Below, piece after piece: positions 1 through 64,000 of a stretch of DNA of 64,000 bases (its first letter is position 1; each line of letters starts with the position of its first letter). The notes below the pieces were generated by a model that ran no database searches, was not told the origin of the DNA, and saw only the letters and a list, made by a program, of their open reading frames with translations. The position numbers were made by a program, and so were the translations under genes. The DNA comes from Candidatus Tectomicrobia bacterium (GTDB taxonomy: Bacteria > UBA8248). Location of the stretch: the NCBI GenBank assembly GCA_016192135.1, contig JACPUR010000035.1, positions 1-64,000 of the forward strand. The letters are read 5' to 3'.

Positions 1-645
1 AAGGCCCGGGCGGAGGCCCTCTTCAGGCAGGCGTTCGCGCTCTTCCAGGAGGGGGAGTTCGAGGCGGCGGCGCTCGGTTTCACCCAGGGCCTCGAGATCG
101 ACCCGGCGGACGGGATCGGCCATTTCTATTTGGCCGAGACCCTCGTCCGCCAGGATCGGGCCGGCGATGCCGTTCGGCATTACGAGCGGACGCTCGCCCT
201 CGCCCCGGAGAGCAAGGAGGCCCTCCTCGCCCGCACGCGCCTGCCCGAGGTGAAGGCCTTCGCCAAGTGGCTCGGGAAATGGCGGACCCTCGACGGGAGC
301 ACCTATGAGATCAAGCTCTCGGGAAAAAGTCTGACCATGGTTTGGGCCAAGCCGACCCCGAAGATGGCGGAGTACGGCTTCCGCCCCGGAGAGGAGCGCC
401 TGTCGGGAAGCCTGAAGGGATCCTCCCTGGAAGGGAGAGAAATCGACCGGTGGACCACGCCGGAGGCCCGGCGCTGCTTCGGAGACCGTGACGAGAAGCC
501 GATGAGCGCCACCCTCAGCGCGGACGGAAGGGTCATCACGGCGAAAACGACGAGAGGGAAGGTGAACTTCAATACAAGGACATGCGCCATCGACAGCTCC
601 AGCGAAGAGCCGCTGGCGATCAAGTTCATCCGCGTCGACAAATGA
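1..645 (+). CDS. TPR-repeat protein, 3' part only
   Basis: The reading frame is open from the first base, so the gene starts upstream of the window. The visible 214 residues begin with tetratricopeptide-like helices (an AFALFQEGEFEAA segment, then the FYLAETLVRQDRAGDAVRHY repeat), a fold used for protein-protein contact. About 130 residues follow that I do not recognise, rich in beta-type sequence (GKWRTLDGSTYEIKL, LSGSLKGSSLEGREIDRW), with two cysteines (RRCFGD and RTCAID) that could form a disulfide. This suggests an exported or periplasmic TPR protein, but the N-terminus that would show a signal peptide is missing. A TTG at 130 is only an internal codon. Function unknown. Confidence 0.8.
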   Translation, partial: KARAEALFRQAFALFQEGEFEAAALGFTQGLEIDPADGIGHFYLAETLVRQDRAGDAVRHYERTLALAPESKEALLARTRLPEVKAFAKWLGKWRTLDGSTYEIKLSGKSLTMVWAKPTPKMAEYGFRPGEERLSGSLKGSSLEGREIDRWTTPEARRCFGDRDEKPMSATLSADGRVITAKTTRGKVNFNTRTCAIDSSSEEPLAIKFIRVDK

Positions 646-721
646 ACCGGACGGCAAGGAAGCCGCCATCGCGGAGACGCGGCTGAAGAAGCCGTAGGAG
701 ACCCTCGGAGGGAACGCCGCC

Positions 722-877
722 ATGCTCGAAACCGACATCAACGGCCCCAACATCGAGCACCTGATCATGCTGTCCTGGATCCTCATGGCCGGCGCCGGGG
801 TCTTCGTCGTCCTCCGCAGCGTCCTCGGCTTCCTGCGGCGGAAGGAGACTCCTAGCCAGGGGACGCGGAGGGATTAA
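722..877 (+). CDS. Small single-pass membrane protein
   Basis: A 51-residue reading frame starts at ATG 722, seven bases after a clear CGGAGGG ribosome-binding site, and ends at TAA 877. After a polar start (MLETDINGPNIEHL) it has one hydrophobic stretch of about 25 residues (LIMLSWILMAGAGVFVVLRS onward) and a basic tail (FLRRKE), the usual topology of a small inner-membrane protein with the C-terminus inside. It is convergent with another small membrane gene; the stop codons are 18 bp apart. I do not recognise a family. The good SD and the membrane topology are the support. Confidence 0.55.
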   Translation: MLETDINGPNIEHLIMLSWILMAGAGVFVVLRSVLGFLRRKETPSQGTRRD

Positions 878-896
878 CCGGTTGCGCGCGGCCGGT
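877..896. terminator. Small hairpin spanning two convergent stop codons
   Basis: ACCGG (877-881) pairs with CCGGT (892-896) around a 10-base loop. It touches the stop codons of both convergent small genes. There is no U-tract, so its role as a terminator is weakly supported. Confidence 0.25.
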
Positions 897-1099
897 CAGC
901 CGCCCCTCAGCCGACGCCGCGGGAACCACAGCGCCCCGCCGGCGAGGAGCACGGCGCCCACGCCCCGGAGGAGCGAACCCTCCTCCGACTCCAGGTTCCA
1001 GGCGGCGACCAGGGCGTAGCCTCCCACCAGGAGCGTCGCCAGAGCCCAGTCCCTGCCCGTGCCCCAGAACTTCCTTTCGCGCTCGGTTTCCGGATCCAC
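896..1099 (-). CDS. Small two-pass membrane protein downstream of a ThDP enzyme
   Basis: This 67-residue gene starts at GTG 1099. The SD (AAGGAG) overlaps the TAA stop of the upstream ThDP gene, giving a 13-base stop-to-start gap, so the two are almost certainly co-transcribed and translationally coupled. The product (VDPETERERKFWGTGRDW onward) has a charged N-terminus and two hydrophobic segments (WALATLLVGGYALVAAW and LLRGVGAVLLAGGALWF), ending RRRLRGG. It could be a small accessory membrane protein for the neighbouring enzyme or transporter. No known family is recognised. A longer frame up to 1231 would run into the coding sequence of the ThDP enzyme and is not preferred. Confidence 0.6.
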   Translation of the reverse strand: MDPETERERKFWGTGRDWALATLLVGGYALVAAWNLESEEGSLLRGVGAVLLAGGALWFPRRRLRGG

Positions 1100-1112
1100 G
1101 TGAATCCGCTCC

Positions 1113-2906
1113 TTATGCCCGAGGGAGGGTCCTCCCCCCAATCGAGGGCTGGGAGTGGCCCAGGCCGGGGAGCTCCCACACCCCCGCGCCCTGGGGGTTG
1201 TTCTCCCCCTGGATGTTGGCGTCGATGACATAGGGCTGGCCGCTCCTGACCGCCTCGGCGACGGCCTCGCCCAGGTCCTTGGCCTTGTCCACCCGCACCC
1301 CCCCGATGCCCGCCGCGCGCGCCATGGCGGCGAAGTCGGGGTTGAGGGGGGCGCCCGTCCGGGGATGCTTGAAGTCGGTGGCGAGCTCGCGCTTGCCCAG
1401 GTAGCCCCTCTGGAGCCCCCGGATGGAGGCGAAGGCGTAGTTGTTCCACACCACCCAGACCACGGGGATGCCGTACTCCGCCGCGGTGCCGAGCACGCTC
1501 GCGTGCATCAAGAAGGCGCCGTCCCCGCAGACCGAGACGACGGGGCGGTCCGGGGCGGCGAGCTTGGCGCCGAGCGCCCCGGCCACGCCGAAGCCCATGG
1601 CGCCGAAGCCCATCGAGCCGAGGAGCGACTGCGGGCCCTTGGGCCGGGTGAACTGGATGAGCCAGTTGTGGTGGATGCCCACGTCGCTCACGATGATGGC
1701 GTCCCCGGGCAGGGCCTTGTCGATCTCGTGCGCCGCGCGCTGGGGGTGGATGGGGGTGGTGTCGGCCGAGAAGCCCGGGGCGATGAACTCCTCCCACTCG
1801 TTCCGCCAGCGGCCGATGTCCCGGAGCCAGCCCGCGCGCGAGGGGGGCGCCGCCTGAACCTTCCGGGCGTCGAGCTCGGCCAGCACCTGGCGGAGAAAGG
1901 TCCGCACGTCCGCCATGAGGCCGAGCGCCACGGGGTAGTTGCGCGCGATCTCCTCGGGGTCGATGTCCACGTGGATGAGCTTCGTCGGGGGGATGTTGAA
2001 GGAGTAGCCCGGGATCCAGCTGCTGGAGGTGCGGTCGTCGAAGCGCACCCCGAGGGCCAGGAGCACGTCCGCCTGGCGGGCGGCGTGGTTGGCGGGGTAG
2101 GTGCCGTTCCGGGCGATGAGGCCCAGGTTGAGGGGATGGTCGGCCGAGACGGCCCCCATCCCGCTCGAGGAGCAGGCGAGGGGGAGCTGCAGGCGCTCCA
2201 GGAGCTTGAGGAGCTCCCCGGCCGCGCCCCCGTACTTCACCCCCTGGCCCACGAGGACGACGGGGCGCTCGGCCGAGAGGAGCATGTCCACCGCCCGCCG
2301 GAGCGCCTCGGGCTCGGCCGCGCAGCGGCAGTTGATGTTGCCGTTCCAGGCCCGGGCGTCCGGCATGTCGACGTCCGCCTCCTCCTTGAAGATGTCGAAG
2401 GGCACGTCGAGCACCACGGGGCCCGGGCGCCCGGTCATCATGGTCTTCCAGGACTGGCGCACCGCCACCGGCACCATGTCGGCCCGGGTGGGCTGGTACA
2501 CCCGCTTGCAGACCGCGCGCACGGTGGAGGGGAAGTCCGCCTGGTGGTGCCGGTAGAGCTCCTGGAAGGCGCCCCGGTTGAACTGGCTGGTGGGGATGTT
2601 CCCCGTCACGGCGAGGAAGGGCACCGAGTCGAGGTAGGCGTTCGCGAGGCAGATGGGCAGGTTGGCCGAGCCCGGCCCGCAGGAGGTGAAGGTGGCGGCG
2701 GGCCGCCCCGCCACGCGGTAGTAGCCGTCCGCCATGAAGCCTGCCACCGACTCGTGCCGGACGGAGAGGGTCCGGATCTCGTCCGCGCGCTCGTAGAGGG
2801 CGTCCATGAAGCTGATGTTGCCGTGCCCGCAGAGCCCGAAGATGTAGGGCACCTTCTCCTGGATCAGGTAGTCCACGATGATCTGACCGCCGTTCATGCG
2901 GGCCAT
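1113..2906 (-). CDS. Thiamine-diphosphate-dependent enzyme, acetolactate synthase-like
   Basis: A 597-residue member of the ThDP enzyme superfamily (acetolactate synthase/benzoylformate decarboxylase group). All three domains are visible: an N-terminal PYR domain with the cofactor-activating Glu in RHESVAGFMADGYYR, a central FAD/rossmann-like domain (ERPVVLVGQGV), and a C-terminal PP domain with the GDG motif (SVCGDGAFLMHASVLG) and the downstream Asn (VWNNYAF) that hold Mg-diphosphate. Start ATG 2906 is chosen because GGAGGAAG lies just upstream; further in-frame Met codons upstream have no SD. Such enzymes decarboxylate 2-oxo acids and may ligate the product to a second carbonyl; the substrate cannot be read from sequence. 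It is divergent from a TRAP operon and followed by a small membrane protein. Confidence 0.9.
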   Translation of the reverse strand: MARMNGGQIIVDYLIQEKVPYIFGLCGHGNISFMDALYERADEIRTLSVRHESVAGFMADGYYRVAGRPAATFTSCGPGSANLPICLANAYLDSVPFLAVTGNIPTSQFNRGAFQELYRHHQADFPSTVRAVCKRVYQPTRADMVPVAVRQSWKTMMTGRPGPVVLDVPFDIFKEEADVDMPDARAWNGNINCRCAAEPEALRRAVDMLLSAERPVVLVGQGVKYGGAAGELLKLLERLQLPLACSSSGMGAVSADHPLNLGLIARNGTYPANHAARQADVLLALGVRFDDRTSSSWIPGYSFNIPPTKLIHVDIDPEEIARNYPVALGLMADVRTFLRQVLAELDARKVQAAPPSRAGWLRDIGRWRNEWEEFIAPGFSADTTPIHPQRAAHEIDKALPGDAIIVSDVGIHHNWLIQFTRPKGPQSLLGSMGFGAMGFGVAGALGAKLAAPDRPVVSVCGDGAFLMHASVLGTAAEYGIPVVWVVWNNYAFASIRGLQRGYLGKRELATDFKHPRTGAPLNPDFAAMARAAGIGGVRVDKAKDLGEAVAEAVRSGQPYVIDANIQGENNPQGAGVWELPGLGHSQPSIGGRTLPRA

Positions 2907-2972
2907 GCCGCTTCCTCCGGTTTGTCCCGGCGGGAGGCTCCCGCCCCCGCCCATGAGTCCTTTATTGCCGCT

Positions 2973-3000
2973 TTGATGGAAGCGCGAGAAGAAATATAAT
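2973..3000 (+). promoter_or_regulatory. Sigma-70 promoter for the TRAP operon
   Basis: TTGATG (2973-2978), a 16-base spacer, and a perfect TATAAT (2995-3000) lie 65 bases before the alpha/beta hydrolase start. This is one of the few AT-rich patches in the region and sits between divergent genes. Confidence 0.55.
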
Positions 3001-3064
3001 GCCTCGTCATTGTCCAATCCGTCGAGGGCATCTTCAGCGCCTGTTCCGCGCATGGGGGAGGGGC

Positions 3065-4225
3065 ATGTCCGACCGCAGCCGCCGCAGCCACAAATGGATC
3101 ACGGAGGAGTTCTACAAGGTCCACGACGTGTACGGCTTCCGCGCGGCGATGTTCGTCGAGTGGGGCTTCCGCCCCGCCGACGTGAAGCGCACGACCGAGC
3201 GGATCAAGGTCCCCGAGGCCGCCGTCAAGGAGTGGGCCCGCACCGCCGCCCAGGAGGAGGAGCTGGCCCGCGAGGCGGAGGCGGCCGGCCACCGCGAGAG
3301 CGCGGCGGAGTTCTACCACCGGGCGGCGCTCTACTACGGCCCCGCCTGTGGCATGATCCACGCCAACACCCCCAAGAAGCGCGAGCTCTACGCGAAGATG
3401 ATCCGCTGCTACGAGAAGTTCACCGGGCTCTTCGGGGAAGCCCCGGTCGAGCGGGTGGAGATCCCATTCGAGGGCGGAAAGTCCATCCCCGGCATCCTTC
3501 AAACCGTCCCCGGGGCGAAGGCCCCCTGCGTCCTCGTGGTGCCCGGCATGGACACCATCAAGGAGTACATGCCGAATCCCTATCACAACCACTTCCGCCG
3601 GCGGGGGCTCGCCACCCTGAGCATCGACGGGCCCGGGCAGGGGGAGAGCAACGTGCGCGAGACCTGGGTGACGCTCGACAACTTCGAGCGCGCAGGCTCG
3701 GCGGCCATCGACTTCCTCGAGAAGCGGCCCGAGATCGACGCCTCGAAGATCGGCCTCTACGGCTGGAGCATGGGGAGCTACTGGGGCCCGCGCGTCGCGG
3801 CCCACGACCCGCGCCTCAAGGCCTGCGTGGGCGCGATGGGCGTCTATCTCCAGAAGGACACCATCTTCAAGCACGGCAAGCCGGCCTACCGGGCGAACTA
3901 CAAGTACATGTCCAACATCCGGGACGAGGACGCCTTCGACGAGATGGCCGCCCGGATGACGCTCGAGCCCCTGGCGGGGAAGCTCCGCTGCCCCATGCTC
4001 CTGGCGATGGGGGAGTTCGACGAGCTCTGCCCCCTCGAGGACGCCGAGCGGCTCTACGAGATGCTCGCGGGGCCCAAGGAGCTCTGGGTCTACGAGAACG
4101 AGACACATACCCTGGGCGGGCGCCTGCCGGATTTCTATCTGGCGGTGGCGGACTGGCTGCGTGACGCCCTGGAGGGCAGGTTCGAGCCGGGCCACGCCCG
4201 GAAGAAATTCTTTCCCGCGCGCTGA
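3065..4225 (+). CDS. Alpha/beta hydrolase, FrsA/DUF1100-like
   Basis: A 386-residue hydrolase with an N-terminal helical region of about 130 residues and a C-terminal alpha/beta-hydrolase domain. The oxyanion region is LVVPGMDTIKEY, the nucleophile elbow is YGWSMGS (Ser about residue 235), the acid is in MGEFDELCP (Asp about 319) and the base is in ETHTLGGR (His about 348). This layout matches the 2,6-dihydroxypseudooxynicotine hydrolase/DUF1100 group, which cleaves C-C or ester bonds in catabolic pathways. Start ATG 3065 follows GGGGGAGGGG closely; 2999 would give an unlikely Arg-rich leader overlapping the promoter. It is the first gene of the TRAP operon, so it probably acts on the imported compound. 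Real substrate unknown. Confidence 0.85.
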   Translation: MSDRSRRSHKWITEEFYKVHDVYGFRAAMFVEWGFRPADVKRTTERIKVPEAAVKEWARTAAQEEELAREAEAAGHRESAAEFYHRAALYYGPACGMIHANTPKKRELYAKMIRCYEKFTGLFGEAPVERVEIPFEGGKSIPGILQTVPGAKAPCVLVVPGMDTIKEYMPNPYHNHFRRRGLATLSIDGPGQGESNVRETWVTLDNFERAGSAAIDFLEKRPEIDASKIGLYGWSMGSYWGPRVAAHDPRLKACVGAMGVYLQKDTIFKHGKPAYRANYKYMSNIRDEDAFDEMAARMTLEPLAGKLRCPMLLAMGEFDELCPLEDAERLYEMLAGPKELWVYENETHTLGGRLPDFYLAVADWLRDALEGRFEPGHARKKFFPAR

Positions 4226-4266
4226 AGGCGGGAGTGCGGAAGGCAATTCATCGGAGGGGCACATCC

Positions 4267-5271
4267 ATGAGACGCACTTGGTGGGACAAAGGGTTGTGGA
4301 CGGCGATTCTGGCGGCCGCGCTGCTCGGCTGGGCGCTTCCTCAGCCGGCCGCGGAGGGGGCGGTGAAGCGCATCACCCTCCTCGGCGGCCAGGTGGGCGG
4401 CGCCTGGAACCCCTGGGCGAGCGCCATGTCGGTGGATTTTTCCAAGAACATCCCGGGCCTGAACGTCTCCTCCGAGGCGGGGACGGGCTCTCCCGAGAAC
4501 GTGCGGCGGGTGCACCGCGGAGAGGTGGAGACCGGCTTCGGCTTCTCGAGCGACATCCACGAGGCATGGCGGGGAGGGGGCATCTTCAAGGCGCCCCACA
4601 CCAACCTCCGGGCGGTCTCCAAGCTCTTCGGCGTGGTGACGCACCTCATCGTGCTCGCCAACAGCGACATCCAGAAGCTCGAGGACATCGCGGGCAAGAC
4701 CATCGCGGTGGGCGGCCCCAACTCGGGTTCGGCCCTCACCTTCGAGCGGCTCGCGCGGCAGGCCGGCCTGTGGGGCAAGTTCAAGCCGGTCTTCCTGGGG
4801 GGCGGCAAGGCCGCCTCGGCCATCGGGGACGGCCAGGTGGCCGCCTTCAACTGGACGCCGGGCATGGGGGACCGCCTCATCACCCAGATCGCGGTGACGA
4901 ACCCCTCGCGGCTCATCGAGCTGCACTCCGCCGCCGAGAAGTCGGGCTTCTACCAGAAATATCCCTACTACAGCCCCCGCACCATCCCCGCCGGCACCTA
5001 CAAGGGCATCGACAAGCCCGTGGCCACCTTCCAGCAGACCACCGTCTGGACGGCGAACAAGGACCTGCCGGCGGACATCGTCTACCGGATGGTCAAGCGC
5101 ATGTACTCGCCCGAGGCCAAGGCCTTCCTCTCGAACGCCGTCGGCCGCGTCTTCGGCGAGATGGCCCCCGACACCGCTTTCAGCGGCGTGACCATCCCGC
5201 TCCACCCGGGGGCGGAGCGCTTCTGGAAGGAGAAAGGCGTCGCGATCCCGAAGGAGATAGCCGCCCGCTGA
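4267..5271 (+). CDS. TAXI-family TRAP transporter solute-binding protein
   Basis: A 334-residue periplasmic receptor. It has a signal peptide (MRRTWWDKGLWTAILAAALL with cleavage near PAAEGA) followed by the TAXI hallmarks: GGQVGGAWNPWASAMS, SSEAGTGSPENVRR and a VGGPNSGSALTFERL loop. The family delivers solutes to TRAP permeases driven by ion gradients; ligands are usually organic acids but are not predictable here. ATG 4267 has GGAGGGG eight bases upstream, making it a better start than 4234. It lies directly before the matching fused permease. Confidence 0.92.
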   Translation: MRRTWWDKGLWTAILAAALLGWALPQPAAEGAVKRITLLGGQVGGAWNPWASAMSVDFSKNIPGLNVSSEAGTGSPENVRRVHRGEVETGFGFSSDIHEAWRGGGIFKAPHTNLRAVSKLFGVVTHLIVLANSDIQKLEDIAGKTIAVGGPNSGSALTFERLARQAGLWGKFKPVFLGGGKAASAIGDGQVAAFNWTPGMGDRLITQIAVTNPSRLIELHSAAEKSGFYQKYPYYSPRTIPAGTYKGIDKPVATFQQTTVWTANKDLPADIVYRMVKRMYSPEAKAFLSNAVGRVFGEMAPDTAFSGVTIPLHPGAERFWKEKGVAIPKEIAAR

Positions 5272-5344
5272 TGGCGCTCTCCATTCCCGGTTCCATCCTC
5301 GGGCGGGGGCCCCACGGGGGCTCCCGCCCCGGGGAGGGCGGCAT

Positions 5345-7303
5345 TTGAATACGTCATTCCATCCCGCGTCCGGGCCGCCCGCGCCCCCGGACCCCGGCCC
5401 CGGCGCCGAGTCCCGCGCGCAGCGCCGGTTGCCTCCCTTCTTCGACGGGCAGGTCCGCCTCCTGGCGGCCGCCATGGGCGCCTTCTACATCTACAGCGCG
5501 GTCTTCGGGGTGGCGGCGCCCCAGTGGCACCGGGGCTTGTACCTGGGCCTCACCTTCGGGATGGCCTTCCTCCTCTTTCCCCTCCGTGGGGCCTCTCCGG
5601 CGGGGCGGCCCTCCGCCTTCGACATGGCGTTCGCCGCTCTCTCGCTGGGGGCGGTGGGCTACTGGATCTGGCAGTACGAGGGCCTGGCCTACCGCGCGGG
5701 GGACTACACCGGCCTGGACTACTACGTCTCGATCGCGGGGGTGCTGCTCTCCCTCGAGGCCTGCCGCCGGGTGACGGGGATGGCGATGTCGGTGGTGGCC
5801 GTGGGGGCGCTCCTGTTCGCCTACTTCGGGCCCTACTTCCCCGAGATGCTGGCCCACCGGGGAGTGCCTGTGCGGCGCCTGGCGGAGTACCTCTTCCTCA
5901 CCGACGACGGCGTCTTCGGCGTGATGACGAACGTCATGGCGACCTACGTCCTCATCTTCATGTACCTGGGCTCGTTCATGGCGCGCTCCGGAGCGGGGAA
6001 GTTCTTCATCGACTTCCCCCTCGCCCTCATGGGGAGGGCGGTGGGCGGACCGGCCAAGGTCGCGGTTTTCTCCTCGGCCATCTTCGGCTCGATCTCGGGC
6101 GCCTCGGTGGCCAACATCGTCGCCACCGGCACCTTCACGATCCCCCTGATGAAGCGGACGGGCTTCAAGCCCCACGTGGCCGCGGCCATCGAGAACACGG
6201 CCTCGACGGGAGGGCAGCTCCTGCCCCCGGTCATGGGGGTGGGCGCCTTCATCATGGCCGAGCTGACGGGCATCTCCTACGGCCACATCGCCCTCGTCGC
6301 GGCCATCCCGGCGCTCCTCTACTACCTCTCGATCGGCATCATGGTCCATTGCGAGGCCAAGCGGCTGGGCCTGAGGGGGCTCCCGGAGGGCGAGGTGCGG
6401 CCGGCGGGAGCGGTGCTGCGCGAGGGCTGGTTCCACGCCATCCCCCTCTCCCTCTTGATGCTCTTCCTCTACGCCGGCTACTCGCCGCCCTACTGCGCCG
6501 GGGTCGCCGTGGGCGCGACCGTCCTGGTGAGCTGGCTGAACCGCGACCCCGGCCTGCGGATGGGGCCGCGCGGGGTGTGGGACGCCCTGATCGACGGCTC
6601 GGCCAGCTCCCTCATCGTGGGGGCGACGGCGGGGGCCATCGGCATCATCGTGGGCGTGGTGTCCCTGACCGGGCTGGGGCTCAAGCTCTCGAACATCATC
6701 GTCTCGCTGGCGGGCTCGAGCCTCCTCGCCGCCGTCTTCCTGGTGGCCTTGGCCTCCCTCGTGCTCGGGATGGGGCTGCCCATCACCGCCTCCTACCTGG
6801 TGCTGGCGGTCCTGGCCGTGCCCGCCCTGGCCGAGTTCGGCGTGCCGGTCCTCGCCGCGCACATGATCGTGTTCTGGCTGAGCCAGGACTCGAACTTCAC
6901 CCCGCCCGTCTGCCTGGGGGCCTACGTCGCCGCCTCCATCGCCGGGGCCGACCCCTGGAAGACGGGATGGGCCAGCCTCAAGTTCGGCAAGATGCTCTAC
7001 GTGATGGCGCTCCTGTTCGCCTACACCTCCATCCTCTTCACCGGGACGCTGGAGCAGAGCCTCTGGGCCGTCTTCTCCGCCCTCGTGGGCACCGTCGCCT
7101 TCTCCTTCTGGACGATGCGGTTCTGCTACGGCCCCACGAGCCATCCGGAGTGGCTGGCCCTGGGCGCCTCCACCGTCCTGTGCTTCATCCCGGGCGTCTT
7201 CACCGACATGGCCGGGATCGCGCTGTTCGCCCTGGTCTACTACGCCCAGTACCGCCGCTATAAGCGCCCGCTGCCCGCGCCCGCCCCGGCCGGGGGCGCC
7301 TGA
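5345..7303 (+). CDS. TRAP transporter fused permease (DctQM-type), TAXI class
   Basis: A 652-residue polytopic membrane protein combining the small (DctQ) and large (DctM) TRAP subunits, as is usual for TAXI systems. The N-terminal third has four or so hydrophobic helices (LLAAAMGAFYIYSAVFG onward). The DctM core follows with typical motifs (SGASVANIVATGTFTIPLMK, ASTGGQLLPPVMGVGAF, LVLGMGLPITASYLVLAVLA, SQDSNFTPPVCLGAY). Helices continue to the C-terminus, ending in a Pro/Ala tail. The start is uncertain: TTG 5345 has a GGGGAGGG SD, but residues 1-30 are Pro-rich. It works with the receptor immediately upstream. Confidence 0.92.
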   Translation: MNTSFHPASGPPAPPDPGPGAESRAQRRLPPFFDGQVRLLAAAMGAFYIYSAVFGVAAPQWHRGLYLGLTFGMAFLLFPLRGASPAGRPSAFDMAFAALSLGAVGYWIWQYEGLAYRAGDYTGLDYYVSIAGVLLSLEACRRVTGMAMSVVAVGALLFAYFGPYFPEMLAHRGVPVRRLAEYLFLTDDGVFGVMTNVMATYVLIFMYLGSFMARSGAGKFFIDFPLALMGRAVGGPAKVAVFSSAIFGSISGASVANIVATGTFTIPLMKRTGFKPHVAAAIENTASTGGQLLPPVMGVGAFIMAELTGISYGHIALVAAIPALLYYLSIGIMVHCEAKRLGLRGLPEGEVRPAGAVLREGWFHAIPLSLLMLFLYAGYSPPYCAGVAVGATVLVSWLNRDPGLRMGPRGVWDALIDGSASSLIVGATAGAIGIIVGVVSLTGLGLKLSNIIVSLAGSSLLAAVFLVALASLVLGMGLPITASYLVLAVLAVPALAEFGVPVLAAHMIVFWLSQDSNFTPPVCLGAYVAASIAGADPWKTGWASLKFGKMLYVMALLFAYTSILFTGTLEQSLWAVFSALVGTVAFSFWTMRFCYGPTSHPEWLALGASTVLCFIPGVFTDMAGIALFALVYYAQYRRYKRPLPAPAPAGGA

Positions 7304-7315
7304 GGAGGAACCGCC

Positions 7316-8020
7316 ATGGCCCAGCCCGTGGACCGCTCGCGGATGATCGCCCGCATGAAGGACGCCCTCACGCTGGAGGCCGCATCCTCCGCCGTCGTCA
7401 CCATCGATTGCCAGCGGGGGAACCTCGACCCCGCCGTCGCCTCCCTGCCCGTGCCCGAGGAGGAGTGCCGGCGGGTGATCGAGGGGACGAACCGCCTCCT
7501 GGCGCTGGCGCGGGAGGCGGGCGTGCCCATCCTCCACGTGAGCACGGTGTACGAGGAGCCGCTCCTCGCCTCCCATCCCTTCGAGCGGGCCATGCTCGAG
7601 GCGAAGGAGTCCTTCACCCCCCACCGCCCGAGCGATTTCGCGCGCCACAAGCGCCCCGGCTCGGTCGAGGGCCAGCTCGTCCCCGGGCTCGACGCCCGCC
7701 CCGAGGACCACCGGGTGGAGAGCAAGCGCACCTTCGACATGTTCCACGGCACCCCGCTGGAGCTCCTCCTGCGCTTCATGAAGCGGGACACCCTTCTTGT
7801 CGCGGGCTGCAACACGAACACCTGCGTCCTGGCATCGGCCTTTGGCGGCTACAACCGGGGCTTCCGGATGGTCGTCCTCTCCGACTGCGTGGCCTCGGCC
7901 TACGGCGAGGACCTCCACGCCTTCGCCCTCCAGAACATCCAGCGGCGGCTCGGCTGGGTGCTCACCCTGGACGAGCTGCGGGAGAAGCTGATCGCCGCCA
8001 CGGCGGGGGCGGGGCGGTAG
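7316..8020 (+). CDS. Isochorismatase-like cysteine hydrolase
   Basis: A 234-residue hydrolase of the isochorismatase superfamily. The Asp-Lys-Cys triad is visible: Asp31 in VVTIDCQRG, Lys137 in VESKRTFDMFHGT, and the nucleophile Cys170 in GCNTNTCVLASAF, preceded by the usual bend. Family members hydrolyse amides (nicotinamidase, N-carbamoylsarcosine amidase, biuret hydrolase) or vinyl ethers. GAGGAGGAA lies just before the ATG, 12 bases after the TRAP permease, so it is part of the same operon. The context suggests hydrolysis of an imported amide or carbamoyl compound; this is an inference. Confidence 0.88.
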   Translation: MAQPVDRSRMIARMKDALTLEAASSAVVTIDCQRGNLDPAVASLPVPEEECRRVIEGTNRLLALAREAGVPILHVSTVYEEPLLASHPFERAMLEAKESFTPHRPSDFARHKRPGSVEGQLVPGLDARPEDHRVESKRTFDMFHGTPLELLLRFMKRDTLLVAGCNTNTCVLASAFGGYNRGFRMVVLSDCVASAYGEDLHAFALQNIQRRLGWVLTLDELREKLIAATAGAGR

Positions 8021-8368
8021 GCGGGGGCGTATTCTCCCTTTCTCTCTCCGGGCCTTCGCCCGCCGACCTTCCTCCGCCCGCCGAAGCGGGCTTCGCGAAG
8101 GCGGGAGCGAACTTCGAGAAGGTGGAAGGGCTTCGGCCCGCGCAGGCGGGAGAGGGCCGGGGTGAGGGGATGCCCGGCCCGCGTGTTTCCCTCCCCCTGC
8201 CCCCTCCCGGCGGGAGGGGGAAAGGCCAAAGCCGGGTGGGCGGCGAGCCTCCCTCCCCCTCCGGGGGAGAGTCGGGGTGGGGCGGCCCCCCGTGGCCGCC
8301 CTCACCACGGGGCAGGCGCAGGGGCCTGCCCCTACAGAAGAATCGGCCATCTATCCAGAGGGAAAAAC
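8021..8368. repeat. Gene-free spacer with GC-rich palindromic repeats
   Basis: No coding region is supported here. The spacer holds CCGCCCGCCGAAGCGGG-type stems, two C-rich/G-rich inverted tracts (about 8190-8221 and 8250-8281, of the CCCCCTCCGGGGG kind) and a palindrome of the GTAGGGGC superfamily (8309-8335: GGGGCAGG, loop, CCTGCCCCTAC). These recur at other intergenic sites in this window. They may also terminate the TRAP operon. Confidence 0.6.
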
Positions 8369-9091
8369 ATGCCTAGCAGCACGTCCGACCCGGATCTTCG
8401 TTTCCAGCTCGCCCTCGCGGGGCGCATCCTGGCGTTTGTGGGCCAAGCCGACGCCATCATGGGCTTCGCCGGGGCCCGCGCCTCGGACGGCCGGTCCTTC
8501 TGGATGAAGCCCATGACCCTGGGGCTGGACGAGGTCCGGCCGGGCGACCTCCTGCGCATCGGCTACGACGGCAAGATCGTGGAGGGGGAGGGCAAGCCCC
8601 ACAACGAGTGGGTGTTCTTCGCCTCCCTCTTCAAGGACCACCCCGAGCACACGGCCGCCGTCCACACCCACGCGCCCCACTGCCTCGCGGTGGCGGCCCA
8701 GGGGCGCACCATCGAGCCCTTCGACCAGTTCGGCACCCACTTCTACGCCCACGGCGTGCCCCTCTTCGAGGAGTCCCCCGACCGCGTCTACACCTTCGAG
8801 TTGGCCGAGGCCATCCTGAGGAAGATGGGCCAATCGCCCGCCGTCATCATCTCCTACCACGGCATCCTGACGGTGGGGCGGAGCATGCGGGAGGCCGCGA
8901 TGCGCGCGGTCTTCCTCGAGAAGGCGGCGCAGACCCAGCTCCTCGCCTACCAGGGCGGGAGCGCGCGCCCGCTCCCGAGGGAGCTCGCCATCGGCCTCGG
9001 CAGGAACGCCCCCTACGAGCTCCTCCACGAGTTCTACTGGAACTACTACGAGCGCCAGCTCCGGGCGAAGGACCCGGGCTTCTTCGCATGA
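8369..9091 (+). CDS. Class II aldolase/adducin family protein
   Basis: A 240-residue class II aldolase (fuculose-phosphate aldolase/adducin fold). The zinc site is evident: the HTHAPH motif (His99 and His101), a third His in ISYHGILTVG, and the catalytic Glu region in PHNEWVFFASLF. These enzymes cleave or decarboxylate hydroxy-acyl or sugar-phosphate substrates at a zinc centre. ATG 8369 follows AGAGGG; longer upstream frames run through the repeat spacer. It is separated from the TRAP operon by about 350 bp of repeats, yet has the same direction and may belong to the same pathway. Confidence 0.87.
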   Translation: MPSSTSDPDLRFQLALAGRILAFVGQADAIMGFAGARASDGRSFWMKPMTLGLDEVRPGDLLRIGYDGKIVEGEGKPHNEWVFFASLFKDHPEHTAAVHTHAPHCLAVAAQGRTIEPFDQFGTHFYAHGVPLFEESPDRVYTFELAEAILRKMGQSPAVIISYHGILTVGRSMREAAMRAVFLEKAAQTQLLAYQGGSARPLPRELAIGLGRNAPYELLHEFYWNYYERQLRAKDPGFFA

Positions 9092-9134
9092 GCGCCGGCG
9101 AAGATCGGGCAGTGGGTCAGTCTGTGCCACAGAT

Positions 9135-9266
9135 GTCATTCCGAGGGAGCCCGCCCAGGCGGCTTGCCGCCTGGCGGTGGCGGGCACCGCCACCCAAAAA
9201 GAGGGCGACCGAGGAATCTGCTTCTGGTTCTTACAAAAGCAGATTCCTCGCTGCGCTCGGAATGAC
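9135..9266. repeat. 132-bp MITE-like inverted-repeat element
   Basis: The element is bounded by an 11-bp perfect terminal inverted repeat (GTCATTCCGAG / CTCGGAATGAC). Inside are two more hairpins: CCAGGCGGC/GCCGCCTGG near 9155-9177, and a 14-bp perfect stem CGAGGAATCTGCTT (9210-9223) with its complement at 9237-9250. No coding region is present. It fills most of the 330-bp gap before the HupE-like gene, and a relative lies at 46307-46403. Confidence 0.75.
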
Positions 9267-9421
9267 AGCGGAATCGCGAAACTGACCCACTACCGAAGAT
9301 CGTTCCGCCGCCGATCCGGCCGTATTTTCTGCTATCCTGACCTTCCGCCCGCCCGGCGCCTGCGCCGGCATTCCAAAAAACTCCCGGGCGGCGTTCGGCC
9401 CTGTAATATAAGGAGAGATCG

Positions 9422-10009
9422 ATGAAGCGCATCGCACTCGCAGCCGGCATGGTGATCCTGGGCGGCTCCGCGGGGAGCGCCGAGGCCCATGTGGCCGGGT
9501 CGTGGGGCGCCGGCCTCGGCGAGGGATTCCTCCATCCGATCGGCGGCCTGGATCACCTGCTCGCGATGACGGCGTTGGGACTGTGGGCGGCCCGGATGGG
9601 CGGCCGCGCGGTATGGGCGCTGCCCCTCGCGTTTCTCGCGATGATGGCCGCGGGCGGCTGGCTCGGAGGCGCGGGCGTGCCCATGCCCTGGGTGGAGGCG
9701 GGGGTCGCGGCCTCGGTGATCATTTTCGGAGCGGCGGCGGCCTTCGCCCCCCGCTGGCCGGTGATCGCGGGGCTCGCGCTCGCCGGCTTCTTCGCGCTCC
9801 AACACGGGCACGCCCACGGGACGGAGCTTCCCCAGGCGGCCGCTCCCGCGCTCTTCGCCTCGGGCTTCCTCGCGGCGACCGCCCTGCTGCACGGCGCGGG
9901 GATCGCGCTCGGGCGGTGGGCACGCTCGCACCGGCTGGGCGCGCGGGTGGCGCGCGGCGCGGGGGCCGCCGTGGCCGCGGCCGGTTTCCTTCTCTGGCTG
10001 GGGGCGTAG
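9422..10009 (+). CDS. HupE/UreJ-family metal permease
   Basis: A 195-residue membrane protein with a signal peptide (MKRIALAAGMVILGGSAGSA, cleaved near AEA-HV) and about six hydrophobic segments. The family signature HPIGGLDHLLAM and the second His-rich motif FALQHGHAHGTE provide metal ligands. HupE/UreJ proteins carry Ni or Co for hydrogenase or urease, but none of those enzymes is in this window, so the metal is open. AAGGAGAG precedes the ATG. It is a stand-alone gene between a repeat element and the ABC importer locus. Confidence 0.9.
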   Translation: MKRIALAAGMVILGGSAGSAEAHVAGSWGAGLGEGFLHPIGGLDHLLAMTALGLWAARMGGRAVWALPLAFLAMMAAGGWLGGAGVPMPWVEAGVAASVIIFGAAAAFAPRWPVIAGLALAGFFALQHGHAHGTELPQAAAPALFASGFLAATALLHGAGIALGRWARSHRLGARVARGAGAAVAAAGFLLWLGA

Positions 10010-10215
10010 CCCGCCGGGACTCCCGGATAAGCGCCATTCCGGCTGCCGGGGCCGCCCCGCCTTTGTTCCTGAAATCCGCGATTTTTCCGCCGGCGCCCAA
10101 GCCGCGGCCTCTCGATGGGCGCCTGGAAAATCTCCGATTTGAATTTCCCCCTCCTCCGGGCAGCCACTGTCTCTCCCTTGAGACGCCTCTTCTGCGCGCC
10201 GGAGGCCTCCGCGCG

Positions 10216-10244
10216 TTGGGATTTGCCGGCCGGGATGATATAAA
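10216..10244 (+). promoter_or_regulatory. Sigma-70 promoter upstream of the ABC importer
   Basis: TTGGGA (10216-10221), a 17-base spacer and TATAAA (10239-10244) sit in the 375-bp gene-free stretch 10010-10384. The rest of that stretch shows only a few short GC stems. Transcription from here would cover the ABC importer/ACAD operon with a leader of about 135 bases. Confidence 0.5.
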
Positions 10245-10384
10245 GAAGACCTGCAATTCGGAAATGTTTCGAAGGCGGCGGGCCGGAGGTTTTTGCGCGC
10301 ATGGCGCGGCGGAGGCGCCGGCGGACGCGGCGTCCTTCACTCCGGCGGGATGTCCCGCCGCGGGGGCATGGGGGAGGTGAGCCG

Positions 10385-11473
10385 GTGGCCAGCGTGGCGG
10401 TGCGAAGCCTCATCAAGCGGTTCGGCGCCGATGCGGCGGCGGTGAACGGCGTGAGCTTCACCGTCCGCGAGGGGGAGTTCATCACCCTCTTGGGGCCGAG
10501 CGGCTGCGGGAAGACGACCACCCTCCGCTGCATCGCCGGGCTGGAGGTGCCCGAGGAGGGGGATATCCTCATCGGGGACGAGCTGCTGACGTCCTCCGCG
10601 CGGGGCATCTGCCTCCCGCCCGAGGAGCGGCGCCTGGGCATGGTGTTCCAGTCGTACGCCGTATGGCCCCACATGACCGTGTTCGAGAACGTGGCTTACG
10701 GCCTGCGCGCGAAGTCGACGCCGAAGGCCGAGGTCGGCCAGCGGGTGAAGAAGGCGCTCGATCTCGTGGGCCTGACGGGCCTGGAGGATCGCAACGCAAC
10801 CAAGCTCTCCGGCGGCCAGCAGCAGCGCGTGGCCGTCGCCCGCGCGCTGGTCTACAACCCCCGCGTCCTCCTGTTCGACGAGCCGCTGAGCAACCTCGAC
10901 GCCAAGCTCCGCGAGCAGATGCGGCTCGAGCTCACCCGCCTCGTGCGCGAGCTTGGCATCACGTCCGTCTACGTCACCCACGACCAGGCCGAGGCCATGG
11001 TGATGAGCGACCGCATCATCGTCATGCACATGGGGCGAATCCAGCAGGAGGGCCCGCCCCAGGCCATCTACGACGAGCCGGTCAACCGCTTCGTGGCGGA
11101 TTTCATCGGGGTGACGAACCTGCTCGACGGGACGGTGGCGGGCCGCGAGGGCGACGGCGGCGTCTGGGTCGAGGTGCCGGAGGCGGGCGCACGGCTCCTG
11201 TGCGGCCGCGGCGCCGAGGGCGCCGAGGCCGGCTCCCGCGTCACGATCAGCGTCCGCCCCGAGCACGTCTCCTTGAACGGGGGCGCCGAGGGGACGAACC
11301 GGCTCGAGGGCAAGGTGACCGAGGCCATCTACCTGGGCCAGTCCTGGGACTGCCGGGTTCAGGTGAGGGATGTCAGCATCCGGGTGCAGGCGCAGGGCGA
11401 GGTGTCGGTGCGCCCGGGCCAGCAGGTGGCGCTGGGGGTGCTCCCCCGGCGATGCGTGCTCCTTCGGGGATAA
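10385..11473 (+). CDS. ABC importer ATP-binding protein, FbpC/PotA type
   Basis: A 362-residue ABC ATPase with every motif: Walker [11 protein letters not shown]-loop [11 protein letters not shown], signature [15 protein letters not shown], Walker [14 protein letters not shown]-loop [10 protein letters not shown]-terminal TOBE regulatory domain follows from about residue 270. Start GTG 10385 has an ideal GGAGGTGA SD five bases upstream; the longer frame from 10301 would add an implausible poly-Arg leader. It energises uptake with the receptor and permease that follow, the same order as iron(III)/2-aminoethylphosphonate-type importers. Confidence 0.94.
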
Positions 11474-11526
11474 TGCGCCGGCCCGCCGGGCCGGCGGAGA
11501 AGCTGGACAAAGGGGGAGGAGGGATC

Positions 11527-12660
11527 ATGAAAGCGCGAATGATGATTTGGCTGGGAGCGGCCGTGGCGGCGCTCGCGCTGTCCGTCCCGGCCGGTGCGGC
11601 GGATGCGCCGATCCTGAAGGAGCTGAGCGGGGCCGAGCGGGAGCGGGTGGCCAAGCTCATCGAGGGGGCGAAGAAGGAGGGCAACCTCGACTACATGTCC
11701 CACTTCGTGCAGGTCGGCACGGCCCGCGTGATGGAGGCCGAGTTCAAGAGGCTCTACGGCCTTGCGGGCCACAAGTTCAACTTCTCGGACCGGACCACCT
11801 CGATCATCATCCGGCGGGTGGAGGAGGAAATCCGGGCGAACAAGGTGACGGCGGACGTCCTGCTCGTCTCGTCCGTCTCCTGGCTCCATTCCCTGAAGCG
11901 GCGGGGGGAGCTGATGAAGTACGTTTCCCCCGAGGACAAGCACTACGCCCCCGCCGAGAAGGCCAAGATGAACGGTGACGGCCACTGGGTGGCCGACGCG
12001 CAGCTCAACACCATCTCGGTCAATCAGAGCATCCTGCCCGGCGTGACCGTCAGCAGCTGGCACGACCTGCTGAACCCGAAGTTCCAGGGCAAGATCCTGG
12101 TGGGCGACGCCAGCCGGACCGAGACCTACACCCTCGTCTACATGGGCTGGCGGCAGGTGCTCCCCAAGGAGTTCTTCCAGAAGCTGGCCGCCCAGAAGAC
12201 GGGCCTCATCCTCCGGGGGCCCGAGCAGCGCCGCGCCGTCATGTCGGGCGAGTACGCCATCGGCACCACCATCATGGCCCGCCACAACATGGTGGCCCAG
12301 AAGGAAGGGGTGAAGATGGTCCCCTTCTATCCCAAGGAGGGGGTGACGGCCCTGCCCATGATGTCGGCCATCCTGACGAAGGCGCCCCATCCCAACACGG
12401 CCAGGCTCTTCATCGACTTCTACCGGGGCGTGCACGGCAAGTACATCCAGATGAGCCGCGAGCCCGGCAACCTGGGCCGGCCCGAGCTGCCTCCGCATCC
12501 GGACCCGAAGGTGCAGGCGCAGCTCAAGAAGGCGTATGAGATCGCTCCGCCGATCGACAAGCTGAACGTCATCCCGATCGACTGGGAGAAGGTGACGCCG
12601 GCCGACGTGAAGAAGTGGCAGGCCGAGTTCGTCTCGATCTTCGGCAAGGGGACCAAATGA
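11527..12660 (+). CDS. ABC importer extracellular solute-binding protein
   Basis: A 377-residue periplasmic receptor of the iron/putrescine/phosphonate-like class. The signal peptide is MKARMMIWLGAAVAALALS, with cleavage at PAGA-ADA. The mature protein has the fold markers of this class (EGAKKEGNLDYMSH, TADVLLVSSVSW, VTVSSWHDLLNPKFQGKI, GEYAIGTTIM). GGAGGAGGG precedes the ATG. The iron-coordinating Tyr-Tyr pair of FbpA is not obvious, and the neighbours are catabolic, so an organic ligand is more likely than iron. Confidence 0.92.
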   Translation: MKARMMIWLGAAVAALALSVPAGAADAPILKELSGAERERVAKLIEGAKKEGNLDYMSHFVQVGTARVMEAEFKRLYGLAGHKFNFSDRTTSIIIRRVEEEIRANKVTADVLLVSSVSWLHSLKRRGELMKYVSPEDKHYAPAEKAKMNGDGHWVADAQLNTISVNQSILPGVTVSSWHDLLNPKFQGKILVGDASRTETYTLVYMGWRQVLPKEFFQKLAAQKTGLILRGPEQRRAVMSGEYAIGTTIMARHNMVAQKEGVKMVPFYPKEGVTALPMMSAILTKAPHPNTARLFIDFYRGVHGKYIQMSREPGNLGRPELPPHPDPKVQAQLKKAYEIAPPIDKLNVIPIDWEKVTPADVKKWQAEFVSIFGKGTK

Positions 12661-12687
12661 GCCCCGCGCCGGGAGGGGACTGAGCGC

Positions 12688-14427
12688 ATGTCCTCGACCC
12701 AAGCGGCGGAGGCTCTCCCCCGGAGGGCCTCCGCCTCATGGCTCTCCCAGCGGCTGAACCTCGAGTCCGGGGTGATGGCCGGGGCCCTGGCCCTGGTCGC
12801 GGCCCTGGCCGTCATCCCCATGCTCGTCTTCTTCCAGACGAGCTTCCGCATCTACACCGAGGCGGGGCCCGAGGGGTTCACCCTTCAGAACTACTACTTG
12901 ATCTTCTCCGAGCCCCTCGCGCGCGAGGCCATCTGGAACACCGTCCTCATCGCTCTCTTCTCGGCGGTATTCTCGGGCGCCCTGGGGACCTCGCTCGCCT
13001 GGTTCCACGCCCGGACGGACATGCCGCTGCGCCGCTGGCTCGAGCCCCTGACGCTGATGCCCTTCTTCCTGCCCTCGCTGGTGGGGGCGATCGCCTGGTG
13101 GGCGCTGGCCTCGCCCAAGGTGGGGATGCTGAACACCTTCCTCGTCGGCGCCCTGGGCCTCTCCGAGGCGCCCTTCAACATCTACACGCTGTGGGGGATC
13201 GTCTGGGTCCTCGTGCTCTTCGACACGCCCTACATGTACCTGTTCACCATCGGCTCGTTCAACCGGATGGACCCCTCGCTCGAGGAGTCGGCCCGCGTGT
13301 GCGGGACGGGCGTGTTCAAGACCGCCCTGCGGGTGACGCTGCCCCTCTCGCTGCCTGCCATCCTCTCGGGCGTGGTCATCATCTTCGTGACGAGCGCCGG
13401 GGTGTTCGGGGTCCCCATCGTGCTGGGAGGCCCCGGCCGCGTCCACACCCTCTCGACCCAGATGTACACCAAGATGGGGACCTTCCCGCCCGAGGCGGGC
13501 GTCTCCGCCGCGGCCGGGTGCATCCTCATGATCATCACGGCGTTCGGGCTGTGGATCCAGCGGAAGATCATCGCGCCCCGCAGCTTCGTCACCGTGACCG
13601 GCAAGGGCTACCGGCCCGCGCGCATGTCGCTCGGGCCCTGGCGCTACCTCGCCCTGGCGCTGAACCTGCTCTACGTGCTGGCGGCCGTGGTGCTGCCCGT
13701 GGGGGCGCTGCTGATGGCGTCGCTCAACCGGAACTGGTTCGGGATGTTCCGGTGGGAGCAGTTCACGCTGCGGCACTGGCAATTCATCCTGTTCGAGTAC
13801 GACTACACCCTGCGCGCCATCAAGAACAGCATGTTCCTGGGCATCGCGGGCGGCTTCCTGGCCGTCGTGCTCTGCACCTTCCTCTCCATCCTGATCCACC
13901 GGGGGCGCAACCGCCGCTTCAAGTCCGTCCTGGACTACATCACCACGCTGCCCATCGGAGTGCCGGGCATCGTGATGGGGATGGCCTTCCTCATCACCTG
14001 GATCCGGACCCCGCTCTACGCCTTCCCCATGTTCCTGCTCATCCTGGGCTACATGACGCGCTACATGCCCTACGGCATCCGGACCATCTCCTCGGTGCTC
14101 CTCTCGGTGAGCCCCGAGCTGGAGGAGAGCTCCCGGGTATGCGGCGCCACCTTCCTCCGGACGCTCCGGCGGGTGACGGTGCCCCTGCTCCAGTCGGGCA
14201 TCTTCGCGGCCTACCTGCTGCTCTTCATCGTCTTCATCCGGGAGCTCCCGGTCTCGGCCCTCCTCGCCACGGAGGCCAGCACCCCCATGGCGCTGGCCCT
14301 GTACATCGTGGGGGAAAACGACGGCCTCGGGGTGGTCTCGGCCTTCGCTTTGGTGCAGATTGTGCTCTTGCTGGGCGCCACGTACCTGTTCCGCCGCTTG
14401 TGGGGGCTGGAAAAGCTGTCGGTTTGA
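12688..14427 (+). CDS. ABC importer permease, two fused transmembrane domains
   Basis: A 579-residue inner-membrane protein with two BPD_transp_1 domains in tandem (FbpB/ThiP-like). Each half carries the EAA loop that docks the ATPase: LEESARVCGTGVFKTALRVT near residue 205 and LEESSRVCGATFLRTLRRVT near 480. About twelve hydrophobic helices can be seen. It starts at ATG 12688, 27 bases after the receptor gene, with a GGAGGGGAC SD. It forms a complete importer with the two preceding genes. Confidence 0.94.
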   Translation: MSSTQAAEALPRRASASWLSQRLNLESGVMAGALALVAALAVIPMLVFFQTSFRIYTEAGPEGFTLQNYYLIFSEPLAREAIWNTVLIALFSAVFSGALGTSLAWFHARTDMPLRRWLEPLTLMPFFLPSLVGAIAWWALASPKVGMLNTFLVGALGLSEAPFNIYTLWGIVWVLVLFDTPYMYLFTIGSFNRMDPSLEESARVCGTGVFKTALRVTLPLSLPAILSGVVIIFVTSAGVFGVPIVLGGPGRVHTLSTQMYTKMGTFPPEAGVSAAAGCILMIITAFGLWIQRKIIAPRSFVTVTGKGYRPARMSLGPWRYLALALNLLYVLAAVVLPVGALLMASLNRNWFGMFRWEQFTLRHWQFILFEYDYTLRAIKNSMFLGIAGGFLAVVLCTFLSILIHRGRNRRFKSVLDYITTLPIGVPGIVMGMAFLITWIRTPLYAFPMFLLILGYMTRYMPYGIRTISSVLLSVSPELEESSRVCGATFLRTLRRVTVPLLQSGIFAAYLLLFIVFIRELPVSALLATEASTPMALALYIVGENDGLGVVSAFALVQIVLLLGATYLFRRLWGLEKLSV

Positions 14428-14470
14428 TTCAGGTCTGGAACGGCCCGCCGCACTCATGGGAGGAGAAGGG

Positions 14471-15646
14471 ATGGATTTCACGTTCACCGATGAACAGAGG
14501 GCGCTGCAGCAGCTCGCCCGGGACTTCTTCGAATCGGAGGTCCGGCCCGTCGCCGCCGAGTACGACCAGCGGGAGGACCCGCGCGACTGCGTCCCCTGGG
14601 ATATCATCGAGAAGGGCTCCAAGCTGGGCCTGAGGACGCTGGGCACACCCGAGGAGTGGGGCGGAGGCGGGGCGGACCTCCTCACCCAGGCCCTGGTCAT
14701 CGAGGAGATGGCCCGGGTGGACATCGGCGCCTCCAAGACCTTCAGCCACAACTGGAAGGTCTCCTCCCGCATCGCGGCCCTCTGTAGCGAGGAGCAGAAG
14801 AAGCGCTTCCTGCCCCCCTTTGTCGCGGACCACCGCTACCTCCTCTCGAACGCCGTGACCGAGCCCGACGCGGGCTCGGACAGCCACCTCCCCTACGACG
14901 TGCCCGAGGCCGGCCCCCGCTGTTTCGCCGAGCGCAACGGCAAGGGCTTCGTCATCAACGGCATGAAGAACTTCATCGCCCTGGCCGGCGTCTCCAAGCT
15001 CATCATCCTTTGGGCCCGCACCGACCGCTCCGTGGGCATCACCAAGGGGCTGAGCACCTTCATCGTGCCCCGCGACACGCCCGGCCTCTCGAACGGCCAG
15101 TTCCACGACAAGATGGGCATGCGGCTCTACAACAACGCCGAGCTCATCTTCGAGAACTGTCACGTGCCGGCGGAGAACTTGGTCGGCGAGCTGGGCCAGG
15201 CCATGCAGCAGCGGGCGGCGGTGGCGAAGGGCGGCAACATCGAGCTCATGGCCCACGCCCTGGGGTGCGCGCGCGGCGCCTACGAGCACGCCCTCGATCA
15301 CGCGCGCAACCGGGTGCAGGGCCTCAAGCCCATCATCGAGCACCAGGCCATCGCCATGAAGCTGGCCGAGATGGCGATGGAGGTCGAAGTGGCCCGGGCC
15401 ATGGTGTGGCGCTGCGCCTGGGCGTCCGAGCATATGACCCCCCCGGACAACCGCCTGACCGTGTTCTCGAAGGTCTTCTGCACGGAGATGGCGCTCCGGG
15501 TCACCCGCCGCGCGGTCGAGATCTTCGGCGGCATGGGCGTCATGAAGGACGGCCCGGCCGAGAAGTACCTGCGCGACGCGGCCGTGCTCCTGCACATGGA
15601 CGCCACCAACCAGATCAACCTGATCAAGGTCGCCAAGCGCCTGTAG
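14471..15646 (+). CDS. Acyl-CoA dehydrogenase-like flavoprotein 1, catalytic Glu replaced by Asp
   Basis: A 391-residue ACAD. Helical N-domain (FTDEQRALQQLARDFFESEV), beta-domain with AVTEPDAGSD, and C-terminal helical domain (EIFGGMGVMKDGPAEKYLRD) are all present. Two features are odd. First, the residue that aligns without gaps to the catalytic Glu of MCAD (eight after the RD Asp) is Asp377 (context LLHMDATNQI). Second, the GSD motif is followed by an extra SHLPYDVPEAGPR segment instead of the usual short turn. Nitroalkane oxidase, a known ACAD relative, also uses Asp at that site. The GGGAGGAGAAGGG SD fixes ATG 14471. It directly follows the ABC importer. Confidence 0.9.
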   Translation: MDFTFTDEQRALQQLARDFFESEVRPVAAEYDQREDPRDCVPWDIIEKGSKLGLRTLGTPEEWGGGGADLLTQALVIEEMARVDIGASKTFSHNWKVSSRIAALCSEEQKKRFLPPFVADHRYLLSNAVTEPDAGSDSHLPYDVPEAGPRCFAERNGKGFVINGMKNFIALAGVSKLIILWARTDRSVGITKGLSTFIVPRDTPGLSNGQFHDKMGMRLYNNAELIFENCHVPAENLVGELGQAMQQRAAVAKGGNIELMAHALGCARGAYEHALDHARNRVQGLKPIIEHQAIAMKLAEMAMEVEVARAMVWRCAWASEHMTPPDNRLTVFSKVFCTEMALRVTRRAVEIFGGMGVMKDGPAEKYLRDAAVLLHMDATNQINLIKVAKRL

Positions 15647-15665
15647 GCGCGGAGGGATGCCGGTC

Positions 15666-16847
15666 ATGACCGTTCAACTCGTCGGGGAGTACCGCGCCCT
15701 CCAGCAGATGGCGCGCGAGTTCTGCGAGCAGGAGATCCGCCCCGTGGCCGCCGCGCGGGACCGCATCAAGGACCCGGCCAAGGTCTTCGACTGGGACCTC
15801 ATCCGCAAGGGCTCGGCCCTGGGCCTGCGCACCCTGGCGGTGCCCGAGAAGTTCGGGGGGCCGGGGGTGGACCTCATGGGCCAGGCCCTCGTCATCCTCG
15901 AGCTCGCCCGCGGGGACGGGGGCGTGGCCAAGACCTTCAGCCAGTGCTGGAAGTGGACGCCCATGCTCACCGAGCTGGCGACCAAGGAGCAGCGCGAGCT
16001 CTTCCTGCCCAAGTTCATGGAGGACGACACCTATCTCCTCGGCCTGGGGGGCACCGAGCCCGACGCCGGCTCGGATAACCGCTGGCCCCCGAACGATCCC
16101 CGGGCCGGCTGGAAGACCTCGGCCGTCCGGCGCGGGGACGAGTGGGTGCTGAACGGGATGAAGCACTTCATCGCCAACGGCGGGGTGGCCAAGCTCTTCG
16201 TCATCATGGCGCGGACCGACCCCACCGTGCCGATCAGCAAGGGGACGACCATGTTCTTCGTCCCCTCCGACACGCCCGGCTTCCGCTTCGGCCGCAGGCA
16301 CGACAAGGTGGGCTGGCGCTTCTACCAGAACGCCGAGCTCATCATGGAGAACTGCGTCATCCCCGACGCCTTCCGGCTGGGGGAGGTGAACAAGGGCAAG
16401 ACCCAGCGCCGGGACGACGTGGCGGGCTTCAACGACGTCGAGCTCGTCGCCAACGTCCTGGGCATGGCCCAGGCCGCTTACGAGTACGCGATCGAGTACG
16501 CGCGGAACCGCGTGCAGGGCGGAAAGCCCATCATCAACCACCAGGCGGTGGGCCTCATGCTGGCCGACATGTACATGCGGCTCGAGGCGGCCCGCGCCTA
16601 CCTCTTCCGCGTGGTGGAGGGCAGCATGGAGCAGGGCCACGACTACGACTCCGCCTCCAGGCAGCTCGCGAAGGTATTCGCCACCGAGACGGCCATCAGC
16701 GTCACCCAGAAGGCGCTCGAGATCTACGGCGGCGCCGGGATCATGAAGGAGAACCCGGTCGAGAAGCTCTGGCGCGACGTGAGCGTTTTCCCCCACCTCG
16801 CGGCCGACTCGGTGCAGATTCTCCGGACGGTGGAGAAGCTGCCCTAG
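15666..16847 (+). CDS. Acyl-CoA dehydrogenase-like flavoprotein 2, catalytic Glu absent
   Basis: A 393-residue paralogue of the preceding gene, starting 19 bases after it. ATG 15666 is preferred over 15657 because GGAGGG would overlap the latter. The ACAD core is intact (GGTEPDAGSD, RNRVQGGKPIINHQAVG, EIYGGAGIMKENPVEKLWRD), but the catalytic base position is Ala379 (context FPHLAADSVQI). The GSD motif is again followed by an insertion (NRWPPNDPRAGWK). Genes 1 and 2 share an I/V-E-L motif in helix G (NIELMAHALG and DVELVANVLG) and may form a heteromer. The reaction is probably not ordinary alpha,beta-dehydrogenation unless a different residue acts as base. Confidence 0.88.
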   Translation: MTVQLVGEYRALQQMAREFCEQEIRPVAAARDRIKDPAKVFDWDLIRKGSALGLRTLAVPEKFGGPGVDLMGQALVILELARGDGGVAKTFSQCWKWTPMLTELATKEQRELFLPKFMEDDTYLLGLGGTEPDAGSDNRWPPNDPRAGWKTSAVRRGDEWVLNGMKHFIANGGVAKLFVIMARTDPTVPISKGTTMFFVPSDTPGFRFGRRHDKVGWRFYQNAELIMENCVIPDAFRLGEVNKGKTQRRDDVAGFNDVELVANVLGMAQAAYEYAIEYARNRVQGGKPIINHQAVGLMLADMYMRLEAARAYLFRVVEGSMEQGHDYDSASRQLAKVFATETAISVTQKALEIYGGAGIMKENPVEKLWRDVSVFPHLAADSVQILRTVEKLP

Positions 16848-16888
16848 CGGGGATCTGGGCAAGGTGTGAAGGTGAGGGGGGGCCGTCC

Positions 16889-16961
16889 GTAGGGGCGAAC
16901 CTCGTGTTCGCCCCGTGCCGGTCGCCGGTCCGGAGGGGGCGATGACAAGCATCGCCCCTAC
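16889..16961. repeat. Two-hairpin palindrome element (GTAGGGGC superfamily)
   Basis: The element has arm GTAGGGGC, a hairpin with stem GCGAAC/GTTCGC and loop CTCGT, a spacer, then a second hairpin with stem GCGATG/CATCGC and loop ACAAG, closing with GCCCCTAC. The two loops are near complements. Copies of the same order lie at 19590-19652 and, inverted, at 36905-36971. Confidence 0.8.
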
Positions 16962-17048
16962 CGGCCCTTCTTTTCATCTCAGACCGCCACATAAGCGGTG
17001 CGTCGGACCAACTTAACGGGGCCGGGTCTCGATCGATAGGAGAACGCC

Positions 17049-18137
17049 ATGCCGGAGAAGAAGCTTTCCATCGCGGCCATCCCGGGCGACGGGGTGGGCC
17101 ACGACGTGGTCCCCGTGGCGGCGGAGGTGGTCCGCGCGGCGGCGGGCGCCTGCGGGGTGCAGGTGGACGTCACCCCCTACGACTACGGCGCGGTCCGCTA
17201 CCTCGAGACGGGAAAGTCCCTGCCCGAGGACGTGCCGGGCCTCGTTCGCGAGCTGGCCTCCAAGCACGACGCCATCATGTTCGGGAGCGCGGGCCTCGAC
17301 CCCCGCCAGCCCAAGGACGTGAACTGCCGCGATCTCCTGGTGGGCCTGCGCTGGGTGCTCGACGGCTACGTCAACCTGCGCCCGGCCCCCCTGCTGCACC
17401 CGAGCTTCTGCCCCCTGGAGAAGAAGGTGCCCATCGACCTCGTGGTCGTCCGGGAAAACACCGAGGGGGTGATGACGCGCCTGGGCGGGAACTTCAAGAA
17501 GGGCACCCCGGACGAGGTGGCCATCCAGGAGGACATCAACACCTACAAGGGCGTGGAGCGCATCTGCCGCTACGCCTTCGAGTACGCCCGCGACCACGGC
17601 TACCCCAAGGTCACCATGGCGGACAAGCACGGCTCCCTCATCCACGCCCACGGCCTCTGGCAGCGCGTCTTCTGGGCCACGGCGGAGAAGCACCCCGGCG
17701 TCGAGGCCGAGCACAAGTTCATCGACACCCTGTGCATGGAGCTCGTCCAGCACCCGGACAAGTTCGGGGTCATCGTCACGAACAACATGTACGGCGACAT
17801 CCTGAGCGACCTGTGCGCCGGCCTCGTGGGAGGCGTCGGCATCGCGGGCTCGGGCTGCATCAACCCCGGCAACACCTCGATGTTCGAGCCCGTCCACGGC
17901 ACCGCGCCCGACATCGCCCTCAAGGGTATCGCCAACCCCTTCGCCGCCACGCTGGCGGGCCGGATCATGCTGGATCACCTGGGCCAGCGGAAGGCGGCCA
18001 ATCTCATCTGGGAGGCGGTCAAGCTCGCGGTGAAGGAGGGTCAGGTGACCGCCGACCTGGGGGGCAAGCTGGGGACCCAGGCGGTGGGGGACTACCTCTG
18101 CAAGACCGTCCAGAAGCTCGCCGAGCGGGCCGCGTAG
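17049..18137 (+). CDS. Isocitrate/isopropylmalate-type beta-decarboxylating dehydrogenase
   Basis: A 362-residue NAD(P)-dependent dehydrogenase of the IDH/IPMDH/tartrate dehydrogenase family. It begins with the AAIPGDGVGHDVVP loop, has the substrate and metal segment VVRENTEGVMT, the signature TNNMYGDILSDLCAGLVGG with metal-binding Asps, and the cofactor loop EPVHGTAPDIALKGIANP. Such enzymes oxidise a malate-type hydroxy acid and decarboxylate it. Sitting between ACAD genes and away from leu or citrate-cycle genes, it more likely oxidises a substituted malate in this pathway. CGATAGGAGAACGCC precedes the ATG. Confidence 0.9.
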   Translation: MPEKKLSIAAIPGDGVGHDVVPVAAEVVRAAAGACGVQVDVTPYDYGAVRYLETGKSLPEDVPGLVRELASKHDAIMFGSAGLDPRQPKDVNCRDLLVGLRWVLDGYVNLRPAPLLHPSFCPLEKKVPIDLVVVRENTEGVMTRLGGNFKKGTPDEVAIQEDINTYKGVERICRYAFEYARDHGYPKVTMADKHGSLIHAHGLWQRVFWATAEKHPGVEAEHKFIDTLCMELVQHPDKFGVIVTNNMYGDILSDLCAGLVGGVGIAGSGCINPGNTSMFEPVHGTAPDIALKGIANPFAATLAGRIMLDHLGQRKAANLIWEAVKLAVKEGQVTADLGGKLGTQAVGDYLCKTVQKLAERAA

Positions 18138-18160
18138 GGGGAAAATCCGGGCCGGTCTGC

Positions 18161-18186
18161 AGGGGCGGTTCGCGAACCGCCCCTAC
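18161..18186. repeat. Palindrome, core GGTTCGCGAACC
   Basis: A perfect palindrome GGGGCGGTTCG/CGAACCGCCCC followed by TAC. It is the same type as at 29867-29894 and 43564-43591. Confidence 0.8.
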
Positions 18187-18224
18187 GAAATCTCGCCGGA
18201 TCCGGTTGGCGGCGAGGGCGATGC

Positions 18225-18252
18225 GTAGGGGCGTATTGCAGTACGCCCCTAC
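18225..18252. repeat. Palindrome, core GTATTGCAGTAC
   Basis: GTAGGGGCGTA, centre TTGCAG, TACGCCCCTAC. One mismatch in the core compared with the perfect copy at 29267-29294. It is paired with the preceding palindrome in the same gene-free gap (18138-18377), which otherwise holds only GC stems. Confidence 0.8.
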
Positions 18253-18377
18253 GGACGGGGGGCTGGCCCGTTGGGACGGGCGCTGTCCGAATTCATCGCG
18301 GGGAGACGCTCGATGCTCTCCCCGGGGCCCGCCCCGGCTGGGCCGGGGCTTCGCAATCATAGCGGGAGAGAGCAGAA

Positions 18378-19571
18378 ATGGATTTCGCTTTGACGGACGA
18401 GCAGCGGGCCCTCCAGGCCATGGCCCGCGATTTCGCCACCAAGGTGGTCCGCCCCGTCGCGGCGGAGTATGACCGCAAGCCCGACCCGGCGGACTGCGTC
18501 CCCTGGGACGTGCTCGAGAAGGGCTCCAAGCTCGGCCTGCGCACCCTGGCCCTGGGCGAGAAGCACGGCGGCGGGGGCTGCGACATGCTCACCCTCTCCA
18601 TCGTGGGCGAGGAGCTGGGGGCGGGCGACCTGGGCGTGGCCGCCACCTTCGACCAGACCTGGAAGTTCTCCCCCATCATCGAGCACTGGACGAACGACGA
18701 GCAGAAGGCCCGCTTCCTCCCCGGCTTCGTGAAGGACCACCGCTACCACCTGGCCACCGCCATGACCGAGCCCGACTCGGGCACCGACCACGTCCTCCCC
18801 TACGCCGTCCCCGGGAAGGGCTTGCAGACGCGGGCCGAGCGGGTGGGGGACGTCTACCGCATCAACGGCACCAAGCAGTTCATCAGCAACGGGGGCACCG
18901 CCAGCCTCTACATCGCCTACACCCGAACGGACAAGTCCAAGGGCGGCTACCACGGGATGACCGCTTTCCTCGTGCCCGCCGACGCCCCCGGCTTCAAGGT
19001 GACCCGCCGGCACGACAAGATGGGCCGCCGCCTCCTCAGCAACGGCACCCTGGTCTTCGACAACTGCGAGGTGCCGGTCAAGAACCTCCTCGGCAAGGAG
19101 AACGGGGCCGAGGAGCTGCGCACGAGCCGAATCGCGCGGGGCCGGGGCGGCTACGGGGCCACCGTCCTGGGCACGGGACGTGCCGCCTTCGAGGAGGCGG
19201 TCGAGTACTCCAAGCAGCGCGTCCAGGGCGGCAAGTTCATCGGCGAGCACCAGGCCGTGGCCCAGATGATCGGGGAGATGTACACCCGCCTGGAGACGGC
19301 GCGGATGATCCTCTGGCGCACCTCCTGGGCGGTCGACCACGCAGAGACCTTCGACCCCAAGCTCTCCTGGGCGACCAAGGTGTTCTGCTCCGAGTCCGCC
19401 TACGAGGTGTGCCGCTTGGCCCTCGAGGTTCACGGCGGCCTCGGCTACATGCGGGAGTGCCCCATCGAGAAGTACCTGCGGGACGCCATCTCCTTCCTGC
19501 ACGGGGCGGGTAACAACCATATCTTCCGCATCAAGATCAGCGGGAACATCACCGGCTTCCCGGTCCACTAG
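18378..19571 (+). CDS. Acyl-CoA dehydrogenase-like flavoprotein 3, catalytic Glu absent
   Basis: A 397-residue third member of the local ACAD subfamily. The core motifs are AMTEPDSGTD, KQRVQGGKFIGEHQAVAQ and EVHGGLGYMRECPIEKYLRD. The base position is Ala377 (context FLHGAGNNHI), and the TEPDSGTD motif is followed by the insertion HVLPYAVPGKGLQ, like its two paralogues. His375 matches His375 and His377 of the other two. It lacks the helix-G I/V-E-L motif, having RGGYGATVLG. GGGAGAG lies upstream of the ATG. It is separated from copies 1 and 2 by the decarboxylating dehydrogenase, so the four genes look like one pathway. Confidence 0.9.
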   Translation: MDFALTDEQRALQAMARDFATKVVRPVAAEYDRKPDPADCVPWDVLEKGSKLGLRTLALGEKHGGGGCDMLTLSIVGEELGAGDLGVAATFDQTWKFSPIIEHWTNDEQKARFLPGFVKDHRYHLATAMTEPDSGTDHVLPYAVPGKGLQTRAERVGDVYRINGTKQFISNGGTASLYIAYTRTDKSKGGYHGMTAFLVPADAPGFKVTRRHDKMGRRLLSNGTLVFDNCEVPVKNLLGKENGAEELRTSRIARGRGGYGATVLGTGRAAFEEAVEYSKQRVQGGKFIGEHQAVAQMIGEMYTRLETARMILWRTSWAVDHAETFDPKLSWATKVFCSESAYEVCRLALEVHGGLGYMRECPIEKYLRDAISFLHGAGNNHIFRIKISGNITGFPVH

Positions 19572-19589
19572 GCGGGGGCGGGGGCGTTT

Positions 19590-19652
19590 GTAGGGGCGAA
19601 CCTTGTGTTCGCCCCAGCTGCGGGAGAGGGCGATGACAAGCATCGCCCCTAC
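19590..19652. repeat. Two-hairpin palindrome element
   Basis: Same architecture as 16889-16961: GTAGGGGC, stem GCGAAC/GTTCGC with loop CTTGT, a short spacer, then stem GCGATG/CATCGC with loop ACAAG and GCCCCTAC. Here the two loops are exactly complementary. Confidence 0.8.
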
Positions 19653-19701
19653 GGTCGGCAAGGGGGTGCGCCCGGCCCTATAGGGCGCGAGGAGATTTCA
19701 G

Positions 19702-20463
19702 ATGCGGGATTTCGAGGGCAAGGTCGCCATCGTGACCGGCGCGAGCCGGCGCATCGGCGCCGCCACGGCGCTGGAGTTCGGGCGCCGGGGCGCCTCCGTG
19801 GCGATGACCTACCTGACCAACAAGGACCGGGCCGAGGCCCTGGGCCGCCAGATCGAGGAGGCGGGGGGCCGGGCCCTGGTGACGCGGACCGACGTGCGCG
19901 AGCGCTCCGACATCCGCGCCCTCGTGGACCGGACGGTCGAGGCGTTCGGCGGGGTGGACATCATGGTGAATAACGCCCGCATCCTCCACCCCCGCGCGGA
20001 CTTCCTGGAGATGGACTGGGAGCGCGACATGTGGCCCATGCTCCAGGTGCACCTGGCGGCGCCCTTCCACTGCTGCCAGGCCGTGGTGCCCCACATGATC
20101 AAGCGGGGCGGCGGCGCCATCCTGAACGTGCTGAGCGCCTCGTTCCGGCGGGGCGAGGGCGAGCTCCATGCCTACGCGGCGGCCAAGTCCGCCCTGCGGA
20201 GCCTGACCCTGACCCTCTCGAACGACCTGGGCCCCCACGGCATCCGCGTCAACTCCGTCTCGCCCGGGGTGGTGGAGACGGAGGAGTTCAAGACCCGCCG
20301 CACGGAGGAGCAGCGGCGGCAGGTGGTGACGGCCACCCCGATGCGCCGCATCGGGGTCCCCGAGGATGTGGCCGCGGCCATCGCCTTCCTCTGCTCGGAC
20401 CGGGCGGGCTACATCACCGGGGAGGACGTGGTCATCGCCGGGGGCAGGGACAACCCGTTCTGA
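19702..20463 (+). CDS. Short-chain dehydrogenase/reductase (SDR)
   Basis: A 253-residue classical SDR: cofactor motif TGASRRIGA, NNARIL (the usual NNAG changed to NNAR), catalytic Ser in LSASFRRG, Tyr-Lys in YAAAK, and the C-terminal PEDVAAAIAFLCSD and YITGEDVVIAGG segments. The family oxidises or reduces hydroxy/keto groups with NAD(P). GCGAGGAGATTTCAG precedes the ATG. It shares the strand and locus with the ACADs, so a 3-hydroxyacyl or hydroxy-acid step is plausible. Confidence 0.9.
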   Translation: MRDFEGKVAIVTGASRRIGAATALEFGRRGASVAMTYLTNKDRAEALGRQIEEAGGRALVTRTDVRERSDIRALVDRTVEAFGGVDIMVNNARILHPRADFLEMDWERDMWPMLQVHLAAPFHCCQAVVPHMIKRGGGAILNVLSASFRRGEGELHAYAAAKSALRSLTLTLSNDLGPHGIRVNSVSPGVVETEEFKTRRTEEQRRQVVTATPMRRIGVPEDVAAAIAFLCSDRAGYITGEDVVIAGGRDNPF

Positions 20464-20521
20464 CGGAAAGGCAATGCGCGGGGTGTCATGCTCGCAGGAC
20501 GTTCGGAGAAGGTTTTTATCT

Positions 20522-20550
20522 GTAGGGGCGGGTTTGAAACCCGCCCCTGT
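20522..20550. repeat. Palindrome, core GGGTTTGAAACCC
   Basis: GTAGGGGCGGGTTT/GAAACCCGCCCCTGT. Same outer arms as the other copies with a different core. A C-rich/G-rich inverted tract follows at 20575-20607. Confidence 0.75.
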
Positions 20551-20680
20551 TTCGCCGAAAGGTTCTATTTTTTTCTCTCCCCCTCCGGGGGAGGGTAGGG
20601 CGGGGGAAACCAATCATCTAAGCGCTGTCCTGCAGTACGCATCTTGGTTGTCGTCGAGGCGAATAAGTGAGGAGGTCCAC

Positions 20681-22366
20681 ATGAGTTCCCAGCGCGCGCC
20701 CATGCACGCGGGCGAGGCGGTGGCCGAGGCCCTTTGCGAGGAGGGCGTGGAGCGCGTGTACAGCGTCCCCGGCTCCCACATCCATCCCATCTACGACGGC
20801 CTGAGCCGGGTGAAGTCGATCCGGACGGTGACCTGCAAGATGGAGCCGAACGCCTCGCTCATGGCGGACGCCTACGGCCGCCTCACCGGAAAGCCGGGCG
20901 TGTGCCTCCTGACCGCCGGCCCCGGGGGGGTCAACTCCATGGCCGGGGTGGCGCAGGCCTACGGCGCGGCCTCGCCCATGGTGCACCTGGGCGGCGCCGT
21001 GCCCCTGAAGGCCGATATGGAGGCCTTCCACGGGGTGGACGACCCGGCCTTCGTGAACGAGATGTTCAAGAAGATCACGAAGTGGAGCGCCCGCGTCGAG
21101 CGCATCGAGGACATCCCGGGGGTGATGGCCAAGGCCTTCCACATCGCCCGGAGCGGCCGTCCGGGGCCCGTGCACGTCGAGTTCCCGCGCATCTCGGATT
21201 ACGGCGAGTACATCCTCCAGGAGAAGCCCGCCGTCATCGAGCCCTACAAGCCCATCCCGGCCCAGGTGCCCAGGCCCGACCCCAAGGACGTCGAGCGCTT
21301 CGCCAGGCGCCTCATGGCGGCCAAGTCCCCCGTCCTCGCGGCGGGAAAGGGCGTCATCCGCAAGGGGGCGATGGCCGAGCTCTCGGAGCTCTCGCTGAGG
21401 CTCCAGGCGCCCGTCGTCTTCGCCCAGGACGCCATCGGGGTCATCCCGGAGGACCACCCCTTCTTCGCCGGGCACTTTTCCCACTACCGCTCCCATCCCC
21501 TGTGCGCCGACGCGATGAAGCGGTCCGACCTCGTGCTCGCGGTGGGGCTCAGGGCGGGGACGGCCGAGCTGCACGAGCTCAAGGAGCGCGCGCCGGAGAA
21601 TTTGATCCTCATCGGCTTCGACGACGGCCCCAACCCGCGCTACCAGGGGGAGGACCAGCGCGTGGCCGACCCCAAGCTCTTCCTCGACGCCCTGCTGGAG
21701 AAGCTCGCGGGCCACCAGCGGCCCCGCGACGAGGCCCTCATCCAGCGCATGGCCGAGGTCAAGGCCTCGGTGCGGCGCTCCCTCGCCGAGCAGAACGCGC
21801 CTCATTTGAACGACAACCCCATCCACCCCGGGGTCCTCATGGACGCCCTGAACCGGGTGCTGGACGGCCGGGCCGTGGTCTCGAGCGACGTGGGCAACTG
21901 CCAGATGTGGGCGAGGACCTTCCGCAAGATCGCCACGCCCGAGTCCTTCATGCAGTCGGGGGTGTGGAACGCCATGAGCTACGGCCTCCCCTCGGCCATC
22001 GTGGCCAAGATGGAGTTCCCGGAGCGCGACGTGGTGGCCCTGGCCGGGGACGGCGCCTTCCTCATGACCATCGGCGACCTCCCCACCGCCGCCGAGTACG
22101 GTGCGAACATTCTCGCCGTCGTCCTGAACGACGGGGCCTTCGGCCAGACCTACATGCAGGAGTCCGGCCTCTATGGCCACACCTACGGCACCACCTTCCA
22201 GAGCCCCGACTTCGCCGGGATCGCCAAGGCCTGCGGCTGCGAGGGGATCCGCGTCTCGGACCCCAAGGACCTGGACGGCGCCCTCCGCCAGGCCAAGGCC
22301 GCCACGAAGACCCGCCCCGCCCTGGTCGAGGTCATGGTGTCGCGGAAGCCGTATCACAAGATTTGA
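20681..22366 (+). CDS. Thiamine-diphosphate-dependent enzyme, acetolactate synthase-like
   Basis: A 561-residue second ThDP enzyme, only distantly similar to the one at 1113. The PYR domain holds the activating Glu (CKMEPNASLMADAYGRLTG), the middle domain SPVLAAGKGVIRKGAM, and the PP domain the Mg-diphosphate motif (LAGDGAFLMTIGDLP, then VVLNDGAFG). A perfect GGAGGT SD sits five bases before ATG 20681. It closes the ABC importer/ACAD locus, and could decarboxylate a 2-oxo acid produced by the dehydrogenases, or a 2-hydroxyacyl-CoA as oxalyl-CoA decarboxylase-type relatives do. Confidence 0.9.
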   Translation: MSSQRAPMHAGEAVAEALCEEGVERVYSVPGSHIHPIYDGLSRVKSIRTVTCKMEPNASLMADAYGRLTGKPGVCLLTAGPGGVNSMAGVAQAYGAASPMVHLGGAVPLKADMEAFHGVDDPAFVNEMFKKITKWSARVERIEDIPGVMAKAFHIARSGRPGPVHVEFPRISDYGEYILQEKPAVIEPYKPIPAQVPRPDPKDVERFARRLMAAKSPVLAAGKGVIRKGAMAELSELSLRLQAPVVFAQDAIGVIPEDHPFFAGHFSHYRSHPLCADAMKRSDLVLAVGLRAGTAELHELKERAPENLILIGFDDGPNPRYQGEDQRVADPKLFLDALLEKLAGHQRPRDEALIQRMAEVKASVRRSLAEQNAPHLNDNPIHPGVLMDALNRVLDGRAVVSSDVGNCQMWARTFRKIATPESFMQSGVWNAMSYGLPSAIVAKMEFPERDVVALAGDGAFLMTIGDLPTAAEYGANILAVVLNDGAFGQTYMQESGLYGHTYGTTFQSPDFAGIAKACGCEGIRVSDPKDLDGALRQAKAATKTRPALVEVMVSRKPYHKI

Positions 22367-22405
22367 GGCCGTAACCATAGGAACTGTCATACATATGCCA
22401 TCTCT

Positions 22406-22433
22406 GTAGGAGCGACCGGCCGGTCGCACCTAC
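22406..22433. repeat. Palindrome, core GACCGGCCGGTC
   Basis: GTAGGAGCGACCGG/CCGGTCGCACCTAC. A divergent member of the GTAGGGGC superfamily; the G-to-A change in the left arm is not matched in the right arm. Confidence 0.65.
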
Positions 22434-22554
22434 GTAAATCGCTCCCCTCGTATTGATGCTCGCTCACAGGACCCTCGGCTCCGATTTGCCCGATATAGTC
22501 AAATTCCGGACCCTGGTGTATAAGAGGGCGTTTTCTCTTGGAGGGAGGCGCTTC

Positions 22555-24075
22555 GTGCGCTTTTTGTTCGTCTACCCGAACGTGCAGCGCGTCTGGGCCC
22601 CGCGGCTCGGCATCTCGGTCCTCTCGGCGGTGCTGAAGCGGAAGGGCCACGAGACGGCCCTCTACGACTCCACCATGGTGCGGGGGCCCGAAATCGCCCC
22701 GCGCTTCCTCCGCAAGGTGGAGGAGTTCCGGCCCGACGCGGTGGGCTTCAGCGTCCTCTCGAACGAGTGGGCGCTCACGCGCGACCTCCTCAGGCTCCCG
22801 GCCATCAAGTCCCTGCCCAAGATCGTGGGCGGCCACCACCCCACGGTGGACGCCGAGGGCTGCCTCAAGCACTGCGACTACGTGGTGCGGGGGGAGGGGG
22901 AGGACGCCCTGGCCGAGCTCCTGGACGCCCTGGGGAGCGGCAAGGACGCCTCCCGCATCCCCAACGTGTGGTCGCGGAACCTTCTCGGCATGGAGACGCG
23001 CAACGAGATGCGCGACCTCATCGGCGACCTGGACGACTACCCCATCCCCGACTGGAACATCTACGCCAAGGAGCACTACACCCGGAACTTCCTCATCGAC
23101 GTGAAGCCCGGCACGCGCATCGTGGGCCAGTTCGAGGGGAGCCGGGGCTGCCCCTATCACTGCACCTACTGCTCGAGCCCCCACGTGATGAGTATGTACA
23201 AGGGCAAGGGCACCTGGCGGCGGGAGAAGAGCCCGCGCCGGATGATGGAGGAGATCAAGGACTTCGAGGCCAGGAACGGCCTCGACATGATCTACTTCGT
23301 GGACGAGATCTTCCTCACCCAGCTCCCGCGCCTGGAGGAGATGGCGGACGTCTTCTCCAGGCACGTGAGGAAGCCCTTCCTCTTCATGGAGCGGCCCGAG
23401 ATGGTGAAGGAGGACAAGATCAAGGCGGCGGCCCGGGCGGGCGCCTACAGCATGTCCATCGGGGTGGAGAGCGGGGACGAGGAGTTCCGCAAGCGCGTCC
23501 TCAACCGCAAGATGGAGGAGGACGTGATCGTCGAGGCCTTCGCCCTGGCGCGGAAGCACGGCGTCAGGACCCACGCCTTCAACATGGTGGGGCTGCCTTA
23601 CGAGGACCGAGGCCGCATCCTCGCCTCGCGCGAGCTGATGAAGCGCGTCAAGCCCGACACGGCCCAGTTCAGCATCTTCTATCCGCTGGTGGGCACGCAG
23701 CTGCGCGAGCTCTGCATCCGGGAGGGCTTCCTCGACCCGGACAACGAGATGCCCGAGAACTATTACGCCAACTCGGTGCTGAACATGCCCACCATGCCCC
23801 GCGGGGATATCATCAAGTACCAGAAGATCCTCGAGATCCTCTGCGGCCGCGAGGGCCTCTGGGCGGATTTCCTGTGGTGGATGTACGAGACCTTCCCCGT
23901 CACGCTCACCTTGCGGCGGCGGCTCAAGTTCCTCGGCGAGCCCGCCCGCTACCTGCGCACCTACGGCCTGGCGGGCAGCTTCAGGCGACTGGCCTTCAAG
24001 TTCCGCCGCCGCTTCGGCAAACTCCCTCCTGCCCAGAACGAAATCAGCCAGCCATACTTCTACGGGCAAAAGTAA
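22555..24075 (+). CDS. B12-binding-domain radical SAM protein
   Basis: A 506-residue protein with an N-terminal cobalamin-binding-type Rossmann domain (residues 1 to about 150: VRFLFVYPNVQRVWAPRLG, then GHHPTVDAEGCLKHCDYVVRGEGE) and a radical SAM domain whose 4Fe-4S ligands are Cys199, Cys203 and Cys206 (GCPYHCTYCSSP). The canonical DxHxxG cobalamin ligand is not evident, so B12 may bind base-off without a protein His, as in BchE-like enzymes. The C-terminus is basic. Start GTG 22555 follows GGAGGGAGG. Family reactions include methylation, ring closure and thioether chemistry. No pathway partner is adjacent, so the substrate is unknown. Confidence 0.85.
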   Translation: MRFLFVYPNVQRVWAPRLGISVLSAVLKRKGHETALYDSTMVRGPEIAPRFLRKVEEFRPDAVGFSVLSNEWALTRDLLRLPAIKSLPKIVGGHHPTVDAEGCLKHCDYVVRGEGEDALAELLDALGSGKDASRIPNVWSRNLLGMETRNEMRDLIGDLDDYPIPDWNIYAKEHYTRNFLIDVKPGTRIVGQFEGSRGCPYHCTYCSSPHVMSMYKGKGTWRREKSPRRMMEEIKDFEARNGLDMIYFVDEIFLTQLPRLEEMADVFSRHVRKPFLFMERPEMVKEDKIKAAARAGAYSMSIGVESGDEEFRKRVLNRKMEEDVIVEAFALARKHGVRTHAFNMVGLPYEDRGRILASRELMKRVKPDTAQFSIFYPLVGTQLRELCIREGFLDPDNEMPENYYANSVLNMPTMPRGDIIKYQKILEILCGREGLWADFLWWMYETFPVTLTLRRRLKFLGEPARYLRTYGLAGSFRRLAFKFRRRFGKLPPAQNEISQPYFYGQK

Positions 24076-24355
24076 GGTTCGCATAAAAATAACGGCGAAT
24101 CCCACATGAACCGAATGTAAATTTTTTTTCCATCATGTTCGCCCACCGCATCCCCTTGTGGCAATTCGTCCGGGCCTGGGGCAAGATGCATCAGGATGTG
24201 CGTCAAAATTTTGAAGCCATTCGCGTCAGAAATCAGTTAGAGTTCGGGAATCAGGGATAATCCGGAGGCGCATTCTGAGGGTAATCCTTGAGTGTTGGCT
24301 TAGGCATGAACCATGCAAATGCCGGGTCCGATTCAAATGACCGCGCCGCCACCGA

Positions 24356-24769
24356 ATGAGAGGAATCACCCGAGAAATGGCGAAACCTGATCTTCAAATC
24401 CAAGAGGTTGCCAACTTCCTCCAGTGCGCTTCCGAGCCAAGCGAAATCGCCGACGCCCTTTCCAGATACTGCCATCACGTGTTCGAAGTCGAAGAGCTTC
24501 CTGGATCCATCATCCCCTATCATAGCCACTCCCAGGAAGAGACCGTCGTCGTTTTAGAGGGCGCCCTGCGCCTCAACGTGGAAGAGAATCTGTCGGTGGT
24601 GGAAGAAGGTCAGATCGCCGTCATCCGCGAGAACGCCGTCCACGCCTACGCCTCGGTGGGAAAGAACCCGGCGCGGGTGCTCATCGGCCTCTCGGGCGGA
24701 CCCTTGCCCGCGAGCCGCGAAACCGACCCGGACGACGAGCCCGAAGAAGAATTTCCCTACAGCCTCTAA
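24356..24769 (+). CDS. Cupin-domain protein
   Basis: A 137-residue single-domain cupin. The metal-binding motif 1 is PYHSHSQEETVVVLEGALRL (two His and a Glu), and the second strand is EGQIAVIRENAVHAYASVG with a further His. The C-terminus is acidic (DPDDEPEEEF). The start is uncertain: ATG 24377 is an alternative, and neither has a strong SD. The 280-bp upstream gap is unusually AT-rich and shows no gene. This could be a small dioxygenase, isomerase or sensor. Confidence 0.8.
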   Translation: MRGITREMAKPDLQIQEVANFLQCASEPSEIADALSRYCHHVFEVEELPGSIIPYHSHSQEETVVVLEGALRLNVEENLSVVEEGQIAVIRENAVHAYASVGKNPARVLIGLSGGPLPASRETDPDDEPEEEFPYSL

Positions 24770-24802
24770 ATTCCAGCGTCAGTCGAGAGCCGACCCGGAG
24801 CA

Positions 24803-24839
24803 GACCCGCCCCTCCTGCGCGAGCAGGAGGGGCCGGGTC
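24803..24839. terminator. Strong hairpin after the cupin gene
   Basis: A 10-bp perfect stem CCCCTCCTGC/GCAGGAGGGG with loop GCGA, extended outward by GACCC/GGGTC. It is located 33 bases after the cupin stop. Confidence 0.5.
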
Positions 24840-24894
24840 CCGCCTCTCGCCCTGCGTGACGCGAAGCATCCGCCGAAAAATGGACGGGGAAAGC

Positions 24895-24922
24895 GCCCGG
24901 CCCGCCGAAAGGCGGGCCGGGC
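24895..24922. terminator. 12-bp perfect hairpin between convergent genes
   Basis: GCCCGGCCCGCC, tetraloop GAAA, GGCGGGCCGGGC. It is an exceptionally stable stem between the convergent cupin and methyltransferase genes, but lacks a U-tract on either side. Confidence 0.55.
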
Positions 24923-24950
24923 CGCGATGGAGCGGAGTCCGCGCTTCGAG

Positions 24951-25745
24951 CTAGGCCCGGCAGGAGACGACCCACCACATGTTGCCTTCCGGATCGGCCG
25001 GCTCCGCGGCGCTCCCGGCGTAGCGCAGGCGCGGGTTGGCGTCCACGAAGGAGCGGAAGTGGCTTTCCATTCCCGGATCGCCCTGGAAGTTCTCCAGCAG
25101 CCAGATCTGCCCGCGCTCGCTCAGGTAGCGGTCCGCCACGGAGTAGAAATCCGTGTGGAACCGCCAGTTCTCGTCGAAGGTGCCCAGGGTGGTGGGGTTC
25201 AGGTTCTTTTTCGTGAAATCGTCGGTGAAGAGGTGCGGTGGGTTCGAGACGATGAGGTCGAATTTTTCGCCCTCGGGGACCGACTTGAGCGAGTCCGAGA
25301 GGAACGTCTGGAACTCGATGTCCCCGAAGTCGTTGCGGCGGAGGGTGCGCTTGGCTGAGTTCAGGTTGAAGATGTTGATGTCCAGGAGGGAGAGCTTCCG
25401 CACCCGGCCCTCCCCCTTGAGCTTCGCGCACAGGGTGAGCCCGACGATTCCCACCCCGCAGCAGATGTCGAGGACGTGGAGGCCGGTGAGGTTCTCCCGG
25501 CGGATGCGCTCGGCCGCGGCCGCGCCCGTGATTTCCCCCTGGGGGGTATGGCCCACGCTGGCCGGGTCCACGCGGTACTCCACCCCCGCCACGGTGAAGG
25601 GCCGGCCGAGGATTTTCTTGTTGAGCCTGCGGATGATGTAGCGGGCGTTGCCCGTCCCGGTGAGCCGGATGAGGCCCTCCACGGCGGACGCGACGGCCTT
25701 GCCGAGCAGGCGGTTCGCCTTGAACATCACCGAGACAGGCGGCAT
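24951..25745 (-). CDS. SAM-dependent methyltransferase, PrmC/MTS-like
   Basis: A 264-residue class I methyltransferase. The SAM loop is LDICCGVGIVGL, and the catalytic motif IVSNPPHLF corresponds to the NPPY/H signature of N-methylating enzymes (protein Gln, rRNA guanine or adenine). Upstream, GVEYRVDPASVGHTPQGE precedes the SAM fold. The Trp-rich tail (GNMWWVVSCRA) is unusual. Target unknown. It is the last gene of a leftward group with the sugar transferase and SGNH hydrolase, though 100 bp away from them. Confidence 0.82.
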   Translation of the reverse strand: MPPVSVMFKANRLLGKAVASAVEGLIRLTGTGNARYIIRRLNKKILGRPFTVAGVEYRVDPASVGHTPQGEITGAAAAERIRRENLTGLHVLDICCGVGIVGLTLCAKLKGEGRVRKLSLLDINIFNLNSAKRTLRRNDFGDIEFQTFLSDSLKSVPEGEKFDLIVSNPPHLFTDDFTKKNLNPTTLGTFDENWRFHTDFYSVADRYLSERGQIWLLENFQGDPGMESHFRSFVDANPRLRYAGSAAEPADPEGNMWWVVSCRA

Positions 25746-25845
25746 CGGGAACCCAAAGGGCGGAAGCGCGCATCCCCCCGCCCTGCGGCGGCGCGGGCGG
25801 CGGGATTATAGCAAAAACGGCCCCGCGGGGAGCGGGAAACCGCCT

Positions 25846-26850
25846 TCATCCCGCCGGGCGCCCCCGCTCCCCGAGGATCTCCAGGATCCGCCGGAAGCGC
25901 ACGGAGGCCGCGTGGTCCCGCCGGGCGCGCGCCTGCCCCCGCCGGGCGATCTCGGCGCGGGCGGCGCCGTCCGCGAGGTAGCGCCGGATGATGGCCTGGA
26001 GCTCCTCCCGCGTCCGGAACGTGACGATCTCCTCTCCCGGCTCGAACAGGAGGCGGATATCCCGCTTGTGGTTGGTGACGAAGAACGCCCCCGCCCCGAT
26101 GAACGACATCGTCTTGCAGTCGCAGCAGTACACTGAATTGCCCGGGTTCTGGAGGTCGAGGAGTATCTTGCTCGCCTGGATCACCTTGAGCTTCTCCTCC
26201 CCCCACACCCCCCGGCCCATCACCCGCGCCCGCACCCAGGGGTCCGAGGCCCGCCCCCAGCCGGGTCCCCATATCTTGAAATCCACCCCCTCGTCCGCCA
26301 GGCCGGCGAAGAACGTCTCGCGGAAGCCGTAGTGGCTCCCGATGAAGCCGAGATCGGCGCGGTAAGGGGCCAGCTCATCTTCACGAAATACGCGCTCGTA
26401 GGTGGGCGGGTCGTAGGCGTGCGGGAGGAACTCCACGTTCGCGAAGCCGGCCAGCCGGAGCTCCTCCGCGAAATAGGTGTCCTTCACGCAGAAGAGATCG
26501 TAGGCGCCGATCTGCGCGAAGGAGAGGCCCGGACTCGTGGAGCCGAAGGGGTTGTCCGGGAAGAAGCACACGCACCGGCATTGGCTCCCGCGGCGGATGC
26601 GCTCGATCGTTCCCGCCTCGATGAAGCCCCCGCGGTGGACGAAGAGGAGATCGAAGCCGCGCGCCTTACCGGTGAGCGCCCGGTTCATCCACCTCACCCA
26701 CGCCGGGCGGAAGTTGCTGTAGAGGAAGCTCTTGCGGCGGTAGAAGAAGACCTCCACCTCATGGCCCAGGGAGCGGATGCCCTCGTAGAAGTCGTAGGGC
26801 TCGGTCGCGGGGGTGAAGCTCTGGGCGTTGGTGCAGAAGAGCACTTTCAT
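25846..26850 (-). CDS. CgeB-like glycosyltransferase
   Basis: A 334-residue protein with GT-B features: N-terminal MKVLFCTNAQSFTPATEPYD, mid-domain LGFIGSHYGFRETFF, and a C-terminal segment (SKILLDLQNPG, KTMSFIGAGAFFVTNH, EEIVTFRTREELQAIIRRYL) typical of CgeB/glycosyltransferase family 1 proteins that modify spore or surface glycans. The start codon ATG 26850 overlaps the stop of the upstream SGNH gene (ATGA), so the two are translationally coupled. It probably adds a sugar to a surface molecule; the donor is unknown. Confidence 0.82.
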   Translation of the reverse strand: MKVLFCTNAQSFTPATEPYDFYEGIRSLGHEVEVFFYRRKSFLYSNFRPAWVRWMNRALTGKARGFDLLFVHRGGFIEAGTIERIRRGSQCRCVCFFPDNPFGSTSPGLSFAQIGAYDLFCVKDTYFAEELRLAGFANVEFLPHAYDPPTYERVFREDELAPYRADLGFIGSHYGFRETFFAGLADEGVDFKIWGPGWGRASDPWVRARVMGRGVWGEEKLKVIQASKILLDLQNPGNSVYCCDCKTMSFIGAGAFFVTNHKRDIRLLFEPGEEIVTFRTREELQAIIRRYLADGAARAEIARRGQARARRDHAASVRFRRILEILGERGRPAG

Positions 26851-28037
26851 GGGCGGACCGGCATGGGAGCCAGGAGGGGCCCCAGGCGGCGCTCCAGCGC
26901 CCCGGCCATCACCTCGTTCCCCTTCGGGGTGAAGTGGCCGTCGAACTCGAAGAAGAGGGAGGGGATGTCCGGCCGGCGGAAGTCCCCGGCCAGGTCCCAG
27001 CAGGTCACGTCCTTCTCCCGGCACATGCGGAGGAGGGGAGGGACGAGCGGCGCCGCGTAGGTTTTGCCGCACTCGTAGTAGAGGCGGCGGCGCCCCTTGC
27101 ACCAGGCCTGCGGGTGGATCATGTGGGCGTGGGGATAGGTGGCCAGGGCGAAACCCATCCCCTCGCTCCGGGCGAGGTTCCGTATCCGGAGGATATGGCC
27201 GAAGGTCCGCTCGAGCTGCCTCTCCCAGGCCGCGGCGTGGGGATTCGCGGGCCGGGTCCAGCCCAGGCGGTCATACTCGATGCGGCCGAAGCGGGCCTCC
27301 GCCCAGCGGCCATGGTTCAGGCGCACCGCGTGATAGATGAGGTAGCGCAGCACGTAGACGTCCCGCAGCGGCGGGGCGGGCAGGGCCTCGATGAACTGCC
27401 GGGTGTGGGAGAAATAGTTGGGCAGGAGGCCGTCGTGGCTGACGCGGAGCGGCTCCCCGCCCGGGCCCCATGCGGCGCCCCGCTGATAGTGGTAGTCGTC
27501 CGAGAAATCGGTGGGGTCGAGGATCAGGAGGACGAAGTCCCCCCGCAGGCGGGGGAGGCGGGTCTTGAGGAAGAGGTACTCCAGGATCGGAGAGAAGCTC
27601 GCGACCCCCATGTTCACCGTCTCGTACCGCGCGCCCGGCCGGGGGGGCGCGGCGTTCAGCCGCCGCTCGAGCACCTTCACGAAGGCCTGCTCGGCCTCGA
27701 CCGCGTAGCCCTCGGTGAAGGAGTCTCCCAGCACGAGGAGGCGCGCCGTCCCGGCCGGGGGCTGGAGCGGGAACTCCCGGTCCCGGAGCCCGATGGGGCT
27801 GATCCGGTAGCCGACGCGGTACTCCCCTTTCTCCTCGTTGAAGCCGGCCGCGCCCGGCACCAGGCCGTGTCCGTACACGGGGTGGCTCTGGCGGTAGGGG
27901 ACGGGCTTCCGGGCCCATTCCGTCCGGATGTAGCGGGGGTTGCGGTGGCGCAGCACCCCCTCCGCCGCCCCCAGGACGAGGGCGAGGCTGGCGAAGGACA
28001 GGAGGAGCTTCGGGGCCAGGCGGCTCAGCGGAGGCAT
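26847..28037 (-). CDS. SGNH/GDSL-type hydrolase with N-terminal membrane anchor
   Basis: A 396-residue protein with a hydrophobic N-terminus (APKLLLSFASLALVLGAAEG) that acts as signal or anchor. An SGNH-hydrolase domain follows: block I GDSFTEGY (Ser106), an Asn-containing block NMGVASFSPILEY, and block V FEFDGHFTPKG with the Asp and His of the triad. Related exported enzymes add or remove acetyl groups on polysaccharides. The ATGA overlap with the downstream glycosyltransferase supports a joint surface-glycan role. Confidence 0.82.
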   Translation of the reverse strand: MPPLSRLAPKLLLSFASLALVLGAAEGVLRHRNPRYIRTEWARKPVPYRQSHPVYGHGLVPGAAGFNEEKGEYRVGYRISPIGLRDREFPLQPPAGTARLLVLGDSFTEGYAVEAEQAFVKVLERRLNAAPPRPGARYETVNMGVASFSPILEYLFLKTRLPRLRGDFVLLILDPTDFSDDYHYQRGAAWGPGGEPLRVSHDGLLPNYFSHTRQFIEALPAPPLRDVYVLRYLIYHAVRLNHGRWAEARFGRIEYDRLGWTRPANPHAAAWERQLERTFGHILRIRNLARSEGMGFALATYPHAHMIHPQAWCKGRRRLYYECGKTYAAPLVPPLLRMCREKDVTCWDLAGDFRRPDIPSLFFEFDGHFTPKGNEVMAGALERRLGPLLAPMPVRP

Positions 28038-28282
28038 CCTCGTGGGGGTGGAAAACCATGGGACGCCCCAAAGTTAGCCTCCGGCCGGGGGGGATGCAAG
28101 GGGTCTTCACGCCTGCGCCGGGCCGATATATGTTGGCTGGACGCACGGCGCGAGCGCACGGCAGGGCGGTTGTGAACTTCCCTCCCCCCCATATTTAGGG
28201 GTCCCCAAGCGGCCCCGCCGCTTGGGGCGTGGGGGAGGGTTGGGGGGGAAAGGGCGGACGAACCATCCACGGGAGGGAGGCC

Positions 28283-29062
28283 ATGGGACGCTTCGAGGGG
28301 AAGGTCTGCGTCATCGCGGGCGGCGCCCGCGGCATCGGGGGGAAGACGGCCGAATTCTACGCGGCGGAGGGGGGCCGGGTCCTCATCGGGGACCTCCTGG
28401 AAAAGGAGGGGGAGGCGCTGGCAGCGGCCCTCGGTCCGGGCAAGGCCGTCTTTCAGAGGCTGGACGTGACCGACCCCGCCTCCTGCCGCGCCGCGGTGGA
28501 GCGCGCCGCCCGGGAGTTCGGGGGGGCGGACCACCTGGTCAACTGCGCCATCCGCATGGCCCCCGGGCCGCTCGTGGATCTCCCGCCCGAGAGCTGGAAG
28601 CTCGTCATCGAGGTGGGCCTGCACGGCACGTTTTTCATGTGCCAGGCTTTCGGCCGATGGATGATCACCCAGGGCCGCCCCGGCGCGGTGGTGAACCTCT
28701 CCTCGAGCGCCGGCCTCGCCCCCTACACCCTCGTGGGCGCCTACAGCACGGCCAAGGCGGGCATCATCATGCTCTCCCAGCAGCTGGGCCTCGAGTGGGC
28801 CCGCAAGCGCATCCGGGTGAACGCCGTCTGCCCCGGCCACACCGAAACCCCGCTCACGGCCTACCTCCGCGACCCCGAGATCAAGCGCGGCCGGAGCGAG
28901 GTCACCCCCTGGGGCCGGGTGGGCCAGCCCGAGGACATCGCCCACGGCATCCTCTACCTGCTCTCGGACCAGGCGGACTACGTGACCGCCACCTGGCTGG
29001 CCATCGACGGAGGTCTCGTCCCCAGCATCTTCAACCACATGCCGGGCCGGAAGTGGGATTGA
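28283..29062 (+). CDS. Short-chain dehydrogenase/reductase (SDR)
   Basis: A 259-residue SDR. It has the NAD(P) motif AGGARGIGG (Thr of TGxxxGxG replaced by Ala), the NCAIR strand, catalytic Ser in NLSSSAGL, and Tyr-Lys in YSTAK. VNAVCPGHTETPLT and the PEDIAHGILYLLSD segment complete the fold. GGGAGGGAGG lies directly before ATG 28283. It is divergent from the SGNH/glycosyltransferase pair and followed by 420 bp of repeats, so it looks monocistronic. Substrate unknown. Confidence 0.9.
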   Translation: MGRFEGKVCVIAGGARGIGGKTAEFYAAEGGRVLIGDLLEKEGEALAAALGPGKAVFQRLDVTDPASCRAAVERAAREFGGADHLVNCAIRMAPGPLVDLPPESWKLVIEVGLHGTFFMCQAFGRWMITQGRPGAVVNLSSSAGLAPYTLVGAYSTAKAGIIMLSQQLGLEWARKRIRVNAVCPGHTETPLTAYLRDPEIKRGRSEVTPWGRVGQPEDIAHGILYLLSDQADYVTATWLAIDGGLVPSIFNHMPGRKWD

Positions 29063-29483
29063 GAGGGAGGGGGGCGGGGCGTAGGGGCAAGGCCGGGAAG
29101 CGGTTGATTTGGGTTGCCATTCGGATGACGAGGCCAAAGGAATTTGCAGTCCCCTCCCCCTCCGGGGGAGGGCAGGGTGGGGGAGCGGTCATCGGCCCTC
29201 CCTCCCCCCTCGGGCCCATGCGGGCCCGAGGGGGGAGGGAGGGGGAGAAACCTTCTCGCGGCCTTCGTAGGGGCGTATTGCAATACGCCCCTACAGGGGG
29301 CCGCGAACCTCTGGGGCCATCGCCGAGCAGTCCCATTCCGCGCCCCTTGAGCCCGCCCCCCGCCCTTGGTAGGGTGGCCCCTGGCAGCCCGGAGCCGCCC
29401 CGGAGCGCCGCCCCGCCCCGCTTATCCCGCGCCCGAAAACGCCCGGCGCTGGTTCACCGCCCCACATTTGGAGGGACGTTGCG
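29063..29483. repeat. Gene-free 420-bp spacer with several palindromic repeats
   Basis: No gene is supported. Contents: a C-rich/G-rich inverted tract at 29151-29180, a longer one at about 29198-29250 (CTCGGGCCCATGCGGGCCCGAG at its centre is palindromic), and a perfect GTAGGGGC-arm palindrome at 29267-29294 with core GTATTGCAATAC. The stretch 29300-29480 shows nothing further. Confidence 0.7.
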
Positions 29484-29792
29484 ATGACGAAGCATGGCAG
29501 GCGGCTCGGCGGCTGGACGGCCGCGGCCCTGGCGATGGCGCCCGGCGCGGCGTGGGCCCAGGCGGCGGGGGCGCCCCGGATCGGGGTGGGGACAGGGCTC
29601 CTCCTCTCCATCGTGTACGGGCTGATCGGGATCCTGCTCCTCATGGCGGGCTATAAGGTCTTCGAGTGGATCACACCCTTCTCGGTCGAGGATGCCCTTT
29701 CGAAGGATCAGAACCGCGCGGTCGGCATCGTGGTGGCGGGCATGTTCCTGGCCATCGGGATTATCATCGCCGCGGCGATTTTCCCGGGGTAG
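29484..29792 (+). CDS. DUF350-family small membrane protein
   Basis: A 102-residue protein with a possible signal peptide (WTAAALAMAPGAAWAQ), then two hydrophobic segments: TGLLLSIVYGLIGILLLMAG and AVGIVVAGMFLAIGIIIAAA. Between them is YKVFEWITPFSVEDALSKDQN, the conserved linker of DUF350 (UPF0719) proteins. The family's function is not established. GGAGGGACGTTGCG precedes the ATG. It is followed by a palindrome and queE. Confidence 0.82.
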   Translation: MTKHGRRLGGWTAAALAMAPGAAWAQAAGAPRIGVGTGLLLSIVYGLIGILLLMAGYKVFEWITPFSVEDALSKDQNRAVGIVVAGMFLAIGIIIAAAIFPG

Positions 29793-29866
29793 GGGCACGG
29801 CGGGACAGGTGGTGCGGGGGGGTCAACTGAACGCCCCTACGGATGGGGCGGTGGATTGATTCCGCC

Positions 29867-29894
29867 GTAGGGACGGTTCGCGAACCGCCCCTAC
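29867..29894. repeat. Palindrome, core GGTTCGCGAACC, immediately before queE
   Basis: GTAGGGACGGTTCG/CGAACCGCCCCTAC (one mismatch in the left arm). It ends 20 bases before the queE start, so it would lie in the 5' leader of the queE mRNA. Confidence 0.75.
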
Positions 29895-29914
29895 AAAACC
29901 GTCGCTTGAGAGGC

Positions 29915-30643
29915 ATGATGACGGAAAAGGTCGAAACCGGCACGACGCAGGCACCGGCCGCGCGGCAGCTCCGCTTTCCCCTCGCGGACCCGCTCTTCTA
30001 TTCCCTCCAGGGGGAGGGGGCCACCCTCGGGCGGCCCTCGGTCTTCGTGCGCCTGATGGGCTGCACCGTGGGCTGCGCCTGGTGCGACACGAAGTACAGC
30101 TGGGCGGGCCCTCCCGCCGCGGAGCTCACGGGGGAGGAGATTCTCCGCTACTGCCGCGAGCGCCCCGGCTGCCAGGCGGTTATCACCGGGGGGGAGCCCC
30201 TGGAGAGCCCCTTCTTCGAGCCCCTTCTGCTGCTGCTCCACGAGGCCGGCCTGCGCGTCGAGGTGGAGACCTCGGGCTATCTGGAGCCCTCCCTCGTCGC
30301 CCTGGCCTACGTGGACCAGTGGAACGTCTCCCCCAAGCTCGCCTCGGCCGGCATTTCGCCGGAGAAAAAGCCCCGCTCCCTCGGCTGGCTCGACCGCGCT
30401 AACGAGCCCTACCTCAAATTCGTCCTCCACCATCCCCGCGAGATCGCCGAGGTGGACCAGATGCTCCAGGCCCTCGGGCTCGCTGGCTGGCCCCCCGAGA
30501 GGGTCATCGTCTCCCCGGGCGGAAAAAAGTACGCCGACATGGAGAAGCGCCTTCTCCCCCTGGCCGAGGCGGCCCTGGCCCGCGGTTTCCGGTTCACGCC
30601 CCGTCTGCACGTGATTTTGTGGGGGGATAAGCGGGGGGTGTGA
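29915..30643 (+). CDS. queE: 7-carboxy-7-deazaguanine synthase QueE
   Basis: A 242-residue radical SAM enzyme of the queuosine/7-deazaguanine pathway, contracting 6-carboxytetrahydropterin to 7-carboxy-7-deazaguanine. The non-classical cluster motif is Cys50, Cys54, Cys57 (CTVGCAWCDTKYSW). FYSLQGEGATLGRPSVFVRL is the QueE N-terminus and ITGGEP the SAM-binding strand. The C-terminus FTPRLHVILWGDKRGV matches family norms. Start is ATG 29915 or 29918, after GAGAGG. No queC, queD or queF is in this window. A diverged second copy of its last 24 codons lies at 36335-36406, discussed as a finding. Confidence 0.93.
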   Translation: MMTEKVETGTTQAPAARQLRFPLADPLFYSLQGEGATLGRPSVFVRLMGCTVGCAWCDTKYSWAGPPAAELTGEEILRYCRERPGCQAVITGGEPLESPFFEPLLLLLHEAGLRVEVETSGYLEPSLVALAYVDQWNVSPKLASAGISPEKKPRSLGWLDRANEPYLKFVLHHPREIAEVDQMLQALGLAGWPPERVIVSPGGKKYADMEKRLLPLAEAALARGFRFTPRLHVILWGDKRGV

Positions 30644-30803
30644 GGAACCCCAATTCCCGTCTTTCCTGAACCTGCCCCTCATCCGATGGCCAAATGGAAG
30701 CTTTTTCAAAGAAATACATAGGCTAGCCCAGGAGGGGGGTCGGCCCAAGCACCCCGCGCTGGGGCGGCCATATGGGAATAATCCGCGGCCAGTGGCGTTT
30801 CGC

Positions 30804-30821
30804 ATAAACAGAGTTTATAAT
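30804..30821 (+). promoter_or_regulatory. TATAAT box overlapping a perfect inverted repeat
   Basis: ATAAAC-AGA-GTTTAT (30804-30818) is a 15-bp inverted repeat in an AT-rich patch, and TATAAT (30816-30821) overlaps its right arm. The -35 (TGGCGT at 30793-30798) is poor, which fits a regulated promoter. It lies about 145 bases before the M24 gene. The remainder of 30644-30964 holds no gene that I can support. Confidence 0.4.
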
Positions 30822-30964
30822 TATATTATCTGTGTAACGCGGGGCGTCCCACGCCCAGACTCTCTTTTCGCCTCCCCGGCGGAAAGGGATGTTCCATTAG
30901 TCCTAGGAGCGAGCATGAGATGTCCGTGCTTGGCACGGACCCACCGCCAGAGGAGGAATTTCCG

Positions 30965-32242
30965 GTGACAGAAGCTCATGGCATGTCCTACCCGTTCCAG
31001 GCCACCGACTGGATCAACGGCATCAACATGGACAACCTCCGGGAGGGCCGCCTTAAGAGAGCGAAAACGGAATTATTCGAGAAGCGCAAATTCGGCGCGT
31101 TTCTCTCGCTCAACGAATGGAACACACGCTACATCACGAGCACGTACACCCCCATGTGGACGACCTCCGCCTCGGGCCTGCGCTATTCGCTCCTTGTCAA
31201 GGGCGACGCGCAGCCCATCGTCTACGAGCAGGGGGATATCGGCTATCATACGGAGCGCTTTGCTACCTGGCTGCCGAAGGGCAACGTGAAGTGGGCCATC
31301 ACGGGGATGGGCTGGATCGCGCGCTGCATGGGCGAGCCCGCCCACGCGGCGGCGGTCAAGCGCTTCGTGGACCAGATCTACACCGAGCTCAAGCGGCAGG
31401 GGGTGGAGAAGGAGGTGCTCGCCCTCGACTTCGCCGATCCCGCCATATCGGCCGCCTTCGAGGCCAAGGGGGTGAAGACGAGCGGAGACGGCTACCTCGC
31501 CCTGCTCGACGCGCGCAAGCACAAGATGCCCGAGGAGGTCCAGTGCCTCCGCAACACCTGTTCGGTGGGAGACGCGATGTTCGAGGCGCTCCGCCAGACG
31601 ACCCGGCCGGGCGTGAGCGAGCACGAGGTCCTGGGCGAGGTGTTCAAGGCCTGCTACAAGAGCGGCGGCGAGGTTTATTCTGGCGTGTTCGTCACCTCGG
31701 GGCCCTACTCGTGGCCGAACCTGCGCTGCTGGACAGGCCGCCGCCTCAACCCCGGCGACGTCATCTACATGGACGTTTACAACACCTCCTGGAACGGCTA
31801 CAAGACCTGCTACTACCGCACCTTCAGCCTGGGCGAGCCTTCCAAGGCGACGAAGGAGGCCTACCAGCGGGCCTACGACTGGCTCTACGACTCCATCAGC
31901 GTCATTAAGCCTGGCGTGACATCGAAGGAGATCGCCGAAAAATGGCCCTCGGGCCCGAAGGTGTGGGCGGACATCGGCGTCGTCCACGAGGACCAGACCG
32001 CCGGCAACAACTGGGCGCACGGGATCGGCCTCACGCTTTATGAACCGCCCCTCGTGTGGCGGGGCTGCTCGCTCGATCACCCGATGGTGATCGAGGAGGA
32101 CATGTGCTTCGCCATCGAGACCCAGGAGGGCGACCACCAGGGCCAGGGCGTGCGGATCGAGGAGGTGCTCCACGTGACGAAGACAGGCGTGGAGATCCTC
32201 TCCAAGTGGCCGATCAAGGAGATGACGGTCATCGACATCTAG
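30965..32242 (+). CDS. M24 (pita-bread) family hydrolase with an altered metal site
   Basis: A 425-residue protein of the creatinase/aminopeptidase P family: N-terminal creatinase-like domain (NMDNLREGRLKRAK, WNTRYITSTYTPMW) and a pita-bread C-terminal domain. Of the five metal ligands, Asp270 (YMDVYNTSWNGY), His352 (WAHGIGLTLYEPP), Glu385 (FAIETQEG) and Glu399 (VRIEEVLHV) are present, but the second Asp is replaced by Cys282 (GYKTCYYRTF against the usual GY..D.TRTF). It may bind metal differently or act metal-free, as creatinase does. GTG 30965 has an ideal AGGAGG SD; ATG 30920 does not. It is the first gene of the block bounded by queE tails. Confidence 0.85.
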   Translation: MTEAHGMSYPFQATDWINGINMDNLREGRLKRAKTELFEKRKFGAFLSLNEWNTRYITSTYTPMWTTSASGLRYSLLVKGDAQPIVYEQGDIGYHTERFATWLPKGNVKWAITGMGWIARCMGEPAHAAAVKRFVDQIYTELKRQGVEKEVLALDFADPAISAAFEAKGVKTSGDGYLALLDARKHKMPEEVQCLRNTCSVGDAMFEALRQTTRPGVSEHEVLGEVFKACYKSGGEVYSGVFVTSGPYSWPNLRCWTGRRLNPGDVIYMDVYNTSWNGYKTCYYRTFSLGEPSKATKEAYQRAYDWLYDSISVIKPGVTSKEIAEKWPSGPKVWADIGVVHEDQTAGNNWAHGIGLTLYEPPLVWRGCSLDHPMVIEEDMCFAIETQEGDHQGQGVRIEEVLHVTKTGVEILSKWPIKEMTVIDI

Positions 32243-32303
32243 ATGCTTGACGCGTGTCCCTCCCCCGGCCGGCCCGCCGGGGGAGGGGCGGGAGGAACGG
32301 ACA

Positions 32304-32534
32304 GTGCCCATTTACGAGTTTCACTGCGAGCCTTGCGGCGAGACTTTCGAGTGTATCATGCAGGAGGCTGGCAAGCGCGTGCCGTGCCCAGGCTGCGGAT
32401 CGGATGAGGTGTCCAGGCGGGTCTCCGCCTTCGCCGCGCGGACGAGCGTCCAGCGGCGGGGCGGGGTCGTGGACCTCAGCTCGGGCTGCTGCCCCTGCAC
32501 AAGGGGAGGAGCCGGGCACTTCCACGCCCACTAA
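32304..32534 (+). CDS. FmdB-type zinc-ribbon protein
   Basis: A 76-residue protein, start GTG 32304 after GGAGGAAC. The N-terminal 40 residues are the FmdB zinc ribbon: PIYEFHCEPCGETFECIM, then VPCPGCGSDEVSRRVSAF. The two Cys pairs bind Zn. The tail adds SSGCCPCTRGGAGHFHAH, another possible Cys/His metal site. FmdB-like proteins are often encoded with amidase or acyl-CoA enzymes; the molecular role is not settled. Confidence 0.85.
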   Translation: MPIYEFHCEPCGETFECIMQEAGKRVPCPGCGSDEVSRRVSAFAARTSVQRRGGVVDLSSGCCPCTRGGAGHFHAH

Positions 32535-32573
32535 CGCCTCCCTCCGGCGCGGACCCTTCGGGACGGGAAGCCT

Positions 32574-34112
32574 GTGAACCCAAGCCATATCTTGGCCCGC
32601 TGGGCCGAACGTAGCCCCAACCGCGAGGCGGTTATCTCGGAGGGCGGGCGCCTCACTTGGTCGGCGCTGCGCGAGCGGGTCCAAGCCCTCGCGGGGGGCC
32701 TCGAGCGCCTCGGCGCGGGCCGCGGCGACCGGGTGGGGGTCCTGCTCTATAATTGTCCCGAATTCCTGGAAGCCTACTTCGCCATCTGTCACCTGGGGGC
32801 GATCCTCGTTCCCCTCAACTTCCGCCTCGCCGGGCCGGAATTCGCCTACATCCTTGAGGATGCGGGCGTAAAGATCCTCATCACCGACGCCTCATTCCAT
32901 CCCACCATCGGACCGATCCAGGGCCAACTCCCCCGGCTCGCGCATGTGCTGTGCGTGGGCGGAGACGTTCCGCCGGGCTGGGAAAGTTACGAGGAGAGGC
33001 TTGAAAGGGCCCGCGGGCGGCGGGCCCCCGCGGCGCAAGTGGACCTCGGCGACGTGCAGCGGATCATGTACACCTCCGGCACGACGAGCCGGCCGAAGGG
33101 AGCCATGATCACCCACGGCAACGTCTACTGGAAGAACGTCGCGCATGTCATGGACTTGAACCTGACCGCCGCCGATCGCACCCTCGTCGTGGGGCCGCTC
33201 TACCATGTGGGCGGGCTGGACCTGCCCGCCACGGGGGTGCTCTACATGGGCGGGAGCGTGGTGATCCTCCCCCGTTTCGACGCCGAGCGCGTTCTGGCGG
33301 CGGTCCACGCGGAGGGCGTGACGAACGTTTGGCTCGCGCCCACGATGATCGCCCAGGTTCTGGCGCGGACGGACATCGACCGCTTCGATCTCACGAGCCT
33401 GCGGATCGTCATCGATGGCGGAGAGAAGATGCCGATCCCCCTCATCGAGGAGCTGCGGCGGGTCATCCCGAGCTGTGGTTTTCATGACGCCTACGGGCTG
33501 ACGGAGACCGTCTCGGGGGACACCTTCCTCCCGCCCGCCGACGCGGTGCGCAAGACCGGCTCGGTCGGCCTCCCCACCTACCAGCTCCGCGTCCGGGTCG
33601 TGGACGACGAGCGCCGCGACCTCCCCGCCGGGGAGCTGGGCGAGGTCCTCCTGCGCGGCCCCAAGGTGTTCCCCGGCTACTGGAACAACCGCGAGGCCTC
33701 CGAGGCGGTGCTCGTGGACGGCTGGTTCCACACGGGCGACATCGGCAGGATGGACGGGGAGGGCTACCTGTACATCGTGGATCGCAAGAAAGACATCATC
33801 ATCAGCGGGGGCGAGAACATCGCCTCCACCGAGGTGGAGCGGGTGATCTATGAAGACCCCCGCGTAGCCGAGTGCGCCGTCATCGGCGTTTCGGATGAAC
33901 GGTGGGGGGAGGTTCCTTACGCTTTTGTCGTCCCTAAACCCGGCCATCGGGACATCGGCGAGGAGATCCTGGCGCGCTGCGCGGCCAGCTTGGCGAAGTT
34001 CAAGGTGCCCAAGGGAGTGACGTTCATCGATGCCCTTCCGAGGAATCCTTCGGGCAAGGTGCTCAAGCGAGATCTCCGGGAGAGGGCCGCATCGGTGCGC
34101 CGGGGGCCGTGA
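32574..34112 (+). CDS. Acyl-CoA ligase (AMP-binding, ANL superfamily)
   Basis: A 512-residue adenylate-forming enzyme that activates a carboxylic acid to acyl-AMP and then acyl-CoA. The P-loop is YTSGTTSRPKGAMITH, the A5 motif YGLTETVSGD, the A7/A8 hinge GWFHTGDIGRMD and VDRKKDIIISGGENIAS, and the catalytic lysine is in PRNPSGKVLKRDL. Start GTG 32574 follows GGGAAG. Length is typical of short/medium-chain or aromatic acid ligases. With the ADH and ACAD that follow at gaps of 3 and 11 bases it forms an operon for oxidising an alcohol or acid via its CoA ester. Confidence 0.93.
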   Translation: MNPSHILARWAERSPNREAVISEGGRLTWSALRERVQALAGGLERLGAGRGDRVGVLLYNCPEFLEAYFAICHLGAILVPLNFRLAGPEFAYILEDAGVKILITDASFHPTIGPIQGQLPRLAHVLCVGGDVPPGWESYEERLERARGRRAPAAQVDLGDVQRIMYTSGTTSRPKGAMITHGNVYWKNVAHVMDLNLTAADRTLVVGPLYHVGGLDLPATGVLYMGGSVVILPRFDAERVLAAVHAEGVTNVWLAPTMIAQVLARTDIDRFDLTSLRIVIDGGEKMPIPLIEELRRVIPSCGFHDAYGLTETVSGDTFLPPADAVRKTGSVGLPTYQLRVRVVDDERRDLPAGELGEVLLRGPKVFPGYWNNREASEAVLVDGWFHTGDIGRMDGEGYLYIVDRKKDIIISGGENIASTEVERVIYEDPRVAECAVIGVSDERWGEVPYAFVVPKPGHRDIGEEILARCAASLAKFKVPKGVTFIDALPRNPSGKVLKRDLRERAASVRRGP

Positions 34113-34115
34113 CGG

Positions 34116-35165
34116 ATGCTCGCCGCCCGGTGGCACGGAAGGGGGGACGTTCGGCTGGAGGATATCTCCGAGCCATCCCCCGGCCGGGGCGAGGTTTTGG
34201 TTGAGGTCGGGTACTGCGGGATCTGCGGGACCGACCTCCACGAGTACCGCCATGGCCCCCTTCTCATTCCCCGCCGCCCGCACCCCTTGACGGGCCGTCT
34301 GCCCCCCGTTGTCCTGGGGCATGAGTTCTCCGGAACCGTCGTCGCCCGGGGACCGGGCGTCTCCGCCCCGGGGGAGGGCGCGCGGGTGGCCGTGAACCCC
34401 TGCCTCTCCTGCGGGCAGTGCGCGCAGTGCAAGGAGGGGAAGGCGTATCTTTGTTCCAGGCTGGGGAGCATCGGCTTCGCCGCCGACGGGGGGTTCGCCC
34501 GCCGGGTGGTCTGCCCGGCCGCCAATTGCCATCCGCTGCCGGAGGGGCTGCCGCTTGAGGGGGCCTCCCTCGCGGAGCCCCTCGCCGCCTGCATCCACGC
34601 TTGGGGCCGGGGAGGGGGACGGGCCGGGGAGGCCGTCCTGATCGTGGGGGCGGGGACGGTGGGGCTTCTTCTGCTCCAGGTCGCGCGCGGCCGGGGGGCG
34701 GGGGAGGTTCTCGTCGTCGAGCCGCTGGCCGCCCGCCGGGAGAGGGCGTTGGCGCTCGGGGCCGCGGCCGTCTTCGATCCCGCGCGGGACGAGGATCGCG
34801 CTCGGCTGCGCGAGAGAGGAGGAATCCCTCTCGCCTTCGAGTGCGTGGGCCGGCCCGCGGCGCTCGATACGGCGTTGCGCGCCAGCGGGCGGGGGGGGCG
34901 CGTCGTGGTGGTGGGCTTGTTCACCGAGGCGGTCCCTGTGGATTTCTTTCGGCTTTTTGCCCAAGAAAAAACGATTTTCGCCTCGACCGCCTACACCGAC
35001 GCCGAAATGGGCGAGGCGGTGGCGTGGCTCGCGGAGGGGCGGGCCGCCTGGGAGCCCATCGTAAGCGGGCCGATTCCCCTGGCCGACATCGTGCCGGCCG
35101 GTTTCGGCAGGCTCTCGGAGGCCCCTTCGTCCCACATCAAGCTTCTCGTCGATCCAAGCGGTTGA
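34116..35165 (+). CDS. Zinc-dependent medium-chain alcohol dehydrogenase
   Basis: A 349-residue MDR enzyme similar to 2,3-butanediol/sorbitol dehydrogenases. Catalytic zinc ligands lie in GYCGICGTDLHEY and LGHEFSG, with the later Glu in SLAEPLAACIHAW. The structural zinc loop is CLSCGQCAQCKEGKAYLC. The NAD-binding motif is LIVGAGTVGLLLLQVA with acidic EPLAARRE, implying NAD rather than NADP. Three bases separate it from the ligase stop, so translation is coupled. It probably oxidises a secondary alcohol. Confidence 0.92.
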   Translation: MLAARWHGRGDVRLEDISEPSPGRGEVLVEVGYCGICGTDLHEYRHGPLLIPRRPHPLTGRLPPVVLGHEFSGTVVARGPGVSAPGEGARVAVNPCLSCGQCAQCKEGKAYLCSRLGSIGFAADGGFARRVVCPAANCHPLPEGLPLEGASLAEPLAACIHAWGRGGGRAGEAVLIVGAGTVGLLLLQVARGRGAGEVLVVEPLAARRERALALGAAAVFDPARDEDRARLRERGGIPLAFECVGRPAALDTALRASGRGGRVVVVGLFTEAVPVDFFRLFAQEKTIFASTAYTDAEMGEAVAWLAEGRAAWEPIVSGPIPLADIVPAGFGRLSEAPSSHIKLLVDPSG

Positions 35166-35176
35166 GGAGCCTTTCA

Positions 35177-36316
35177 ATGGATTTCTCTCTCTCCGACAAA
35201 GCGCGCATGTTGCGCGACCTCTGCCGGGATTTCGCCGGCCGCGCGATACGCCCCCACGCCGCGAAGTGGGATCGGGAGTGTCATTTCCCGGTCGAGGCGT
35301 TCGGCGAGATGGGGGAGCTTTCCCTCATGGGCCTCCTGGTGCCCCCCGCCTACGGGGGAATGGATGTGGGCGCGGTGGCCTACGTCGCCGCGATGGAGGA
35401 GATGGCCGCGGCCGACAACTCGGTGGCGGCCTGCTGGAACGCCCATTTGACGATCGGCAGCTTGCCGATCCTCCACTTCGGCACGGAAGAGCAGAAGCGC
35501 CGCTGGCTCGTCCCGCTGGCGCGGGGAGAGAAACTCGGCAGTTGCGCCTTCACCGAGCCCGGCGCGGGAAGCGACCTGAGCGGGATCGAGACGCGCGCCC
35601 AGAGGACCAAGGAGGGCTGGAAGCTTCGGGGGCGGAAAATCTTCATCACCAACGCCGGCACGGAGATGAGCCTGGGCCCCCTCGTGCTGGCCCGCACCGC
35701 GGAGAGCCGCTTCGGGTTCTTCGTGGTGCCTCGCGGCACCCCCGGCTTCGGAATGGGGCCGAAGGCCGAGAAGCTCGGCTGGCGCTCGATGGACACCCGG
35801 GAGCTCATCTTCGACGACTGCCTCCTGCCGGCGGACCATCTGCTCGGCGAGAACGACGTCGAGAGCATCCGCCAAGCGACCGAGACGCTCGCCGTCGGCC
35901 GCATCAGCGTGGCGGCGCTCTCGCTGGGCCTGGCGCGCGCCTGCCTGGACGCTTCTCTCGCCTACGCCCTCGAGCGCAGGCAGTTCCGCGCGCCGATCGC
36001 CTCCTTCCAGGCCATCCGGTCCAAGCTCGCCGACATGGCGACCCGCGTCGAGATGGCGCGGCTGATCACCTTGAAGGCGGCCTGGCTCCATGACCGGGGG
36101 GAGCCGTTCCGCCAGGAGGCGGCGATGGCCAAGCTCGCCGCATCGGAGCTGGCCGTGGACGCCTCGCGGGAGGCCGTCCAGATACATGGCGGCTACGGGT
36201 ACATGGAGGGCGAGTTCCCGGTGGCCCGCTACTACCGGGACGCCAAGGTGCTGGAGATTGGCGAGGGGACGAGCGAGATCCTGCGCCTCGTCATCGCCAA
36301 GGGGCTCGGCTGCTGA
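35177..36316 (+). CDS. Acyl-CoA dehydrogenase with canonical active site
   Basis: A 379-residue FAD-dependent ACAD introducing an alpha,beta double bond into an acyl-CoA. Unlike the three paralogues at 14-20 kb it has the normal catalytic Glu363 (EIGEGTSEILR), a standard CAFTEPGAGSDLSGIETRA region without insertion, and a typical FAD/ADP motif (QIHGGYGYMEGEFPVARYYRD). TTGAGGAGCC lies before ATG 35177. It is the last gene of the ligase/ADH/ACAD operon; the frame downstream of its stop runs straight into a queE-like tail. Confidence 0.95.
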   Translation: MDFSLSDKARMLRDLCRDFAGRAIRPHAAKWDRECHFPVEAFGEMGELSLMGLLVPPAYGGMDVGAVAYVAAMEEMAAADNSVAACWNAHLTIGSLPILHFGTEEQKRRWLVPLARGEKLGSCAFTEPGAGSDLSGIETRAQRTKEGWKLRGRKIFITNAGTEMSLGPLVLARTAESRFGFFVVPRGTPGFGMGPKAEKLGWRSMDTRELIFDDCLLPADHLLGENDVESIRQATETLAVGRISVAALSLGLARACLDASLAYALERRQFRAPIASFQAIRSKLADMATRVEMARLITLKAAWLHDRGEPFRQEAAMAKLAASELAVDASREAVQIHGGYGYMEGEFPVARYYRDAKVLEIGEGTSEILRLVIAKGLGC

Positions 36317-36334
36317 GGGCTCCGCCCCCGCGGG

Positions 36335-36418
36335 GCCGCTCTGGCGCGGGGTTTCAGGTTCACGCCCAGGCTGCACGTGTTGCTGTGGGGGGATAAGAAA
36401 GGGGTTTGGCCCCCATAG
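36335..36418 (+). pseudogene. Remnant of a second queE 3' end
   Basis: Codons 36335-36406 read AALARGFRFTPRLHVLLWGD then KKGV. This matches the last 24 residues of the intact QueE (30569-30640) at 22 of 24 positions, then runs on as WPP to a TAG at 36416-36418. By my count DNA identity is 58/72, and 8 of the 10 differing codons are synonymous, so this copy descends from a once-functional but diverged queE. There is no upstream queE sequence: the match stops abruptly at about 36335, 18 bases after the ACAD stop. Confidence 0.85.
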
Positions 36419-36426
36419 GAGCCCCC

Positions 36427-36843
36427 ATGCCCATCTCTCCCTGGGATTGCTCCGTCTCCCTTCCCAGCCCGGACGGGCGGCTGACGGCGGTCATCAAAAA
36501 TGCCGTCGAGATCGGGATGGGCGCCCCGACGCGAGGCAGGCTGGCGCTCTCGAACCGGATGTCCCTGGAGGACTGCAACCCCTCGATGGCGTGGTCGGAG
36601 GACTCGCAGCTCCTCGCCGTTCCGCAGTGGCATTACGACCCGAAGCCGGGCCCGGGCGGGGCCCGGCCCGTTCAGCGGCTGGCCATCATCTCCCCCGGGC
36701 GGCGGCAGGTCCGCTACGCCCCCGGCACCTACCGCATCTTGGAACTCCATGCGTTCGCCGGGGGCGTGGTGCGCGGTGTGGATTCCCCCGCCTACGCCCC
36801 CCGGCCGTTCGAGGTGGACGTGAGCAGGATCGAGTGGGAATGA
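36427..36843 (+). CDS. Conserved-looking hypothetical protein
   Basis: A 138-residue protein starting at ATG 36427 (AGGAG five bases upstream), eight bases after the queE remnant. It reads like one or two beta-propeller-type blades: SVSLPSPDGRLTAVIKNA, LSLEDCNPS-like MSLEDCNPSMAWSEDSQLLA, and QRLAIISPGRRQVRYAPG. There is no signal peptide or catalytic motif. In the arrangement before the block arrived it would have been the gene immediately after queE. Function unknown. Confidence 0.7.
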   Translation: MPISPWDCSVSLPSPDGRLTAVIKNAVEIGMGAPTRGRLALSNRMSLEDCNPSMAWSEDSQLLAVPQWHYDPKPGPGGARPVQRLAIISPGRRQVRYAPGTYRILELHAFAGGVVRGVDSPAYAPRPFEVDVSRIEWE

Positions 36844-36904
36844 GAGGAACCCTGCCGCTGTCATTCAGAATGATGGTAAATAATCGTCTTGCCTGGATGA
36901 TCCT

Positions 36905-36971
36905 GTAGGGGCGATCCTTGTGATCGCCCCTTGAATTTTGGGGAATGGGCGAACACGAGGTTCGCCCCTAC
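36905..36971. repeat. Two-hairpin palindrome element, inverted orientation
   Basis: The reverse complement of the 16889/19590 element. On the minus strand it reads GTAGGGGC, stem GCGAAC/GTTCGC with loop CTCGT, spacer, then stem GCGATC/GATCGC with loop ACAAG and GCCCCTAC. Compared with the other copies the last stem pair of the second hairpin is swapped from G-C to C-G, a compensatory change. Confidence 0.8.
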
Positions 36972-37000
36972 GACGGTGCCGATGAATCCAGGCGCATAAA

Positions 37001-37031
37001 ACGCCCCGATGGAAGCTCTCCAGCGGGGCGT
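37001..37031 (-). terminator. Rho-independent terminator after the aldehyde oxidoreductase gene
   Basis: ACGCCCCG (37001-37008) pairs with CGGGGCGT (37024-37031). Read on the minus strand the stem is followed by TTTTATGC; on the plus strand by CGTTGTTT, so it may serve both directions. It lies 22 bases after the stop of the minus-strand gene. Confidence 0.65.
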
Positions 37032-37053
37032 CGTTGTTTCACGAGATAGCGCC

Positions 37054-38925
37054 CTACGCCGGGATCTTGACCCCTTCCTTCTTCGTGAGCTCGTCCCAGT
37101 TGCGCTCGACGCGCCGCTTGAGCTCGGCCATGAACTCGCGGGTGATGAAGCTGGGCATCTTCACGTTCGGGTTCTTCTTCTCGTACACCTGGGCCGGGAT
37201 GTCGTACTCCTCGTCGGTGTAGCCCACCTTCTTCTCGAGGAGGCGGCCCCGGAGGTAGGTGCGGCGGACGGCTCCCTTCACGTCCTCGTCGGTGGCCGAG
37301 AGGCCGTACGAATCGTTGATGGAGTCCACTACGTTCTTGTCCGGCACGCCGGCGAACTTGCAGGTGCCGATCAGGTCGTCGCGGGTGTAGTAGATCCCGT
37401 TCATGACGGCCTTCTCCCAGTAGTCGATGTCGGTCTTCTGGCCGTCAAGGATCAGGAGGAGGAAGGTCCGCATGCTCATGTGGCCCCCCGCGAGCGCCCA
37501 GGGGTAGCCCGGGTTGGTCTCGGGGAGGTAGGCGGGGTACTCGAGGCCCTTCCCCTGCATGGCGAAGGAGAGGTCCCCGCACTGCTGGGCGAGGCGCATG
37601 GTGCCCTGGCCGAGCTCGGGGCACCGGCCCAGGGCGCACTCCCTCATGAGCTCCATCATCTTCCGGGCGTCGCCGAAGCGGATGCCGCCGAGGACCGGCT
37701 TCTCCGGGTGGCGCTCGTTCCACTCCATGGCGTAGCTGAAGGTGGCGCCCAGGCTGATGGCGTCGTAGCCCAGCCGGTCGCCCAGCTCCACGAGCTCGAG
37801 GGACTCCTCGGCGCCGTAGACCCCGCAGTTGGCCGTCAGGAGGTCGAGCGGCTCGTAGTCGAACTTGACGCGGAACTTGCCCTTCTTGGCCTTGCGGCCC
37901 TCGGCGGTCTCGCCCTCGGGCCGGTCGTAGATGTTCTTGTGGCAGGCGATGCCGCACTTGAAGCAGGACTCGTCCTTGACGACGTAGGGCTTCTCGAAAG
38001 ATGAGCGGTAGAGCGGGACGGCGTCCGTGTTCCCCGGCGCCCAGAAGTTCTTCTCGGGGAGGCACCCCAGGGGGTGCAGCCCCGCGATGTTGCGCCAGGT
38101 GCCGCCCCCGCCCTCGCCCTTGTAGGCGTCTCGGTAGTTCTTGGAGCCCGCGCCCCGGGCGATGACCTGGTTGGCCTCCTTCACCACGGCCGACACGCCC
38201 GACTTGTCGTCCGGGGCCTGGGAGACGATGGCGATGAGGTTCTTGCTCCCCATGACGCCCCCGAAGCCGCCCCGCCCGCAGAACCGGGGCTTGCAGTCGC
38301 CCGACCTGAGCTGGTTATCGGTGCTCAGGGCGATGGCGGCCATGCGGTTGGTCTTCCAGTTCTCGCCCGTCTGGGCGATGACGGCGAAGTGCGCGTCCTC
38401 GTACTGATCGCGCAGCGCCATGATCTTCTCGTGGCTGTCCTTGCCGAGGAGATGCGAGGCGTCCGCGAGGGACAGCTTGGGCGGGCCGCCCAGCGCCGCG
38501 CTCTGGATGAGCAGGGTGACGGGCTTGGCGCTCCGGCCGAGGAAGATGATCTCGTCCAGGCCGGCGCAGGCGGTCTTGACGCCGAACTTGTCCGAGCCCG
38601 CCGACCACATGGCCGAGGGCGCCCCCTTGCGCGTGCTCTTCAGGGGGCTGTAGCCCCCGAAGAAGGTGCGAAGCCCCGTCATCACGCTCGAGCCCGTGAA
38701 GCAGCCCAGCTCCATGACCAGGGGGGCCGGGGGGGCGTAGGGGTCGGGCACGTCGTAGCGCGAGAGCACCTTGAAGATGCGCCCGATGCCCCCGAGGAAG
38801 TCTTCCATGTCCTGGCAGGTCCTCTCCTCGAGGGTGACCTTCCCCGAGGCGAGGTCCACCGTGGCGCTCCGGTACTTGTAGTCCGTGGGAGCGAGCTTCT
38901 TGCCGTTCCTGGATTCGGTCCACAT
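37054..38925 (-). CDS. Aldehyde:ferredoxin oxidoreductase-family (tungsten) enzyme
   Basis: A 623-residue AOR-family protein. The N-terminal domain contributes to the tungstopterin site (DFLGGIGRIFKVL, GCFTGSSVMTG, FGVKTACAGLDEIIFLGRS). The cubane 4Fe-4S cluster is held by Cys321, Cys324 and Cys328 (CFKCGIACHK) with a fourth Cys in DDLIGTCKF. Family members oxidise aldehydes to acids, or as BamB-type subunits reduce aromatic acyl-CoA. ATG 38925 is preferred (AGGAGG 11 bases upstream) over GTG 38937, which overlaps the SD. It is co-directional with an enoyl-CoA hydratase and ferredoxin reductase just upstream. Confidence 0.92.
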   Translation of the reverse strand: MWTESRNGKKLAPTDYKYRSATVDLASGKVTLEERTCQDMEDFLGGIGRIFKVLSRYDVPDPYAPPAPLVMELGCFTGSSVMTGLRTFFGGYSPLKSTRKGAPSAMWSAGSDKFGVKTACAGLDEIIFLGRSAKPVTLLIQSAALGGPPKLSLADASHLLGKDSHEKIMALRDQYEDAHFAVIAQTGENWKTNRMAAIALSTDNQLRSGDCKPRFCGRGGFGGVMGSKNLIAIVSQAPDDKSGVSAVVKEANQVIARGAGSKNYRDAYKGEGGGGTWRNIAGLHPLGCLPEKNFWAPGNTDAVPLYRSSFEKPYVVKDESCFKCGIACHKNIYDRPEGETAEGRKAKKGKFRVKFDYEPLDLLTANCGVYGAEESLELVELGDRLGYDAISLGATFSYAMEWNERHPEKPVLGGIRFGDARKMMELMRECALGRCPELGQGTMRLAQQCGDLSFAMQGKGLEYPAYLPETNPGYPWALAGGHMSMRTFLLLILDGQKTDIDYWEKAVMNGIYYTRDDLIGTCKFAGVPDKNVVDSINDSYGLSATDEDVKGAVRRTYLRGRLLEKKVGYTDEEYDIPAQVYEKKNPNVKMPSFITREFMAELKRRVERNWDELTKKEGVKIPA

Positions 38926-39059
38926 GTTGCCTGCCACCTCCTGGAGACGCGGCTTCGGAGGCCTCCGGAAAGAGGCCCTGCGGGAGGGTCATTTGCGAAT
39001 CACCGGCGCCATTATTTCGCATCGGGCGGGGAGGGGCAAGCCCGGGATTGCCCGAGGCG

Positions 39060-39839
39060 TCAGCGCCCCTTGAAGACGGGCGGCCGCTTCTCGATGAAGG
39101 CGCGGACGGCCTCTCGGTGGTCCTCCGAGGCCCAGAGGGGGCCGAAGAGGCGAGACTCCAGCGCGGCGGCCTCCGGCAGGGAGAGCTCCCCCGCGCCGAT
39201 CAAGAACTGCTTGATAGCGCGGATGGCCAATGGGCCGCCCTTGGCGATCTCGGCGGCGAGACGCATGCCCTCGGCCAGCCCGCACCCCCGCGGGACGACG
39301 GCGTTCGCGAGCCCCATGACGAGGGCCTCGCGGGCGCCCACCTGGCGGGAGGTCGCCAGCAGCTCCATGGCGCGCCCGTGGCCCACAAGGCGCAACAGGC
39401 GCGCCCCGCCGCCCCAGCCCGTCATCATTCCGATGCGGGCCTGACGGCAGCTCAGGTAGGCGTGCTCCTCCATGACGCGGAGGTCGCAGGCGAAGGCGAT
39501 CTCGGTGCCGCCGCCCAGGGCGTAGCCGTTCAGGACGGCGATGACGGGGACGGGAAGCGCCGCCAGCCGGGCGAGGATGCCCTCCATGCGCCCGTTCACG
39601 GCCACTCCCTCCTCGGCGGAGGGGAAGGACTGGAGCCACTTGAGGTCGCCGCCCGCGCAGAAGGCCTCCCGCCCCTCCCCGGCCAGGATCACGGACCGGA
39701 GCCCCGGGTCGCGCCCGAGGCGGTCCACCTCCGCGTCGAGCGCGTCCATCATCTCCTGGTTCACGGCGTTGCGGACGGCGGGGCGGTTGAAGCGGATGAG
39801 GGCGGCCGAGCCCTCGCGCCCGATGAGGAGGTCCGGCAC
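39060..39839 (-). CDS. Enoyl-CoA hydratase/isomerase family protein
   Basis: A 259-residue crotonase-fold protein. CoA-binding and oxyanion-hole segments are visible: AFCAGGDLKWLQSF (first NH donor) and NGYALGGGTEIAFACDLR (second). At the usual position of the hydratase Glu pair the sequence is RQARIGMMTGWGG, so the classical second Glu is absent and isomerase, hydrolase or other crotonase chemistry is possible. Start GTG 39839 is only nine bases after the ferredoxin reductase stop and lacks an SD, suggesting translational re-initiation. Confidence 0.9.
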   Translation of the reverse strand: MPDLLIGREGSAALIRFNRPAVRNAVNQEMMDALDAEVDRLGRDPGLRSVILAGEGREAFCAGGDLKWLQSFPSAEEGVAVNGRMEGILARLAALPVPVIAVLNGYALGGGTEIAFACDLRVMEEHAYLSCRQARIGMMTGWGGGARLLRLVGHGRAMELLATSRQVGAREALVMGLANAVVPRGCGLAEGMRLAAEIAKGGPLAIRAIKQFLIGAGELSLPEAAALESRLFGPLWASEDHREAVRAFIEKRPPVFKGR

Positions 39840-39848
39840 GGGCGCGAG

Positions 39849-40802
39849 CTACCAGTACTTTTCGAAGTGAACGTTCCCGCGGTTCTTGCCGACGTCCATC
39901 TGGAAACCGCGCGCCTCCATGATCTGGATGATTCCCTTCTTCCCCCCGGGCCAGATCTTCTCGCCGCCGCGGATCTTGGGGGCGCCGATCATGGAGGGGT
40001 TGCCGCACAGGAAGAGGTGGGTGTTCGCGGGGTCCATCTCGCGGCCGATCTCGGCCTCGAACTGGCCCGACTCGACGTAGTCCTGGATGTAGACCTTCTT
40101 GTGGATGGTGTCGGCCTCGCGCGTGGTGAGGGCGTGATAGGAGAAGTTGGGATACTTCTTCTCGAGCTTGCGGTAGATGCCCTCGTAGGCCAGGTCGCTC
40201 TTGTGGCGGACGCACACGATGGAGGCGATGCGCCCCTTGAAGCCCGAGGCGAGGAGCTCCCAGATCATGAAGTTGTGGGGACCCTCGCCGGTGCCCGTCC
40301 CGGCGAAGACGACGAGGCCGTCCTCGCGGCCGCGGATGTTCTCGATCGGCTCGAGGGTGTATTCGCCGGTGAACTTCTCCCCCATGTAGAGGCGGTCGCC
40401 CTTGCCGAGGAGGAAGAGCCGGGGGGTGAGAACCGGGGGCGGCTCCTCCTTCGAGCCCGCGACCATGACGATGTAGAACTCCAGGTAGTCCAGATCGCGC
40501 GGGGCGAGGGAGAAGTGGCCGTTGTTCGCCTCGTTCACCACGGGATGGGAGATCGAGTAGGCGCGGCGCCCCAGGCGGCGGATCTTCTTCTCGTCGAGGT
40601 TCTCCTCGACCACCGAGGCCGGATGGCGGGGCTCCCAGAGGCCGAGCCCGAGCGTCGTGTACTGGCCCGGGTGGAAGGGCGGGATGGGGAAATCCGGCTT
40701 CACCCGGAAGCACCACAGGGTGTCGTGGGCCTTGCGCACGTCCACCAGGGTCGCGTTGTAGTGCTTGCTGCGCAGCTCCTGAACGGCGGCTTCGTCGAGC
40801 AT
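39849..40802 (-). CDS. Ferredoxin--NADP reductase-like flavoprotein
   Basis: A 317-residue FNR-fold protein. The FAD domain has FHPGQYTTLGL and RRAYSISHPV (the RxYS flavin motif), and the NAD(P) domain VVFAGTGTGEGPHNFMIWEL and LFLCGNPSMIGAPKI. It ends EKYW with an aromatic C-terminal residue stacking on FAD, typical of bacterial FNRs. An insertion (LWEPRHPASVVEENLDEKKI) is unusual. The start is not certain: 40802 has GAGGA ten bases upstream, 40817 is the alternative. It could exchange electrons between NAD(P)H and the ferredoxin used by the adjacent AOR. Confidence 0.88.
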   Translation of the reverse strand: MLDEAAVQELRSKHYNATLVDVRKAHDTLWCFRVKPDFPIPPFHPGQYTTLGLGLWEPRHPASVVEENLDEKKIRRLGRRAYSISHPVVNEANNGHFSLAPRDLDYLEFYIVMVAGSKEEPPPVLTPRLFLLGKGDRLYMGEKFTGEYTLEPIENIRGREDGLVVFAGTGTGEGPHNFMIWELLASGFKGRIASIVCVRHKSDLAYEGIYRKLEKKYPNFSYHALTTREADTIHKKVYIQDYVESGQFEAEIGREMDPANTHLFLCGNPSMIGAPKIRGGEKIWPGGKKGIIQIMEARGFQMDVGKNRGNVHFEKYW

Positions 40803-40960
40803 CGCGCGCGTCCTCATGGCGGGTTTTCCACCCGTGGGCCGGGCCCCCCCCGGCAGCCTGCAGGGCCGGATGTTACCGAAAGGCCGGGGCGAAGCCAACC
40901 TCCCGGGGCACATTTCCGGAACTATGTTCCATTATGCGGGACTTCGCCTCTTCCTGGAAT

Positions 40961-41977
40961 CTAGCCGCCTGTCCCGGGGAGGGGCGCCGCGGGAGGGTTT
41001 CCCAAGGCCTGGGCGGCGGCCGGCCGCGGCGCGGGCAGGTGCTGCCGCAGGAAGGCGATGGCCAGGCGCATGGAATCGTCGCGGACCTCGGCCGGGCCGC
41101 GGCGCAGGACGAAGTTGTGCCCGGTGCCTTCGTAGAGCTTGAGGGTGACGGTATTGCCGAGCTTTTGAAGGGCTTTCTGCATCTTCACGGCCTGTTCGAC
41201 GGGAATGACGCTGTCCTCCATGCCGTGGAGCAGCAGGACGGCGGCCCGCGTCTTCGTCGCGAGGAAGATGGGGCTGCCTTCCTCGACGTATTTCTTCCAC
41301 TGGAGGAGGTCTTCCGAGGCGAAGGCGAGGACGACGGCGTTCACCCGCTGGTGGATGAAGGCGACGTAGTCGTAGGGGCCGTAGTAGGCCACCACGGCCG
41401 CCACCTCGGGCAGGGCCGCGGCGGCGCGGAAGGCCTTGTCCGCCCCCAGCGAGAAGCCGGCCATCGCCACCTTGCCGCCCGAGCAGAAGGGGCTGCGGGC
41501 GAACCGCCGCACCGCCCCGACGATATCCGCCGTCTGGGCCTCGAAGCTCTTCCTGCGGTCCGCGAAGGGGGTGCGCCAGCCCTCGAGGTCGACTTGGTGG
41601 ACGGAATAGTAATTGAGGTTCAGGGCGGCGAAGCCGCGGGAGGCGAGTTCCCGCCCGTAGCGGCTGTAGGCCCGCCACCAGCCGCCCTTGCCGTGCAGGA
41701 GGACCACGCAGGGGAACTGGGTGCCCTCCGGGGCCTCGGGCCGGATGAGGGCGGCCTCCATCTCCTCTCCCGAGAGGCTCGCCGGGAGGGGCAGGTCGGT
41801 TTCGGTGACGGCGAGGGTGCCCGGCCCCAGCGGCTCCAGCCCCGTCGGCACGGGGTGGACGCAGCTTGCGCCGAAGAAGGACAGCAGGACGAGAAGAAAG
41901 ACCCGCCGCAGCGGGAGGGCGCGGCGCGCCCGGCCGGCCTGGACGGAGGCCCGGGCCAGGATGGTGCGGATACTCAA
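40961..41977 (-). CDS. Dienelactone hydrolase-family protein, membrane-anchored or secreted
   Basis: A 338-residue alpha/beta hydrolase with a hydrophobic N-terminus (RRVFLLVLLSFFGASC) that may be a lipoprotein signal, although GASC is an imperfect lipobox. The catalytic domain shows VVLLHGKGGWW, nucleophile elbow AGFSLGADK, and GTGHNFV with the base His; the acid is in LLLHGMEDSVIP. DLH-type enzymes usually have a Cys nucleophile; Ser here suggests an esterase. TTG 41977 is chosen because AGGAGA lies six bases upstream. Confidence 0.83.
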   Translation of the reverse strand: MSIRTILARASVQAGRARRALPLRRVFLLVLLSFFGASCVHPVPTGLEPLGPGTLAVTETDLPLPASLSGEEMEAALIRPEAPEGTQFPCVVLLHGKGGWWRAYSRYGRELASRGFAALNLNYYSVHQVDLEGWRTPFADRRKSFEAQTADIVGAVRRFARSPFCSGGKVAMAGFSLGADKAFRAAAALPEVAAVVAYYGPYDYVAFIHQRVNAVVLAFASEDLLQWKKYVEEGSPIFLATKTRAAVLLLHGMEDSVIPVEQAVKMQKALQKLGNTVTLKLYEGTGHNFVLRRGPAEVRDDSMRLAIAFLRQHLPAPRPAAAQALGNPPAAPLPGTGG

Positions 41978-42093
41978 GTTCGTTCTCCTAAGAGCCATCA
42001 GGCGGCCGCGCCGGGGTCTCTTCTCAGGCGCGCGCAGTGAGAGCATAATCGAGACTTGCCCATTCCGGCAACACCTGAACCGGAGACAGGACG

Positions 42094-43437
42094 ATGCCTG
42101 ATATATTTGATCATTTGCGCGCGCGCCGCCAGGAAAATCTACGCCAGCTCGTAGAGTACCTGCGCATCCCCTCCATCAGCACCCTGAACCGGGGAATCCA
42201 GGAGGCCGCCGGGCACCTGGCCGGGCTCATGCGGGAGGCGGGGGTCGAGGCCCGGATCCTCCCGACGGGGGGTCATCCCGCCGTGTATGGGGAGGTGAAG
42301 GGTCCGGCCGGGGCGCCCGTCCTCCTCGTGTACGGCCATTACGACGTCCAGCCGGCGGACCCGTCGGAGGGCTGGTCGTCCCACCCCTTCGAGCCCGAGG
42401 TGCGGGACGGCCGCCTCTACGCCCGGGGCTCCGGGGACAACAAGGGCCAGCATTTCGCCCAGCTCAAGGCCGTCGAGGCCTTTAAAGCCACGGGGGCGCC
42501 GCTCCCCGTCACCGTCAAGTTTCTCATCGAGGGCGAGGAGGAGATGGGCTCCCCCCACCTCCACGAGTTCGCCGTGCGGAACCGCGATCTCTTGAAGGCC
42601 GACATCGCCTGTTCCTCGGACGGGAGCCTCCACCCCTCCCGCCGGCCCACCCTGGCGCTGGGGTGCCGGGGGCTGCTCTACCTCGAACTGGTCTCGCAAG
42701 GAGCGGGGAAGGACCTCCACTCCGGGAGCTACGGCGGGGCCGTCGAGAGCCCCTTCTGGCGGCTCATGCGGGCCGTCCAGGCCCTGCGGGGGGAGGACGG
42801 GCGGGTGCGGGTGCCGGGCTTCTACGACGCCGTGCGCCCCTTGGGGAAGGCCGACGGGGAGGCCCTGGCCGGCATCCCCGACCCCGCCTCGGAGCTCCGG
42901 GCCGCCCTCGGGGAGGGGGCGGCGCGCCTGGGGGACACGGGCGCCTTCTACCGGAAGACCCTGACCGAGCCCAACCTGAACGTCTGCGGCTTCCAGGGGG
43001 GCTACTCCGGGGATGGAATGAAGACTGTCATCCCCGGCGCGGCCCGGGCCAAGGTGGATTTCCGCCTGGTGGTGGAGCAGGACCCCCACAGGCTTTACGA
43101 GGAAGTGCGCGCCTTCCTCCAAAAGGAGGGCTTCGGGGACATCGAGGTGCGCAAGCTCGCCACCTTCGAGCCGAGCAAGACCCCGGCCGATCATCCCCTC
43201 ATCCAGAAGATCATCCGCTCCATCGAGTGGGAGGGCCAGAAGCCCGTCGTCTACCCCAACTTCGGCGGGAGCGTGCCCGACACTGTTTTTACGAAAGGCT
43301 TGGGGATCCCCTCGGTCTGGCTCCCCCTCGCCAACGCCGACACCAACTCCCACGCCCCGGACGAGAACCTAATGCTGGATGTCTTCCACATGGGCTGCGA
43401 GCTGGCCGCGCAGGTGATGGCGGGGCTGGGGGGGTGA
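42094..43437 (+). CDS. M20 family metallopeptidase (dipeptidase-like)
   Basis: A 447-residue zinc peptidase related to carnosinase/CPG2. Metal ligands: His and Asp in VYGHYDVQPAD and ARGSGDNKGQ, the catalytic Glu and ligand Glu in IEGEEEMGSPHL, Asp in ACSSDGS, and the final His in NSHAPDENL. The dimerisation lid (GKDLHSGSYGGAVESP) carries its conserved His. It hydrolyses dipeptides or N-acyl amino acids; specificity is not readable. GGAGACAGG precedes the ATG. It is divergent from the DLH gene. Confidence 0.93.
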   Translation: MPDIFDHLRARRQENLRQLVEYLRIPSISTLNRGIQEAAGHLAGLMREAGVEARILPTGGHPAVYGEVKGPAGAPVLLVYGHYDVQPADPSEGWSSHPFEPEVRDGRLYARGSGDNKGQHFAQLKAVEAFKATGAPLPVTVKFLIEGEEEMGSPHLHEFAVRNRDLLKADIACSSDGSLHPSRRPTLALGCRGLLYLELVSQGAGKDLHSGSYGGAVESPFWRLMRAVQALRGEDGRVRVPGFYDAVRPLGKADGEALAGIPDPASELRAALGEGAARLGDTGAFYRKTLTEPNLNVCGFQGGYSGDGMKTVIPGAARAKVDFRLVVEQDPHRLYEEVRAFLQKEGFGDIEVRKLATFEPSKTPADHPLIQKIIRSIEWEGQKPVVYPNFGGSVPDTVFTKGLGIPSVWLPLANADTNSHAPDENLMLDVFHMGCELAAQVMAGLGG

Positions 43438-43451
43438 AGGTGAGAGGGCGC

Positions 43452-43480
43452 GCAGGGAGCGTATTGCAATACGCCCCTAC
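43452..43480. repeat. Palindrome, core GTATTGCAATAC
   Basis: GCAGGGAGCGTATTG/CAATACGCCCCTAC: core perfect, left arm degenerate. A partial copy (AGGCACAGGGGTCTGCTCCTAC) lies 35 bases on, and another full palindrome at 43564. Confidence 0.7.
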
Positions 43481-43563
43481 GTCCCCGTTGCATGATGGGC
43501 ATTGTGGCAGGGGCAGGCACAGGGGTCTGCTCCTACGGTTACGGTTTTTGTGGATGCGGTTCC

Positions 43564-43591
43564 GTAGGGGCGGTTCGCGAACCGCCCCTAC
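43564..43591. repeat. Palindrome, core GGTTCGCGAACC
   Basis: A perfect 28-bp palindrome, GTAGGGGCGGTTCG and its complement. It lies 30 bases before the DUF488 start. Confidence 0.85.
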
Positions 43592-43621
43592 GGAAGAGAT
43601 CGTCATTCGGGGATGCGCGGC

Positions 43622-44077
43622 ATGATCCGCCTCTGGACCATCGGCCACAGCAACCACCCGGCGGAGCGGCTCGCCGACCTCCTGGACGGGCAGGGCGTCG
43701 CCTGCGTGGTGGACGTGAGGCGCGTCCCCTACAGCCGGCGCCACCCCCAGCACGGCCGGGAGGCCATGCAGTCGGCCCTGGCCCGGCGCGGCATCGCCTA
43801 CCGCTGGGAGGGGGAGGCCCTGGGGGGCAAGGTGGACTGGGAGCGCCAGCGGGGGTCGCCCGAGTTCGCCGGGGGGCTGGAGCGCCTGAAGGCCCAGGCC
43901 GAGAAGGAGCCCACCGCCATCCTCTGCGCCGAGGAGGACCCAAAAAAGTGCCACCGCCTGGGGCTCGTGGGCGCGGCCTGGATGGAGCGCTTCGGCGGGG
44001 GCCTCCTCCACATCCGGGGGAACGGCCGGGTCGAGGCCGAGGAGCCCCCGGCCCAGCTGGGGCTGTTCGGTTCGTAG
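43622..44077 (+). CDS. DUF488-family protein
   Basis: A 151-residue protein with the DUF488 pattern: [48 protein letters not shown] and [16 protein letters not shown]. The conserved basic and Cys residues (CAEED...CHR) suggest nucleic-acid or nucleotide binding, but the function is not established. ATG 43613 is an alternative start; 43622 has GGGGA eight bases upstream. Confidence 0.87.
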
Positions 44078-44208
44078 GCCACCTTCCGAAATCGGACCTG
44101 CGGCGAAGACCCTTCCTTGACGCTCCCTCCCGCATCCGGAACAATGGTTTCGTCCCGGGCGGAAGCCCCGTCCGCCGCCCCTTCCCCGCCTCTTCGAAAA
44201 GGTTCCCC

Positions 44209-46284
<2,076 letters not shown>

Positions 46285-46306
46285 GGGGAAAAGTCATGGT
46301 CCTGGT

Positions 46307-46403
46307 GTCATGCTGAGCCCTGCGCTTGCGCTCAGGATAGGCTCCGCGAAGCATCTTCGCATCTTGCCATTCTCGAAGATTCCTCGCTCCGCTCGGAATG
46401 ACA
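46307..46403. repeat. Inverted-repeat element related to 9135-9266
   Basis: Starts GTCATGCTGAG and ends CTCGGAATGAC, with AGATTCCTCGCTCCGCTCGG near the right end as in the 9135 element. The left half differs (TGCGCTTGCGCTCAGG). It has no coding content and fills the gap between convergent genes. Confidence 0.65.
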
Positions 46404-46459
46404 TCCGATGTATTCCTGCGTTGTCGTCTTGACCTTTTTCAGTCCAGCACCTTCCGCAG

Positions 46460-47131
46460 CTACATCCTCGTCCGCACGATGAAGGCGGGGTAGCCCTCCT
46501 CGCGCAGCCGGTTGGCGACCAGGCGGGCGTCCTCCTCCCTCGGGTAGCCCCGCATCCACACCTGGGCGTAGCGCGCGTCCCCGTTCCAGCCCGCGACCAC
46601 CCGGGGCGGCCGGCGCGGATCGCCTTTCAGGCGGTCCGCGAGGCGGTTCGCCTGCTCCGGGGTCAGCCCCCCGACCACGATGGCCCAGTTCGCCCTCGGG
46701 TCCTCGGGCACCTCGAGGACGGTCAGCCGGACGGGGGCGAGCCCCAGCCGCTCCATGCCGAGCGCCCGGGCCGCCCCCCGCGAGAGGTCGATGACGCGCC
46801 CGTCCACGTAGGGCCCCCGGTCGTTGATGCGGACCCGGACCTGGCGGCCCGTGTCGGTGCGCTGGACGCGGACGTGGGCGTTGAAGGGCAGGGTCCGGTG
46901 GGCGGCGGTCATGGCGTCCATGTCGTAGACCTCGCCGCTGGCCGTCCGCCGGCCGTGGTAGGGGTCGCCGTACCAGGAGGCGAGGCCGGCGAGCTCGTCC
47001 TGGGGCAGGCGGCTGGGCGTGACCTCGTGCCGGGTGGCGCAGCCGCCGAGAAAGGAGAGGAGGAGGATGGACAGGAGCGCGAGCACAGCACGCCGCTCCC
47101 GCCCGGCGGGGCGTGGCCGAAGATCGTCCAT
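46460..47131 (-). CDS. rlpA: RlpA-like lipoprotein with SPOR domain
   Basis: A 223-residue lipoprotein: signal LALLSILLLSFLGGC with lipidated Cys31. A double-psi beta-barrel domain follows (GLASWYGDPYHGRRTASGE, TLPFNAHVRVQRTDTG, VRINDRGPYVDGRVIDLS), and a SPOR-type C-terminus (NWAIVVGGLTPEQANRLADR onward) for binding denuded septal glycan. RlpA proteins are lytic transglycosylases or septal glycan binders in the outer membrane. It lies 43 bases downstream of the HD-GYP gene on the same strand. Confidence 0.92.
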   Translation of the reverse strand: MDDLRPRPAGRERRAVLALLSILLLSFLGGCATRHEVTPSRLPQDELAGLASWYGDPYHGRRTASGEVYDMDAMTAAHRTLPFNAHVRVQRTDTGRQVRVRINDRGPYVDGRVIDLSRGAARALGMERLGLAPVRLTVLEVPEDPRANWAIVVGGLTPEQANRLADRLKGDPRRPPRVVAGWNGDARYAQVWMRGYPREEDARLVANRLREEGYPAFIVRTRM

Positions 47132-47174
47132 TGGTTCCCGGCTCCCTGCGGGCGGAGGGAGTTCCTCGGGACTG

Positions 47175-48197
47175 CTATTCGGCGAAGGGCACCGCCAGCC
47201 GGATGAAGCGCGCGAGCATCTGCTGGTCGAAGTGCCCCTTGCTGTCCTGCATGATGGTGAAGGCCGCCATCTTCGAGAGCGCGTCCTTGTAGGAGCGCCG
47301 CGTCGTCAGGGCGTCGTAGACATCGGCGATGGCGCAGATCTTCCCGTAGCGGCCGATCTCGCTGTCCGTGAGGTTCTTGGGATACCCGGTGCCGTCGCAT
47401 TTCTCGTGGTGCTGGAGGACGATCTGGGCGACCTCGTCGGATATCTTGCCTGAGATTTTGACGAGCAGCTCGTAGCCGATGAGGGGGTGCTTTTTGATGA
47501 TGGTCCACTCGTTGTCGTCGAGCTTGCCCTTCTTGTTGAGGATGTCGGTGCTGATGTCCTTCTTGCCGATGTCGTGGAGCAGGTAGCCCACGCCGAGATC
47601 CTGAAGGAAGGGGATATTGTCGGATCCGATGACGGTGCGGGTGAGGAGCATCGAGTAGATGTAGACGTGCACGGAGTGGGTGTAGGTGTAGTAGTCGTGG
47701 ATGGTGAGCTGGAAGAAGCTCTCCAGCGCGTCGGGCTCGTCCATGAGCTTGTTGAGGGCGAGGACCGTGTCCTGGGCGTTGGAGTAGCCCGCCTCGTTGA
47801 ACTCCTGGAAGATCTCCTGCGTCTTCCGGGCGGCGGAGCCGTAGGCCACGGCCGCCTTGGCCTCGGTGGCCAGGGGGGTCTGGAGGATGTTGGAGAGATT
47901 CGAGTCCACGAGGAACTGCCAGTTCACCTGGGCGTCCCGGTCGTAGTAGAGGCGGTCCGCCTGCTTGCAGATGTCGTCGTAGGACTCGGGCGCGAGGGCC
48001 TGCTGGCTCCGGAAGAGGAGGGAGAGCTCCTTCTCCTGCAGCATGTAGAGATCGACGGGGGCGGGGGTGCCCCACGGGAGGTTCGGGAGGGCCACCGGCC
48101 GCAGGCGCACCCGCTTCTTCCCTGGGTCGCCTTCCCCTCCCTCGCTGACCCGGAGCCGATCCCGGGCTTGATCGTCTGGAGAAGGGCTGGACGCCAC
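47175..48197 (-). CDS. HD-GYP domain cyclic-di-GMP phosphodiesterase
   Basis: A 340-residue protein. An N-terminal region of about 165 residues of unknown fold is followed by a complete HD-GYP domain: His174 (YTHSVHVYIYS), LLHDIGKKDIS (His208-Asp209), KKHPLIGYELL, LQHHEKCDGTGYP, and ADVYDALTTRRSYKDAL. All ligands for the bi- or tri-nuclear metal site are intact, so c-di-GMP hydrolysis is expected. There is no membrane segment. Start GTG 48197 follows GGAGGAAC. Confidence 0.92.
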   Translation of the reverse strand: MASSPSPDDQARDRLRVSEGGEGDPGKKRVRLRPVALPNLPWGTPAPVDLYMLQEKELSLLFRSQQALAPESYDDICKQADRLYYDRDAQVNWQFLVDSNLSNILQTPLATEAKAAVAYGSAARKTQEIFQEFNEAGYSNAQDTVLALNKLMDEPDALESFFQLTIHDYYTYTHSVHVYIYSMLLTRTVIGSDNIPFLQDLGVGYLLHDIGKKDISTDILNKKGKLDDNEWTIIKKHPLIGYELLVKISGKISDEVAQIVLQHHEKCDGTGYPKNLTDSEIGRYGKICAIADVYDALTTRRSYKDALSKMAAFTIMQDSKGHFDQQMLARFIRLAVPFAE

Positions 48198-48380
48198 ACG
48201 TTCCTCCGGGGATTTCGGGGCCGCCCCGCGCGGAAAGGCGCCTGGGCGGTGCCCGGCCGCACGCTCGATTCGGGCGAAGCCAACGGGGGCAAGTTACCAA
48301 ATTTCCGGGGTGGAAGGGAATACGGATGCAAGCCCCGCGGCCGGCCCGGCGGTTTTTCGAGGGGATGGAAGGAAGATTCG

Positions 48381-49016
48381 CTACCGGTACTTGGCGAAAG
48401 TGGCTCCGATGCCGGCGCCGCCCTCGAGCTCCCGCGTCATCTTCTCCTCGAGCGCGGCGAGTTCCCCGGTCTTGGCCAGCACCTCGTCGAGGCGCTCCCG
48501 GGGGACGGTCACGACGCCGTTGATGTCCCCGAGGATGATGTCGCCCTGCCGGACGGTCACCCCGCCGCAGTTGATGGGGGCGCCCACGAGGGAGGGCGCG
48601 GTGTAGCCTCCGCTGCCGTGGACCGAAACCCCGCGCGCGAAGACCGGATAGCCCATCGCCCGGTGCTCCTCGATGTCCCGGGCGCGGCCGTCCACCACGG
48701 TGCCCGCCAGGCCCATGGCGCGCGCCCGGGTGCTCATGAGCCCGCCCCAGTTGGCCGTCGTGACGCCCGAGGGGCAGGAGATGACGACGACCGCCCCCTG
48801 CGGCGCGGCGTCCACGTGATGGACCGTTAGCCTGTCCACGGGAACCCCGGCCGGGACCATCAGCACCGTGTGGGCGGGCCCCACCATGCGGGCGTTGGTG
48901 TCAGGGGAGAGCATGATGATGTCGGGCATGTGCCCCCGGATCTTCAGCTTGTCGAAGGCATCCGCCACTTGGCAGGTGGAGAAGGCGGCCAGCCGCTCCA
49001 GGCGCGCGTCGGTCAT
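48381..49016 (-). CDS. RraA-like/HMG aldolase family protein
   Basis: A 211-residue member of the RraA/4-hydroxy-4-methyl-2-oxoglutarate aldolase fold. Signatures: STCQVADAF, GPAHTV, GAVVVISC, WGGLMSTRARAMGLAGTVVD and DGRARDIEE, the last containing the catalytic Arg-Asp pair, and INCGGVTVRQGDIILGD. Enzymatic members cleave or decarboxylate oxaloacetate-type acids with Mg; others inhibit RNase E. The neighbouring CoA-transferase genes favour the catabolic role. GAGGAATTCCCC precedes the ATG. Confidence 0.88.
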   Translation of the reverse strand: MTDARLERLAAFSTCQVADAFDKLKIRGHMPDIIMLSPDTNARMVGPAHTVLMVPAGVPVDRLTVHHVDAAPQGAVVVISCPSGVTTANWGGLMSTRARAMGLAGTVVDGRARDIEEHRAMGYPVFARGVSVHGSGGYTAPSLVGAPINCGGVTVRQGDIILGDINGVVTVPRERLDEVLAKTGELAALEEKMTRELEGGAGIGATFAKYR

Positions 49017-49105
49017 GGGGAATTCCTCGGGTGGGCGGTGGAGTCGAGCCCATAAGATGCGGCGGGCGCGCCGGGCGGTCAAGCGCGGGGAGCCGGCGCG
49101 GGGGG

Positions 49106-49858
49106 CTAATGCCGGAACTCCGAGAAGCGCACCCCCGCCGGGTCCACCTCCTCCAGGGCGGCCCGTTCCTCCGCCGTGGGCGGCGGGGTGAGGGGCACGG
49201 GACGCGAGAGGTCGAGCGGGAAGCCCGTCCGCGCCGCCGCCTCTTCCGCCGAACAGCCCGGGTGGACGCTCTCCAGCTCGAGCCCCGAGGGCCCCGGGGC
49301 CAGCACGGCCAGCGGGGTGACGACCTTGGCGAGGTTCCCGGCCTGGGTGGCGAAGTCCACCCGGGGCACGAAGAGCCGGGCGTCGTGGGCCGCCCGCCAG
49401 ACGACCGTCCGCCCCGCCTGGTTCATGATCACGGCGCCCCCGCCCCCGCCGGGGAGGCGCACCTTGGGCGAGGCGGGGCTCCCGATGTAGCTCATGTTCA
49501 CGCGGCCCCCCTTGTCGATCTGGGCCCCGCCGAGGAAGACCAGGTCCACCCCCCCCCGGGCGAAGAGGTCGTAGGCGTCGGCGTTCGAGAAGAGGGCGGC
49601 CGCCCCGTGGCAGAGCTCCGGGTCGTTCGTGCTGCGCGGCATGAAGCGGGGCCGGGGGTTCACCGATCCGGCCACCTCGATCAGGACCAGGCGCGGGGCG
49701 TGGAGCCGGCGGGCGAGGAAGACGGCCACCATGGGCAAGGGCGAGTTCACGCCGTGGAAGACGCGCTCGCCGTCGCGGATCTCGCGGGCGAGGCAGACGG
49801 CCATCTGGTCCCCGGCGCGGCGGAGGACCTCGGGGGGGGAAGAAAGGCGGAGGCTCAC
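49106..49858 (-). CDS. CoA-transferase beta subunit
   Basis: A 250-residue class I CoA-transferase beta subunit (glutaconate/IpdB-like). Fold segments include GERVFHGVNSPLPMVA, DLVFLGGAQIDKGGRVN, GGGGAVIMNQAGRTVVW and LELESVHPGCSAEEAAA. Its GTG start overlaps the stop of the alpha subunit gene (GTGA), so translation depends on ribosomes finishing the alpha gene. That matters because the alpha gene contains an internal TGA. Confidence 0.88.
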   Translation of the reverse strand: MSLRLSSPPEVLRRAGDQMAVCLAREIRDGERVFHGVNSPLPMVAVFLARRLHAPRLVLIEVAGSVNPRPRFMPRSTNDPELCHGAAALFSNADAYDLFARGGVDLVFLGGAQIDKGGRVNMSYIGSPASPKVRLPGGGGGAVIMNQAGRTVVWRAAHDARLFVPRVDFATQAGNLAKVVTPLAVLAPGPSGLELESVHPGCSAEEAAARTGFPLDLSRPVPLTPPPTAEERAALEEVDPAGVRFSEFRH

Positions 49859-50670
49859 CGCGACCGCATCCCGTGATCGGTCTCCCGCAGGTAGCGGAGG
49901 AGGCCCTCGGGCGAGGCGGACAGCTCCATGTAGCGGCGCATCCCCTCTTCGTCCACCCCATAGGCGGGGTGGCAGCTGCAGGGGGCGGCGCCGCCGGGGG
50001 ACTCCACCACGGCCCGGACGAGGAAGCCCGGGATCACCGCGAGCGCGGCGTCTTTGGCGATCTCCTCCCCGGGCACGATCTCCTCGGCGGTGAGAATGAC
50101 CCCGCGCGAGGCCGCGCGCGTCATCTCCACGTCGAAGTGGCGGTTGCCCAGGATCCAGGCGTTGCCCTCGGCGTCGGCCTTCTGGACATGGATGAGCGCC
50201 CAGTCGGGCCGGAGGGCCGGGACGGCGAGGAGGGTTTCGCCGGTGTAGGGATCCTCGATGGGGAGGAGACCGCTGCGCTCGGGGATGTCGCTCCCCCGGA
50301 AGCCCCGGATGGGCTGGAAGGGAACCCCGTAGGCCGCGGCCCGCAGCCCCGCCAGGATGCTGGGTCAGGCGTGCTCGGTGAGGCCGGTGAGCCCCCCCTC
50401 GATGGCGCGGCGGTAGCTGGGGGCCAGGCCGAAGTCGGCCTCGAAGGTGACGATGCCGCTGTACACCCGCTCCAGGGCCCCCGCCGCGCAGAGAAGATCC
50501 GCGTCGTAGCCCGGGGAGGGCTTGATGAGCTTGAGCCCCTTCCGCCCCTGGCGGGCCAGCTCCCGCAGGAGGGCGGCCGGGGTGCGGTGGAGGAGGCTCC
50601 CGCCGGGGCTGATGGTCTGGCCGTCCCTCACCAGGGCGGCCGCCTCCGGGAGCGGCATCCGCTTGTCCAT
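49855..50670 (-). pseudogene. CoA-transferase alpha subunit, interrupted by an in-frame TGA
   Basis: A 271-codon frame with an ideal AAGGAGGG SD before ATG 50670. Codons 1-101 give MDKRMPLPEAAALVRDGQ through LTGLTEHA; codon 102 (50365-50367) is TGA; codons 103-271 continue in the same frame as PSILAGLRAAAYGVPFQPIR through GFRGSDIPE and on to MRSR. The sequence on both sides reads as good CoA-transferase alpha (glutaconate/IpdA-like), and no other stop or indel is seen. Options are a recent nonsense mutation, a base error, or read-through (UGA as Cys, Trp or Sec). Without read-through the product would be a 101-residue fragment. Confidence 0.8.
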
Positions 50671-50890
50671 TCTTCCCTCCTTCCCCAGCGCCCTGCGGCC
50701 GGAGCGACATCCCCGTCAGGAAAGTTCATCTTATCAGAAATTTCCGCCGTCCCATTTTGCGACTCGGAATGGAGCCTGGATCGGCTGGCATAGTGGAGGG
50801 AATGCGCCCTATAATCCTGTCCGCCGAACATCTTGCCATCCGAACCGCGCCGGCGGGGCCGGGCGGTCCCGGAACGAAAAGGAGATTCCA

Positions 50891-51403
50891 TTGGCGAGGG
50901 TTTCGTTGATCCAGCCGGCCGGGGCGGAGGGGGCGGCCAAGCGGGTCATGGAGGGCCTGCAGAAGCAGTTCGGGGCGGTGATCGACCCGGTGAAGGCCCT
51001 GGCGCACAGGCCGGAGCTCCTGCGCGCCGTGCTGAGCCTCACCGCGGTGGCGGACGGGCCGGGCGAGATCGATCCCGGCTTCAAGGAGGTGCTCAACGTG
51101 CGGGCATCTGTCCTGAACGGCTGCCACTTCTGCACTCAGATGCACTCGAACATGGCGCGCATGCACAAGGTGCCCGCCGCCAAGATCGAGGGTGCGAAGG
51201 AGGGCTCCGCGAGCGCCGCCTTCGACGAGAAGGAGAAAGCGGCGCTGCGGCTGTGCGAGGAGAGCACGAAGGACGTGAAGATCCCGGACGCCTCCTTCGA
51301 GGCCGTCAGGGCGCATTATTCGGAGGCGGCGGTGGTGGAGTTGCTGGGCGTGATCGCCGTCATCAACATGTGGAACCGCCTCATCGTCGGGCTGGGATTC
51401 TAG
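50891..51403 (+). CDS. Carboxymuconolactone decarboxylase/AhpD-family protein
   Basis: A 170-residue all-alpha protein with the AhpD-like redox motif Cys78-x-x-Cys81 followed by His85 (NGCHFCTQMHS). This indicates peroxidatic or disulfide-reductase chemistry rather than decarboxylation. TTG 50891 is the start: AAGGAG stands six bases before it. A TATAAT at 50810-50815 could be the -10 box, though no good -35 is seen. It is divergent from the CoA-transferase genes. Confidence 0.88.
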   Translation: MARVSLIQPAGAEGAAKRVMEGLQKQFGAVIDPVKALAHRPELLRAVLSLTAVADGPGEIDPGFKEVLNVRASVLNGCHFCTQMHSNMARMHKVPAAKIEGAKEGSASAAFDEKEKAALRLCEESTKDVKIPDASFEAVRAHYSEAAVVELLGVIAVINMWNRLIVGLGF

Positions 51404-51472
51404 GCCCGCCCGCGAGGGCGGCTTCGGGCGGCCGCGCCCTTTTCATGGGGCGGCGGCACCCTGGGTGGTGGA

Positions 51473-52801
51473 ATGTCGGATCGGCCGGACATTTCTTTTG
51501 GCCCGGAGACGGGCAAGGATAGCCTCCCCGCCGGAGGAAGGTGGAATTCGGGGCCCTGGGGCCGCCTCCGCTCCTCCCGGCTGGCCTCGGCGCTGGCGGT
51601 GGCTCTCGTCCTGGGGGCGGCCGCGGGCGGCTACCTGTGGTGGCGCCACCTCCAGACCTACGAAGCCACCGACAACGCCTACGTCCACGTCACCGTCGTC
51701 CCGGTGAGCGCCCGCGTCTCCGGCATGATCCAGGAGGTGCTGGTCGAGGACAACCAGGCGGTCAACAAGGGGGACTTGATCGTCCGCCTGGACCCCGCCC
51801 TCTATCAAGTCGCGCTGGAGAGCGCCGAGGCCGAGGTGGCCATGGCGCGGGCCCGCTACGAATCGAGCCGGTTCAGCGCCGCTTACTCCTCCGGGCGCCT
51901 GGCCCCCCTGGTCACCGAGGCCCGGGCGCGGCTCGCGCGGGTGGTCCAGACCCTGCGGTCGGAGGAGTCCTTCCTCAAGCAGCGGGTGAACGAGTCCCTC
52001 GCCGCCGCCGCGAGCCTCGCCCGGATGCGGGACGAACTGGCCCGGAGGCAGAAGCTCCACCGCGAGAAGGTGATTTCGGACGACGTCCTGGAGCTGGCGT
52101 TGGCCTCCTTCCGCGTGGCCGACGCCCAGCACCGCGCCTCGATCGACGCCCAGCACGTCCAGGAGCAGAAGGTGGCCGCCCTGAAGCAGCAGGAGAACGA
52201 GCTTCAGGCCTCCATCACCCTCGTGCAGAAAGAAGAGATCTCGATCCAGGGCAAGACGGCCGATGCGGAATCCATCGAGGCCCAGCTGAAGCAGGCCGAG
52301 GCCAAGCTGCGCGAGGCGAGGCTGCGCCTCTCCTACACCGAGATACGGGCGCCCGAGGCCGGCTACGTCAACAAGAAGGCCGTCGAGGTGGGCACCAACG
52401 TCGAGGCCGGGCGCCCCCTGATGCTGATCGTCCCCCTGCACCGGGTGTACGTCCAGGCCAACTTCAAAGAAGTCCAGCTCGAGAACATCCGGGTCGGCCA
52501 GATCGCCGTCGTCCGGGCCGACGCCTATCCCAACCGGCGGTACCGCGGGCGGGTGGAGAGCATCTTCTCGGGCTCGGGCGATTACTTCTCCCTCCTCCCG
52601 GCCGAGAACGCCACCGGCAACTGGGTGAAGGTGACGAAGCGGATCCCGGTCAAGATCGTGCTCGCCGACCCCCCCTCACCCCAGTTCCCGCTCCTCGTGG
52701 GCATGTCGGCCCAGGTGTCGGTGGACGTCCGCGACCAGAGCGGGACCCGCCTGCTCGCCTATCCCAGCAGGGTCCAGAAGACCACCCCCGGCAGGCAGTG
52801 A
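51473..52801 (+). CDS. HlyD/EmrA-family membrane fusion protein
   Basis: A 442-residue periplasmic adaptor: cytoplasmic Pro/Gly-rich N-terminus, one membrane helix (LASALAVALVLGAAAGGYLW), the conserved ATDNAYVHVTVVPVSARVSG entry, a lipoyl half-motif, a long coiled-coil hairpin (about residues 110-275), then the second lipoyl half and beta-barrel (IRAPEAGYVNKKAVEVGTNV). It links the MFS pump encoded next to an outer-membrane channel not found here. The stop overlaps the pump start (GTGA). Confidence 0.93.
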   Translation: MSDRPDISFGPETGKDSLPAGGRWNSGPWGRLRSSRLASALAVALVLGAAAGGYLWWRHLQTYEATDNAYVHVTVVPVSARVSGMIQEVLVEDNQAVNKGDLIVRLDPALYQVALESAEAEVAMARARYESSRFSAAYSSGRLAPLVTEARARLARVVQTLRSEESFLKQRVNESLAAAASLARMRDELARRQKLHREKVISDDVLELALASFRVADAQHRASIDAQHVQEQKVAALKQQENELQASITLVQKEEISIQGKTADAESIEAQLKQAEAKLREARLRLSYTEIRAPEAGYVNKKAVEVGTNVEAGRPLMLIVPLHRVYVQANFKEVQLENIRVGQIAVVRADAYPNRRYRGRVESIFSGSGDYFSLLPAENATGNWVKVTKRIPVKIVLADPPSPQFPLLVGMSAQVSVDVRDQSGTRLLAYPSRVQKTTPGRQ

Positions 52802-54396
52802 GCGCGCAGGAGAGGCCCGTCCAGCCGGCGGCGGACGAGGTCCCGGAAACTAGCGCCGCCGCCCGCGCCTTGATCACGCTCGCCGTCATCAGCGGGGCGT
52901 TCATCTCGGTCATGGACGTGAGCGTGGTGAACGTCTCCCTCCCCCACATGCGCGGGGCCTTCGGCGCCGATCTCTCCTCCATCACCTGGGTGGCGACGAG
53001 CTACAGCATCGCCCAGATCATCATGATCACGATGTCGGGCTGGTGGAGCACCCTGCTCGGCCGGAAGCGCTTCTTCCTCGCCTCCTACGTTCTGTTCACC
53101 TTGGGCTCCATCCTGGCGGGCATCTCCAGCTCCTTCACGGAGATGATCGTCTACCGCGCGATCCAGGGGGTGGGCGGCGGGCCTCTCATCCCCATCGCCC
53201 AGGCCATCATGCGGGAGACGTACCCGCCCCGGTACCAGGGCATGGCCATGGCCGTCTTCGGCATGGGCGTGGTCGTCGCCCCCGCGATCGGGCCGGTGCT
53301 TGGCGGCTGGCTCACGGATACGTACGGGTGGCCGTGGGTCTTCTACATCAACGTGCCCTTCAGCCTGGGCGGGATGGTGCTCGTCCACCTGTTCGTGCAC
53401 GATCCCCCCTACCTCAAGCGGGGCATCAAGCGGGTGGACTGGGGTGGGATCGCCTTCCTGGCCATCGGGCTGATCGGCCTTCAGGTGGTGCTGGAGCGCG
53501 GCCAGGAAGAGAACTGGTTCGAGTCGAACCTCATCGTGTGGTGGTCCGCCGCGACCGTGGTGGCGGTGGCGGTGCTGGTCGTCTGGGAGCTGCGCGTCCC
53601 GGAGCCCATCGTGGACATCCGGATCATGCGGAACGTCCCGCTGACCGTGGGCTCGGTCATCATCCTGGTCTTCGGGGTCGCTCTGTTCGGCTCGACCTTC
53701 GTGCTCCCGCAGTTCCTGCAGCACCTTCTCCATTACACCGCCTACGACGCGGGAATGGTGCTCCTGCCGCGGGGGATCGCCCTGTTCATCATTCTGCCTA
53801 TCGTCGGAAGGCTGTTCAACGTGCTGGACCTGCGCCTGCTCCTCACCTTCGGCACCGCTTCCATCCTGTACGCCTTTTACCTGATTTCCCATTTGTCCCT
53901 GGACGCCGACTTCTGGAGCCTGGTGATGCCGCTCATCTTCATGGGGCTCGGGATGCCGTGCATGTTCGTGACGCTGGCCACCGTCACGCTGGGCTGTGTG
54001 CGGGCCGCGGAGGCGACGGCCGCCTCCGCGGTCTTCAACCTGTTCCGGCGTGTCGGGGGGAACATCGGCTTCGCGCTGATCGCCACCCTGGTGGACCGCC
54101 GGAGCGCGGTCCACCGGACGGGGCTGGTGGGGTACCTGAACGAGTTCAACGCGCCGTTCCTGGACTACCACGAGAAGGTCGTGAACGTCCTGACGAGCCA
54201 GCGGATAGACCCGGCGACGGCCCAGGCGAAGGCCTATGCCATCATGGACAACATGGTGAACCGCCAGGCCGCCATGGGGGCCTACAACGACGCCGCCTGG
54301 TTCATGATGATCCTGTTCACCTGCGTCCTGCCGCTCATCTGGCTGCTGCCGGGAAGGCTGGGAGCGCGGCCCGAGGGGGCCGGCGGAGGAGGTTAG
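52798..54396 (+). CDS. MFS drug:H+ antiporter, DHA2/EmrB family
   Basis: A 532-residue pump with about 14 hydrophobic segments. DHA2 motifs: VSGAFISVMDVSVVN-like ISGAFISVMDVSVVNVSLP at helix 1, the motif-A loop WWSTLLGRKRFF, and motif C GMGVVVAPAIGPVLGGWLTD at helix 5. The GTG start overlaps the adaptor's stop, giving coupled expression as in emrAB. It expels amphipathic compounds; the substrate range cannot be inferred. It overlaps the convergent ferredoxin gene by four bases at the stops. Confidence 0.94.
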   Translation: MSAQERPVQPAADEVPETSAAARALITLAVISGAFISVMDVSVVNVSLPHMRGAFGADLSSITWVATSYSIAQIIMITMSGWWSTLLGRKRFFLASYVLFTLGSILAGISSSFTEMIVYRAIQGVGGGPLIPIAQAIMRETYPPRYQGMAMAVFGMGVVVAPAIGPVLGGWLTDTYGWPWVFYINVPFSLGGMVLVHLFVHDPPYLKRGIKRVDWGGIAFLAIGLIGLQVVLERGQEENWFESNLIVWWSAATVVAVAVLVVWELRVPEPIVDIRIMRNVPLTVGSVIILVFGVALFGSTFVLPQFLQHLLHYTAYDAGMVLLPRGIALFIILPIVGRLFNVLDLRLLLTFGTASILYAFYLISHLSLDADFWSLVMPLIFMGLGMPCMFVTLATVTLGCVRAAEATAASAVFNLFRRVGGNIGFALIATLVDRRSAVHRTGLVGYLNEFNAPFLDYHEKVVNVLTSQRIDPATAQAKAYAIMDNMVNRQAAMGAYNDAAWFMMILFTCVLPLIWLLPGRLGARPEGAGGGG

Positions 54397-54716
54397 GCCC
54401 CCGGCAGGCGAAGGCGAAGCCGCTCGACGGGCCGGCCGCCCTTGAGGTGCTCCTCCACGATCTCCGGCACGTCGGCTGGCTTTACGCCCTGGTACCAGAC
54501 CCCCTCGGGATAGACGACAATGGTGGGCCCTAGCGTGCAGGGGCCCAGGCAGGTCGCCCCCGCCAGGGCCGTATGTTCCCCCAGGCCGTTGCTCTCGATG
54601 GCCTCGGTGAGGGCCTGGGCGATGTCGATGCTCCCCTTGGACTGGCAGCATCCCTTCGGGTGGTTCGGGGGCCGCTGGTTGATGCAGACGAAGATGTGCC
54701 GCTTGATGTGATCCAC
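54393..54716 (-). CDS. Thioredoxin-like [2Fe-2S] ferredoxin
   Basis: A 107-residue ferredoxin of the NuoE/Shethna-type thioredoxin-like fold. Cluster ligands are probably Cys11 (HIFVCINQRPP), Cys23 or Cys24 (KGCCQSKG), Cys56 and Cys60 (ATCLGPCTLGPTIVVYPEG). The C-terminal Arg-rich tail is ordinary. It is divergent from the M16 peptidase and convergent with the efflux pump, so its electron partner is not obvious locally. Confidence 0.9.
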   Translation of the reverse strand: MDHIKRHIFVCINQRPPNHPKGCCQSKGSIDIAQALTEAIESNGLGEHTALAGATCLGPCTLGPTIVVYPEGVWYQGVKPADVPEIVEEHLKGGRPVERLRLRLPGA

Positions 54717-54885
54717 GCAAAGCTCCTGAAAATAGGGCTTTTAGGCAGGTCCAGGAGAGGCCCTGCCGCCAATCCCGGTGACTGGGACGCAGAGAAATGA
54801 TACCCTCGGAGGGTGCGAAGTCAAGGCTTCCGGCCCGGGCTTCGCAGCCGCGGATAACCAGGTTCCCGCATGAGCTTTCCCTCCT

Positions 54886-57630
54886 GTGACGCATAGAACG
54901 CACACCGCCCCGCTGGCCGGGCACAAGATCGAGAGTCTCTTCTCCCGCCTCCGCCTCATCCGGCTGAGGGGAGGGCCGCTCGTCCTCCTGCTGCCCGACC
55001 CGGAGGCCCCCGCCGTGGCCGTGCAGGCGTGGCTCCCCGCGGGGAGCCTGACCGAGGCGCCGGGGCGGGGGGGCCTCGCTCATTTCCTTGAGCACATGAT
55101 CTTCAAGGGTTCGCGCCGCCTGGCCCTGGGCGAGCTGGCCGCGCGCACCGAGGCGGCGGGCGGCGACATCAACGCCTACACCCTGAACGAGGCCACCTAC
55201 TACCACCTCTCCTGCCGGCCGGCCGGAACCGAGGACTGCCTGGACGCGCTGATCGAGTCGTTGTGGTGGCCCCGGTTCGATCAGGCCGAGGTCGTCCGCG
55301 AGCGCGGCGTGATCCTCGAGGAGATCCGGCGCTCGGAGGACCAGCCCGAGCAGCGCCTCCAGCAGGAGCTCTACCGGCAGGCCTACGGCGGCGACCATCC
55401 CTTCGGCCGCCCCATCCTGGGCACCCGCCGCTCGGTGAGCCGCCTGGACCGGGCCGCCCTGCGGCGCTACCACCGCCTCTGCTACCACCCCGCCCGCACC
55501 GTCTTCGTCCTGGCCGGGCCCATCCCGGAAAAGCCGGCCCTCCGCCTCATCCAGCGCCGCCTGGCCGAGCTGGACGGGATGTGGGGAGCCGTTCCGGCGT
55601 CTTTCCGGGGGAACGGGTTCCGCTCCATCCCGCCTCCCCTGCGGCGGGGGGTGCGCGCCTTCTCCCTGCGGGGCATGGCCAGCCTGGCCTACCTGGAGCT
55701 GGCCTTCGGCGTCCCCGCCTTCACCCATCCGGACGCCCCTGCGCTGGAGATCCTCGCCATGCTCCTGGGCTCGGGGGACAGCTCCCGCCTCTACAAGCGC
55801 CTCTGCGTCGAGGGGCGCATCATGCACGACGTCTCGAGCGACATCTTTCTTTCGCCGGGCCCGGGCCTGCTGTTCCTGGGCGGGGTGGCGGAGCCGCGCG
55901 GCGCGGCGCCGGCGGCGGAGGAGATTCTCCGGACGACAGCCGATCTGCTCGGCGCCCATCCCCCCACCGACGAGGAGCTGGAGCGCGTCCGCACTCTTTT
56001 CTGGACCGACCTAGAGTTCCGCCGCGAGAGCACCTCCGGGCGCGCCCGCCTCGCGGGCTATTTCCAGCTGATGGCGGGCGACGCCCGCTTCGCCGAGCGC
56101 TACCTCGGCCGCCTGCTGGGCGTGTCGCGGGAGGAGATTCTCTCCGCCGCCGGGCGGTGGCTCACGCCCGAGGGCCTCACCGCCGGGGTCTTCTTCCCCG
56201 AGCGGCTGAACGGGAGTGGAGAGCCCCGGCCCTTCCAGGCCGCGATCCGCCGGGGGCTGGCCTCCATTTCGCAAAAGGAAGAGAAGGAGCTCCCCTCCCT
56301 CGGCCGCAAGGCCCTGCCGCTCAAGCTCCCGCTGGAGCAGCCCGTCCCGCCGCCCGTTCCGCGCCGCGCCCTCCGCCCGGGCGGAAGCCGCGCCCCGCTC
56401 GAGTTCACCCTCCACCGGGGGGCGCGGCTCCTCGTCCTGCCGGGGGGGGAGGCGCGCGTCTTCGCGCTGCGCGCGGCCTTCCTGGGGGGGCAGCGGCTCG
56501 AAGGGGCGGAGCGGGCGGGGTGGCATTCCCTCATGGCCGACGTCGCGCCCATGGCCACCCGGAGCCTGTCGTCGGAGGAGATGGCGCGGCGGGCGGATAA
56601 CCTGGGGGCCTCCATCGGCGGGAACGGGGGCCGGAACAGCTTCGGACTCTTCGCCTCGGGGTTATCGAGCCTCGTTGAAGAGATCTCCGACCTCTTCTGC
56701 CAGATCCTCTGCGAGCCCGCCTTCGAGGAGAAGGACGCGGCCCTCGCGCGGCGCGAGGCCGACGCGGCCCGGCGCGGCGACCTTGACGACCTCTCCCAGC
56801 GGTCCCGCCAGCACGCCTTGGGGCTCCTGTACGGGGCCCACCCTTTCGGCCGCCACCCGCTGGGGAGCCGGCTCTCCCTCGCCCGGGCCTTGGGGCCGCG
56901 CCTCCGAAGGGAATGGAGCCACTGGGCGCTGCCGGAGAACATCGTGCTGGCTGCGGCGGGGGATGTGGACCCCGGCGGCCTCGCCCGGTCGCTGGCCCGC
57001 CGCCTGAAAAAGGGCTGGAGACGGATGCCGGCCTGGCGGCCCTTCCTGCCTCCCGCGCCGCCCCAGCCGCCTCCGCGGCCACGCCTGCGGCGCATCCGGG
57101 TGGACGGGGCCTCCCAAGCCCACATCCAGATGGCCTTCCTGGGCGCGAGCCTGGGGTCCCGCCGGCGCTTCGCGCTCTCGGCGGTGGCGGCGGCGCTCGG
57201 GAGCCAGAGCGGCGGGCTGTTTTGGGAGCTGCGCGAGCGGCGGGGCTTGGCCTACGAGTCGAACGTCTCCTGCGAGGAGGCGATGGACCGGGGGCCGTTC
57301 ATGCTCTTCGCCGCCACCGCGCCCGGCGCGGAGGCGGAGGCCGTGCGCATCATGCGGGCCGAGGTGGCCCGGGTCCGCGAGAAGGGCCTCGGCCGCGAGG
57401 AGCTGGAGCGGGCCAAGGCCTTCCTGGTGGGCGAGCTCCTGCGGGGCCGCCAGCGGGCGGGGATGCGCGCCTCCGAGCTGGCCTACGGCGCGCTCTACGG
57501 GATGGGGGCGGAGGGCATGGAGCGCGTCCAGCGCGAGTTCGAATCCGTGGACTTGGCCTCCGCGCGCAGCGCGGCCCGCGATTTCCTCGATCCGTCTGGG
57601 GAGTGCCTCGTGATCCTCGGGCCGCGCTAG
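54886..57630 (+). CDS. M16 (pitrilysin-like) peptidase, two domains fused
   Basis: A 914-residue protein made of two M16 halves. The N-terminal half has the inverted zinc motif His66-x-x-Glu69-His70 (AHFLEHMIF), the downstream Glu in the RERGVILEEIRR region, and DINAYTLNEATYYHLS. The C-terminal half (from about residue 500) keeps the fold (GGQRLEGAERAGWHSLMADV, RERRGLAYESNVSCEE) but has no HxxEH, the usual inactive partner domain. No signal peptide is visible. Start GTG 54886 has no SD and is uncertain. It probably degrades peptides or processes proteins. Confidence 0.9.
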   Translation: MTHRTHTAPLAGHKIESLFSRLRLIRLRGGPLVLLLPDPEAPAVAVQAWLPAGSLTEAPGRGGLAHFLEHMIFKGSRRLALGELAARTEAAGGDINAYTLNEATYYHLSCRPAGTEDCLDALIESLWWPRFDQAEVVRERGVILEEIRRSEDQPEQRLQQELYRQAYGGDHPFGRPILGTRRSVSRLDRAALRRYHRLCYHPARTVFVLAGPIPEKPALRLIQRRLAELDGMWGAVPASFRGNGFRSIPPPLRRGVRAFSLRGMASLAYLELAFGVPAFTHPDAPALEILAMLLGSGDSSRLYKRLCVEGRIMHDVSSDIFLSPGPGLLFLGGVAEPRGAAPAAEEILRTTADLLGAHPPTDEELERVRTLFWTDLEFRRESTSGRARLAGYFQLMAGDARFAERYLGRLLGVSREEILSAAGRWLTPEGLTAGVFFPERLNGSGEPRPFQAAIRRGLASISQKEEKELPSLGRKALPLKLPLEQPVPPPVPRRALRPGGSRAPLEFTLHRGARLLVLPGGEARVFALRAAFLGGQRLEGAERAGWHSLMADVAPMATRSLSSEEMARRADNLGASIGGNGGRNSFGLFASGLSSLVEEISDLFCQILCEPAFEEKDAALARREADAARRGDLDDLSQRSRQHALGLLYGAHPFGRHPLGSRLSLARALGPRLRREWSHWALPENIVLAAAGDVDPGGLARSLARRLKKGWRRMPAWRPFLPPAPPQPPPRPRLRRIRVDGASQAHIQMAFLGASLGSRRRFALSAVAAALGSQSGGLFWELRERRGLAYESNVSCEEAMDRGPFMLFAATAPGAEAEAVRIMRAEVARVREKGLGREELERAKAFLVGELLRGRQRAGMRASELAYGALYGMGAEGMERVQREFESVDLASARSAARDFLDPSGECLVILGPR

Positions 57631-57633
57631 CGC

Positions 57634-58278
57634 TCACTGCCGGGCGCGCTGGACCTCGTTCAGGCGCTCCTGCAGCCGCCGCAGGCGGGCCCGCAGCCGC
57701 TCCATCTCCCGGATCAGCGATTCCTCCTCCAGCGAGGCTTGGAGGGCGCGGGAGAGGCCCTCACGCTCGGCGGCGAGGCGCTGGCGGGCGGCGGGATCTG
57801 TATCCTGGCCGAGAATCCGGTCGATCTCCGCCATCCGGGCCCGGATCTGCTCCGGCGCCTGGGGGATGCGAGGCAGGAGCGCGATCCGCCGGCTCTCGGA
57901 AGTGCGGGCCGGCTGGGGGGAGCGGCCGATATCTTCCTCCCGGTAGGTGGGGCGAGCCGAGGGAAGACGGTCCGGCGGGCGCGGCTCGGGAGCGCGGACG
58001 GCCGGGGCCGCCGGCTTGGCGGGCGGGGCCTCCTTCTGCTTCTCCATCTCCTCCCAGCCCTCGCGCTGGTCCTTGGCGATCCGGTGGATGGTGGAGGTCA
58101 CGGCGGTCTTGGTGGCGTCGTAGGCGCTCGAGACGCCCTGCACGGTGCGGTCCCAGACGGACGAGGCGGCGGATTTCTCCCCGGAAGAGGCGCATCCGCT
58201 CAGCGCGAGGGCGAGCGCGATTGAGAAGGCGGCGGGCGCGGCGCCGCCCGGCCGGTTCGGCGTTTCAAGGTTCCGCAT
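57634..58278 (-). CDS. Coiled-coil lipoprotein of unknown function
   Basis: A 214-residue lipoprotein: signal FSIALALALSGC with lipidated Cys29. The region after it has a short helix (VWDRTVQGVSSAYDATKTAV), a Pro-rich linker (APPAKPAAPAVRAPEPRPPD), and a C-terminal coiled coil rich in Glu/Arg (LIREMERLRARLRRLQERLN). It lies 44 bases after hflX on the same strand. I do not recognise a family; the layout suggests a periplasm-spanning structural lipoprotein. Confidence 0.75.
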   Translation of the reverse strand: MRNLETPNRPGGAAPAAFSIALALALSGCASSGEKSAASSVWDRTVQGVSSAYDATKTAVTSTIHRIAKDQREGWEEMEKQKEAPPAKPAAPAVRAPEPRPPDRLPSARPTYREEDIGRSPQPARTSESRRIALLPRIPQAPEQIRARMAEIDRILGQDTDPAARQRLAAEREGLSRALQASLEEESLIREMERLRARLRRLQERLNEVQRARQ

Positions 58279-58322
58279 GGCGCATCCCTCGGGCGGAGGG
58301 AGGGGAAGACGGGGCCGGAGGA

Positions 58323-60047
58323 CTAGATGGCGGTGCCCTCGAGGGCGGGGGCTTCGGGCTCGCGCTGCTCCCAGAGCTGCTCGCCAGCCTCCTCGATCAG
58401 GGGGATGAGGCTCCGGGCGTCCAGGCCGCTGACGGCGATCCCGCCGTAGCGGCGGCAGAAGTTCCCGAGGAGCACCGGGTCGGCCCGATCCATCTTGTTG
58501 AAGACTCTCAGCGTGGGCGTGCGCTCCAGGCCAAGCTCCCCCAGCAGCCGCTCGACCGCCTCCAGGTTCTCCTCGCAGTTAGGAGAGGAGGCGTCCACGA
58601 CGTGGAGCAGCAGGTCCGCGTCGTTCAGCTCGTCCAGGGTGGAGCGGAAGGCCCCGACGAGCTCCTTGGGCAGATCGTGGATGAAGCCGACCGTGTCGGT
58701 GATGATCACCTCCTGGTCCCGCGGGAGGCGGAGGCGCCGGCTGGAGGTGTCCAGGGTGGCGAAGAGCTGGTCGGCCACGAGCACCTGGCTCTCCGTCAGG
58801 GCGTTGAGGAGCGTGGATTTGCCCGCGTTGGTGTAGCCCACCAGCGAGAGGACGGGCACCGCCCGGCGCTGGCGCAGGGTCCGGCCCTGGGAGCGTTTCC
58901 GCTGGAGGTTCTCCAATTCCCGCTCCAGCCGGCGGATGCGCTCGAAGGCGCGGCGGCGGTGGATCTCGAGCTTCGTCTCGCCCGGGCCCCGGCCCCCGAT
59001 GCCGCCGGTGAGCCGGCTCATGGCCGTGTGCTGGGCCGAGAGGCGGGGGAGCATGTAACGGAGCTGGGCCAGCTCGACCTGGAGCTTGCCGGTACGGCTC
59101 GTGGCCCGCTGGGCGAAGATGTCGAGGATGATCTGGGTACGGTCGAGGATCTTGAGGTCGGTGAATTCGGCGAGGCTGCGCACCTGGGCCGGGTGAAGCT
59201 CTTGGGAGAACACCAGCGCCTCGGCCCCGACCTGCATGGAGCGCATGAGGATGTCGGCCAGCCGCCCCCGGCCGATGACGAAGCGCGGGTCCACCTCCTT
59301 GCGCCGCTGGACCACCCGTCCGCAGGGGATGAGCCCCGCGCCGTCCAGCAGGACCTCCAACTCGTCCAGCTCGGCCTGGGCCGGACGGCTCCGCTTGCTG
59401 CCTGTATCCACGTGAATGAGGAGCGCGCGCTCGCCCTTTCGCTGGGCGGCGGGGGAATCCTGGGTGCGGGCGAACTCCTCCTCCAGCGAGTCCACGAGGT
59501 GGGCCACGTCCAGCCGGAGCCACTCCAGGCTCGGGAAGGTGCGGATCTCCCAGGGCGGGGTCCGGCCGGCGCCGTTGGGAACGTCCGCGCCGCCGTCCCC
59601 CTCCTCGGGGAGGGGCCGGGGGAGCAGGTGAGCCACGTGCACCCGGCCCGCCGCGCCCTCATCGGCGACCTCGATGGCCGCCATGACGTCCAGCCGCAGC
59701 AGGGCCATGTCGGTCAGGTCTTCCTGGGAGAGGGAGGAGGCGTCCAGGTGGGTGTGGATGCAGCGCAGGCCCCTGAGGCGGGCCGTGCCGGCGCGGGCGC
59801 GGCCGAGCTCGGGAATCTCGATCCCCTTGGCCTCCCCGACGATGACGTGGCGCACGCCGCCCTGCCGGTCCACCAGGAGCGCGAGCTGGCGGGATATCTC
59901 ATGGGAGAGGAGAGCGATCTCCCGTCCGAGTTCGAGATGAATCAGCTGATGGGGCGGCACCCGGCGCCGGTAGAGGCGCTCGAGCGCCCGGGTCTGATGG
60001 GTCTTGAGGCCGGTGAGCTTGCCGTGGAGCTTGGCGATAGCGCGCAT
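58323..60047 (-). CDS. hflX: GTPase HflX (long form)
   Basis: A 574-residue HflX. An N-terminal extension of about 190 residues (LTGLKTHQTRALERLYRRRV) is found in long-form HflX proteins. The HflX domain (LDELEVLLDGAGLIP, DPRFVIGRGRLADIL, LSRLTGGIGGRGPGETKLE) is followed by the G domain (G1 GYTNAGKSTLLNAL, G3 DTVGFI, G4 NKMD). HflX binds ribosomes and rescues or splits stalled ones. ATG 60047 fits the family N-terminus and the promoter at 60086-60114; the SD (AGGAG) abuts the ATG, so the start remains debatable and 60122 is an alternative. Confidence 0.93.
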   Translation of the reverse strand: MRAIAKLHGKLTGLKTHQTRALERLYRRRVPPHQLIHLELGREIALLSHEISRQLALLVDRQGGVRHVIVGEAKGIEIPELGRARAGTARLRGLRCIHTHLDASSLSQEDLTDMALLRLDVMAAIEVADEGAAGRVHVAHLLPRPLPEEGDGGADVPNGAGRTPPWEIRTFPSLEWLRLDVAHLVDSLEEEFARTQDSPAAQRKGERALLIHVDTGSKRSRPAQAELDELEVLLDGAGLIPCGRVVQRRKEVDPRFVIGRGRLADILMRSMQVGAEALVFSQELHPAQVRSLAEFTDLKILDRTQIILDIFAQRATSRTGKLQVELAQLRYMLPRLSAQHTAMSRLTGGIGGRGPGETKLEIHRRRAFERIRRLERELENLQRKRSQGRTLRQRRAVPVLSLVGYTNAGKSTLLNALTESQVLVADQLFATLDTSSRRLRLPRDQEVIITDTVGFIHDLPKELVGAFRSTLDELNDADLLLHVVDASSPNCEENLEAVERLLGELGLERTPTLRVFNKMDRADPVLLGNFCRRYGGIAVSGLDARSLIPLIEEAGEQLWEQREPEAPALEGTAI

Positions 60048-60085
60048 CTCCTGCGAATCCGTGAAAACGGATGAGCCACATCCAT

Positions 60086-60114
60086 ATATTAAGTCCGCCG
60101 GACCCGCGGCGCAA
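60086..60114 (-). promoter_or_regulatory. Putative hflX promoter
   Basis: Read on the minus strand: TTGCGC (60114-60109), a 17-base spacer, TAATAT (60091-60086). Transcription would begin about 30 bases before ATG 60047, supporting that start over the longer frame. Confidence 0.45.
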
Positions 60115-60125
60115 GCTTTCATTTC

Positions 60126-60139
60126 GCCCGCATGCGGGC
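60126..60139. promoter_or_regulatory. Perfect 14-bp palindrome between divergent promoters
   Basis: GCCCGCATGCGGGC is centred between the putative hflX and mgtE promoters. It is a candidate operator; no regulator gene is adjacent. Confidence 0.3.
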
Positions 60140-60152
60140 CAATATCAAAAGT

Positions 60153-60182
60153 TTGACAGCCTCGCCGGGGTTCACCTAGACT
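60153..60182 (+). promoter_or_regulatory. Putative mgtE promoter
   Basis: A perfect TTGACA (60153-60158), an 18-base spacer and TAGACT (60177-60182), giving a leader of about 45 bases before mgtE. The leader is too short for an M-box riboswitch. Confidence 0.5.
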
Positions 60183-60232
60183 GCCACGCCCCCTCGCCCC
60201 GGGGAGCGCCGGATCCGGCGGAGGAAGACCCG

Positions 60233-61600
60233 ATGGCGCACGAGCGCGACCTGCGGCTGTCCCGGATAGAGGACCTGATCCGGCGCCTCCTGCGCCGCAA
60301 TGCCCACGCGCACCTCTCGAACGCCCTGGAGAAGATGCACGCCGCCGAGGTGGCCCAGATATTCTCCCACCTGGCCCCCGAGGAGCGGCTGGCCGCCTTC
60401 CGGCTCGTGCCGGACAGCGAGCACCGGGCCGAGACCCTGACCGAGTGCGACCCCCACATCGTCCGCGAGCTGCTCGACGCCAGCTCGAACGAGGAGGTCG
60501 CGGCCCTCCTCGGCAAGCTGAACAACGACGACACCCGCTACCTCGTCGAGATGCTCCCGGAGGACCGGGCGGCCGAGGTCATGCGCATCCTCGGCACCCG
60601 CGAGACCGCGGTCATCGAGGGCGTGATGGCTTACCCGCCGGACACGGCGGGCAGCATCATGACCGACGCTTACGTGGCCCTCCCGGAATCCTACACGGTC
60701 GATGAGTCGATCGCCGCCGTCCGCCAGGCGAGCAAGGCCGAGTACGTCTTCTACGTATACGTCGTGGACGACAACAAGCATCTCCGCGGGGTCATCAGCC
60801 TCCGCCAGCTCCTCCTCGCCGACCCTTCGAAGCGCCTCTCCGAGGTGATGACGCCGAACGTCTGGCGGGTGAGCGCGAACGCCGACCAGGAGCACGTCGC
60901 CCAGCTCATCTCGCGCTACAACATCCTCGCCATCCCGGTGGTGGACGACGTGGGCACCCTGGTGGGCATCGTGACGGTGGACGACGTCCTGGATGTCCTC
61001 AGGGACGAGGCGACCGAGGACATCCTCAAGATGGCGGGCACGCACTACACGGAGGAGATCACCTCCCTCCCGGCCCTCCGCCTCGCCTGGGTGCGCCTGC
61101 CCTGGCTCGTCATCAGCTGGCTGGGCAGCCTCATCGCGGCCTACTTCATCTCCCGCTTCGAGCACGAGCTGATCCGGGTCATCGCCCTCGCCGCCTTCAT
61201 CCCCGTCATCAACGGCACGGCGGGGAACGTGGGCGCCCAGGGCGTGGCCATCATGGTGCGGGGGCTCGCCACCGGAAAGGTGACCCCTAAGGATTGGTTC
61301 CAGGTGGTGGGCCGCCAGGTGCTGGTGGGGGTGATGCTGGGGGTTTCCTTCGGCCTTCTCCTCTACCTGATCGCCCAGTGGCAATTCCCCGGCATCGGCC
61401 GGCTGGGATTCATCGTGGGGATCGCCATCTGCATCTCCATCATGACCTCGGCCGCCCTCTCCTCGATTCTCCCGCTGGTGCTCCAGTACCTGCGCTTCGA
61501 CCCGGCGCTCATGACCGGGCCCTTCATCACCACGAGCATGGACCTCATCTCGGTCCTCGTGTACTTCAACATCGCCCGCTACTTCCTCGCCGGCTCCTAG
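60233..61600 (+). CDS. mgtE: Magnesium transporter MgtE
   Basis: A 455-residue Mg2+ channel: N-domain superhelix (residues 1-130), two CBS domains (about 135-255; SIMTDAYVALPESYTVDESI and EVMTPNVWRVSANADQEHV), the plug helix, then five membrane helices with VINGTAGNVGAQGVAIMVRG and a C-terminal TTSMDLISVLVYFNIA, where the pore Asp sits. High cytosolic Mg closes the pore through the CBS domains. GGAGGAAGACCCG sets ATG 60233; upstream in-frame ATGs lie in the promoter. Confidence 0.95.
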   Translation: MAHERDLRLSRIEDLIRRLLRRNAHAHLSNALEKMHAAEVAQIFSHLAPEERLAAFRLVPDSEHRAETLTECDPHIVRELLDASSNEEVAALLGKLNNDDTRYLVEMLPEDRAAEVMRILGTRETAVIEGVMAYPPDTAGSIMTDAYVALPESYTVDESIAAVRQASKAEYVFYVYVVDDNKHLRGVISLRQLLLADPSKRLSEVMTPNVWRVSANADQEHVAQLISRYNILAIPVVDDVGTLVGIVTVDDVLDVLRDEATEDILKMAGTHYTEEITSLPALRLAWVRLPWLVISWLGSLIAAYFISRFEHELIRVIALAAFIPVINGTAGNVGAQGVAIMVRGLATGKVTPKDWFQVVGRQVLVGVMLGVSFGLLLYLIAQWQFPGIGRLGFIVGIAICISIMTSAALSSILPLVLQYLRFDPALMTGPFITTSMDLISVLVYFNIARYFLAGS

Positions 61601-61621
61601 GCCCGCCCCCGGAAGGAAGCC

Positions 61622-62065
61622 GTGCCCCACGCCGCCGAGTTCCGCGTCCGCTACGCCGAAACCGACCAGATGGGGGTGGTGCACCACGCGGCCTACTTCG
61701 TCTGGTTCGAGCACCTGCGGACGGAGTACTTCCGGGCGCTGGGCTTCCCCTATGGGGAGCTGGAGCGGCAGGGCGTCTTCTTCCCGGTGGTGGAGGCCGC
61801 CTGCCGCTACCGGGAGGGGGCCCGCTACGACGGCCTGGTTCGGGTGACGGGCTGGGTGCGCGCCCCCCAGGGGGTGCGGGTGCGGATCGACTACCGCGCG
61901 GAGCAGGAGGGGAGGGTGCTCGCCGAGGGCTACACCCTCCATGCCCGCACCGACGCCCAGGGGCGGCCCGGGCGCATCCCCCCGGAGCTCCTCGCCCGGC
62001 TCATGGCCGAGGCCTCCCCCCCGGGCGAGGGGCCCTCGTTCGAGGCCGAATCCCACGGCGTCTAG
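61622..62065 (+). CDS. YbgC-like acyl-CoA thioesterase (hot-dog fold)
   Basis: A 147-residue hot-dog thioesterase: RVRYAETDQMGVVHHAAYFV contains catalytic Asp15 and the following His pair, then WFEHLRTEYFRALGFPYGEL. These hydrolyse acyl-CoA or 4-hydroxybenzoyl-CoA esters. Start GTG 61622 follows GGAAGGAAG, 21 bases after the mgtE stop, so it may be read from the mgtE promoter. Confidence 0.92.
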   Translation: MPHAAEFRVRYAETDQMGVVHHAAYFVWFEHLRTEYFRALGFPYGELERQGVFFPVVEAACRYREGARYDGLVRVTGWVRAPQGVRVRIDYRAEQEGRVLAEGYTLHARTDAQGRPGRIPPELLARLMAEASPPGEGPSFEAESHGV

Positions 62066-62497
62066 CCCCCCGGCCGCCCATCTCGCGGCGGCATCGCACC
62101 TCGCGGAGCTGGCTCCCCTCCGCTCTGGGCGAGGCAGCCGTGTTTCCCCCCTCCCTCCGGGAGGGGGTGGGGGGAGGGAAGGGGTGATCGCGCCGCCAAC
62201 CTTTTCCCCCACCCTGGCCCTCCCCCGGAGGGGGAGGGTCAAGCCAACCGAGCGCATGGTCTTTCGCAAGCACGGGGCCGGGGGTGAGGGAAAGGCCGAG
62301 CCGTTGAATGCCCCCTCACCCGGAGCATCCAAGCGGCCAGCCGCCTGGATGCTCCACCCTCTCCCAAGGGGAGAGGGCGAAACACGGCGGCTCGCCGGGT
62401 GGAGCCGCTGCTTGCTCCCGCCGCCTTGACGCCCGGTCCGCCCCGGACCAAGATTTGCGCCTGCGCGGCTGGACGGGGCGCCTGTTGAGGACTCCGA
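62066..62497. repeat. Gene-free 430-bp spacer of GC-rich inverted repeats
   Basis: No gene is supported. The spacer holds two C-rich/G-rich inverted tracts (62144-62180 and 62204-62240) of the kind also at 8250, 20575 and 29151. It also has a hairpin at 62320-62356 (GGAGCATCCA...TGGATGCTCC enclosing GCGGCC/GGCCGC-like bases) and a CCCTCTCCC/GGGGAGAGGG stem at 62357-62377. The last 100 bp before leuS show nothing specific. Confidence 0.65.
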
Positions 62498-64000
62498 ATG
62501 CTCGGCGAATACAACCCCGCCTCCTACGAGGCCAAGTGGCAGGAGCGCTGGGAGCGCGAGGGCATCTTCCAGGCCCCGGACGACCCCGGCTCGAAGCCCA
62601 CCTACTACTGCCTCATGATGTTCCCCTACCCCTCGGGCGACCTGCACATGGGGCACGCCTGCAACTACACGATGGGGGACGCCATCGGCCGCTACCGCCG
62701 GATGCGGGGCTTCGAGGTCCTCCACCCGATGGGCTGGGACGCGCTGGGCCTCCCGGCCGAGAACGCGGCCATCCAAGCGGGAGTCCACCCGGCCGGGTGG
62801 ACCCAGCGCAACATCGACAACATGCGCCGCCAGCTCCGCCTGGCCGGCCTGGCCTACGACTGGCGGCGGGAGATCTCGACCGCCCACCCCGGCTACTACC
62901 GCTGGACGCAGTGGATCTTCCTCCGGATGCTCGAGCGCGGCCTGGCCTACAAGAAGGAGGCCCTCGTCAACTGGGACCCGGTGGACGAGACCGTCCTCGC
63001 CAACGAGCAGATCCACGACGGCGTCGCCTGGCGCAGCGGGGCCAAGGTGGAGAAGCGCTGGCTGAGCCAGTGGTTCCTCAAGATCACGGACTACGCCCAG
63101 CGCCTGCTCGACGATCTGGACGGCCTCCAGGGCTGGCCGGAGCACGTGAAGCAGCAGCAGCGCAACTGGCTCGGCCGCAGCGAGGGCGCGCGCATCGACT
63201 TCCGGCTCGAGGCCACGGGCGAAACCCTCTCCGTCTTCACCACCCGGCCCGACACCGTCTACGGCGTCACCTTCATGGTGTGCGCCCCCGAGCACCCCGT
63301 CATCGAGCGGCTCCTGGAGGGGAACCCCCGCGCGGCGTCCATCCGCCGGGCCGTGGAGGAGATGCGCGCCCAGAGCCAGGCCGAGCGCATGAGCGAGGAG
63401 AAGGAGAAGACCGGGGTCGAGACCGGCCACTTCATCCTCAACCCGGTGAACGGGGACCGCGTGCCCTTGCTCATCGCCGACTACGCCCTCATGGACTACG
63501 GCACGGGCATCGTCATGGGGGTGCCGGCCCACGACCAGCGGGACTTCCTCTTCGCCCGCAAGTACGGCCTCCCGGTCAAGGTGGTCATCCAGCACCCCGA
63601 GGGGGGCCTGCGCGGGGAGACGATGGCCGAGGCCTACGTCGAGGACGGCGTCATGCAGGACTCGGGGCCCTTCGACGGCCAGCCCAACCGCGAGGCCTAC
63701 CCCCGGATGATCGACTACTTCGCCGAGCGGGGCTTCGGCGCCCGCACGGTGAACTGGCGGCTCCGCGACTGGCTCATCTCCCGCCAGCGCTACTGGGGGG
63801 TGCCCATCCCCGTCCTCTATGAGGAGGACGGCTCCGTCACCCCCGTGCCGGACGGGCAGCTCCCCGTCGTCCACCCGCGCGACGTGGAGTTCACCGGCCG
63901 GGGCGGGAACCCGCTCGCCAAGGTCCCCGCCTTCGTGAACGCCGTCTCGCCCCGCACGGGAAAGCCCGCCCGCCGCGAGACGGACACGATGGACACCTTC
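62498..64000 (+). CDS. leuS: Leucyl-tRNA synthetase, 5' part
   Basis: The first 501 codons of a class I synthetase; the frame runs off the window. The catalytic domain begins at SYEAKWQERWEREGIF, with the HIGH-type signature HMGH (DLHMGHACNYTMGD). WDALGLPAENAAI and the long CP1 editing domain follow (TTRPDTVYGVTFMVCAPEHP, GTGIVMGVPAHDQRDF), then RDWLISRQRYWGVPIP. KMSKS lies beyond the edge. TGAGGA precedes ATG 62498. Confidence 0.95.
   Translation, partial: MLGEYNPASYEAKWQERWEREGIFQAPDDPGSKPTYYCLMMFPYPSGDLHMGHACNYTMGDAIGRYRRMRGFEVLHPMGWDALGLPAENAAIQAGVHPAGWTQRNIDNMRRQLRLAGLAYDWRREISTAHPGYYRWTQWIFLRMLERGLAYKKEALVNWDPVDETVLANEQIHDGVAWRSGAKVEKRWLSQWFLKITDYAQRLLDDLDGLQGWPEHVKQQQRNWLGRSEGARIDFRLEATGETLSVFTTRPDTVYGVTFMVCAPEHPVIERLLEGNPRAASIRRAVEEMRAQSQAERMSEEKEKTGVETGHFILNPVNGDRVPLLIADYALMDYGTGIVMGVPAHDQRDFLFARKYGLPVKVVIQHPEGGLRGETMAEAYVEDGVMQDSGPFDGQPNREAYPRMIDYFAERGFGARTVNWRLRDWLISRQRYWGVPIPVLYEEDGSVTPVPDGQLPVVHPRDVEFTGRGGNPLAKVPAFVNAVSPRTGKPARRETDTMDTF

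Follow-up and report, generated by a model that had tools for sequence, protein, structure and literature searches.

A displaced queE 3' end at the queE/AOR junction of a Candidatus Tectomicrobia genome may mark patchwork recombination between queE alleles

In the 64,000-nt stretch of DNA analysed here (the window), which is part of a 261-kb contig in an assembly of 3.92 Mb and 41 contigs, an intact queE gene is followed by five genes and then by a second, divergent copy of its own 3' end. On balance, we regard this tail copy as the mark of a small and fairly recent patchwork recombination, as opposed to the arrival of the whole five-gene block. The evidence also leads us to lean towards a view of the junction between queE and the gene for aldehyde:ferredoxin oxidoreductase (AOR) as an integrase-free spot of gene turnover in this family, at which the tail would have originated through recombination, homologous at one end and illegitimate at the other, with a divergent queE allele.

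The displaced queE tail

The repeat was delineated by direct-repeat and codon comparison:

29918..30643, + strand: intact queE, encoding 7-carboxy-7-deazaguanine synthase, a radical SAM enzyme (Pfam Radical_SAM)
30569..30640, + strand: 3'-terminal 24 codons of queE, forming the first repeat copy
36335..36406, + strand: displaced queE tail, 24 codons

The intact gene matches the NCBIfam QueE models below their cut-off, and its product shows 86-88% amino acid identity to QueE of the relatives G001 and G002. Over the 24 codons the two copies agree in 58 of 72 bases and 22 of 24 residues; ten codons are changed, eight of them synonymously, leaving two residue changes, all as counted in the initial annotation. 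In the displaced copy the stop codon is replaced by TGG and the frame continues to a TAG at 36417 (read from the sequence). The full direct repeat (30554-30642 and 36320-36408) spans 89 nt at 78% identity and is the longest in the region. When 14 substitutions were placed at random, the mean number of residue changes was 8.9, and two or fewer were obtained in 0 of 20,000 simulations. Since the observed substitutions are nearly all synonymous, the tail probably belonged to a working queE for most of its divergence, in line with the earlier proposal that it derives from a functional but different allele.

The match at 36335 is indeed to queE: in the 3.9-Mb assembly it is the sole convincing match apart from the gene itself (E-value 2.4e-14 for DNA and 1.7e-8 for protein), the next DNA matches being 38 and 27 bp long. 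On the 261-kb contig it is likewise the only nearby direct repeat that pairs the 3' end of an intact gene with a fragment; the other nearby direct repeats checked there resemble paralogues or palindromic repeats. The longest exact run common to both copies is 14 bp, which makes k-mer misassembly of the tail unlikely.

Compared with the three queE genes in its own genus, the displaced tail has 12-14 differences in 72 positions; for the queE genes of other genera the count is 18-24. This points to an allele not sampled here whose divergence is roughly at the genus level, the 72 bases being too short for a tree. In agreement with the initial annotation, the tail is very unlikely to be a recent local duplication, being no closer to the queE of its own genome (14/72) than to the queE of other species. 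The same count, with its nearly all synonymous differences, makes a local tandem duplication comprising queE and adjacent genes, with subsequent deletion, the least probable of the explanations weighed here, even though the start of contig C85 in the bin of the relative G012 looks like 256 bp duplicated in tandem across 11 bp of shared sequence; that case is found at the end of a contig, in a bin that is contaminated, and resembles the G010 strain.

The block and its counterpart in a congener

The genes between the two tail copies are those listed in the initial annotation. The extent of the block has been corrected to 30920-36316, and the AT-rich spacer assigned to its front is the queE-M24 intergenic region, which can partly be aligned in G001 and G002:

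30644..30919, no strand: AT-rich queE-M24 intergenic spacer
30920..32242, + strand: M24 metallopeptidase-family hydrolase, at the same position in G001, G002, G007 and G012
32301..32534, + strand: FmdB-type zinc ribbon protein, following M24 in G002, G007 and G012
32574..34112, + strand: acyl-CoA ligase, the first of three module genes
34116..35165, + strand: zinc-type alcohol dehydrogenase (ADH), the second module gene
35177..36316, + strand: acyl-CoA dehydrogenase (ACAD), the third module gene

The region to the right of the block comprises:

36317..36341, no strand: ACAD 3' flank with a hairpin (read by eye), common to the window and G002
36342..37052, no strand: 711 bp between the ACAD flank and AOR, present in the window and absent from G002
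36427..36843, + strand: orphan gene (138 aa) without a counterpart in the other 17 genomes of the family
36905..36971, no strand: copy of the dispersed GTAGGGGCG palindrome (repeat search)
36999..37052, no strand: hairpin past the AOR gene, missing in G002 and similar to the one that relatives have at this place
37054..38937, - strand: AOR, the conserved right-hand border

The congener G002 has the order queE-M24-zinc ribbon-ligase-ADH-ACAD-AOR, so that the five-gene block, 90% identical at the nucleotide level, lies between queE and the convergent AOR with neither the tail copy nor the 36427 gene. The alignment places 3 bases between the ACAD flank and AOR in G002 and 711 in the window, and these 711 bp contain the queE tail, the 36427 gene, the dispersed palindrome and the hairpin on the AOR side. 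In the window the ACAD flank runs into the queE tail over a short microhomology, about GGCCGCTC (read by eye). The initial annotation had the block move into the 3' end of queE, which is at odds with a congener that carries it at the same place without tail or 36427 at its end. The palindrome belongs to a family with 17 matches in the window against 0.8 expected (e.g. 16889-16961, 18178-18252, 29832-29894, 36905-36971 and 43472-43591) and dozens genome-wide.

The collinear flanking DNA is mostly 82-92% identical to that of G002 and the block, at 90%, falls inside this range, so nothing marks it as a recent arrival. We favour the reading in which the tail and 36427 would be the newcomers and the block the resident, a polarity that depends on one comparison because G002 is the only relative to span the whole block. 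The mirror image, which comes near to the proposal of the initial annotation and in which a resident queE'-36427-AOR arrangement had its left part replaced by a donor queE with the whole block and kept the tail of the resident queE', is a less likely but still serious possibility. It would yield exactly the same structure, the AOR side retains the family-type hairpin, and the four-fold-site identity to G002 is 0.81-0.86 in the three-gene module against 0.70-0.75 in flanking genes (0.71-0.75 in SDR, M24 and AOR), which could mean a later arrival of the module. Against it, M24 and the spacer keep their position in G001 and G002, the four-fold-site identity of M24 to G002 is not exceptional (0.73), the nucleotide identity of the block is at background, and queE'-36427 occurs in no relative. 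With respect to homologous recombination in the border genes, the queE and M24 trees, built from three congeners, are weakly different, with 77% support at queE.

The time of the event bears on another alternative, in which queE-block-tail-36427-AOR was ancestral in the genus and G002 deleted the 711 bp. Some of the 711 bp were probably lost by deletion in G002, since the hairpin beyond AOR, kept in the window and in relatives, is missing there. However, a neutral remnant dating from the G000-G002 split is expected to have collected about 11 random substitutions and thus many more than one or two residue changes: the probability of at most one is about 0.002-0.01, and if two residue changes are counted it is about 0.015-0.04. 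The older event is thus rather unlikely, and the tail is probably younger than the split from G002, an estimate that assumes neutrality and is based on 24 codons.

The orphan gene 36427

The product of 36427, which starts 20 bp after the displaced tail, has one clear homologue among 386 genomes searched, 50% identical and encoded in an unrelated 7.4-Mb genome. This homologue (L187, 1483-1875) lies beside a LexA-like ORF and belongs to an unnamed small protein family; its flanks, which are short, show no queE. No useful match for 36427 came from plasmids, viral contigs, PHROGs, Pfam, NCBIfam or PDB, and a single-sequence structure prediction was unsuccessful (pLDDT 31). The suggestion that 36427 was the ancestral neighbour of queE holds in part: given the 20-bp gap it probably adjoined the divergent allele, but as a conserved neighbour of queE it was rejected, being absent from all 17 other family genomes. 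No relative has queE directly before 36427, and the empty junctions read queE-AOR.

Probable gene turnover at the queE/AOR junction

We compared 18 family genomes, all of which appear to be metagenome assemblies and some of which are contaminated (G012, 8%); the named relatives retrieved with queE come from metagenome assemblies of Candidatus Tectomicrobia and Nitrospinota. queE and AOR are conserved as borders and the contents between them differ. The junction is empty in 8 of 18 genomes (seven of genus g5, and G014), where queE is followed by the convergent AOR after ~90-100 bp. It holds a 175-aa membrane-like ORF in G008 and an antisense TylF-type methyltransferase in G010 and G012, in the latter followed by M24. 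In G004 this methyltransferase and the zinc ribbon persist merely as fused fragments, in G003 a rhodanese follows queE, and in G001 the contig ends after queE-M24. No queE was found in G005.

Five genomes from three genera have a close orthologue of M24 (at least 80%), in no case outside this junction, and M24 with the zinc ribbon occupies it in two further genera. The ligase-ADH-ACAD module is at the junction in G002 and at another locus in G010 and G012, both of genus g3. With M24 bound to the junction and the three-gene module also placed elsewhere, the block was assembled in at least two steps, and its description as a self-contained catabolic unit is not upheld; as a single transferred unit it is ruled out by G002, G007, G012 and G010. 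The other locus of the module is found at L175 5782-9526 in G012 and L176 445-4189 in G010, and in G012 it adjoins glyoxalase-like and amidohydrolase-like ORFs (judged by eye).

In G007 the order is queE, a cupin-like gene, a queE-tail copy, M24, zinc ribbon, an AOR-tail copy, a 354-aa ORF and AOR. Both tail copies of G007 adjoin novel genes; queE-tail copies are present at the junction in two genera and an AOR-tail copy in one. The AOR-tail copy of G007 comprises the last 33 codons plus flank beyond the 354-aa ORF (L039, i.e. G007:C245, 7932-8106 and 9366-9540) and is the mirror of the queE-tail copy on the same contig (L039, 5247-5556 and 6017-6315). The repeated queE tail and stop codon of G007 are only 82% identical (86/105), but past them the intergenic part is almost the same in both copies, with 4 mismatches and 12 gapped positions in ~190 bp, which suggests a mosaic history. 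The G007 repeats share a 99-bp exact run, which makes an assembly error harder to exclude in G007 than in the window. It is quite improbable, yet conceivable, that some property of the junction favours the recurrent capture of genes, each bringing along a copy of a border-gene tail, i.e. an unrecognised integrase-free form of insertion via gene 3' ends.

Integrases and site-specific integration

Phages and islands are known to integrate at the 3' ends of protein-coding genes, as e14 does in icd, and the window resembles that case in having a second, synonymous-rich copy of a gene tail downstream. It differs in that there is no integrase and no defined element, and in that the G007 repeats involve both border genes. 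Pfam searches of all block genes revealed no integrase or transposase in the window interval, and the scanned inserts of the relatives contain no integrase-type families. Six integrase-type genes are present in the assembly; the only one on the window's contig, at 222.6 kb, is about 186 kb away, which leaves the initially proposed integration with regeneration of the gene tail devoid of integrase support. Such an integration at the queE 3' end, with an attachment site carrying the gene tail and later loss of the integrase, would account for the synonymous-rich copy and for a second genome with a queE-tail copy. We consider it very doubtful, because the G007 queE repeats extend ~200 bp past the stop codon and another affects AOR, so that the repeats are not confined to one gene end, and because the block of G002 ends without a tail copy. 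Our literature search retrieved no paper on queE as an integration site.

Proposed mechanism and known parallels

The other process named in the initial annotation, recombination between two queE alleles, is the likely kind of event. In the simplest mechanism, one end of DNA coming from relatives would enter the junction by homologous recombination within a conserved border gene, and its opposite end would be joined illegitimately, without homology. In the window, the end of ACAD would have been joined to a divergent queE allele at about codon 243, with 36427 downstream of that allele, leaving the displaced queE tail behind at the ACAD join. A donor genome in which 36427 follows queE was not found. 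The genome encodes a ComEC-type competence protein, the presence of which would permit transformation without proving it.

Integrase-free hotspots of horizontal transfer, with recombination at the flanking core genes, have been described by Oliveira et al. 2017 (PMC5635113). The queE/AOR junction is similar in that variable genes turn over between two conserved neighbours without mobility genes; it differs in its size (0 to about 6 kb), in the gene-tail scars that are kept, and in extending across genera of one uncultured family, not within species. For displaced 3' regions at T6SS loci of Vibrio and at Rhs loci, homology-facilitated illegitimate recombination has been proposed (PMC5361080). 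In both cases the incoming DNA would be anchored in a conserved gene and the 3' end of the older allele would remain behind it together with a downstream gene, but in the window the conserved gene is the housekeeping queE with its full reading frame intact, and the cargo is metabolic or of unknown function, with no effector-immunity pairs. The mechanism proposed here is compatible with both descriptions.

Conclusions

The displaced queE tail would represent a well-preserved scar of recombination between alleles in an uncultured phylum. It provides a worked example of a block enclosed by two repeats that need not be what moved, and the queE/AOR junction may be used as a marker of gene turnover in this lineage.
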